The notes under the pieces: model-generated
Databases searched by the model: none
Told to the model about the DNA's origin: nothing
What the model saw: only the letters and a program-made list of their open reading frames with translations
In this document: piece after piece, positions 1-37,185 of the stretch
Numbering within the stretch: position 1 is the first letter of the stretch
Layout: the number at the start of each line of letters is the position of its first letter
Assembly: GCA_913009315.1 (NCBI GenBank)
Contig: CAJVZA010000011.1
Coordinates: forward strand, 1-37,185
Length of the DNA stretch: 37,185 nucleotides
Source: an uncultured Hippea sp.
Lineage (GTDB): Bacteria > Campylobacterota_A > Desulfurellia > JAADFJ01
Direction of reading: 5' to 3'
Translations under genes and position numbers: made by a program

Positions 1-20
1 CTCTGAAAGTCATATGTATG

Positions 21-231
21 ACAAAAGAAAGAGAACACAGGCAGGATGCCTGTGATACATTAAAGAAACTGAGATTGCTGCGCTTCGCTCGCAGCGGCCT
101 CTGTTTCCACCTACGAGGTGGAAACAGGCACATGGGACTGCTTCGCCGACATTCACATCTTGCCACAGGCAGGATGCCTGTGATACACTGAAGAAACTGA
201 GATTGCTGCGCTTCGCTCGCAATGACGGAGG
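21..231. repeat. Two copies of a bi-hairpin dispersed repeat
   Basis: Two near-identical units lie at about 31-93 and 164-231. Each begins with an 8-bp stem CACAGGCA/TGCCTGTG and a GGA loop (36-54 and 164-182). About 20 bases later comes a second imperfect stem with ATTGC at the left, GCAAT at the right and GCG/CGC inside. The first copy breaks off at GCTCGCA (about 93), and a different palindrome (101-127) sits between the units. A third good copy is at 7181-7260. The two-hairpin design resembles REP/BIME-type intergenic repeats; function is unknown. Reverse-strand reading frames through these units are products of the repeat, not genes. Confidence 0.75.
101..127. repeat. Perfect 12-bp palindrome with 3-nt loop
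   Basis: CTGTTTCCACCT at 101-112 pairs perfectly with AGGTGGAAACAG at 116-127 around the loop ACG. The same palindrome in the opposite orientation (loop CGT) is at 6678-6702, just after aroA. It therefore belongs to a dispersed hairpin family and is not a chance structure. No T-run follows, so it is not a standard intrinsic terminator. Confidence 0.8.
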
Positions 232-369
232 AGAAATTTTAAGGCAATGACTTTTTCCTTCTGTCACTGCGGGCAGGAAAACGATCAGGGGGAATTACAT
301 AGAAGGAAGATTGTTTATTGGTTCTTATCTGCTATAATAACAGCAAAAATAGAGTAGGTTGGAGGATAT
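232..369. other. Leader between repeats and leuD
   Basis: No open frame with coding character is seen here. The stretch holds the leuD promoter (311-338) and a strong ribosome binding site GGAGG at 361-365, five bases of A/T before the ATG at 370. No leader peptide with a run of leucine codons and no T-box-like element was recognised. Confidence 0.5.
311..338 (+). promoter_or_regulatory. Putative sigma70 promoter for the leuD operon
   Basis: A perfect TATAAT is at 333-338. A weak -35 (TTGTTT, 311-316) lies 16 bases upstream. It is 32 bases before the leuD ATG, the right distance for a short leader. The -10 is convincing and the -35 is not. Confidence 0.5.
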
Positions 370-867
370 ATGAAGTTCAGTGGAAAAGTATGGAAATTTG
401 GCAATAATGTTGATACGGATGTCATTATTCCGGCCAGATATCTTAACAGCTCTGACCCGAAAATTCTTGCATCTCATGTTATGGAAGATATTGACAGTCA
501 ATTTTCCGACAAGGTCAAGGCCGGAGACATAATTGTCGCCGGTGAAAACTTTGGCTGCGGATCAAGCAGAGAACACGCTCCCATCGCCATTAAAGCTGCT
601 GGTGTCAAATGCGTTATTGCAAAAAGTTTTGCCAGAATTTTTTTTAGAAATTCGTTCAATATGGGCCTTTTGATTATAGAATCGGACGCAGCCGACAAAA
701 TAGATCAATTCGATACTGTAACCGTTGATACCGAAAAGGGAGAGATTTATGACTCGACAACAGGCGGAAAGTGGAAAATAGGCAGTCTTCCGGATTTTAT
801 ACAGGAACTTGTTGAAGTGGGCGGACTTATGAACTACGCAAAAAGACTGGAAGAGAAAAATGCCTGA
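370..867 (+). CDS. leuD: 3-isopropylmalate dehydratase small subunit
   Basis: Small (swivelling) subunit of isopropylmalate isomerase, which converts 2- to 3-isopropylmalate in leucine synthesis with the [4Fe-4S] subunit LeuC. The 165-residue length fits the short archaeal/anaerobe type of LeuD rather than the ~200-residue enterobacterial type. Family motifs are [11 protein letters not shown] (15-25), [14 protein letters not shown] (58-71) and FFRNSFNMG (91-99). The start is fixed by GGAGG at 361-365. It overlaps leuB by 8 bases. No leuC is in the window; it may lie just upstream, beyond the repeats, or elsewhere. Homoaconitase or citraconate-type specificity cannot be excluded for a short LeuD, but the adjacent leuB argues for leucine synthesis. 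Confidence 0.93.
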
Positions 868-1933
868 ATTCAATATCTCTGTGATGCCGGGAGACGGCAT
901 CGGTCCTGAAATTATGGAGCAAGCTCTTCGCGTACTCGAAAAAATTGCAAAAAAATACTCGCACAAATTTAACTACGAAACCGTTTACATAGGCGGATGC
1001 TCGATTGACAAATTCGGCAAACCAATAACCGCCGATACGATAGCAACAGTTTTATCAACCGATGCGCTGCTTTTTTCAGCGGTTGGAGGAGAAAAATGGG
1101 ACAACCTTCCTCAGAATATGCGCCCGGAGGCCGGCCTTCTCGAAATAAGAAAGGCTATTTCGGGATATGCAAACATTCGCCCCATAAAAGTCTTTCCCGC
1201 AATGGAGACCTTCTCAACACTAAAAGCCGAGGTAATAAGCGGCATTGATATAGTAATTGTCAGAGAACTCGTCAGCGGAATCTATTTTGGAGAACCGAGA
1301 GGTGTTGTAAAACTACCCGATGGAGTCAGAAAAGGGTTCAACACTATGTCGTATAAAGATTATGAGATTGAACGAATCGCAAAGGTTGCGTTCAGCTTTG
1401 CGCAGAAAAGAAGAAAAAAAATCACAAGCATAGACAAGGCGAATGTCCTTGATGTTTCAACTTTGTGGCGGGATGTAGTAAGCGAGGTTCACAAAGATTA
1501 CCCTGATGTAGCTCTTGATTTTATGTATGTCGACAATGCCGCAATGCAGCTTGTAAGAAATCCGTCACAGTTTGATGTAATTCTGGCAGGAAACATTTTT
1601 GGAGATATACTCTCTGACGAGGCTTCTATGATCACAGGTTCACTTGGAATGCTGCCCTCAGCCGCAATCGGGGGTAATGTTGGAATGTTTGAGCCTGTTC
1701 ATGGTTCAGCTCCGGACATAGCAGGAAAAGCAATAGCAAACCCTGTTGCCCAGATTGTTACCACTGCGATGATGCTTAGATACGGATTAGGCCTGGAAGC
1801 GGAAGCAAACGCCATTGAGAATGCGGTAGATAAGACGCTGGAAAAAGGATATCGAACTCCGGATATATTTAAAAATGGCAATAAAAAGGTCGACACAATC
1901 CAAATGGGTGATGCAATAATAGAGGAAATATGA
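860..1933 (+). CDS. leuB: 3-isopropylmalate dehydrogenase
   Basis: NAD-dependent oxidation and decarboxylation of 3-isopropylmalate to 2-oxoisocaproate in the cytoplasm. The 357 residues are standard length. Signatures are PGDGIGPEI (10-18), the substrate-site stretch ANVLDVSTLWRDVV (194-207), the metal-binding region NIFGDILSDEAS (245-256) and HGSAPDIAGKAIANP (281-295). The aspartate in GSAPDIAG is typical of the NAD-dependent enzymes, in contrast to the KY found in the NADP-type icd of this window. It overlaps leuD by 8 bases and the next gene by 4 (ATGA), so it is translationally coupled on both sides. Confidence 0.95.
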   Translation: MPEFNISVMPGDGIGPEIMEQALRVLEKIAKKYSHKFNYETVYIGGCSIDKFGKPITADTIATVLSTDALLFSAVGGEKWDNLPQNMRPEAGLLEIRKAISGYANIRPIKVFPAMETFSTLKAEVISGIDIVIVRELVSGIYFGEPRGVVKLPDGVRKGFNTMSYKDYEIERIAKVAFSFAQKRRKKITSIDKANVLDVSTLWRDVVSEVHKDYPDVALDFMYVDNAAMQLVRNPSQFDVILAGNIFGDILSDEASMITGSLGMLPSAAIGGNVGMFEPVHGSAPDIAGKAIANPVAQIVTTAMMLRYGLGLEAEANAIENAVDKTLEKGYRTPDIFKNGNKKVDTIQMGDAIIEEI

Positions 1934-2403
1934 AAATAGCGCTCTGCTCCGATTCGCATGATAATATGGCAAATATAAAACAGCTGATTAAATCGGTGAT
2001 CGATCGGGAAATGGACTATGTAATTCATCTTGGCGATTTCGTTGCCCCATTTGCTATACAACCGTTTGCAGAGTTAAAGAACTTTATAGGTATTATGGGA
2101 AATAATGATGGAGAAGCGATAAGACTTAATGAAACTGCAGAAGGAAAATTAAAAAAAGGACCGGTAGAAATAGTTCTTGACGGAAAATCGTTTCTTCTCA
2201 TGCATGAACCGTTTGCGCTTAAAAAATTATCTAAGCAATTTGATTATGTATGCTATGGCCACACCCATTACTCGGAAATAATAAAAACCGAACGCGGAGC
2301 GATAATAAACCCGGGAGAGCTATGCGGCTATTTGACCAATAGTGCAAGCTGGGTGTCTCTTGATACTGAAACGCTTAAACTCGGGCTTATTTCACCCATA
2401 TAG
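1930..2403 (+). CDS. YfcE/MJ0936-type metallophosphodiesterase
   Basis: A 157-residue calcineurin-like phosphoesterase of the short YfcE/MJ0936 group. Metal ligands are in the usual order: D8 and H10 (SDSH), D36 (GDF), N59 in GNNDG, H92 and H111/H113 (GHTH), followed by NPGE (127-130). The family hydrolyses phosphodiester model substrates with Mn or Ni; the cellular substrate is unknown and the neighbours do not settle it. The start ATG overlaps the leuB stop (ATGA). No signal peptide is seen, so it is probably cytoplasmic. Confidence in the fold is high and in any specific role low. Confidence 0.88.
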   Translation: MKIALCSDSHDNMANIKQLIKSVIDREMDYVIHLGDFVAPFAIQPFAELKNFIGIMGNNDGEAIRLNETAEGKLKKGPVEIVLDGKSFLLMHEPFALKKLSKQFDYVCYGHTHYSEIIKTERGAIINPGELCGYLTNSASWVSLDTETLKLGLISPI

Positions 2404-2412
2404 AAGGATCTT

Positions 2413-3363
2413 ATGGCAAAAATTCTCATGACAAGACGAATTCCAAAAAAGGGAATAGCGATTTTAAGTGCTGAACATGAACTTGATATAGCCGGCGACA
2501 AAAGTTTAGGTTACGAGGAACTGTTCGAAATAATTGACCAATATGACGGCGTTCTGAGTATGCTTTCAGACAAATTCGATGAACCGATGATAAAAAGGGC
2601 AAAACGGCTCAAAATTATCAGTAATTATGCAGTAGGATACGATAATATTGATCTGAAAGCTGCCGAAGCAAATAATATCATTGTCACAAATACGCCTGAT
2701 GTGCTGACTGAAGCTACTGCAGAGCTGGCATTCTCACTTATGCTTGCGGCTGCAAGAAGACTGATAGAAGGCGACAAGTTTGTCAAAAGCGGAAAATTTG
2801 AGGGTTGGGAACCTCTTCTTATGCTCGGCAAAGAAGTGAGCGGAGCCAATCTGGGCATCATAGGATTTGGCAGAATAGGACAAGCAGTTGCCAAACGCGC
2901 AAAAGGCTTTTCGATGAAAATATTCTACAGCCAGAGAAAACGAAATGAAAAGGCTGAAGTTGAGTACGGGGCAAAGTTTTTGCCCATTGATGATCTGCTG
3001 GCTATTTCCGATTTTGTAAGTATCAACGCCCCGCTTAACGCAGAAAGTCATCATCTTTTGAATAAAGAAAGACTAAGCAGAATAAAAAACGGCGCAATTA
3101 TTATAAATACCGGCAGAGGAGCCATAATAGATGAAAAAGAGCTGGCGAATGCGCTTATCTCCGGAAAGGTTGCCGGAGCCGGACTTGATGTATATGAATA
3201 TGAACCGAAAATCACAAAAGAACTTTTAGAAATGGACAATGTAGTGCTTCTTCCGCATCTTGGAAGCTCTACCGTAAAAACGAGAGACAGAATGGCGGAA
3301 ATGGCGGCAACGGCAATAGTTGACTGCTTTAAAAGCAAAATGCCTCTGCATATTGTGAAATGA
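2413..3363 (+). CDS. D-2-hydroxyacid dehydrogenase (glyoxylate/hydroxypyruvate reductase-like)
   Basis: NAD(P)-dependent D-isomer 2-hydroxyacid dehydrogenase, 316 residues, with no ACT or ASB extension, so it is not a long-form SerA. The NAD-binding GFGRIG is at 151-156. The catalytic set is R235 (in NTGRGAIID), a Glu near 262-264 and H282 (in LPHLGSST). The YAVGYDNID loop (72-80) and overall shape are closest to glyoxylate/hydroxypyruvate reductases (GyaR/GhrB), but phosphonate-, lactate- or 3-phosphoglycerate-specific relatives look similar. AGAAGGATC upstream provides a Shine-Dalgarno. It overlaps kdsD by 4 bases. Confidence 0.85.
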   Translation: MAKILMTRRIPKKGIAILSAEHELDIAGDKSLGYEELFEIIDQYDGVLSMLSDKFDEPMIKRAKRLKIISNYAVGYDNIDLKAAEANNIIVTNTPDVLTEATAELAFSLMLAAARRLIEGDKFVKSGKFEGWEPLLMLGKEVSGANLGIIGFGRIGQAVAKRAKGFSMKIFYSQRKRNEKAEVEYGAKFLPIDDLLAISDFVSINAPLNAESHHLLNKERLSRIKNGAIIINTGRGAIIDEKELANALISGKVAGAGLDVYEYEPKITKELLEMDNVVLLPHLGSSTVKTRDRMAEMAATAIVDCFKSKMPLHIVK

Positions 3364-4328
3364 AAGACATAAAGCAGCTGGCAAAAGAGGCGATAAAGAT
3401 TGAGGCTCAGGCGGTGATGAGCCTCGTTGAAAGGGTAGATGAAAAATTCGAAGCGGCAGTTGATGCAATTTTTGAAACAAAGGGAAAGGTGGTGGTAACC
3501 GGCGTTGGAAAATCAGGCTTAATCGGAAAGAAAATAGCCGCCACATTTTCAAGTACAGGAACTCCGTCGGTTTTTCTGCACCCATCAGATGCAGCCCATG
3601 GAGATCTCGGCATTCTTATGAGGGGCGATCTTGTCATTGCGCTCTCAAAAAGCGGCAATACCGACGAACTCATAACAATTATGCCTGCCATAAAACGATT
3701 CGGAAATACACTCATCGCAATAGTCGGCAGCAAAAATTCACAACTTGCAAAGCAGGCAGATATTGTTCTTGACGGTTCAGTCGCAAAAGAAGCCTGCCCT
3801 CTGGGAATTACTCCTACTGCCTCAACTACAGTATCACTCGTTATAGGTGATGCTCTCGCTGCTGCATTGATTGAAAAACGAGGTTTCAGCAAAGACGATT
3901 TTTCATCGTTTCATCCATCCGGGACTCTCGGCAGGCAATTGATTTACAGAGTTTACGATCTTATGCATACGGAAGAGGAACTTCCGGTCGTAAAAACAGA
4001 TACAAATATGAACGATCTTATATATGAAATATCATCGAAACGGCTTGGTGTAACAACAGTTGTGGACGAAACCGGATCGTTAACCGGCATCATAACCGAC
4101 GGAGACATAAGAAGAGCAATCGAAAAAAATATAAACCGCCTTTCTACGCTTAAGGCAGGCGAGATATTGACTGCATCACCAAAAATCATCGGCAAAAACG
4201 AGCTGGCTATAAAAGCGGCAAATGTTATGGAAAAACATAGAATTACAAGTGTCGTAATAATAGATGATATGAATCGTCCCATAGGTATAATTCATATGCA
4301 TGATATTCTTGCGGCAGGTATCCTGTAA
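3360..4328 (+). CDS. kdsD: Arabinose-5-phosphate isomerase (SIS + 2 CBS)
   Basis: Converts ribulose 5-phosphate to arabinose 5-phosphate, the first committed step to Kdo for LPS. The 322 residues match the KdsD/KpsF/GutQ family. An N-terminal SIS domain carries GVGKSG (48-53), HPSDAAHGDLG (74-84) and SKSGNT (96-101). Two C-terminal CBS domains (about 205-265 and 270-322) include TDGDIRRA. The start overlaps the previous stop (ATGA) and kdsC begins one codon after its end, which supports a Kdo role over the GutQ alternative. Confidence 0.93.
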   Translation: MKDIKQLAKEAIKIEAQAVMSLVERVDEKFEAAVDAIFETKGKVVVTGVGKSGLIGKKIAATFSSTGTPSVFLHPSDAAHGDLGILMRGDLVIALSKSGNTDELITIMPAIKRFGNTLIAIVGSKNSQLAKQADIVLDGSVAKEACPLGITPTASTTVSLVIGDALAAALIEKRGFSKDDFSSFHPSGTLGRQLIYRVYDLMHTEEELPVVKTDTNMNDLIYEISSKRLGVTTVVDETGSLTGIITDGDIRRAIEKNINRLSTLKAGEILTASPKIIGKNELAIKAANVMEKHRITSVVIIDDMNRPIGIIHMHDILAAGIL

Positions 4329-4826
4329 ATGATAAAGATGATTCTCACGGATATTGACGGAGTGCTGACCGATGGCAGAATTGTGTTATCGGAAAAAGGC
4401 GAATTGACTGCATTTTTTGATGTTAAAGACGGGCATATGATAAAGATGGCGCAAAAGGCCGGATTGATTGTAGGAGCCATCTCAGGAAGGTCAAGCAAGG
4501 CAAATTTTTACAGAATGAACGAGCTGGGTATAACCGAGCTCTATCAAGACTGCCACAAGAAACTGCCGCAAGCCGAAATAATTATAAAAAAATATGATCT
4601 ATCCTGGAATCAAACCGCCTATATAGGAGACGATGTCATTGACATTCCTGTTTTGAGAAAGGTAGGATTCTCTGCATGCCCTGCAGATGCGGCAGAAGAG
4701 GTAAAAGAGTATGTTGATTTTGTTTCTAACTATAATGGCGGAAGAGGAGCACTAAGGGAAATAATAATTGCTATCCTCAAAAAAAACGGTCAATGGCAAA
4801 AAGTTCTAAGCGATTACTTAGAATAA
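4329..4826 (+). CDS. kdsC: 3-deoxy-D-manno-octulosonate-8-phosphate phosphatase
   Basis: HAD-superfamily phosphatase that releases Kdo from Kdo-8-phosphate. The 165 residues are the usual length of these capless tetrameric enzymes. Motif I is DIDGVLTDG with D8 and D10, motif II is ISGRSS (51-56), the conserved Lys is near 79, and motif IV is GDDVID (100-105). It starts directly after the kdsD stop. Its 3' end overlaps lptC by 34 bases in another frame, the largest overlap in this operon. kdsA and kdsB are not in the window. Confidence 0.93.
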   Translation: MIKMILTDIDGVLTDGRIVLSEKGELTAFFDVKDGHMIKMAQKAGLIVGAISGRSSKANFYRMNELGITELYQDCHKKLPQAEIIIKKYDLSWNQTAYIGDDVIDIPVLRKVGFSACPADAAEEVKEYVDFVSNYNGGRGALREIIIAILKKNGQWQKVLSDYLE

Positions 4827-5362
4827 AAATCTATAAGTACTCTATATTTGCCATACTTATATTGGCAGGGATATCAATTGTTGTCTCGTCTTTAGAAAAA
4901 GAAGCCGGCATGATAATTACCGGTACACCCGATTTCACGGAAAACATTATAAAGAATTTCAGATATAAAAAGATGAAAGACGGAAAACTGCTTTATACCA
5001 TTGATGCTCCGATAGTCAGAATGAAAGGTGATCGCTATATTATGATCAAGCCTTCTGTGATTTACTTTTCACAAAAACGAAAATACCGGATGAAATCCGC
5101 AAGAGCTGTTTATCGCAAAAATGGAAATATGGAGGCAACCGGGCATATAAAAATAAAAACAAGCGATGGTTATATTATATCAACCGAATATCTAAGATAT
5201 AATGCTAAAACAAGAACCCTATATGCCCCGCAAAAGATAAGCATAACGGGAAACAAAATTACAGGCAGAGGAATAGGCGCTCTTATAAATATAAAAAAAG
5301 GCATCCTGACCATACAAAAAGATGTAACAATAAGATTAACAGACACGAAGTCTTTTATGTGA
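4793..5362 (+). CDS. lptC: LPS export protein LptC
   Basis: Inner-membrane-anchored periplasmic component of the LptBFGC-A bridge that carries LPS to the outer membrane. The 189 residues are standard for LptC. One N-terminal membrane helix (about 14-33) is followed by a beta-rich OstA/LptA-like domain (about 50-185) with alternating hydrophobic strands and TGHIKIKTSDGYIISTEYL-type repeats. Identity rests on this architecture and on position after kdsD-kdsC, since LptC is poorly conserved. The start lies 34 bases inside kdsC. In many genomes lptA and lptB follow; here aroA follows instead, so those genes must be elsewhere. Confidence 0.82.
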   Translation: MAKSSKRLLRIKIYKYSIFAILILAGISIVVSSLEKEAGMIITGTPDFTENIIKNFRYKKMKDGKLLYTIDAPIVRMKGDRYIMIKPSVIYFSQKRKYRMKSARAVYRKNGNMEATGHIKIKTSDGYIISTEYLRYNAKTRTLYAPQKISITGNKITGRGIGALINIKKGILTIQKDVTIRLTDTKSFM

Positions 5363-5371
5363 TATAATATT

Positions 5372-6646
5372 ATGAAGTATATAACAGGAAAATCAAAACC
5401 GTTAACGGGAAGAATCAGAACAGCATCAGACAAATCAATTAGTCACAGAGCGCTTATGTTCGGACTCTTAAATCATGGAAAAACAATTATCAGACGGCTG
5501 CTTGATGCCGATGATGTAAGCCGCACAATGAGAAACTGTGCAATGCTTGGAGCAAAAATTGAGCATGTCGACGATACTCTTTTTGTATCCGGAGGACAGA
5601 TCAAAGAACCGAACGACATTCTTGATTTCGGCAACTCCGGAACCGGCGCAAGACTATCGATAGGCTTGCTATCGTCCAGACCGATGGTTTCAATTGTCAC
5701 AGGTGACAGCTCACTGCGCACCAGACCCATGAAGAGAATCATTGAACCGCTTTGCAGAATGGGTGCAGCTATATATTCAAGAAAAGACGGTTACCTACCG
5801 GCCGCGGTGATTGGAAATAAACTCAAAGGTATAAAATATGTAAATGACATCGGATCAGCTCAGGTTAAATCTGCAATAATGCTTGCAGCGCTTGCCTGTG
5901 AAGGCAAAACCATTATAGAAGATCCCAAACATTCAAGAGATCATACCGAAAGACTTTTGATTCAAAGCGGAGCCGACATCAATATATACGGCAGCAGAAT
6001 AGAGATTTCGGGATCGGAAATAGACAGCAAACTTGAAATCATGATTCCGGCAGATTTTTCATCGGCAGCATTTCTGATCGCCTACGCACTGTTAAAAAAA
6101 GATTCGGATATAATATTAAAAGATGTCGGTATAAACCCGACAAGAACCGGAATGCTGAATGTGCTGAAACTTTTCGGAGCAAAAATTGATCTGATGAAAC
6201 AGACGTCTTTTGGGCTTGAACCCGCAGCAGATATTCATGTTGCATATCAAAAAAAAGAGATGAGAGGCGCTGCAATCCCTCAAGAGCTGGTAGTCAGCGC
6301 AATTGATGAGATTCCCATAATCGCAGCGATTGCAGCATCGATTGAAGGAAAAACGGTTATCAAAGGAGCAGGAGAACTCAGGTACAAAGAATCCGACCGC
6401 ATAGACCTTATTGTGAAAAATCTTACTGCAATAGGCGTCAAATGCACCGAATATGCTGACGGATTTGAAATCGAAGGATCTGAAAAGATCAAGAGTGCCG
6501 ACATCATCACAAAATTTGACCATAGAATCGCTATGAGCTTTATTATCTTAGGATCTGTTTTTGAAACGGCTCTAAAGGTTTCAGACATAGAATCGATAAA
6601 AACATCTTATCCGGGATTTTTTAAAAACTTAATGCTTCCTTATTAA
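5372..6646 (+). CDS. aroA: 3-phosphoshikimate 1-carboxyvinyltransferase (EPSP synthase)
   Basis: Joins phosphoenolpyruvate to shikimate-3-phosphate in chorismate synthesis. 424 residues, normal length. Active-site stretches are SDKSISHRA (19-27, with K21 and R26), GNSGTGARL (87-95), GDSSLRTRPM (111-120), QVKSAIMLAAL, IDEIPII with D312 and E313, and KESDRI (339-344). NSGTGARL rather than NSGTTMRL gives a Gly-Ala pair at the PEP site, as in many class II enzymes. It starts 9 bases after lptC with no obvious Shine-Dalgarno, so translation may depend on coupling. It is the last gene of the operon; a palindrome (6678-6702) follows. Confidence 0.95.
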   Translation: MKYITGKSKPLTGRIRTASDKSISHRALMFGLLNHGKTIIRRLLDADDVSRTMRNCAMLGAKIEHVDDTLFVSGGQIKEPNDILDFGNSGTGARLSIGLLSSRPMVSIVTGDSSLRTRPMKRIIEPLCRMGAAIYSRKDGYLPAAVIGNKLKGIKYVNDIGSAQVKSAIMLAALACEGKTIIEDPKHSRDHTERLLIQSGADINIYGSRIEISGSEIDSKLEIMIPADFSSAAFLIAYALLKKDSDIILKDVGINPTRTGMLNVLKLFGAKIDLMKQTSFGLEPAADIHVAYQKKEMRGAAIPQELVVSAIDEIPIIAAIAASIEGKTVIKGAGELRYKESDRIDLIVKNLTAIGVKCTEYADGFEIEGSEKIKSADIITKFDHRIAMSFIILGSVFETALKVSDIESIKTSYPGFFKNLMLPY

Positions 6647-6677
6647 CCTCTATTCCCGAAACACCTAACGATGTTCC

Positions 6678-6702
6678 TGTTTCCACCTCGTAGGTGGAAA
6701 CA
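6678..6702. repeat. Inverted copy of the TGTTTCCACCT palindrome
   Basis: An 11-bp perfect stem (6678-6688 with 6692-6702) has loop CGT. The loop is the reverse complement of the ACG loop at 113-115, so the two copies face opposite ways and flank the leuD-aroA operon. Its position 31 bases after the aroA stop could let it act as a transcript 3'-end stabiliser; there is no T-run. Confidence 0.75.
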
Positions 6703-6911
6703 AAAGGATAGATGATAAGTTTAGTTATTTTTTTGAGAAGTATTGAGATATTTTTGAAAGGGGTTTTAATAAAAATTTATCACTTATAGTATCCTAATTT
6801 TTCATTTTTTTAACAATTTATAGATAAATTTTCTGAAAAGAGTAAAGTCCTGACCCGCTTGTGTTTCCACTGATTTTGTTGAAAAACAGCTTGACTTTAA
6901 TATGGAACATT

Positions 6912-6945
6912 GTGAGACCACTGCACAATAAGCAAATTCACAGCT
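6912..6945 (+). repeat. Terminus-like repeat (TGAGACCACTGC family)
   Basis: 34 bases match 36847-36880 at 32 positions. Related copies are at 36758-36787 (26 of 30), inverted at 36883-36902, and partially at 15297-15308. The short sequence seen as an inverted pair suggests the terminal inverted repeat of a small mobile element (MITE or decayed insertion sequence). No transposase is present. Confidence 0.7.
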
Positions 6946-6970
6946 TTTTATGAGGTTTTCTATAGGGCAA

Positions 6971-7005
6971 CTCTATTAATTCTAAGCGTTTCAAATTGAG
7001 AGTCC
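6971..7005 (-). repeat. 35-base dispersed motif, inverted copy
   Basis: Read on the minus strand this begins GGACTCTCAATTTGAAAC and ends AATTAATAGAG. It matches 15427-15461 at 31 of 35 positions and more loosely 36819-36851. In every case it lies near a TGAGACC-type terminus, so the two motifs look like parts of one element type. Confidence 0.7.
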
Positions 7006-7051
7006 AAATTCGCCTGCCTCGTTATGAGTCGGCTGGAATTGAGGTTAATAC

Positions 7052-7134
7052 GACTTTGTCATAGGCAAGGCGCAGCAACGCAGACATAGCAAGGCTTATG
7101 TCAAGGAAGCTGCAACAATGTCTATGGCAAAGTC
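7052..7134. repeat. Long imperfect hairpin
   Basis: GACTTTGTCATAG (7052-7064) pairs with CTATGGCAAAGTC (7122-7134) over 13 positions, with one G-U pair. The interior carries two related stretches, AAGGCGCAGCAAC and AAGGAAGCTGCAAC. It sits directly after the 35-base motif. It may be an internal part of the same decayed element or a separate structured repeat. Confidence 0.5.
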
Positions 7135-7180
7135 TTTGAAGCCTGAAGTTTTCTTAACATCTTTTCTCAAATGCGGAACA

Positions 7181-7260
7181 GAAGAAAAGAGAACACAGGC
7201 AGGATACCTGTGATACACTAAAGAAGCTGAGATTGCTTCGCTTCGCTCGCAATGACGGAG
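7181..7260 (+). repeat. Third copy of the bi-hairpin repeat
   Basis: It matches the unit at 164-231 almost base for base, including CACAGG/CCTGTG and CTTCGCTCGCAATGACGGAG. The purine-rich left flank (AGAAAAGAGAA) is also shared with the first copy at 21-35, so the repeat boundary lies further out than the hairpin. One substitution weakens the first stem (GGATACC for GGATGCC). Degenerate relatives are at 7383-7431 and 28481-28540. Confidence 0.75.
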
Positions 7261-7562
7261 GGGGGAAATTATTGCAGCATTATTCTTTCTTGTTGTTATC
7301 GTAAAAAAACAGTGATCTGTCTGCGTGCGACGCACAGGCGGACACGCACAGGTACTAACACAGTCAGGTGAAGCAATTCTATCACAGGTAAGATTCCGTG
7401 ATACATTAAGATTGCTGTTACACTTGCAATGTTGACATAAAAAAACAACCGATTAGAATTCTTTGAGTTGCACAGCAGAAAATAAAATGAATATATTGAA
7501 GTATGTTTAATAACTCGATTGATCGTATACTCATATTTCTGCCATAAAAAACCTTCGTTAAG

Positions 7563-7574
7563 GCAACCGGTTGC
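7563..7574. promoter_or_regulatory. Perfect 12-bp palindrome GCAACCGGTTGC
   Basis: It is self-complementary without a loop and lies 45 bases before the permease ATG at 7620. The position and perfect dyad fit an operator for a dimeric regulator, but no second copy was noticed and no clear -35/-10 pair could be placed around it. Confidence 0.3.
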
Positions 7575-7619
7575 ACGCTTGCGACAATTAAAGAAAAGCT
7601 AAGATTTAAGGAGAATTTT

Positions 7620-9287
7620 ATGAAAAAGCTGATTATCATTGCTTCGGTCTTTTATCTTTTTTTAATATTATCATCAACCTCGTCCGCTCTCTCTCTGCCT
7701 ATACAGATAAACGGTAAAATCGTGAACGCTCACAACACACCGATAGGAAGTGTCGAAATAACTGCTTTTTCAGGCGGGAAAAAAATTGCGAAAACGACAA
7801 GCACCGATTCCGGTTTTTATGAGATGAGAATTGATAATCTTCCTGCATTGCCGGCATCTATAAAACTTTCATTTTATAAAGCAAGCTACAAAAAGCAGAG
7901 TATCAGCATAGATAAATTCTACAATGAAGGCAACCTCTACAGCGCATTTAAAAATACATCCCTTGTTAGAACAGCCGGTCCCGCTTTCTGGATTGCACTT
8001 GCAATATTGATTATAATGTATGTACTCATAACCTTTGAGATATTTCACAGAACTCTGGCGGCAACAATTGGCGCGGTACTGGCTCTTTTTCTTTCATATA
8101 CCCTAGGTGCACTCAACCCCAATTACTTTATTATCTCTTTTGATGAAGCGATGAAAGCGATAGACCTGAATGTTATTTTCCTTTTGATGGGAATGATGAT
8201 TATAGTAGGCATAATGAAAAAGACAGGGGTTTTTCAGTGGTTGACATATATTTCATACAAAATGTCCAAAGGTAAAGTTTTTCGTCTTGCCGCAATTCTT
8301 ATGATCGTCACGGCTATTACCAGTGCATTTTTGGATAATGTAACAACTATGCTGCTCTTGACTCCTGTCTCTATTGAAATTGCGCTTGTTCTGAAAATCA
8401 ATCCTTTTAGTCTGCTTATTCCTGAGGTTATGGCATCAAATGCAGGAGGAACCGCAACCCTGATTGGTGATCCCCCAAACATATTGATAGGCTCGTATGC
8501 TCACCTTACATTCAACCAATTCCTGATAAATCTTACACCTGTTATAGTAATAATAACTATAGCGACTATTCTGATTATGAAGCTGGTTTACGGCAAAGAA
8601 TATAAGAAAGCGGCAATTGGAAATGTAGATGAACTTCTGGCAAAACTAAAAAGAGAATACAAAATAACAGATATGAAACTGTTGAAAAAATCGTTGTGGG
8701 TTTTGGGATTTGTGGTTCTGCTTTTTATTACTCACGGCGCTCTTCATATGGAACCGTCAATCGCCGCTCTGCTTGGTGCCACAATACTTCTTGTCATTTC
8801 AGGCGCCGATGTCGTGGAGATTCTGGAAAAGGAAGTAGAATGGCCAACGCTTATCTTTTTTATGATGTTGTTTATCGTTGTTGGGGCAGCGGAGCAAACA
8901 GGTATTATCCAACTGCTGGCAGATATGGTAAAACAGCTTGCCGGAACAAGCAGGGTGGCAGCAATAATACTGATTATATGGGTATCGGCATTTGCCTCGG
9001 CAATCATAGATAATATTCCTTTTACTGCTACAATGCTTCCGGTGGTGGCATATTTGGCAGAAACGATTCCGGGCGCAAACGGTGCCATCTTGTGGTGGGC
9101 GCTCTCGCTGGGTGCATGCCTTGGCGGAAACGGAACGCTGATTGGAGCAAGTGCGAATGTTGTGACTGCGGGTCTCGCAGAAAAGGCGGGATATCCGCTA
9201 AGATTCATCGAGTTTTTTAAAGTTGGAATGCCGGTTATGATAGTCAGTATCATTATTGCAACCGTCTGGCTTTTAATAGGAGGATAA
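7620..9287 (+). CDS. ArsB/SLC13-type permease with N-terminal beta domain
   Basis: Integral-membrane transporter of the ion-transporter superfamily that includes ArsB, NhaD and the P protein, 555 residues. A signal peptide (1-25) is followed by an about 80-residue domain (26-107) with the pattern of carboxypeptidase-regulatory/CnaB-like folds (INGKIVNAHNTPIGSVEI, then TDSGFYEMRI). About 11 membrane helices then begin near 122. Family motifs occur twice, as expected from an internal duplication: FLDNVTTMLL (237-246) with SNAGGTATLIGDPPN (273-287), and IIDNIPFTATMLP (462-474) with GGNGTLIGASANVV (502-515). The transported ion cannot be read from sequence; Na+/H+, arsenite or dicarboxylate are all family options. 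TAAGGAG at 607-613 (7607-7613) supports the start. A UspA-like gene follows after 3 bases. Confidence 0.85.
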   Translation: MKKLIIIASVFYLFLILSSTSSALSLPIQINGKIVNAHNTPIGSVEITAFSGGKKIAKTTSTDSGFYEMRIDNLPALPASIKLSFYKASYKKQSISIDKFYNEGNLYSAFKNTSLVRTAGPAFWIALAILIIMYVLITFEIFHRTLAATIGAVLALFLSYTLGALNPNYFIISFDEAMKAIDLNVIFLLMGMMIIVGIMKKTGVFQWLTYISYKMSKGKVFRLAAILMIVTAITSAFLDNVTTMLLLTPVSIEIALVLKINPFSLLIPEVMASNAGGTATLIGDPPNILIGSYAHLTFNQFLINLTPVIVIITIATILIMKLVYGKEYKKAAIGNVDELLAKLKREYKITDMKLLKKSLWVLGFVVLLFITHGALHMEPSIAALLGATILLVISGADVVEILEKEVEWPTLIFFMMLFIVVGAAEQTGIIQLLADMVKQLAGTSRVAAIILIIWVSAFASAIIDNIPFTATMLPVVAYLAETIPGANGAILWWALSLGACLGGNGTLIGASANVVTAGLAEKAGYPLRFIEFFKVGMPVMIVSIIIATVWLLIGG

Positions 9288-9290
9288 TTT

Positions 9291-9740
9291 ATGGATAATC
9301 AAATCGTCATTTGTATCGTGAAAGGCGGTAAAATAGGTGAGAAAGCGGTAGAAAAGGCAATCGGGATTGCAAAAGAGAACTCTATGAAATTAATATTTTT
9401 ATTCTCTTCGGACACCGACGACATACTTTCGGGTAATTTTGGAATCAGTTCCGATGATATAACATCCAGAGGAATAGAAAATATCGGCAAAACGCTTATC
9501 AGTCAGTTTAAAGATAAAGCCGAAAATTCAGGAGTAAAATACTCTTCAAAAATAGTGGGTGGAGATCTTCTTGACGAACTGAGGAAAATGATAAAACGCG
9601 ATGATAAATCAATTTTTGTGGTGCCCAGGTTAGAAAGAGGGCCTATTGAAAAATTTCTAATCGGCAACAGTATAGACGAATATATAGACAAATTAAAAAA
9701 AGAATTCCCTTTACTCAAAATATACATAGTGGATGGATAA
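9291..9740 (+). CDS. UspA-like protein next to the permease
   Basis: A 149-residue soluble protein with the alternating strand/helix pattern of the universal stress protein fold: strand IVICIVKGG, a helix with IGEKAVEKAIGIAKEN, strand KLIFLF, and a late SIFVVPRLERGPIEKFLIGNS. The last segment resembles the UspA G-2x-G-9x-G(S/T) ATP-binding loop region, but the glycines are incomplete, so nucleotide binding is doubtful. USP domains are often paired with ion transporters as regulatory subunits, and its tight linkage to the permease (3 bases) suggests such a role; that is inference. GGAGG at 9280-9284 precedes the start. It overlaps rarA by 8 bases. Confidence 0.65.
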   Translation: MDNQIVICIVKGGKIGEKAVEKAIGIAKENSMKLIFLFSSDTDDILSGNFGISSDDITSRGIENIGKTLISQFKDKAENSGVKYSSKIVGGDLLDELRKMIKRDDKSIFVVPRLERGPIEKFLIGNSIDEYIDKLKKEFPLLKIYIVDG

Positions 9741-10935
9741 ACAGCTTATATCGGCACTTGCTCCAAAAAACCTTGATGAATTGCTGGGACAGGAACATAT
9801 TTTAGGGCGGGATAAGCCGCTTTCCCGTCTGATTGAATCAGGCAGCATCCCTTCCGTTGTTATAACAGGACCATCCGGAGTCGGCAAAACAAGTTTTGCA
9901 AGAATTATTGCAGACAAATTCAGCCTTCCGTTTGCCGGTCTTAATGCCGCTACCGATTTCACAACGGATAAAATAAGAAAAACGCTCAGGATTGCCGAAG
10001 ATATTTACGATAAAGAAGGCAGACGTTCAATCGTTTTTATAGATGAGATTCACCGCGCAACCCGACCCAAATTAGAACTTTTTCTTGAAGAAATGGACAA
10101 AAATCTGATAGTAATCGGTGTATCCACGGAAAATCCATTTTATTCCCTTGCTCCTGCTTTTCGCTCGAGAAGTATGCTGATAAAATTTGTTAAACTCAAT
10201 AAGAATGCTATGTTCAAACTTATAGATAAGGCTGAAAAATTTTTAAACAGTACTATCCTGCCTGATGCCAAAGATCTGCTTATAAAAATTTCCGGCGGAG
10301 ATGCCAGAAGACTTTTAAACAGGATAAATGCCGCTTCCGAAATTGCCCTTACTTCTAAAATCACAGTAGATGATATTGTCACAGAAGAAACAGCCGACTA
10401 TGACAGAAAGGAGGGACATTACGATACTATAAGCGCATTTATAAAAAGCGTAAGAGGAACGGATCCGGACAGTGCTCTTTTGTGGCTTGCAAAGATGTTG
10501 AGAGGTGGAGAAGATCCTCTTTTTATCGCGAGACGTTTAATGATCCTATCGGTTGAGGATATAGCAATGGCAAACGCATTGGCATCGCCGGTCGCCGAAT
10601 CCTGCTATGGCATCGTTAAGGCAGTTGGAATGCCCGAAGCCGAGATTGCTTTAGCTTATGCAACCATATTTCTTGCAACGTCACCAAAATCAAACAGCTC
10701 ATATAAGGCGCTGGGCAAAGCAAAGGCATTTATCGAGGCAGAAGGTGCAGTTGAAGTTCCGGGCTCATTGCGGCAAAATCCGCCGAAAGAAGCCGGAAAT
10801 TATCGTTATCCTCACAACTACCCGAGACATTATGTAAAAAACAGATATTCACCGGTTGATATAAATTTTTACGAAGCATCGGAAGAGGGATACGAAGCAA
10901 GGATAAAGCGCTTTTTGAAAGAACTTAAAAAATGA
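9733..10935 (+). CDS. rarA: Replication-associated recombination protein A (AAA+ ATPase)
   Basis: RarA/MgsA/WRNIP1-type clamp-loader-like ATPase acting at stalled replication forks, 400 residues. Walker A is GPSGVGKT (46-53), Walker B FIDEIHR (102-108), sensor 1 STENP (131-135), and the Arg-finger region FRSRS is at 143-147. The C-terminal MgsA part has RKEGHYDTISAFIKSVRGTD and GGEDPLFIARRLMI. Where most RarA proteins have FNKAQQD after DEIHR, this one has ATRPKLE, an unusual substitution in an otherwise standard protein. The start ATG overlaps the previous stop by 8 bases, and it overlaps thiL by 4. Confidence 0.9.
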   Translation: MDKQLISALAPKNLDELLGQEHILGRDKPLSRLIESGSIPSVVITGPSGVGKTSFARIIADKFSLPFAGLNAATDFTTDKIRKTLRIAEDIYDKEGRRSIVFIDEIHRATRPKLELFLEEMDKNLIVIGVSTENPFYSLAPAFRSRSMLIKFVKLNKNAMFKLIDKAEKFLNSTILPDAKDLLIKISGGDARRLLNRINAASEIALTSKITVDDIVTEETADYDRKEGHYDTISAFIKSVRGTDPDSALLWLAKMLRGGEDPLFIARRLMILSVEDIAMANALASPVAESCYGIVKAVGMPEAEIALAYATIFLATSPKSNSSYKALGKAKAFIEAEGAVEVPGSLRQNPPKEAGNYRYPHNYPRHYVKNRYSPVDINFYEASEEGYEARIKRFLKELKK

Positions 10936-11858
10936 ATGAAAATCAATTCATTGATCTTCTGAGATCAAAGTTTGATCCGGCAATTGGGGATGATTGTTTT
11001 GTAATTGAGAGAGATAAGCATGACTTCCTTGTCACAACCGATCTTATGACGGAATCGGTTCATTTCGGCAAATGGATGGATCCTTATTCATTGGGCTGGA
11101 AAATTGCAGCCGTCAATATAAGCGATATTGCGGCAATGGGAGGAAGAGCGTTATTTCTTTTTTTAGATATCGCACTAAAAACACTTGATGAAAAATGGGT
11201 TGATCGATTTCTATCGGGACTTTCAGATATATGCACTAAATTTGATCTGAAATTGAGCGGAGGAGACACAACAAGATCGACCGCAACAACAGTTGCAATT
11301 ACCGCTATCGGCACAGTGCCGCACAAAAAAGCAATCCTGAGAAGCGGGGCAAAAGCGGGAGATCTGCTCTGCGTATCGGGTTTTACCGGTCTTGCAGCAT
11401 ACGGGCTTGATATGCTGCAATCCGGCAAAAAAAGTAAATTTACAAAATTTCTACTTACTCCTGAACCGGAAGCTGCGCTTGCACTTAAATTGCAGGAGCT
11501 TAATCTTGCAACAGCTATGATTGATCTATCTGATGGAATCTATCAAGACGGTTTCAGATTAGCAAAAAGCTCCGGTTGCGGTATAATTGTAGAAGCAGAT
11601 AAACTGCTGGAGTGTCATCCGCTTGCGGGATATGCATTTGATAATAAACTTATCGGCTATGCGCTGACAGGAGGAGAAGATTATAAGTTACTTTTTACAA
11701 TTAACAGGAACAGAGAAAAAATGATTAGAAAAATGAAAGCTGCTGCCCCGGACGTTCGTGTCATAGGCAGGATTACGGATAAAAGCGGAATCAGGATTTT
11801 ATTCAAGCAAAAGCCCATAGACATAACAAATCCCGGTTTCCTGCATTTCGGAGATTAA
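10932..11858 (+). CDS. thiL: Thiamine-monophosphate kinase
   Basis: Phosphorylates thiamine monophosphate to thiamine diphosphate, the cofactor used by KorB in this same window. 308 residues. The PurM-like ATP fold motifs are GDD (19-21), TTDLMTESVHF (35-45), NISDIAAMG (62-70), GGDTTRS (110-116), DLSDGI and GGEDYKLLF. The start overlaps the rarA stop (ATGA), and rpe starts one base after its stop. No THI-box riboswitch is expected inside an operon and none was seen. Confidence 0.93.
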   Translation: MNENQFIDLLRSKFDPAIGDDCFVIERDKHDFLVTTDLMTESVHFGKWMDPYSLGWKIAAVNISDIAAMGGRALFLFLDIALKTLDEKWVDRFLSGLSDICTKFDLKLSGGDTTRSTATTVAITAIGTVPHKKAILRSGAKAGDLLCVSGFTGLAAYGLDMLQSGKKSKFTKFLLTPEPEAALALKLQELNLATAMIDLSDGIYQDGFRLAKSSGCGIIVEADKLLECHPLAGYAFDNKLIGYALTGGEDYKLLFTINRNREKMIRKMKAAAPDVRVIGRITDKSGIRILFKQKPIDITNPGFLHFGD

Positions 11859-11859
11859 C

Positions 11860-12501
11860 ATGCTTATTTCACCCTCTCTTTTATCTGCAGACTTCTCTGA
11901 TATAAAATCAGAAATCAAAAAAATAGAGCTTGGAGGCGCCGACCTGATCCATATAGATATTATGGATGGTCATTTTGTTCCCAACCTGACTGTCGGGCCT
12001 GATTTTGTAAGAGCTGTCAAAAAAACAGCTTCATTGCCGCTTGATCTGCATCTTATGGTAACTGATCCTGAAAAATGGATAGTTCCGTTTTATGACGCAG
12101 GAGCATCATATATAACGATTCATCAGGAGGCAACGCCCCATCTTGATCGTATAATTGAAAAAATTAATAGTCTCGGCATAAAATCCGGGTTATCTCTTTG
12201 TCCTGCTACAGCAGAAAAGAGTTTGGAATATCTGCTTGAAAAAGTTGATATCGTTCTTGTAATGAGTGTCAATCCCGGATTTGGAGGACAGAAATTTATA
12301 TCAAACCAAATAAAGAAAATCAGACGATTAGATGAAATTAGAAAAAAAAGCCGACTTTCTTATATGATAGAGGTTGACGGAGGAGTTAACTGCAGCAATG
12401 CCGGAGAATTAAATTCAGCAGGCGTTGATATTTTAGTGGCAGGAAGTTTTATTTTTTCCAGTGACGATTACAAAGAGGCAATCGAAAGCCTCAGGGGTTA
12501 A
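11860..12501 (+). CDS. rpe: Ribulose-phosphate 3-epimerase
   Basis: Interconverts ribulose 5-phosphate and xylulose 5-phosphate in the non-oxidative pentose phosphate pathway; ribulose 5-phosphate is also the KdsD substrate. 213 residues, TIM barrel. Metal and catalytic residues are H31 and D33 in HIDIMDGHFVPN, H64 in HLMV, the loop MSVNPGFGGQKF (135-146) and D173 in EVDGGV. One base separates it from thiL and one from trkA, indicating one transcript. Confidence 0.95.
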   Translation: MLISPSLLSADFSDIKSEIKKIELGGADLIHIDIMDGHFVPNLTVGPDFVRAVKKTASLPLDLHLMVTDPEKWIVPFYDAGASYITIHQEATPHLDRIIEKINSLGIKSGLSLCPATAEKSLEYLLEKVDIVLVMSVNPGFGGQKFISNQIKKIRRLDEIRKKSRLSYMIEVDGGVNCSNAGELNSAGVDILVAGSFIFSSDDYKEAIESLRG

Positions 12502-12502
12502 T

Positions 12503-13828
12503 ATGCACGTTTTAATTATTGGAGCAGGTCGGGTAGGATCTGCTATTGCGGATTTAGCCGTAAAATCAAATTGCGATGTGACGATTGTCGATGCGAGTGA
12601 AGCAAAAATAAAAAGATTGAGTGATATATTAGATATAAATGGAATTACCGGTGACGGAACCTCATCGGAATTGCTGTCTAAAATAAACTCAAAAACTATT
12701 GATATACTCGTAGTAGCTACGCGCGACGATATTACCAACATTACGGCAACGGCAGTAGCAAACACAACACTTGATATAAAAAAAAGATTGATAAGACTGA
12801 AAAATCAGGAATTCTATCAAAATGAAGCGCTGATGAAACTGCTTCATATCAACAGAATTATCGACATTGATCGGGCCGTGGCCGATAGAATTATCGATCT
12901 GATAAAAATTGCCCCGGCAACCAATGTATTGGAATTTTTTGACAAGAAAGCGGTTGTTATCGGAACCAGGGTAAAAAATAATAATCCTTATGCAATGAAA
13001 ACCATTGAGGAAATCAGTAATAAAAATTTCTCGATTCCGTTATCTTATCATTCGGGCAACTATGAGATAACGACTCCGAAAAGTAAAATTATTCCGGGAG
13101 ATATCGTATTGATAGCCGCATCAACTGATAAGGTAGAAGAGATTTTTCACGATATGGCTGAGAATACAAAGCGGATAGACACTGTGTCCATTATTGGAGG
13201 CGGAAGAAAAGGCAGATATATAGCAAAATATTGCGTAGATAACGGAATTGATCTAAAAATTATAGATAATGATCCCGAAATGTGCAATGAGCTTTCTCTG
13301 GAATTTCCATCTGCCGTTGTTATGTTCGGCAGCGGTTCCGATATGCAGCTTATAAAAACCGAAGATGTTTTTTCCTGCGATCTGCTTATAACGACAACTA
13401 AAGATGATGAGATGAATATATTGTTATCGGTGCTTGCCAAAAGAATGGGCGTAAAAAAATGTATTACAGTGACGGCAGCAGAAGAATACTCCTATATTGC
13501 CGAACAGCTGGGGTTGGGATCTATTGTAGACCCGAAACTCTCCTCATCGGCTGCTATCCTTGATATGATAATGGACAGAAAAGCTGTTTCGGTATCCGTT
13601 CTAAAAGGCAGCAAAATCGGAATGATTGAAGAAACGGTCAAAAGTACATCACCTGTTATCAATCAGCTTATAGAAGATATAAAATTTCCATCTATGTGTA
13701 AGGTGGCATTACTGCTGCGCAGGGATATGGTTATTGTACCTGACGACAAAGAAATACTCATTGAGGGCGACCGTCTTATTCTTTTTGCACCATTTGGTAA
13801 TCTGGCAAAAATCTCCAAGTTGTTTTAA
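12503..13828 (+). CDS. trkA: Trk potassium uptake regulatory subunit
   Basis: Cytoplasmic NAD-binding gating ring for TrkH, 441 residues. It has two tandem RCK_N-RCK_C pairs. The first Rossmann loop is GAGRVG near the N-terminus with acidic IVDAS at the end of strand 2; the second is GGGRKG near 233-238 with IIDND. The start is taken at the ATG at 12503, one base after the rpe stop and preceded by AGGGG (12493-12497). The in-frame extension to 12461 would overlap rpe by about 40 bases without any benefit. It overlaps trkH by one base (TAATG). Confidence 0.93.
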   Translation: MHVLIIGAGRVGSAIADLAVKSNCDVTIVDASEAKIKRLSDILDINGITGDGTSSELLSKINSKTIDILVVATRDDITNITATAVANTTLDIKKRLIRLKNQEFYQNEALMKLLHINRIIDIDRAVADRIIDLIKIAPATNVLEFFDKKAVVIGTRVKNNNPYAMKTIEEISNKNFSIPLSYHSGNYEITTPKSKIIPGDIVLIAASTDKVEEIFHDMAENTKRIDTVSIIGGGRKGRYIAKYCVDNGIDLKIIDNDPEMCNELSLEFPSAVVMFGSGSDMQLIKTEDVFSCDLLITTTKDDEMNILLSVLAKRMGVKKCITVTAAEEYSYIAEQLGLGSIVDPKLSSSAAILDMIMDRKAVSVSVLKGSKIGMIEETVKSTSPVINQLIEDIKFPSMCKVALLLRRDMVIVPDDKEILIEGDRLILFAPFGNLAKISKLF

Positions 13829-15300
13829 TGTTTTTAAACATCGGACTTATTCTTTCTATAATATCGGTATATCTGATGCTTCTTGGAGCACTGGAGACCG
13901 TTCCTCTCGCGGTATCGCTAATTTATCACGAATCTATTGCTGCACTGGCCGAATCAATCGGTATTACATTGGGATCGGGCGCATTGCTATACATAATAGC
14001 AAAAATTTTCAGGAACAAGCAAAAGGAACTTCGCTATCGTGAGGGGTTTCTGGTTGTCACTCTTATCTGGTTAGTGTCTGCATTTTTCTATGGATTACCG
14101 TTTACAATTTCCGGAGTTCTTCCAAATATTGTCGACTCATATTTTGAAGCGATGAGCGGTTTTACGACAACCGGAGCAACTGTTATTAATAATCTGTCAA
14201 ATTTGTCCCACGGTCTGCTTTTTCTAAGAAGTTACACTCAATGGCTTGGCGGAATGGGTATCATAGTTCTCGCAGTAGCAATATTTCCATTTTCAGGTGC
14301 CTCAGGGGTTCAGCTTTTTTCCGCAGAATCAAGCGGTATTACACTAACAAAAATTAAACCGCGCATAAAAGAGACTGCATTAAGTTTATGGATAATCTAT
14401 TTCGTGCTCACATTAGCCGAAATAGTGCTGCTTATGCTTGGAGGAATGAATCCTTTTGACGCTATTATCACTTCACTTTCGACACTTCCCACCGGAGGAT
14501 TTTCAAACTATAATAACAATATAGGCCATTTTCCATCCTCCTATATACGACTCATTATAATACTTTTTATGATTTTAGGCGGAATGCAATTCACGCTTCT
14601 TTATAATATTATCAAAAATCCGAAAGATGCAGTAAAGAAAAATTATCTAAAAGGTGAAACAAACGTATATCTGTTTATTATCCTGGTTTCAAGCCTTTTG
14701 ATCTTTATCTCCAACAAGATAAATTTTTCATCATACAGTACAATCTTTCAGTCCTATCTTGCCTCTCTGTTTACAACCGTATCACAGATGACATCCACCG
14801 GCTTCACGGCGTATAACTACGGCAACTGGACGATATTTTCTCAGCTTCTGCTTTTGTCAGTAATGGTAATAGGGGCAATGGCAGGATCTACAGGAGGAGG
14901 TATAAAAGTTATAAGATTTATAGTAATATATAAAGCTATAAAAGTAGAACTTTACAAAATGATACATCCCAGCCTTGTCAAGGAGGTGAAGATTCCGGGA
15001 TACGAAATGACTCAGGCAATTGTCAGAAACACACTTATTTTTTTCGGTATCTATATTTTTGCAGTTATTATTAGTTCATTGATATTGACATTTTTCAATA
15101 TAGATATCGTAACAGCCATAAGCGCCACAATTGCCACTCTATCAAACGCAGGACCCGGTCTGGGAGGTGTGGCTCCCCCAAATACATACAGTTTTTTCTC
15201 AACTATTCCCAAAATCGTATTAACTTTTGATATGCTGATAGGAAGACTTGAATTCTATACGGTTATGGTAATATTTCTGGCGATATTCTGGAAAAGATAA
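13828..15300 (+). CDS. trkH: Trk potassium uptake membrane subunit
   Basis: Potassium channel-like transporter, 490 residues and about 10-12 membrane helices. The four pore loops carry the filter glycines: SGFTTTGATV, LPTGGFSNYN, MTSTGFTAYN and LSNAGPGLGGV. The order and spacing fit TrkH/TrkG/KtrB, and the neighbouring full-length TrkA with duplicated RCK domains argues for Trk rather than Ktr. The stop codon (15298-15300) lies inside the sequence ATAATGAGACCA that matches the end of a dispersed repeat, so the 3' end has been remodelled by, or was a target for, that repeat. Confidence 0.93.
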   Translation: MFLNIGLILSIISVYLMLLGALETVPLAVSLIYHESIAALAESIGITLGSGALLYIIAKIFRNKQKELRYREGFLVVTLIWLVSAFFYGLPFTISGVLPNIVDSYFEAMSGFTTTGATVINNLSNLSHGLLFLRSYTQWLGGMGIIVLAVAIFPFSGASGVQLFSAESSGITLTKIKPRIKETALSLWIIYFVLTLAEIVLLMLGGMNPFDAIITSLSTLPTGGFSNYNNNIGHFPSSYIRLIIILFMILGGMQFTLLYNIIKNPKDAVKKNYLKGETNVYLFIILVSSLLIFISNKINFSSYSTIFQSYLASLFTTVSQMTSTGFTAYNYGNWTIFSQLLLLSVMVIGAMAGSTGGGIKVIRFIVIYKAIKVELYKMIHPSLVKEVKIPGYEMTQAIVRNTLIFFGIYIFAVIISSLILTFFNIDIVTAISATIATLSNAGPGLGGVAPPNTYSFFSTIPKIVLTFDMLIGRLEFYTVMVIFLAIFWKR

Positions 15301-15461
15301 TGAGACCATTACTGATCTATGAACGATCATACCGAGCCTCAAATTAGCCTCTGCTTCTGCGCTGCAGACTTTTGGGCAGGATACCCTGCTGCTATTGCCT
15401 GCAATTTATGCTTTACCGACGGATTCGGACTCTCAATTCGAAACACTCAAAATTAATAGAG
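15297..15461. repeat. Remnant of a TGAGACC/GGACTCTC element
   Basis: The left end ATAATGAGACCA (15297-15308) is identical to the outermost 12 bases of the element end at 36894-36905 read on the minus strand. The right part (15427-15461) matches the 35-base motif at 6971-7005 in 31 of 35 positions. Between them lie about 118 bases with small stems such as GCAGG/CCTGC (15376-15389). No open frame is present. It looks like a decayed short mobile element inserted right after trkH. Confidence 0.55.
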
Positions 15462-15495
15462 GTACTCTAAAAAATATATAGATCGGAAATTTTTC

Positions 15496-15523
15496 TTGAC
15501 ACAAAAAACAAAGAGGATACAAT
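15496..15523 (+). promoter_or_regulatory. Sigma70-type promoter for icd-korDABC
   Basis: A perfect -35 TTGACA (15496-15501), a 16-base spacer and a -10 TACAAT (15518-15523) precede the icd ATG by about 70 bases. This is the best promoter match in the window and separates the icd-kor operon from the trk operon. No operator or riboswitch was recognised in the leader. Confidence 0.7.
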
Positions 15524-15594
15524 GGCGAAAAGCAACTTATTTAAAAAACAAAATTAACAGCGAATAGATACGCAAATTTTTATTGGAGGAAAAC

Positions 15595-16872
15595 ATGGCA
15601 TACGGAGTGTTGGATAACTACAATCCAAAGAGATTACCGCTCCCCGAAGACGGTGAAGGGATTCTTGTAAAGGGACCGAGAAAAATAGATGTTCCGGATA
15701 ATCCCATCATCCCTTTCATTGAGGGAGATGGAGTAGGACCGGATATATGGAAGGCTACATACCAGGTTATTGATGCAGCCGTTAAAAAGGCTTACGGTTC
15801 TAAGCGAAAGATCTCATGGTATGAGGTTTACGCCGGACAAAAATGTTTCGACAAATTCGGCAAATGGCTTATACAGGACACTCTTGATGCCTTCAGTCAT
15901 TACATTGTGGGCATAAAAGGACCGCTGACAACACCGATAGGCGGGGGATTCAGAAGTCTTAATGTCACGCTAAGACAAATTCTTGATCTTTATGCCTGCA
16001 TAAGACCGGTGAAATATTATGAAGGTGTGCCGAGCCCAATGAAAGAACCGCACAAGATTGATATGGTGATCTACAGAGAAAACACAGAAGATGTTTACGC
16101 CGGTATCGAATGGAAAATGGGAACTCCCGCTGCAAGAAAACTTATTGATTTTCTTAACAACGAGATGGAGAATGAAACTCACAGAAAGATTTCTTTTGAT
16201 TCAGGCATAGGCATAAAACCGATAAGCGAATTTGCATCAAAGCGTATAATGGAACATGCGATCTGGTATGCATCAAAATTCGGAAGAAAAAGTATATCCA
16301 TAATGCATAAAGGAAATATTATGAAATATACTGAGGGTGCTTTTAAAAACTGGTGTTATGAAGCTGCGGCTGCGCATCCGGATCTATGCATAACCGAAGA
16401 AGCGTTATATTCGCAATATGCCGGAAAACTGCCTGAAGGAAAAATTCTCATAAAAGACAGAATCGCCGACAGTATGTTTCAGCAGATACACACAAGACCC
16501 GATGAATACGATATGATAGTAACACCAAATTTAAATGGAGACTTCATTTCCGATGCAGCCGTCTCACTGGTTGGAGGTTTGGGCATAGGGCCCGGATCAA
16601 ATATCGGTGATGTTGTAGGAATTTTTGAGGCAACTCATGGAACTGCTCCAAAATACGCAAATATGGATAAGATAAATCCCGGATCTTTAATATTATCCGG
16701 CGCTATGATGCTTGATTATATGGAATGGACAGAGGCTGCTGAATTAATCAGAAGTGGACTAATTAAGGCAATAGCCAATAAAACGGTCACCTACGATTTT
16801 GCCCGCCAAATGCCCGGGTCAACAGAAATCAAATGTTCTGAGTTCGGCAAAAAAATTGTTGATAATATGTAG
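15595..16872 (+). CDS. icd: NADP-dependent isocitrate dehydrogenase
   Basis: Converts isocitrate to 2-oxoglutarate, or the reverse when the cycle runs reductively. 425 residues from the ATG at 15595. GGAGG at 15585-15589 lies within the possible TTG-initiated extension (15583) and decides for the ATG. Substrate residues are S121, N123, R127, R137, R161, Y168 and K239. The NADP-specificity set of the E. coli enzyme is present: K353-Y354 in HGTAPKYAN, and Y400 with R404 in TYDFARQM. S121 is the equivalent of the serine phosphorylated by AceK in enterobacteria; no aceK is seen. It is followed directly by kor genes, which use or produce 2-oxoglutarate. Confidence 0.95.
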
Positions 16873-16881
16873 GAGTTTTAG

Positions 16882-17160
16882 ATGAGTGAGCCCTTGAAAA
16901 AGCCTCCGGTAAGGATAGATCTTTATCTTTGCAAAGGATGCTCTTTGTGTGTTGTTGTATGCCCAACGAATGTTCTTGAAATGGTCGACAACCCATCAGT
17001 ATGGTACGGAACCGTTGCAGAGGTAAAAAGGCCGGAGGATTGCATACGTTGTTTTCAATGCGAGAATGCATGTCCCGACTTTTCAATTCGTGTTGTCGAT
17101 AGAGGAATCGAGCTGACTTTCGAAAATAGCAGCGGAACCGAAATTACAAAATCAAAATAG
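16882..17160 (+). CDS. korD: 2-oxoglutarate:ferredoxin oxidoreductase ferredoxin-like delta subunit
   Basis: A 92-residue protein with two [4Fe-4S] motifs, C17-x2-C20-x2-C23-x3-C27 and C54-x2-C57-x2-C60-x3-C64. It carries electrons between the thiamine-diphosphate subunit and external ferredoxin. Its place as first kor gene, 9 bases after icd and 11 before korA, matches the four-subunit KGOR/OGOR arrangement. AGGAG sits next to the icd stop. Confidence 0.9.
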   Translation: MSEPLKKPPVRIDLYLCKGCSLCVVVCPTNVLEMVDNPSVWYGTVAEVKRPEDCIRCFQCENACPDFSIRVVDRGIELTFENSSGTEITKSK

Positions 17161-17171
17161 GAGAAACTTTA

Positions 17172-18365
17172 ATGAAAAGAGCTGTTGTTGCCAATGGCAA
17201 CGAAATGGTTGTTGAAGGAGCAATTGATGCCGGTTGTCGTTTTTTTGCCGGTTATCCTATTACTCCATCCTCAGAGGTTGCGGAGGGAATGGCAAGAAAA
17301 CTTCCCAAGCTGGGAGGCGTATTTCTTCAGATGGAAGATGAGATTGCCAGTATAGCCTGTGCTATTGGAGGATCCCTGGGAGGAGAGAAAACTATGACAG
17401 CGAGCTCAGGACCGGGAATCTCCTTAAAACAGGAGGGAGTTGGTCTTGCCTGTATCGCCGAAATTCCGCTTGTAATTATAAACGCAATGAGGGGAGGGCC
17501 AAGTACCGGACTTCCTACTAGAATAGCACAGTCGGACATAATGCAGGCAAGATGGGGAACACATGGAGATCATCCTGCCGTAGCATTATGCCCCGGATCT
17601 GTTGCAGAATGCTATACCGAAACAATAAGAGCCTTTAATATTGCTGAAGAATTGCGAACTCCTGTATACGTTTTGAGTGATGCGTTTCTCGCTCATCTGT
17701 CCACAAAGGTAGAGTTGCCGGGAAAAGAAGAATTAAAGATTGCAAACAGATTAAGACCTACTGTCAAGCCTGAAGAGTATTACCCTTATGATACCCGGTT
17801 TGGAGATATACCTCCGCTTGCTGATTATTTCAGCGGATATAGGTTCCATGTTACAGGGCTGAACCATGACAAAACCGGATTTCCAAACATAGATCCGGTA
17901 CTTCAGGAATCGGAAGAAGAAAGACTCATAAACAAAGTTCTGAAACGTCAGGAAGCGATCAGTACATACGAAAACTATAAACTTGAAGATGCCCAAATTG
18001 TGGTTGTTGCATACGGAAGCAATGCTTCGGGTGCAAAAGAGGCTGTTGATGCAGCAAGAGAGTCCGGAATCAAGGTGGGGCTTTTCAGACCGATTACAGT
18101 GTGGCCGTTTCCTTCGATTCCATTCCAGGAGGTTGCTGCTTCTGCAAAACAAATTATTGTAACGGAAGTAAACCTGGGACAGATAGTATATGAGATCGAG
18201 CGGATTATGCTTGGAGGCAGAGCCGTAACAGAGATAAGAAACGGCAATTTAATATTTGACACGAGACATCCGAGAAGCAGCGCAGAACTTTCTACGGTGC
18301 TGCAGGCAAACGGTACACCCATAAGACCGAACCAGATACTCTCTCAAATTAAGGAGGTAGCGTAA
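17172..18365 (+). CDS. korA: 2-oxoglutarate:ferredoxin oxidoreductase alpha subunit
   Basis: Alpha subunit (397 residues) of the 2-oxoacid:acceptor oxidoreductase that interconverts 2-oxoglutarate plus CoA with succinyl-CoA plus CO2. Family motifs are YPITPSSE (28-35), MEDEIASI, GGPSTGLPT and GTHGDHPA. The C-terminal domain II region has VVVAYGSNASGA and LFRPITVWPFP. Specificity for 2-oxoglutarate rather than pyruvate or branched-chain oxoacids is supported by the adjacent icd, not by a unique residue read here. It overlaps korB by one base. Confidence 0.92.
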   Translation: MKRAVVANGNEMVVEGAIDAGCRFFAGYPITPSSEVAEGMARKLPKLGGVFLQMEDEIASIACAIGGSLGGEKTMTASSGPGISLKQEGVGLACIAEIPLVIINAMRGGPSTGLPTRIAQSDIMQARWGTHGDHPAVALCPGSVAECYTETIRAFNIAEELRTPVYVLSDAFLAHLSTKVELPGKEELKIANRLRPTVKPEEYYPYDTRFGDIPPLADYFSGYRFHVTGLNHDKTGFPNIDPVLQESEEERLINKVLKRQEAISTYENYKLEDAQIVVVAYGSNASGAKEAVDAARESGIKVGLFRPITVWPFPSIPFQEVAASAKQIIVTEVNLGQIVYEIERIMLGGRAVTEIRNGNLIFDTRHPRSSAELSTVLQANGTPIRPNQILSQIKEVA

Positions 18366-19198
18366 TGTCTGTAGAATATGAAAACTACCTGAGAATGAAC
18401 AAATTTCCTCACTACTGGTGTCCGGGGTGCGGAAACGGAGTTGTACTGAAAGCATTTATTCAGGCGGTCGATGAGCTTGGATGGAAAAACAACGATATCG
18501 GTATGGTGACCGGCATCGGATGCTCAAGCAGAGCTTCCGGCTATGTTGATTTCAATACGATGCATACCATACATGGCAGAGCACTTGCGGTTGCAACCGG
18601 AATAAAGATGTCAAATCCAAGTAAACATGTTGTTGTTTTTGCCGGAGACGGAGACGCTTCCGCTATCGGCGGAAATCATCTTATTCACGCATGCAGAAGG
18701 AATATCGACATAACTCTCATCATAATAAACAACTGGATATACGGAATGACCGGCGGACAATATTCACCTACAACACCCACCGGAACCATTGCTACGACTA
18801 TGCCTTACGGAAATGCCGATCCCGATTTTGATCTTGCCAGCTTGACTATTGGAGCCGGAGCGACATTTGTGGCAAGAAGCAGTGTAGCAGATCCGATAAT
18901 ACTGAAAAATTATATCAAAAAGGCACTTACTCATAAAGGTTTCAGTGTCATTGATGCGTTTTCGAACTGCCACATTCAATGGGGCAGAAAAAATAAATTT
19001 GGAGATCCGGTAAAACTTGTTGAACATATAAAATCTGTTACTGTGTCTGCAGCGAAAGCAAAAAAAATGAGCCCGGAAGAGTTAAAAAACCTATTTGTAA
19101 CAGGTGTTCTTTATGAAGATAAAGATAAAAAAGAATACACGGAAAGCTACTTCGATATGGTTAAGCGAGCTCAGTCGCAAACAAAGGGAGGGCGATAA
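18365..19198 (+). CDS. korB: 2-oxoglutarate:ferredoxin oxidoreductase beta subunit (ThDP-binding)
   Basis: 277 residues. Binds thiamine diphosphate and a proximal [4Fe-4S] cluster. CPGCG (19-23) and C53 (in IGCSSR) give cluster cysteines. The ThDP/Mg signature runs from GDGDA (94-98) to NNWIYGMTGGQ (122-132). TIHGRALAVATGIK is also typical. The start is TAATG-coupled to korA. A GGGAGGG near its 3' end serves korC. Confidence 0.92.
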   Translation: MSVEYENYLRMNKFPHYWCPGCGNGVVLKAFIQAVDELGWKNNDIGMVTGIGCSSRASGYVDFNTMHTIHGRALAVATGIKMSNPSKHVVVFAGDGDASAIGGNHLIHACRRNIDITLIIINNWIYGMTGGQYSPTTPTGTIATTMPYGNADPDFDLASLTIGAGATFVARSSVADPIILKNYIKKALTHKGFSVIDAFSNCHIQWGRKNKFGDPVKLVEHIKSVTVSAAKAKKMSPEELKNLFVTGVLYEDKDKKEYTESYFDMVKRAQSQTKGGR

Positions 19199-19199
19199 G

Positions 19200-19736
19200 A
19201 TGCGCTATGAACTAAGATTTTCCGGCGTAGGCGGTCAGGGAAATATGCTGGCAGGGATGATTCTGGCTGAGGCTGCCATCTATTTTGAAAATAAGCATGC
19301 ATCTTATGTTCCTACATATACCTCTCAGGTTAGAGGCGGTCCCACAAAAGCCGATATTATAATAAGCGACAATACAATTCTTTACTTAGAGGCAAACAGT
19401 ATTGACTATTTTATGGCTATCCATCCCAGGACATACGACATGTATAAATCCGACAGCAAACCGGGCAGTATAATCGTTGTCGATATGCATATGGTTCAAG
19501 TGCCGGATGAAGACAAAAAGAAATTCAAAGTATATGAGCTGCCGATTGTCGAAACGGCTCGCAACAAGGTGGGCAATGTTATTACGGCAAACATAGTAAG
19601 TCTCGGAGTGACTGCCAAATTAGCAAATATAATTTCACCTGAAAGTTTATTTAAAGCTATAGAAAGACGCGTTCCTCCAAAATTTTTAGACCTCAACGAA
19701 AAAGCGTTCGAAATAGGTATGTCATTGGTAAAATAA
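19200..19736 (+). CDS. korC: 2-oxoglutarate:ferredoxin oxidoreductase gamma subunit
   Basis: 178 residues. The gamma domain of 2-oxoacid:ferredoxin oxidoreductases begins RFSGVGGQGN, with GVGGQG at 9-14, and contains the conserved SQVRGGPTKADIIIS stretch. The ATG at 19200 is chosen over an upstream in-frame start at 19104 because GGGAGGG (19186-19192) stands 7 bases before it, and the extension would be a basic, unrelated stretch lying inside korB. It completes korDABC. A hairpin (19745-19778) follows. Confidence 0.92.
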   Translation: MRYELRFSGVGGQGNMLAGMILAEAAIYFENKHASYVPTYTSQVRGGPTKADIIISDNTILYLEANSIDYFMAIHPRTYDMYKSDSKPGSIIVVDMHMVQVPDEDKKKFKVYELPIVETARNKVGNVITANIVSLGVTAKLANIISPESLFKAIERRVPPKFLDLNEKAFEIGMSLVK

Positions 19737-19744
19737 AGATAATT

Positions 19745-19778
19745 TGTAAAAGCCGGGCAGCAAAACACGGCTTTTACA
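19745..19778 (+). terminator. Hairpin after korC
   Basis: An 11-bp stem (TGTAAAAGCCG at 19745-19755 with CGGCTTTTACA at 19768-19778) has a 12-base loop. There is no clear T-run after it, so termination would be weak or factor-assisted; it may instead protect the kor transcript 3' end. Confidence 0.45.
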
Positions 19779-19830
19779 TTCACAAACCGAAACTCCGTTT
19801 AATCTATTATAACGAAACAATGGAACTCTA

Positions 19831-20439
19831 TTGATAAGTGCCATACATTCATTAATTGAATTACTTCTCCCATATGGATATATCGGTATCTTTTTTATGA
19901 TGTTTTTAGAAAGCAGTTTTGTACCGTTTCCAAGCGAACTTGTTATGCCTCCCGCAGGATTTCTGTCAGCATCAGGACAACTTAATCTGGAATTATCGAT
20001 CATATCAGGCACAGCAGGGTCTATTGCGGGGGCTTTATTTAACTATGCGATTTCCATAAAATTAGGAAGGCCGTTTTTAATTAAATACGGCCGTTATGTC
20101 GGTTTCAAGACTGAACATCTTGTCAGATCCGAAAAATTCTTTGATAAATATGGCAGTATAGGAACATTTATAGGCAGACTGCTTCCTGTTATAAGACAAT
20201 ATATCTCTATTCCGGCAGGAATATCAAAGATGAATTTGACAAAGTTTATTATAGCAACGGGTCTTGGAGCCGGACTATGGGTAAGCGTTCTTGCGCTATT
20301 GGGTTATATTCTGCAATCGAAATGGAACACTGTAGTAACTAATATTAATACAATATTAATTACAATAGTACTGCTTCTTTCTGCTGCATCGGTTGTATAT
20401 TTATTGATTCGGCGACACAACAACAGGGAAAAAAGATGA
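19831..20439 (+). CDS. DedA-family membrane protein
   Basis: 202-residue integral membrane protein of the DedA/SNARE-associated (VTT) family; members act in lipid carrier recycling and envelope homeostasis. Signature residues are [12 protein letters not shown] (25-36) and [16 protein letters not shown] (115-130), with membrane helices near 15-35, 52-72, 135-160 and 172-194. The start is a TTG with only weak Shine-Dalgarno support; a nearby ATG at 19820 is out of frame. The stop overlaps the folE2 start by 4 bases. Substrate assignment (undecaprenyl phosphate or phosphatidylethanolamine flipping) cannot be made from sequence alone. Confidence 0.85.
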
Positions 20440-21215
20440 TGGAAGATATGCAGAGCAGACCGGACACGAGAAATATAAAAATAGATCAGGTGGGTATAAG
20501 AGGAATTAGATACCCTATTACACTTCTGGACAAGCGAAACAGCACTCAGCATTCAATAGCATCTATCAATATGTACATATCCCTGCCTGAAGCATTTAAA
20601 GGCACCCATATGAGCCGCTTTCTTGAGATACTCAATGAATGTCACAACGATATCAGTCACCGGAAAATTGTTGAAATGCTGAAAAAAATAAGAGAAAGGC
20701 TTTCGGCAAAAGAGGCATATATAGAACTGTTCTTTCCTTATTTCCTTGAAAAATCGGCACCCGTGTCAGGACAAAAATCGCTTATGAGTTATGATTGTGC
20801 CGTTATCGCCAAAAGCAACAAAAATACAAAAATTGATATTCAGGTGAAGGTACCGGTCACAACACTGTGTCCATGCTCCAAAGCAATAAGCGATAATGGA
20901 GCGCACAATCAAAGAGGTTTTATAACAATCAGAGTTTCTCTTGACAAATTCGTATGGATAGAAGATCTGATCAGGATTGCAGAGCAGTCCGCAAGCTGCT
21001 CAATCTGGCCGCTCTTAAAACGACCGGATGAAAAATATGTAACCGATAAAGCATACAACAATCCAATGTTTGTCGAAGATATTGTCAGGGATATTGCAAA
21101 ATCGTTAAGCGACGACAAACGTATAAGTTCATTTAAAATCGAAGTAGAAAACATGGAGAGCATACATACTCATAATGCATATGCATTAATCAAAAAAGGA
21201 GAGCTCATCAGTTAA
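20436..21215 (+). CDS. folE2: GTP cyclohydrolase FolE2 (type IB)
   Basis: Makes 7,8-dihydroneopterin triphosphate from GTP, the entry to folate and to queuosine-type products. 259 residues, the COG1469 family. Motifs are the metal/catalytic cysteines in [11 protein letters not shown] (143-152, C145/C147), AHNQRG (156-161), a Glu in [15 protein letters not shown] (196-210) and [10 protein letters not shown] (241-250). FolE2 can use Mn and replaces Zn-dependent FolE1 in many bacteria. The double ATG at 20436/20439 leaves a one-codon ambiguity. Its 3' end overlaps the opposite-strand cysS stop codon. Confidence 0.93.
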
Positions 21216-22645
21216 TTAATAGATTTCCACTTTGTTCCGGTTGCCGTATCTTCCAATATAATTCCTTTATCCGATAAAAGTTTTCTTATTCTATCCGCCT
21301 CTTTGAAATTTTTCTCTTTTCGGGCATCATCCCTTTTTTTTATCATAGTTTCTATCTCTTTTTCTTTGCTAACTGTACCTGTCTTTGGATCTGAATTGAC
21401 AGGGGCATTAATCGTATTGTGAAACCAAACGGACGGACTCATCTGCAAAATGCCCAATACATCGGAGCAAAACTTTACTATTCTGTCAAAACATTGCTTA
21501 TCAGTCTTACTAAATTTACCCTCTTCCATCAAGCTGTTTGCTTCTCTTGACAAATCAAAAAGCAGTCCCAGGGCAGCAGGAGTATTAAGATCATCCGAAA
21601 TTTTTTCTACAATATTCTCAACATTTATGCTCAAATGACAATTTTCTCCGATATCTGCATGGTATTCGTTTATTCTTTCCAATGTTCCATATAATCTGTC
21701 CAATGCTCTTCTACCCTTTTTTACATCATCCCAGTTGAATTTGAGAGGTGATCTGTATTTTGTAGTAATAAGAAAATAACGCAGCTGTTCTGCCGGAATC
21801 AGTTTTAGAATATCTTTAATTGTCCAAAAATTCTTCAGAGATTTGCTCATCTTTTCGCCGCCGGTCACAACAAATCCATTATGTACCCAAAATCTGCAAA
21901 ACGGTTTCCCTGTGGCAGCCTCACTTTGAGCAATTTCATTTTCATGGTGAGGAAAAATAAGATCTTCTCCTCCGCCATGTATATCAAACGTAGGTCCCAA
22001 TAGAGATGTTGACATAGCGGAGCATTCTATATGCCAGCCGGGCCTTCCTTCTCCCCAGGGACTTTGCCATTTCGGTTCTCCCGGTTTAGATTTTTTCCAA
22101 AGAACAAAATCCAGAGGGTGATGCTTTTTTTTATTGATTTCAACGCGGCTTCCGGCCTCAAGTTCGACTATATTTTTGCCTGAAAGTTTTCCGTACGATT
22201 TGAATTTCTTTATGTCGAAAAAGAGATCCCCGTCGACACTGTATGCAAAACCTTTATCCTCGAGAGTTCTGCACATCTGAACTATTTGGCCGATCATATC
22301 CGTAGCCCTCGGTGAATAGGTAGGTGCTTTTATAGAAAGTGATTCGGCATCTTCATCATAACTTTTTATGTATCTTTCAGCTATCTGTTCGGTTTTTATA
22401 CCTTCCTGACTTGCTTTCTTTATTATCTTGTCATCAATATCGGTAAAATTTTTTACAAAAGTTACCTCATACCCAAGATATTCCAGCAACCTTCTCAGAA
22501 CATCAAACACGACTGCACTTCTTGCATGACCAATGTGGCAATCGTCATACACGGTCACGCCGCAGACATACATACGTACTCTTTTTTTATCGATAGGATA
22601 GAATTTTTCCTTTTTACGCGTTAAATCGTTATACAAACTGAGCAA
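21212..22645 (-). CDS. cysS: Cysteinyl-tRNA synthetase
   Basis: Class I synthetase charging tRNA-Cys, 477 residues. It has HIGH (37-40), Zn ligand C28 and the others in GWHIECSAMS and HHENEIAQSEAA, KMSKS in GGEKMSKSLKNF, and the anticodon-binding helical tail. The start is TTG at 22645: AAAGAGG stands six bases upstream on the minus strand and no in-frame ATG fits better. It is last in a minus-strand run (GAF protein, DUF502, LysM, cysS) and overlaps folE2 tail-to-tail by 4 bases, with both stops inside TTAATTAA. Confidence 0.95.
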   Translation of the reverse strand: MLSLYNDLTRKKEKFYPIDKKRVRMYVCGVTVYDDCHIGHARSAVVFDVLRRLLEYLGYEVTFVKNFTDIDDKIIKKASQEGIKTEQIAERYIKSYDEDAESLSIKAPTYSPRATDMIGQIVQMCRTLEDKGFAYSVDGDLFFDIKKFKSYGKLSGKNIVELEAGSRVEINKKKHHPLDFVLWKKSKPGEPKWQSPWGEGRPGWHIECSAMSTSLLGPTFDIHGGGEDLIFPHHENEIAQSEAATGKPFCRFWVHNGFVVTGGEKMSKSLKNFWTIKDILKLIPAEQLRYFLITTKYRSPLKFNWDDVKKGRRALDRLYGTLERINEYHADIGENCHLSINVENIVEKISDDLNTPAALGLLFDLSREANSLMEEGKFSKTDKQCFDRIVKFCSDVLGILQMSPSVWFHNTINAPVNSDPKTGTVSKEKEIETMIKKRDDARKEKNFKEADRIRKLLSDKGIILEDTATGTKWKSIN

Positions 22646-22681
22646 TTTATACCTCTTTGAAATATATAAGATTATAAAGAA

Positions 22682-23545
22682 TTAATCTGTTTTTATAAAA
22701 ACATGCGGTTCATATTCGCGAAATAGTTCGGTTATCGTAATGCCTATTATATCACCTTCCTGACTTGTAACTATCCCCGACAAAATCTTATGTCCGCTAT
22801 TTTCAGCTCTTAGAATAACAGAACTGCCCACCCTGTTTTTGCCGCCATTGATTTGTCCCCACAAAGTTGCTCCGGTAAATATCGAAAGATACCTTTTTCC
22901 AAGCAATGAAATCTTTTTAATTCCTATCGGTTTTTTATTGAGCAGAACATGTTCCCTGCTGCCTTCAATGAAATAGGTGCCGCCTCCTATTTCCTCAAAC
23001 AGTTCAGTTACAACAGCTTTTCTGTCATTTATAACCTTTGCATAACCAATAGGATCTGCAATCGTCAGATTTCCTATTTTCTCAGGCACTTTTTTAATTA
23101 GCGTTATAATCTCACCTGCTTTCAACTTTTCATACGGCTTAAGCGTCAATATCTGTCCCGAAAGCTTAAAATTTTCTTCAGCCGATACAGTACCCGCAAT
23201 CTTTTTTCTCAGAATAAACTCTGCTCGTCTAACGCTGAAATAATTGGAATGTTTTAAATTTTTTTTGCCGTTTTCCTGTATATTTTCGATAGTAATTTTT
23301 TTATCAATCAGAAGATATTCACCTGGAAATATTAGATTGGGATCATAAACTTTTCTGTTTCTGCTGTAAAGTACGGGCCATTTGCGGGAATTTTTATAAT
23401 ACCGTTTCGATATATCCCACATCGTATCATTTTTGTTTACCTTATAGTAATATCTTGTTTCAACGGCTTTAGTTTCCGAAAAAGATATTGAGAATGTTAA
23501 TGTAATGAAGCTGACCAATGAAAAAAACATCAAGAAAACTTTCAT
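22682..23545 (-). CDS. Secreted LysM-domain protein
   Basis: 287 residues with a signal peptide (about 1-23) and one LysM domain (about 34-81, YKVNKNDTMWDISKRYY through FPGEYLLI) that should bind peptidoglycan. The following 200 residues contain beta-rich segments with ADPIGYAKVI, VTELFEEIGGGTYF and GHKILSGIV that recall late assembly-type or FlgT-like folds, but no named domain is certain. A strong AAAGGAGG precedes the ATG. Probably periplasmic and wall-associated. It has its own promoter (23678-23705). Confidence 0.75.
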   Translation of the reverse strand: MKVFLMFFSLVSFITLTFSISFSETKAVETRYYYKVNKNDTMWDISKRYYKNSRKWPVLYSRNRKVYDPNLIFPGEYLLIDKKITIENIQENGKKNLKHSNYFSVRRAEFILRKKIAGTVSAEENFKLSGQILTLKPYEKLKAGEIITLIKKVPEKIGNLTIADPIGYAKVINDRKAVVTELFEEIGGGTYFIEGSREHVLLNKKPIGIKKISLLGKRYLSIFTGATLWGQINGGKNRVGSSVILRAENSGHKILSGIVTSQEGDIIGITITELFREYEPHVFIKTD

Positions 23546-23677
23546 CTCTTTTCCTCCTTTGATAAAGATACTGCGACATTGTTATATCTATCTAAATGAA
23601 ATCTCCCCATCAGTTCTCTTATTGCCGCAGCATCCGCAGCATATCAATTTTATAAAAAATATAAAACGCTGTAAATA

Positions 23678-23705
23678 AGCATAACAAAAAGCCGATTTGT
23701 GTCAA
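23678..23705 (-). promoter_or_regulatory. Promoter for the LysM-cysS pair
   Basis: On the minus strand a perfect TTGACA (23705-23700), a 16-base spacer and TATGCT (23683-23678) are present, about 130 bases before the LysM start. The long leader contains no recognised regulatory element. Confidence 0.5.
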
Positions 23706-23737
23706 GGGCATACAAACTACACAGTGCCTTACAGCAA

Positions 23738-24325
23738 CTATGAAGTATCCGAAATGCCTCCGGAGATCACAAATCGTATGCCTTCTTCAACGGAAATCGA
23801 AAGCGGAATAACCTCATTTAAGGGAACAATGAGTAAAAATCCCGATGTAGGGTTAGGCGTTGTCGGAACAAAGCAGGACAGCATTTTCTCTTCAAACCCC
23901 TCTGTAATTTTTCCCTCAAGCTCGTTTGTAACAAAGCCGATGGCAAAGCTGCCTGCTTTGGGATATTCAACCAGAACAACACGGGAAAATTTACTTTTAC
24001 CGTCTTTACTGGAAAAAGCAGAGAAAATCTGTTTAATCGGCTGATAAAGATTATGCACGAGAGGCATTTTTTTGAGAAGAGCATCCCACCATTCAAAGAA
24101 TTTTTTACCTATTACATTCTCGGCCACTACTCCTGACGCTACGACTATAACAAGCAGCGTCACAAGACCTATACCGGGTATATGAACGCCAAAAAGATAA
24201 TCAAAAAACGGAGATAAAATACTGCCTGCCGCATCAAGCAAGGCTTTCAGGATATAGAATGTCAATACCATAGGCGTTAGAATCAGAATACCGGAAAAAA
24301 AATAGTGTCTGACTTTTTTTATCAT
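23738..24325 (-). CDS. DUF502 membrane protein
   Basis: 195 residues. Two N-terminal membrane helices (about 9-32 and 47-70) are followed by a soluble domain. Conserved DUF502 stretches are MPLVHNLYQPIKQIF, PKAGSFAIGFVTNE and VPTTPNPTSGFLLIVP. Function is not established for the family. It overlaps the upstream GAF gene by 4 bases, which suggests joint expression. Confidence 0.85.
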   Translation of the reverse strand: MIKKVRHYFFSGILILTPMVLTFYILKALLDAAGSILSPFFDYLFGVHIPGIGLVTLLVIVVASGVVAENVIGKKFFEWWDALLKKMPLVHNLYQPIKQIFSAFSSKDGKSKFSRVVLVEYPKAGSFAIGFVTNELEGKITEGFEEKMLSCFVPTTPNPTSGFLLIVPLNEVIPLSISVEEGIRFVISGGISDTS

Positions 24326-26457
24326 TTCTCTTGTGACCGATTCATGTATTCGAGATAAGCATTTATAACATAGAGCTGATTCCCGATATGCTTCAGCATA
24401 ATTATAACTGTTTCATCTATGTCTCTGTTAGTGTATATATCCATAACTCCAAACATTTTGTCTTTGCGGCATATAGGAACTGCAACTTCTGTTTTATAGC
24501 CGTTATCATCCGTAAGGTTATTTGAAGTCCTGTCCACAAAGCATTCACTCTTATTCAGAACTTTTGCAAACGGATAGATCGCTCCGCGCTCCAGTTCCCA
24601 ATAAAGTTTACCCTCAACCATTTTAATATCTCCTTCATATGCAACAGGCTCTATGATACCCTTTTTTTCCTTTTTGCCAATCCATACAAGTGAAGCATTG
24701 AATATTATTCTCATATCTTTGCAGATACGTCCAAAAATATTTTCCATCGAAGCATCGCTCAAAGCCATTTTATAGATTTCACGCATTGATGAAAAAAGTT
24801 TATCTCTTTCACTGTTAATCTGTTCTATTGTCGACAATTTGATTGCAACTGCAATATCTCCCGCAAGCTCATTCAAAAATTTGTATGTTACATCGTCAAT
24901 AGTCTTTTTCAAAGAGACAAAAAGCTCCCCAAAAATCTGATTCTTAATCTTTAGAGGAAAAAATGCAGCCCTTCTAAACTTGCGACTGTCTGCAAGCTTA
25001 TACAGAAACCTCATCTTAGGTTCACTGAAAAGATTATCCGTTACATAAGGCTTATCGTTTGCCATGCTAAAAAAATTGCGGCAGATTTCTTTAGCATGTT
25101 CACGGCTGATATTGCCCTCACAGGCAGCAATACGCGGATCATCTGTATACAAAGATATATAAGCAATCCCGGCAATCCCATTGTTGACAAGTTTTGAGCA
25201 GGTTGTCCTGTATATATCTGAAATCAACTCTCGTTTTGCGATCATCTGATTTATATCTCTTAAAAGAGTCATAATTTTGTTTAGATAAATTGTTTTGTTA
25301 TTGGCATATTCAATCTGATTTACAAGCCGTACATTTGATATCGCAAGCGCAACATTATCGGCGATTATCTCAAGGTAGATTTGATCCAGTTCGTCAAAAT
25401 CAGCTCTGCCGATTTTGTTATGAATCTCTAAACATCCCAATAGTGTATCCTTATAAATTATCGGAACATTAATGAGGTTATAAAAACCGAGTTTTTTTCT
25501 TATTTCAGAAACAACAAGAGGATCATTCAATGTATCGTTAGAAATATACGGCTGTCTTGTTTCTATTACGTGTCCCGGAACGCCGTAACCCTTTTCAAAA
25601 CTATAATCAATGGATTCCCACCTGTTTTTCACTAAATATTCTTTAAATATCATTCTGCCGTCTTTGTATATCCCGAATGTTCCATCCTGACCGCCTGTCA
25701 ACCTTATGGCTCCGTCAATTAATTTATGAAAAATTCCTTCCTCATTAGCCACAGAATGAATATCGGTAACGATTTTAATCAATTCATCGGTTTTTTTCTG
25801 TCTTCTTGTGAGAGCTCTGTTTTTTTTCAGGTTATCTTTATAAAAAGAATCAATCACAGAAAATGTAAGCGATATCGCAATGGTCACCATAAAGATGCTT
25901 CCTAATGCGAAACCGTAAGGGGCAAACCAATGAACGGGTCTCAAGAACGGATAATCCGCCTGATGAAGTCCCCACAATATGAACAAGATTCCGGTTACAA
26001 TGTTTGCGGCTGAGTGTTTCTGTCTGCCGAAAATAAAAAATTCAACTCCGGTAAAGATATTTGCCGCCGCTATCAAAAAAAAGATCGGCAATGTTTTATA
26101 AACAAAAGCTGTATGTGTAAAATAGGCAATCAATATCCATAGAATGCCTAATGTCGCCACAGCACAATAGGTAAGCTTCGACAAACCTTTTATTGTTCGA
26201 TTTCTCAGTGCTAAGGCACCCTGTAGAAAAAAGATAGCAGGCACAAATGCAAATATATTCGACAAGAGTATGAATAAATCTATATTTGTAATAAAATTCA
26301 GTATATTGAAAAGATAGCGAAAAAAGTAAAGAATAAAGGCGTAATAAAACAGCCTTATATGGTTCTCGTTCTTGTATCTGTTTATCATCCACAAGATAGC
26401 TGCCGTCATTAAAACAGCAAAAAGCATTAGAAATTGAACCAGGAATATCGGCTTCAT
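24322..26457 (-). CDS. Seven-helix membrane protein with three GAF domains
   Basis: About 711 residues. Seven membrane helices occupy roughly the first 210 residues, ending in a QADYPFLRP motif also found in 7TM sensory N-termini. A charged coiled linker follows (about 215-245), then three GAF-like modules (about 245-385, 405-550 and 575-700; typical TGGQDGTFGIY and PLKIKNQIFGELFVSL segments). No kinase, GGDEF, EAL or phosphatase module follows, so signal output must use a partner. AAAGG before the ATG at 26457 favours that start over the longer one at 26481. It is divergent from the fur-like gene and overlaps the DUF502 gene by 4 bases. The ligand is unknown. Confidence 0.75.
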   Translation of the reverse strand: MKPIFLVQFLMLFAVLMTAAILWMINRYKNENHIRLFYYAFILYFFRYLFNILNFITNIDLFILLSNIFAFVPAIFFLQGALALRNRTIKGLSKLTYCAVATLGILWILIAYFTHTAFVYKTLPIFFLIAAANIFTGVEFFIFGRQKHSAANIVTGILFILWGLHQADYPFLRPVHWFAPYGFALGSIFMVTIAISLTFSVIDSFYKDNLKKNRALTRRQKKTDELIKIVTDIHSVANEEGIFHKLIDGAIRLTGGQDGTFGIYKDGRMIFKEYLVKNRWESIDYSFEKGYGVPGHVIETRQPYISNDTLNDPLVVSEIRKKLGFYNLINVPIIYKDTLLGCLEIHNKIGRADFDELDQIYLEIIADNVALAISNVRLVNQIEYANNKTIYLNKIMTLLRDINQMIAKRELISDIYRTTCSKLVNNGIAGIAYISLYTDDPRIAACEGNISREHAKEICRNFFSMANDKPYVTDNLFSEPKMRFLYKLADSRKFRRAAFFPLKIKNQIFGELFVSLKKTIDDVTYKFLNELAGDIAVAIKLSTIEQINSERDKLFSSMREIYKMALSDASMENIFGRICKDMRIIFNASLVWIGKKEKKGIIEPVAYEGDIKMVEGKLYWELERGAIYPFAKVLNKSECFVDRTSNNLTDDNGYKTEVAVPICRKDKMFGVMDIYTNRDIDETVIIMLKHIGNQLYVINAYLEYMNRSQEK

Positions 26458-26512
26458 ACCGACCTTTTCAAAGGCATACAATTATTACAAACAGATATAT
26501 TCATCTTTTACA

Positions 26513-26540
26513 ATTATAGCAAAAAAAGGGGAAATTTCAA
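26513..26540 (-). promoter_or_regulatory. Promoter for the GAF-DUF502 transcript
   Basis: On the minus strand TTGAAA (26540-26535), a 16-base spacer and a perfect TATAAT (26518-26513) lie about 55 bases before the preferred start. It is back to back with the promoter of the fur-like gene, 18 bases apart. Confidence 0.6.
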
Positions 26541-26558
26541 ATTCAATAAATTCAACAG

Positions 26559-26602
26559 TTGACAAATATGATAAAAAACATATATTTTGAAAATGATTCT
26601 TA
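26559..26602 (+). promoter_or_regulatory. Promoter with Fur/PerR-box-like site for the oxidative-stress operon
   Basis: A perfect TTGACA (26559-26564) is spaced 16 bases from TATATT (26581-26586). Immediately downstream, TGAAAATGATTCTTA (26588-26602) resembles the 7-1-7 Fur/PerR box TGATAATNATTATCA, with 6 of 7 bases matching in the left half and a weaker right half. A repressor there would cover the transcription start, so autoregulation by the encoded Fur-family protein is likely but inferred. Confidence 0.5.
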
Positions 26603-26630
26603 TTGCTAAAAAAGAGATTGGAGAAGGATA

Positions 26631-27089
26631 GTGGCAGGAAAAATTGCTGCAATCAGCTTAGATAAGATCAAAATTACCAAAAAAAGAACTGCTATTATCA
26701 ATGAGCTGCAGAGATGGTATAATCATCTGACCGCAGAGAAGTTGTGTCTATTGCCGAAAAACGGTTTTTCATCTTTTGGTGCCGCAACAGTTTATCGAAA
26801 TCTTAAAATTTTATCTAAAATCGGTATTGTAAATGAAATCAGGTCAAACAGTAAAATTCGTTTTGACGGCAACGTTAAGCTGCACTATCATCTGCAATGC
26901 ACCGATTGCGGCAGACTTGTTAATCTTGGTAAACAATATATCCGCAATAAAATTTCTGATACGATTGCTTATATAACAGATCATAAAGACGAACGGTTCA
27001 TCACAAGCTGTAAACCGGAATTCTCAGGCATCTGCCCTGATCGCATAAAAAATAATCAATATAGCATGGAGGAATATGATGGAACATAA
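26631..27089 (+). CDS. Fur/PerR-family metal-dependent regulator
   Basis: 152 residues. The winged helix has recognition helix GAATVYRNLKIL (50-61), and the dimerisation domain has HYHLQCTDCG (85-94) with H85, H87, C90 and C93. The second structural CXXC of classical Fur/PerR is lost: the C-terminal motif reads GICPDR, so the zinc site is incomplete or made differently. Adjacent peroxiredoxin and superoxide reductase genes suggest a PerR-like peroxide sensor rather than an iron-uptake regulator. The start is GTG with GGAGAAGG (26619-26626) before it. The 3' end overlaps the next gene by 14 bases and holds its Shine-Dalgarno. Confidence 0.8.
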   Translation: MAGKIAAISLDKIKITKKRTAIINELQRWYNHLTAEKLCLLPKNGFSSFGAATVYRNLKILSKIGIVNEIRSNSKIRFDGNVKLHYHLQCTDCGRLVNLGKQYIRNKISDTIAYITDHKDERFITSCKPEFSGICPDRIKNNQYSMEEYDGT

Positions 27090-27309
27090 TACAGCAACAA
27101 GAATTAACGAAAATGAAAAAGCCGTACTGACTGCACTTGAAAAGTTGGGTACTGCTTCCGGCTCAAAAGATATAGCCGCAGAATTAAATCTCAAGCCGAA
27201 AACTATATCCGGCGCTATCAAAAAACTGAAAAGTAGCGGCTATATTGAATCCCCGGCAAGATGCAAATATAGCATAACTGCGCAGGGGAAAGAGCAGCTT
27301 TCTTGCTAA
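27076..27309 (+). CDS. Small winged-helix DNA-binding protein
   Basis: 77 residues (76 if the second ATG is used). A single helix-turn-helix is visible: NEKAVLTALEKLGTASGSKDI, then AAELNLKPKTISGAIKKLKSSG as the HTH, then a wing with YIESPARCKYSITAQGKEQL. It resembles minimal MarR/ArnR-type wHTH proteins. No dimerisation or ligand domain is present. GGAGG at 27068-27072 lies inside the end of the fur-like gene, with which it overlaps by 14 bases, so translation is coupled. Two possible roles are an accessory regulator for the peroxide operon or a link to another metal or redox signal. Confidence 0.75.
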   Translation: MMEHNTATRINENEKAVLTALEKLGTASGSKDIAAELNLKPKTISGAIKKLKSSGYIESPARCKYSITAQGKEQLSC

Positions 27310-27343
27310 AACAAATAAGTAAATAAATTTTAGGAGTTTTATT

Positions 27344-27937
27344 ATGTCGGTTTTAGTTACAAAAGAGGCACCGGATTTTACCGCAAAAGCAGTATTGGCA
27401 AATAATGACATCAAAGAAATTTCACTTTCCTCATATAGAGGAAAATATGTCGTTCTATTTTTTTACCCGATGGATTTTACATTTGTCTGTCCGACGGAAA
27501 TTTTAGCATTCAATAAAAAATTGAACGAATTTGAAAAGAGAGATTGTCAAGTGATAGGCGTTTCCACGGATTCGGAATTTTCTCACTTAGCATGGAAAAA
27601 TACACTTGTAAATAATGGGGGTATCGGGAATATCCAATATCCTATAGTTGCCGATATTTCGAAAGAGATAGCCGAAGCCTATGATGTGTTGTTTGACAAG
27701 TCGGTTGCGCTGCGCGGTCTTTTCCTGATCGATAAAGAAGGTATTGTGAGACATCAGACGGTTAATGATCTTCCTCTCGGCAGAAATATTGATGAAGCCT
27801 TGAGAATGGTTGACGCACTTCAGTTCCATGAAACAAACGGAGAAGTATGTCCTGCAAATTTTGAAAAGGGCGGAGAAGGTATGAATCCTACACCAAAAGG
27901 TGTAGCCGAATATCTGTCAAAACATAAAAACGACTAA
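27344..27937 (+). CDS. 2-Cys peroxiredoxin (AhpC/Prx1 type)
   Basis: Thiol peroxidase that reduces H2O2 and organic peroxides. 197 residues. The peroxidatic Cys is C49 in DFTFVCPTE, the resolving Cys is C169 in GEVCPANF, and the catalytic Arg is in the LRGLFLID region. GGIG (92-95) and a C-terminal AEYLSKHK resemble the GGLG/YF features of over-oxidation-sensitive Prx1 enzymes, although YF itself is not intact. GGAG (27332-27335) precedes the start. No AhpF or dedicated reductase is next to it; thioredoxin or an NADH-rubredoxin route is possible. Confidence 0.93.
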
Positions 27938-27947
27938 GGAGGGAATA

Positions 27948-28328
27948 ATGACTGAGAAACTGGAAGTTTATAGATGCTCAATATGCGGAAACATAGTTGA
28001 GGTACTTCACGGAGCGGCCGGTGAGCTGGTATGCTGCGGGAAACCGATGGAACTATTAAAAGAAAATACAACCGATGCGGCAAAAGAGAAGCATGTCCCG
28101 GTAATCGAAAAGACGGAGAACGGCTATAATATTAAAATAGGTTCTGCGAAACATCCAATGATCAAAAAACATTACATCGAGTGGATCGAACTTATAGCGG
28201 ACGGAAGATCCTACAAAAAATTCCTTAATCCATATGATGAACCGGAAGCATTTTTTGAAATTTCAGCTGACTCCGTCACAGCAAGAGAGTATTGCAATCT
28301 TCATAAATTTTGGAAGGCTGAGTTATAA
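27948..28328 (+). CDS. dfx: Desulfoferrodoxin (2Fe superoxide reductase)
   Basis: Reduces superoxide to H2O2 without producing O2, a hallmark of anaerobes. 126 residues. The N-terminal desulforedoxin-type Fe(Cys)4 centre uses C10, C13, C29 and C30. The catalytic Fe(His)4(Cys) centre uses H49 in KHVPV, H69 in KHPM, H75 in HYIEW, C116 and H119 in CNLHKFW. It lies 10 bases after the peroxiredoxin gene with AGGAGGG in between, so the H2O2 it makes can be removed by its neighbour. A strong hairpin (28389-28427) follows. Confidence 0.95.
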
Positions 28329-28605
28329 TATACTTCTGCCGGTCTACGAATAACTGCCTTGAAGCGTAAATTATTTTCCCCGGTACTGCAAATTGCAGGT
28401 GACGGCAGAGCCGTTGTCTGCAATTTGAGCCTGCTCGCTCTGCATATTATGTTTGGTACTTTGGAGCGGCAAAGTAATCCCGCAACAGGCAGAATGCGCA
28501 CAATATACTGAGATTAATTTGCTGTGCTCGCAATTATGAGAGTTTTTTGTCATTAAGAAAAACGAGAATAATTTTTGCTTACTCGAGAAAAATAAAAAGA
28601 ATTTG
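28329..28605. other. Intergenic region with hairpin and repeat remnant
   Basis: No gene is seen in these 277 bases. They hold the 39-base hairpin (28389-28427), a smaller stem TACTTTG/CAAAGTA (28457-28476), a degenerate bi-hairpin repeat (about 28481-28540, with AACAGGCAGAATGC and TGCTCGCAAT) and a possible promoter for the downstream pair: TTGTCA (28547-28552), 16 bases, TAATTT (28569-28574). Confidence 0.5.
28389..28427. repeat. 18-bp hairpin downstream of the superoxide reductase gene
   Basis: Bases 28389-28406 (beginning CAAATTGCAG) pair with 28410-28427 (ending CTGCAATTTG) around an AGA loop. Fifteen pairs are Watson-Crick and three central pairs are G-U. It is 60 bases after the dfx stop. 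No T-run follows. It could protect the transcript end or be a mobile palindrome. Confidence 0.7.
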
Positions 28606-29391
28606 ATGAAAAACAGAAAGGTATTGTTCGAATCTCTGTACAACAAATTCAATAAAAGAGAATTTGCATATCCGGATCCGGTTACCGTTCTCTACAGATA
28701 CAACGATCCCTCTGATCAGGAGGTAGCAGCTCTTATCGCGTCAGCTCTGTCATACGGCAGAGTGGCTCAGATTCTCAAATCAACCGATTATATTCTAAAG
28801 CAATTGGATCCCCCATATAATGCGGTAAAGAACTGCACGGAAAAATCTCTCAGATTCTGTTTTCATGGCTTCAAACATCGATTTACAACAGAAAACGATC
28901 TGATATACACGCTTTTGGGCATAAAAGAGGTACTAAACAATTATAGTTCGATTCATGATCTTTTTTTATTGAGCTATAGAAAAGAAAATAAAAATTATCT
29001 GCATAGTCAAATCGAGACAATCAAAATACTAAATCAATTTTTTTCAGGAAACAACAGTCTGCTGCCGAATCCGGAGAAAGGAAGTGCCTGCAAGAGAATA
29101 AATATGTTTTTAAGATGGATGATTCGTAATGATGAAATAGATTTAGGTATCTGGAATGATCTGCCGGCATCCAAACTTATAGTTCCATTGGATATTCATA
29201 TGCATAATATCTGCAAATCGTTAAAAATTACCGGCAGCAAAAACGCCAATATGAAAACTGCAATTGAAATAACGAATTATTTTGCTAAAATATCTCCTGA
29301 TGATCCGGTAAAATATGATTTTAGTTTAACAAGAATAGGAATAAAATTCGGCATAAAGGAGGATGAATTTGCAAAAAGACTCGAATTCTGA
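28606..29391 (+). CDS. TIGR02757-family protein (DUF2400)
   Basis: 261 residues from the ATG at 28606; a TTG one codon earlier is also open. Conserved stretches typical of the family are LYNKFNKREFAYPDPV, EVAALIASALSYGRV (about 39-53), FMLRWMIR-like NMFLRWMIRNDEIDLGIW and PLDIHMHNICKSL (about 193-205), ending with SLTRIGI. The family is widespread in anaerobic and deep-branching bacteria and has no established function; its helical layout recalls HhH-type DNA glycosylases. It overlaps the Nudix gene by about 23 bases. Confidence 0.85.
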   Translation: MKNRKVLFESLYNKFNKREFAYPDPVTVLYRYNDPSDQEVAALIASALSYGRVAQILKSTDYILKQLDPPYNAVKNCTEKSLRFCFHGFKHRFTTENDLIYTLLGIKEVLNNYSSIHDLFLLSYRKENKNYLHSQIETIKILNQFFSGNNSLLPNPEKGSACKRINMFLRWMIRNDEIDLGIWNDLPASKLIVPLDIHMHNICKSLKITGSKNANMKTAIEITNYFAKISPDDPVKYDFSLTRIGIKFGIKEDEFAKRLEF

Positions 29392-29902
29392 ACAACCTCA
29401 AGCAAAATTTGATATAGCACTTGTTAAGGAACTCTCGAAAAGTTATCCAAGCTTTAAAGATGGCAGGATAGACTACAGCAACGCCGAAATAGCGCCTATA
29501 GTAACCTGTTTTATAATGCATGATAACAAAATTTTTCTGGCAAAAAGAGGGAATAAGGTAAGAACATATAAAGGAAAATGGTGTACGGTTGCAGGCTATT
29601 ACGATAGACCGCTGGCGGCTGAGAAGATCGCACTTATGGAACTTATGGAAGAGGCATCGATTGCAAAAGAGCAGATAAATAAAATGATAAAAGGTGCCCC
29701 GTTCAGTTACACCGATAAAGATTACGGTATTAGATGGGTAGTTCATCCGTTTCTGTTTCTTGTAAATAGCAGGAAGATTACCCTTGATTGGGAACATGAG
29801 GAGATGCTTTGGATTGCTCCCGACAAACTGTCGCAGTATGATACGGTGCCGATGCTTGACATGAGTTTGAAATCGGTCTTGAAAAATCTGAAACACATTT
29901 GA
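29369..29902 (+). CDS. Nudix-family protein with atypical Nudix box
   Basis: About 177 residues. The Nudix fold is suggested by APIVTCFIMHDNKIFLAKRG, KGKWCTVAGYYD and the box region ending MELMEEASI. In the standard box GX5EX7REUXEEXGU the Arg and last Gly are expected; here MEL-MEEAS replaces REL-MEEAG, so catalysis may be altered although the metal-binding Glu residues remain. AAAGGAGG (29355-29362) directly abuts an ATG at 29363, too close for use; the in-frame TTG at 29369 is six bases away and is preferred. It overlaps the TIGR02757 gene. Its substrate is unknown. Confidence 0.7.
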   Translation: MQKDSNSEQPQAKFDIALVKELSKSYPSFKDGRIDYSNAEIAPIVTCFIMHDNKIFLAKRGNKVRTYKGKWCTVAGYYDRPLAAEKIALMELMEEASIAKEQINKMIKGAPFSYTDKDYGIRWVVHPFLFLVNSRKITLDWEHEEMLWIAPDKLSQYDTVPMLDMSLKSVLKNLKHI

Positions 29903-29998
29903 ATAATGAAATCGCTGTATAATCCTGTCAATTAACATCATCACCATTCCAAAAAAAACCATTTGAGTTATTTTATATCTTAATAGCAGCAAGCGCCC

Positions 29999-30026
29999 TT
30001 GACTAAAAAAGAAAAATCACGATAAT
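29999..30026 (+). promoter_or_regulatory. Promoter for the glycine-zipper lipoprotein
   Basis: TTGACT (29999-30004), a 16-base spacer and GATAAT (30021-30026) lie 31 bases before the lipoprotein ATG. The gene has its own strong AAAGGAGG (30045-30052). This appears to be an independent transcription unit. Confidence 0.55.
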
Positions 30027-30057
30027 TTCAATATAACGATATACAAAGGAGGCAGCT

Positions 30058-30519
30058 ATGCAAATATTTGCGAAAAGATTGGTTATGTTTTTCAGCTTTG
30101 CATTTTTTTCCCTAATCATTGCAGGATGCGCAAATCAGTATGGAAATCCACAGGTTGCAACTCCGGCAATCGGCGCAGCCACGGGTGCTGCGATTGGAGC
30201 AATGCTCAATAAACACAATAGATGGCAGGGTGCTGTAATCGGAGGATTGATCGGGGGCGCAGCAGGATATGCAATCGGTGCAGTAGAGCAGCGCGCTATA
30301 AATCAGGCGGTTGCAGCAAATAAACCGGTTGTATATAGACGAAATACGAAAAATGGAGGATGGCAGCAGGTTGAAGCAACACCGGAATCAACCTACTATA
30401 ATCCAAGCAAACATACAACCTGTCATAAGGTGCGCACAAGAATCATAGAAAACGGTGTTGTGAAGCAAGATAAAATCAAAGAAGTCTGCGAAGGAGAAAA
30501 AAAGACGAACGAATATTAA
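30058..30519 (+). CDS. Glycine-zipper outer-membrane lipoprotein
   Basis: 153 residues with a lipoprotein signal ending in IIAGC, so C24 would be lipidated. Residues about 37-74 form a glycine zipper (AIGAATGAAIGAML and GAVIGGLIGGAAGYAIGA), as in SlyB and the rickettsial 17-kDa antigen family. The tail is polar with paired Cys (TTCHKVRTRI and KEVCEGEKK) that could form a disulfide. Such proteins stabilise the outer membrane. No operon partner is apparent. Confidence 0.82.
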   Translation: MQIFAKRLVMFFSFAFFSLIIAGCANQYGNPQVATPAIGAATGAAIGAMLNKHNRWQGAVIGGLIGGAAGYAIGAVEQRAINQAVAANKPVVYRRNTKNGGWQQVEATPESTYYNPSKHTTCHKVRTRIIENGVVKQDKIKEVCEGEKKTNEY

Positions 30520-30545
30520 CTTCGAAACAGTTTTAATTTTATACA
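30516..30545 (+). promoter_or_regulatory. Possible promoter for the amidase-to-hslU operon
   Basis: TTAACT (30516-30521), 18 bases and TATACA (30540-30545) lie 49 bases before the amidase start. The match is moderate. A heat-shock sigma32-type promoter was looked for because of the chaperone and protease genes downstream, and none was evident. Confidence 0.3.
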
Positions 30546-30594
30546 TGAATTGTTTAATTAAAAAAATTATGTCTGCGAGGAAGGTGTCATACTG

Positions 30595-31365
30595 ATGAAA
30601 ATTGCATTATTGCAGATAGAAATTTCGGAGAAACTTTCGGCAATTGAAGATGCGCTGCAAAAGATCGGCACAATTGAAGCTGATTACGCAATTCTGCCTG
30701 AGATGTGCTACGGAGGTTTTAATTATAAAACAATATATGATAGAAGCAGAAACTTCAATCAAGTCAAGGATATGTTGTTGAAATTTGCCTCAAAAACTAC
30801 AACAGGTATCATCGGCACAATACCGGAATTGGAAGATGGGAAAATTTATAACAGTATGCTGTATATAGATAAGGATGGTCTGCTTAAAAAGAAGCAGAGA
30901 AAATATTTTCTTTTTAAACCCAATAAAGAAGAGAAATATTTCCGGCCCGGAGCAAAAGAATATGTTCCGGTCAGATTAAAAGATGCTGTTTTTGGAGGTG
31001 CCATCTGCTACGAGCTGCGTTTTCCCGAGATTTTCAGAAAACAGTCGTTTAACGGTATGCAGATTGCAGTTGTGCCGGCGCAATGGCCGGCATCAAGAAT
31101 TGCTCATTGGAAAACTTTGATTCAGGCGCGGGCGATAGAGAATTCTTGTTTTTTTGCGGCGGTTAACGCAATAGGCAAACTCAACGATATGGAACTTGGC
31201 GGAAATTCTATGATCGTCAATCCCGACGGTAAAGTTCTTAGAAATTTGGGTAAAAACAGAGAGATTGCAGTGATAGATATCAATTTAGATGAGATTCGAA
31301 AAGCAAGAGAAGTGATACCATCCCTTGAAGAATCAAAAAAGGAGCAATTTTATGGAAACTGTTAA
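30595..31365 (+). CDS. Carbon-nitrogen hydrolase (omega-amidase/Nit2-like)
   Basis: 256 residues of the nitrilase superfamily with the Glu-Lys-Cys triad at E36 (LPEMCYGGF), K103 (RKYFLF) and C138 (GGAICYELRFPE). Length and sequence fit the YafV/Nit2-type omega-amidases, which remove ammonia from 2-oxoglutaramate and 2-oxosuccinamate, a metabolite-repair task. That fits the next gene, ridA, which is also a damage-control enzyme. It overlaps ridA by 14 bases. Other branches such as deaminated-glutathione amidase cannot be ruled out. Confidence 0.82.
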   Translation: MKIALLQIEISEKLSAIEDALQKIGTIEADYAILPEMCYGGFNYKTIYDRSRNFNQVKDMLLKFASKTTTGIIGTIPELEDGKIYNSMLYIDKDGLLKKKQRKYFLFKPNKEEKYFRPGAKEYVPVRLKDAVFGGAICYELRFPEIFRKQSFNGMQIAVVPAQWPASRIAHWKTLIQARAIENSCFFAAVNAIGKLNDMELGGNSMIVNPDGKVLRNLGKNREIAVIDINLDEIRKAREVIPSLEESKKEQFYGNC

Positions 31366-31729
31366 TACGGACAAAGCTCCCAAGCCTATCGGACCGTATT
31401 CGCAGGCAGTGAGAGCCGGCAATTTTCTGTTTACATCAGGTCAGATTTGTGCAGATGGCTCTGATTACCCAAAAGGGATTGCAGAACAGACGGAGCAGGT
31501 TCTAAAAAACCTGATTAACATTCTCAGAGCTGCGGGACTAAATGCACAATCGGTTGTCAAAACAACCGTCTATCTGTCGGATATGAGCGATTTTGACAAA
31601 ATGAATGAGGTTTATGAAAGATATTTTGAAAAAATTAAACCTGCACGCTCAACAGTTGCAGTTAATGCACTTCCCGGAGAAGTTAAAATAGAAATAGACT
31701 TAGTTGCATACAGCAAAGTCAATAAATAG
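31352..31729 (+). CDS. ridA: RidA/YjgF-family reactive imine deaminase
   Basis: 125 residues. It hydrolyses reactive 2-aminoacrylate and related imines formed by PLP enzymes. Landmarks are APKPIGPYSQAV near the N-terminus, SGQI, and the catalytic Arg in PARSTVAVNALP with the acidic end KIEIDLVAYS. The ATG at 31352 is chosen because GGAG (31341-31344) precedes it; an upstream in-frame start would only add a fragment overlapping the amidase. tig follows after 13 bases. Confidence 0.92.
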   Translation: METVNTDKAPKPIGPYSQAVRAGNFLFTSGQICADGSDYPKGIAEQTEQVLKNLINILRAAGLNAQSVVKTTVYLSDMSDFDKMNEVYERYFEKIKPARSTVAVNALPGEVKIEIDLVAYSKVNK

Positions 31730-31742
31730 AAAAGAGGTAATA

Positions 31743-33071
31743 ATGAGTGAATCGGTTATCGAAGATGCGCAACCATCCAAAAAGATTATTCATGTAAAAG
31801 TGGCCAGAGATGAGTTTAATAAGATTTTTGAAAACAATCTTATTATTGCAAGAAAATCGCTGAAGCTTCCCGGTTTTAGAGCTGGAAAAGTGCCCAAGCA
31901 GTTAGTTCTGGAAAAGATGAAGGATGATCTGCAGAAAGAGTCTGTAGAAAAAACGGTAGAAAAAAGTTTTAAGGAAGCTATGGCAAAATGGAATATTTAT
32001 CCGGTTTCTCAGCCCATATTGTCAAATTTTAAGAATGAAAAAGATTCACCATTTACATTTGATCTTACGGTTGATGTAAAACCGGAGGTATCAATAAAAG
32101 AATATAAAGGACTAAAACTTAAAAAGATAACAAACAAGATTGATGACGAAGAGATTGACCACGCAATAGAGCATTTAAGAGAAACTTATGCTGAGACCGT
32201 TGAAATTGACAGACCGTCCAAAAAGGGCGATCTGCTGACGATTAATTTTGCGGGATATAATGAGGCCGGCAAAAAGATAGAGGGAGCTTCCGGAAAAGAT
32301 TTTCTTACTGAGATCGGCAGCAAAAAAATGATTCCCGGTTTTGAAGAAAATTTAATTGATTTGAAAGTCGGAGATAAAAAAAGTTTTTCTATAAAATTTC
32401 CGGTAAATTACAATAAAAATCTGGCAGGCAAAGCAGTCAGATTTGATGTTGAAATCAAAAAAATTGCCGAGAAGAAACTTCCTGAATTAAACGCCGGGTT
32501 TGCAAAAATGGTAGATCCAAAATATAAAGATATGCAGGAACTTAAAAAAGAGATAAAAAAAGAACTGGTAAAGCAGAAAGATGAAAAGAATAAGACAATG
32601 TACAAAGAAACAATTTTTGAACAATTGGTAGCAAAAAATCCATTTGATATACCTGAAAGTATGCTGGTTTCGGAATCAAACAATATGGTAAACTCGTACA
32701 TAAGAAATGTCACATATCGAGGTGTTGATATTGAAGGAAAAGAGGAGTTCACCTATAAAAGCCTAAGAAAAAAGTTTGATCCAATTGCCGAAAAACGGGT
32801 GAAATCTACATTCATAGTATTGGATATTGCTGAAAAAGAGAAAATTTCGGTATCAAATAGTGAAATAGCCGAAGAAATTTCAAAAGAAGCTGCATATTAT
32901 GGAAAGGATCCTAAAACAGTCTATAAAGATGCAGAAAAAAATGGCAGAATTCCCGATATACGGATTCTTAAACTTGAAGAAAAGGTTTCTGATTTTATCT
33001 TAAAAAATGCAGAGATAGTCGATGAAACAATCCAAACGGAAAAAGAAACCGAAAGAGAGGAAAAAAATTGA
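31743..33071 (+). CDS. tig: Trigger factor
   Basis: Ribosome-bound chaperone and prolyl isomerase, 442 residues. The ribosome-binding signature GFRAGKVPK is at 44-52, the FKBP-like PPIase domain runs about 150-235 ([18 protein letters not shown] onward), and the long helical C-terminal domain is rich in Lys and Glu. The start is the ATG at 31743 with AGAGG at 31733-31737; a longer in-frame start at 31704 would run back into ridA. It overlaps the clpP TTG start by 4 bases. Confidence 0.95.
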
Positions 33072-33658
33072 ACATGGTTCCATATGTAATAGAACAAACG
33101 GGCCGCGGCGAAAGAGTATATGATATATATTCACGGCTTCTAAAAGATAGAATTATCATTTTAGGCAGTGAAATAGATGATATCGTTGCAAACTCAGTCG
33201 TAGCTCAATTGCTGTTTCTGGAGGCAGATAACCCTGATAAGGATATTTACCTGTATATCAACAGCCCCGGAGGAATTATCAGTTCAGGACTGGCAATATA
33301 TGATACTATACAGTATATTAAGCCCGATATATCTACGATCTGCATTGGACAGGCTGCATCAATGGCCGCAGTTCTGCTTGCCGCCGGAAAACAAGGTAAA
33401 CGATTTTCTCTGCCTTATTCGAGAATAATGATACATCAACCATTGGGCGGTACACATGGAAAGTCTACCGATATTCAAATTCACGCTAAAGAGATATTGG
33501 AACTCAGAGGTTATATCAACAAAATTCTATCCAAGCATACAAATCATACGGAAAGAAAAATAAATGCCGACACAGAAAAAGATCGGTTTATGAGTGCAGA
33601 GGACGCACTGCAGTATGGCATCATTGACAAAATTGTAAAAAACAGGAGCACTAAATGA
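33068..33658 (+). CDS. clpP: ATP-dependent Clp protease proteolytic subunit
   Basis: Serine protease of the ClpXP complex, 196 residues. The triad is S98 (GQAASMAAV), H123 (MIHQPLGG) and D172. The N-terminal [20 protein letters not shown] is the usual ClpP start without a long propeptide. The TTG at 33068 overlaps the tig stop and stands 7 bases after AGAGG, whereas the ATG at 33074 is 13 away; either is possible and adds or removes only two residues. It overlaps clpX by 4 bases. Confidence 0.95.
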
Positions 33659-34899
33659 AAAAAAGCGGCGTTTTGCGTTGTTCTTTCTGTGGAAAAAGTC
33701 AGGATGAAGTTGAAAAACTTGTTGTGGGTCCGGGTGTATATATCTGCAACGAGTGCGTTAAGCTTTGCGTGGATATAATTTCTCAGGGAAATAAACGTTC
33801 ATGCAAAAAAACAAAACACAAAATTTTAAAACCTCATGAAATATACAGCAAACTGAACCAATATGTCATAAGTCAGGACGAGGCAAAAAAGGTTTTATCG
33901 GTTGCAGTTTATAATCATTACAAGCGTATCGAATTTGATAAACGAAATGAAAATGATGTAGAGCTTGAAAAGAGCAACATACTGCTTATGGGTCCAACCG
34001 GAACCGGCAAAACTTTGCTGGCTCAGACATTGGCAAAAATATTAGATGTCCCGTTTGCAATGGCTGACGCAACAACACTGACCGAAGCAGGTTATGTTGG
34101 AGAGGATGTTGAGAATATATTGCTGAGACTGCTTCAATCGGCCGATTACGACCTTAAAAAGGCCGAAAGAGGCATAATATATATAGATGAAATTGACAAG
34201 CTGGCAAGAAAGTCTGAGAGTACCTCCATAACAAGAGATGTTTCGGGCGAAGGAGTTCAGCAGGCTCTCTTAAAAATTATTGAAGGGACCACCGCCAATG
34301 TACCTCCTCAGGGAGGTAGAAAACATCCGCAGCAGGAATTTATTCAGATGAATACAAAGAACATTCTTTTTATCTGCGGAGGTTCCTTTGATAGACTGGA
34401 AGATATTATTGCGCGAAGAATGGGAAAAAGTGTCATTGGATTTGAATCGGAAGGAATAAAAAACAGATCCTCCAACAAAGTTGAGCTGCTTAAAAATGTC
34501 TATATCGATGATCTTGTCAAATATGGAATTATCCCTGAACTTGTAGGCAGGCTGCATGTTCTTACCGCCTTAAGCGAACTTTCAGAATCGGATCTGATAC
34601 AAATTCTAACTCAGCCTAAAAATGCTATTATTAAGCAGTACAAAAAGCTGTTTGAAATAGAAGATGTAAATCTGGTATTCACCGAGGAAGCAATTAAAGC
34701 TATAGCCAAAAAGGCAAAAAATATGAAAGTCGGTGCAAGAGGCCTGCGCTCTATAATGGAAAAACAGATGCTCAATACTATGTACGAATTGCCGGATATG
34801 AAAGAGATCATAGAATGCGTGATAAATGATAAGATGGTTGAAAAGAATCAGGAACCTGTTTATATAAAAAGGGCGACACAGGCCAAGCGTTCTGCATGA
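33655..34899 (+). CDS. clpX: ATP-dependent Clp protease ATP-binding subunit ClpX
   Basis: AAA+ unfoldase, 414 residues. Zinc-binding domain C9, C12, C31 and C34; Walker A GPTGTGKT (113-120); pore loop GYVGED (146-151); Walker B IIYIDEID (174-181); the ClpP-docking IGF tripeptide (261-263); Arg finger region PELVGR (294-299); sensor 2 GARGLRS (360-366). All elements for ClpP partnership are present. The start overlaps the clpP stop and the stop overlaps the hslV start (ATGA both times). Confidence 0.96.
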
Positions 34900-35432
34900 G
34901 TATTCAGTATCATGGCACTACTGTAATTTCCGTCAGAAGAGACAGTTCTGTGTCAATCGGCTCAGATGGACAGGTTACAATGGGCAGCACTATAGCAAAG
35001 TCGAATGCCAAAAAAATAAGAAGAGCGTACAACAACAGTGTACTCATAGGATTTGCAGGTTCTACGGCGGATGCTCTAACACTTTACGAACGGTTGAACG
35101 GCAAACTGGAGCAATATTCCGGGAATCTTACCAGGGCATCGGTTGAACTTGCAAAGGAATGGAGAACGGATAAGATGCTGCGCAGACTGGAGGCGCTTCT
35201 GATAGCCGCCGACAAGAACAACAGCTATATAATATCCGGAAATGGCGATGTATTGGAACCGGAAGACGGTATTGCCGCAATTGGATCCGGTGGACAATAT
35301 GCGCAAGCTGCCGCAAAGGCTTTAATTAAACATACCGATTTGTCGGCTGCCGAAATTATAAAAGAATCATTGCAGATAGCATCGTCCATCTGCATTTATA
35401 CAGACAACTATTTTTCGATAGATACGTTATAA
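34896..35432 (+). CDS. hslV: ATP-dependent protease subunit HslV
   Basis: Proteasome-beta-like peptidase of HslVU, 178 residues. The predicted mature N-terminal threonine is T8 in HGTTVISV, leaving a 7-residue propeptide that is removed. Also seen are GSDGQVTMG and the AIGSGGQYA loop. It follows clpX with an ATGA overlap and precedes hslU by 12 bases. HslV is usually beside hslU, but not normally fused onto a clpPX operon. Confidence 0.95.
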
Positions 35433-35444
35433 GAAGGTATACTG

Positions 35445-36761
35445 ATGAATTTAACACCAAAAGAGATTGTAAGAGAGCTTGATAACTATGTAATAGGACA
35501 GGAAGCGGCAAAAAAAGCAGTGGCGATTGCGCTTCGGACACGATGGAGAAGACAGCAGCTGCCTAAGGATCTTGCTGAAGATGTCCTCCCCAAAAATATC
35601 CTTATGATAGGCCCAACCGGTGTAGGAAAAACTGAAATCGCCAGAAGACTGGCAAAATTAGCTGATGCCCCGTTTATTAAAGTGGAAGCATCAAAATATA
35701 CCGAAGTTGGATATGTTGGAAGAGATGTAGAGTCCATGATAAGAGATTTGACATCAACAGCCGTGAACATGGTCAAGAAATCGGAGTCAAAAAAAATTAA
35801 GCCAAAAGCAAAAAAAGCCGCCGTTGAAAGAGTGATTTCGTTACTTATGCCTCATGATAAAGATGAGCAGGAACATGCGGAATCCAAGGCAAAGATAGCC
35901 AAATTGCTCAAAGAGGGAAAGTTCGATAACAGTACCATAGAACTTCATACATCAGGTACTCCCTTACCTCCGGCAGCAATGGGTATATTTGGGGGCAATA
36001 TTGATGAATTATCAAACAATATTCAAGATATGCTGAGCAACCTTATGCCTTCAAAAAAAAGCACCCAACGGAAAGTCGGGGTCAAGGATGCAATTGAAAT
36101 ATTAACTGAAGAAGAGACTGCCAAAATGCTTGATCAGGGAAAAATAAACATGAAAGCAAGAAGTCTCGTAGAAGAATCGGGCATTGTTTTTATAGATGAG
36201 ATAGACAAAATAATCAATGATTCAAAAAATGGAATGCCGGACATATCACGAGAAGGCGTTCAAAGAGACCTTCTTCCTATCGTTGAAGGAACAGATGTTT
36301 CAACAAAATACGGTATTGTAAAAACGGATCATATTCTATTTATCTCTGCCGGAGCTTTTCATCTTTCAAAACCATCAGATATGATACCCGAACTGCAGGG
36401 CCGCTTCCCCATCAGGGTCGAATTAGATGCACTTGATAAACAGGCATTAAAGAAGATACTTACTCTGCCGAAGAATGCACTTATAAAACAGTACATCTCA
36501 CTTATGAAAACCGAAAATGTCATAATCGAATTTTCCGATGAAGCGATTGATCTGCTCTCGGATATTGCGGTTGAGCTGAATCAGACATCAGAAAACATAG
36601 GAGCCAGAAGGCTTTATACGCTGCTTGAAAAACTTCTTGAAGAACTTTCATTTCACGCCCCTGAAATAACCGATCAAAAAATCAATATAGATGCAGCATT
36701 TGTAAAAAAGCAGCTTGAGCCGTTAATGAAAAGCAAAGACTTGAGGGAATACATATTATGA
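35445..36761 (+). CDS. hslU: ATP-dependent protease ATPase subunit HslU
   Basis: AAA+ unfoldase for HslV, 438 residues. Walker A is GPTGVGKT (56-63), pore loop GYVGRD (87-92), the intermediate domain about 105-240, and Walker B IVFIDEID (245-252). The C-terminal tail LREYIL matches the hydrophobic HslU tail that inserts into HslV, so the protein is complete. Its stop codon (36759-36761) lies in the first bases of a dispersed repeat, ATGAGGCTACTGC. AAGAAGG after the hslV stop serves as Shine-Dalgarno. Confidence 0.96.
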   Translation: MNLTPKEIVRELDNYVIGQEAAKKAVAIALRTRWRRQQLPKDLAEDVLPKNILMIGPTGVGKTEIARRLAKLADAPFIKVEASKYTEVGYVGRDVESMIRDLTSTAVNMVKKSESKKIKPKAKKAAVERVISLLMPHDKDEQEHAESKAKIAKLLKEGKFDNSTIELHTSGTPLPPAAMGIFGGNIDELSNNIQDMLSNLMPSKKSTQRKVGVKDAIEILTEEETAKMLDQGKINMKARSLVEESGIVFIDEIDKIINDSKNGMPDISREGVQRDLLPIVEGTDVSTKYGIVKTDHILFISAGAFHLSKPSDMIPELQGRFPIRVELDALDKQALKKILTLPKNALIKQYISLMKTENVIIEFSDEAIDLLSDIAVELNQTSENIGARRLYTLLEKLLEELSFHAPEITDQKINIDAAFVKKQLEPLMKSKDLREYIL

Positions 36762-36851
36762 GGCTACTGCACAGTAAGCATATTCACAAAACTCAAAGGT
36801 AAATTATAAGACTGATTTCGACTCTTAATTTGAAATGCTCGGAATTATGAG
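36758..36851 (+). repeat. Element end plus degenerate 35-base motif after hslU
   Basis: 36758-36787 matches the 6912-6945 family at 26 of 30 positions, and its second to fourth bases are the hslU stop codon. 36819-36851 is a diverged copy of the GGACTCTCAATTTGAAA motif that runs directly into the next TGAGACC copy. The layout matches the remnant after trkH. Confidence 0.6.
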
Positions 36852-36902
36852 ACCACTGCACAATAAACAAATTCACAGCTGCTTATTGTGCAGTGGTCTC
36901 AT
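36847..36902. terminator. 20-bp perfect hairpin between hslU and the convergent gene
   Basis: Two perfect 20-base arms (36847-36866 and 36883-36902) are inverted copies of the TGAGACCACTGCACAATAA repeat with a 16-base loop. It lies between two convergent genes, with AT-rich DNA on the right (ATTATAATTTTATC) that includes a short T-run. It could serve both strands as a transcription stop, although its origin appears to be a mobile-element terminus pair. Confidence 0.55.
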
Positions 36903-36909
36903 TATAATT

Positions 36910-37185
36910 TTATCTTTTAATAATATCCTGCTGTTCTTTGAGCAGATCGCCCACAGGTTTTCCCTGCCCGGCTACCGATTTTATCCTTTTTATCAATAAT
37001 GCTCTGTCCATTCGATTTCTCATCATTTTGTAATAGTTGATACATTCATCAAAAAGGTCAGTTGCCTTCTTACTGTCAACCGGCACTGCCGAGTGTTCCG
37101 AAGCGGCTATACATAGAACATCCGAATCATCTTTATCAAGCATCATCATAATTTCGGATAGTTCCAAATCTCTGTTTTCAAATAA
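36910..37185 (-). CDS. dnaG: Probable C-terminal end of DNA primase, cut by the window edge
   Basis: The frame is open from the window end, giving about 91 residues before the TAA at 36910-36912; a TTG at 37167 is not needed as a start because codons continue upstream to 37185. The helical sequence, with ENRDLELSEIMMMLD, ECINYYKMMRNRMDRALLIKRI and a terminal LLKEQQDIIKR, resembles the helicase-binding C-terminal domain of DnaG. This domain is weakly conserved, so the call is tentative; another helical C-terminus is possible. It converges on hslU. Confidence 0.45.
   Translation of the reverse strand, partial: LFENRDLELSEIMMMLDKDDSDVLCIAASEHSAVPVDSKKATDLFDECINYYKMMRNRMDRALLIKRIKSVAGQGKPVGDLLKEQQDIIKR

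Follow-up and report, generated by a model that had tools for sequence, protein, structure and literature searches.

A miniature inverted-repeat transposon at the stop codon of hslU in an uncultured Hippea sp.

The 3′ end of hslU

The stretch of DNA analyzed here (the window) comprises 37,185 nt of contig CAJVZA010000011.1 from an uncultured Hippea sp. Near its right-hand end, hslU and a convergent gene are separated by a composite repeat whose parts, along with related sites elsewhere in the window, are listed in Table 1. The region was compared with the rest of the genome to which it belongs (G000, 1.74 Mb) and with the other two genomes of the genus, the sister genome G001 and the genome G002.

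Table 1. Features at the end of hslU and at related sites, in window coordinates
Feature	Position	Strand	Remarks
Second family A end in the window	6913..6965	+	Exact 19-mer; family B repeat starts inside
trkH native stop, TAA	15298..15300	+	Outside family A
Degenerate family B repeat downstream of trkH	15322..15469	+	Source of a misleading resemblance at its left edge
hslU	35445..36761	+	Open reading frame; AAA_2 Pfam match; hslV-like neighbor (proteasome family); last residue Leu (TTA, 36756-36758)
Left target-site duplication, TTA	36756..36758		Doubles as last sense codon of hslU
Family A insertion (miniature inverted-repeat transposon)	36759..36901		143 bp; composite and partly decayed
Left inverted-repeat end	36759..36789	+	31 bp; 5 differences from the family form; supplies the hslU stop; TGAGGCTACTGCACAGTAAGCATATTCACAA
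Remnant resembling a family B end, inside the insertion	36815..36847	+	GACTCTTAATTTGAAATGCTCGGAATTA; direct comparison with L026/L009 and with G001 downstream of hslU
Palindromic mini element, right end of the insertion	36848..36901		54 bp; TTA on both sides; RNA fold −33 kcal/mol (z = −9.8)
Right target-site duplication, TTA	36902..36904
TAA, presumed former hslU stop	36905..36907	+	Third codon of the empty-site join
3′ part of convergent gene, read as dnaG (DNA primase)	36910..37185	−	Stop at 36912-36910; named by reading the complete G001 copy

Read in frame, hslU ends ...GAA TAC ATA TTA TGA, and this TGA (36759-36761) is bases 1 to 3 of an element of a repeat family that we call family A. 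The original prediction had taken it for bases 2 to 4; the TGA does lie in the repeat end, but the A that precedes it closes the TTA duplication. The 19-bp end at 36759-36777, TGAGGCTACTGCACAGTAA, has three mismatches to the family A 19-mer, and the opposite end of the insertion, ...GTGCAGTGGTCTCA, finishes at 36901.

Joining the G000 flanks through a single TTA gives ATA TTA TAA, and the hslU of G002 (about 83% identical), which carries no insertion, reads ATA TTG TAA. The last residue is leucine in all 22 relatives that retain the 3′ end of hslU, and the gene's own TAA or TAG follows it in 21 of them (for L175 the alignment ends one residue early, and its DNA reads CTA TAA); the exception is G001, which has the element's TGA. 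There the left junction is identical to that of G000 (TTA followed by TGAGACCG) and decayed sequence follows, the agreement with family A extending over 8 bases only. Because the left junction is the same, the insertion is probably older than the split between G000 and G001. On these comparisons, the element's TGA has taken the place of a probable older hslU TAA, and the C terminus of HslU is unaltered, in keeping with the original prediction that the protein retains its tail LREYIL. The convergent dnaG stop begins 2 nt past the TAA at 36905-36907, such that in the reconstructed empty site (36905-36912) the two convergent stops lie just 2 nt from each other; with the insertion in place the separation is 148 bp.

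The repeat family, its target, and its mobilizer

Family A is defined by a 19-mer end, TGAGACCACTGCACAATAA. At up to three mismatches, G000 contains 169 such ends and the reversed control gave 0; the window alone has 4, against 0.01 expected. At up to two mismatches there are 136 in G000, 118 in G001, and 3 in G002, and each of 58 other genomes has at most one match. Copies were examined in the stretches around listed matches, so that those with two to three mismatches are under-sampled. The elements take the form of palindromes of 49 to 57 bp, units of about 158 bp or about 265 bp, and longer versions, with another repeat nested in some of them.

Several observations define the nature of these elements. 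They are bounded by 19-bp terminal inverted repeats that occur as inverted pairs throughout; they are short and free of transposase, no open reading frame of at least 25 amino acids lying wholly within a 265-bp copy; and many dispersed copies are present in both G000 and G001. Perfect 3-bp duplications flank 20 listed elements (12 TAA, 7 TTA, and 1 TGA), a tally in which the hslU locus is counted twice, once for the 143-bp unit and once for the 54-bp palindrome inside it; some two-ended copies have no matching duplications. Family A is thus a family of non-autonomous miniature inverted-repeat transposons (MITEs). Position −4 is an A in 104 of 124 unique G000 ends, and the flanks have the profile A-T-W-A. 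Together with the duplications, this profile establishes the target as A-TWA-T, of which the central TWA is duplicated.

The palindromic mini elements of 49 to 57 bp, such as that at 36848-36901, consist of barely more than two ends, and several have 3-bp duplications; they appear to be mobile by themselves. A rule that their lengths are multiples of three (51, 54, and 57 bp in G000) was dropped in view of one 49-bp element in G000 and 53-bp elements in G001. Many G000 contigs (e.g., C9, C12, C13, C21, C53, C64, C66, and C75) end about 100 to 150 bp into a family A copy, which means that the repeats break the assembly and that the copy numbers are lower bounds. One of these contigs (G000:C21, L020) starts on its minus strand with AGATCGGAAGAGCGTCGTGT, an assembly artifact that we take to be sequencing-adapter sequence. 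Exact family A ends are also found in metagenome-assembled genomes labeled Chlorobiota, Campylobacterota, Sulfurospirillum arcachonense, and Sulfurovum (L093, L094, L102, L103, and L106), hinting at either a wide spread or binning errors; in L093, L102, and L103 the bases inside the end resemble the 265-bp element.

A truncated transposase (PF05598, with PF01609 just below the cutoff) begins some 140 bp in from a family A end at G000:C15:3373. Among NCBIfam models, those for IS1182 and IS5 rank first for this protein, both below the cutoff, and among plasmid sequences it comes closest to an IS5-family transposase of Aliarcobacter cibarius (WP_151029581.1; 56% identity over 97%). The Aliarcobacter open reading frame lies between AGAGACCACTGCAAATTAG and an inverted TGAGCCCACTGCACAACC, each with TAT on its outer side, and the ends that flank it are like those of family A (AGAGACCACTGCA / TGAGCCCACTGCACAA). 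A search of the three genus genomes with PF01609 and PF13586 found no complete insertion sequence with exact family A ends and only the one truncated copy, none of the other PF01609 matches in these genomes being a transposase bracketed by a family A end. Searches for the transposase in G001 and G002, in the other 24 genomes examined from the phylum, and in viral contigs found none. Subgroups of the IS5 family duplicate AT-rich targets of 2 to 4 bp, the duplication being TNA in the IS1031-like group; family A duplicates TWA. Given the truncated copy and the Aliarcobacter ends, an IS5-type transposase is a likely mobilizer of family A.

Insertion at stop codons

We put the probability at roughly 0.85 that the hslU insertion is a family A MITE that was once moved by an IS5-type transposase and that inserted at A-TWA-T. 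Both inverted ends of family A open with TGA and carry a TAA, in another frame, at bases 17 to 19. The element inserts at A-TWA-T with duplication of the central TWA, and since TAA is itself a TWA triplet, stop codons are natural targets. An insertion that duplicates the TAA stop itself leaves the gene its stop, with a TGA added behind (hemE and proC); one that duplicates the last sense codon makes the element's TGA the new stop and does not change the protein (hslU and gltX); and one whose duplicated triplet spans the stop out of frame extends the protein by a few residues, for example (Y/N)ETxAQ (L240 and L246). Insertions of these kinds probably have little selective effect and persist.

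At 21 gene-facing family A ends, an in-frame stop lies between −3 and +16 relative to the start of the element. Three of these gene ends, for which Pfam supports the names, were compared across all three genus genomes. At hemE, G001 reads GGAAGTAA, a 158-bp element, and then TAATGTGAAAAATTCC, the empty sites being GGAATAAGGTGAAAAATTCC in G000 and CAATAAAGTGAAAAA in G002; at proC, G001 reads ACAGATAA, again a 158-bp element, and TAATTGGTTTTGAATATGG, with empty sites ACAGATAATCGATTTTGAATATGG in G000 and GCAGATGATTGATTTTG in G002. In both G001 genes the insertion has duplicated the native TAA stop. The gltX gene repeats the hslU arrangement, with the element's TGA as its stop and an unchanged protein: GAAGCATTA is followed by TGAGACC in G000 and GAAGCGTTG by TGAAACC in G001, and the empty site in G002 is GAAGCGTTATAGC. 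The hslU and gltX insertions appear to be common to two species. For both genes, empty sites in a relative show that an element is able to provide a stop codon without harm to its host gene, as had been proposed.

A hemerythrin-like gene, named by reading its sequence, ends ...TCA followed by TGAGACC in G001 and ...TCG TAA in G000, and out-of-frame insertions append short tails such as ...GFYDYETPAQ (L240). Most family A copies are located away from gene ends, elsewhere in intergenic DNA. One 265-bp element sits in the middle of a formate-dehydrogenase-like gene of G000 (G000:C43:9261-9525; L117:2962-3226), the G001 copy of which (L104) is uninterrupted at that site.

Native stops hold 12 of the 38 testable gene-facing ends in G000 and G001, against 5.4 expected from the target motif, in a per-interval test that kept one duplication and weighted positions within 200 nt by that motif; the P value of about 0.001 is rough, as several versions of the test were tried with a home-made, window-trained gene caller, and the result is mostly driven by G001. 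By genome, the counts are 9 against 4.05 in G001 (P = 0.003) and 3 against 1.33 in G000 (P = 0.12), where the stop cases L143 and L157 are without a clean duplication. An earlier version without the 200-nt limit gave 8 against 3.2 in G001 and 2 against 0.5 in G000, hslU being omitted because of insufficient flank. For insertions no more than 300 nt from a gene end, weighting by the observed flank profile predicts about 5% (G000) or 8% (G001) on the stop and 1 to 2% on the last codon.

An excess of this kind would follow if the transposase or a host factor, for instance one tied to the ending of translation or transcription, directed insertions to stop codons or gene ends beyond the requirement for A-TWA-T, and the combined figures and those for G001 favor such targeting. 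We nevertheless consider it unlikely. The nearest genes face the elements with their 3′ and 5′ ends about equally often (52:44 in G000 and 40:45 in G001), which rules out a general preference for gene 3′ ends; the excess in G000 alone is not significant; and purifying selection against other sites would yield an equal excess. Selection is less likely to remove insertions at stops than insertions elsewhere, so the excess needs no recognition of stops, and tolerance rather than recognition would seem to lie behind it. The best reading is the target motif combined with tolerance, any extra preference for stops being at most about twofold. The suggestion that the element prefers stop-codon-like targets, which was to be checked by the distances of its copies to the nearest stop codon, therefore survives insofar as A-TWA-T includes TAA stops and a modest excess at stops exists, but not as a specificity for gene ends, given the near-equal facing counts, the position of most copies elsewhere in intergenic DNA, and the mid-gene copy.

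It is also conceivable, if doubtful, that the element has evolved to be stop-compatible through its TWA target and its TGA-first ends (with TAA in another frame), which would make the twofold excess a real strategy and not a by-product. If so, insertion at the stop or one codon before it would spare the protein, and the transposon could spread through compact genomes by way of stops.

It is improbable that the repeat at the end of hslU is not a transposon but a host structure, namely a shared terminator or mRNA-stabilizing hairpin of the convergent hslU-dnaG pair. A very stable hairpin (36844-36905, z = −9.8) does lie between the two genes, but its sequence recurs at about 100 other places with 3-bp duplications and is absent from G002; moreover, the palindrome has no match to an Rfam family or to a U-tract terminator. 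A later terminator role for this palindrome, acquired by what we regard as a family A MITE, is possible.

The original prediction further held that hslU and trkH terminate at one shared point within a common repeat, citing a 12-base identity, ATAATGAGACCA, between the trkH region (15297-15308) and the minus-strand element end (36894-36905). The identity is present, but a decayed family A copy at trkH is scarcely credible and trkH was rejected as a second family A site, given that it shows 7 mismatches over the 19-bp end, that G001 trkH has the same native TAA followed by different bases, without TGAGACCA, and that a family B repeat lies downstream. Allowing up to two mismatches, the window contains 6 matches to the 12-mer where chance predicts 4.7. 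By these comparisons, the resemblance at trkH is a coincidence; the shared position holds instead for hslU and gltX. The proposed comparison with orthologous gene ends lacking the element thus bore out hslU, which is empty in G002, and not trkH. Family B is a second dispersed repeat with ends of approximately GGGCAACTCTATTAAT and 42 matches in G000, and it nests within family A copies (in the window from about 6966 onward, and in L017 and L026).

Significance and relation to known systems

These results, which include empty sites in sister species, show that a small transposon can occupy the stops of conserved genes (hslU, gltX, hemE, and proC) while the protein stays unchanged and that the element's own TGA can become a gene's lasting stop. 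This helps to explain how a 1.7-Mb genome tolerates about 100 copies, and it advises caution in that the 3′ end of a gene may be transposon-derived. Should the excess at stops exceed what tolerance provides, it would pose a testable question about target choice by IS5-type elements.

Family A resembles the IS5 family and its MITE derivatives in the PF05598/PF01609-type transposase behind one of its ends, its short AT-rich target, and the like ends found in Aliarcobacter. It differs from E. coli IS5, whose 4-bp target is written CA/TAG/A (PMC11677980), in that the duplication is 3 bp (TWA) and only a truncated transposase is present in G000. A phrase search of the literature, incomplete in its coverage, found no paper on MITEs overlapping stop codons. 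MITEAba12 of Acinetobacter, which contains stops in all six frames, has an end that can fuse to a gene and supply its stop (PMC6382973); the fusion described cost the protein 398 residues, whereas several family A fusions keep the protein whole or lengthen it by about six residues. In Streptococcus pneumoniae, 36 annotated genes take the stop at their very 3′ end from a BOX repeat, with no strong evidence of truncation (Croucher et al. 2011, PMC3049150). Family A is like BOX in being a small dispersed repeat that supplies a stop codon, a likeness of stop-codon behavior only, and differs in the base-by-base record available here, which comprises the 3-bp TWA duplication, the TGA at the very tip of the element, and the empty sites in sister genomes. 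A stop-supplying repeat was therefore already known from the BOX precedent, and what the present case adds is unusually clear empty-site evidence.
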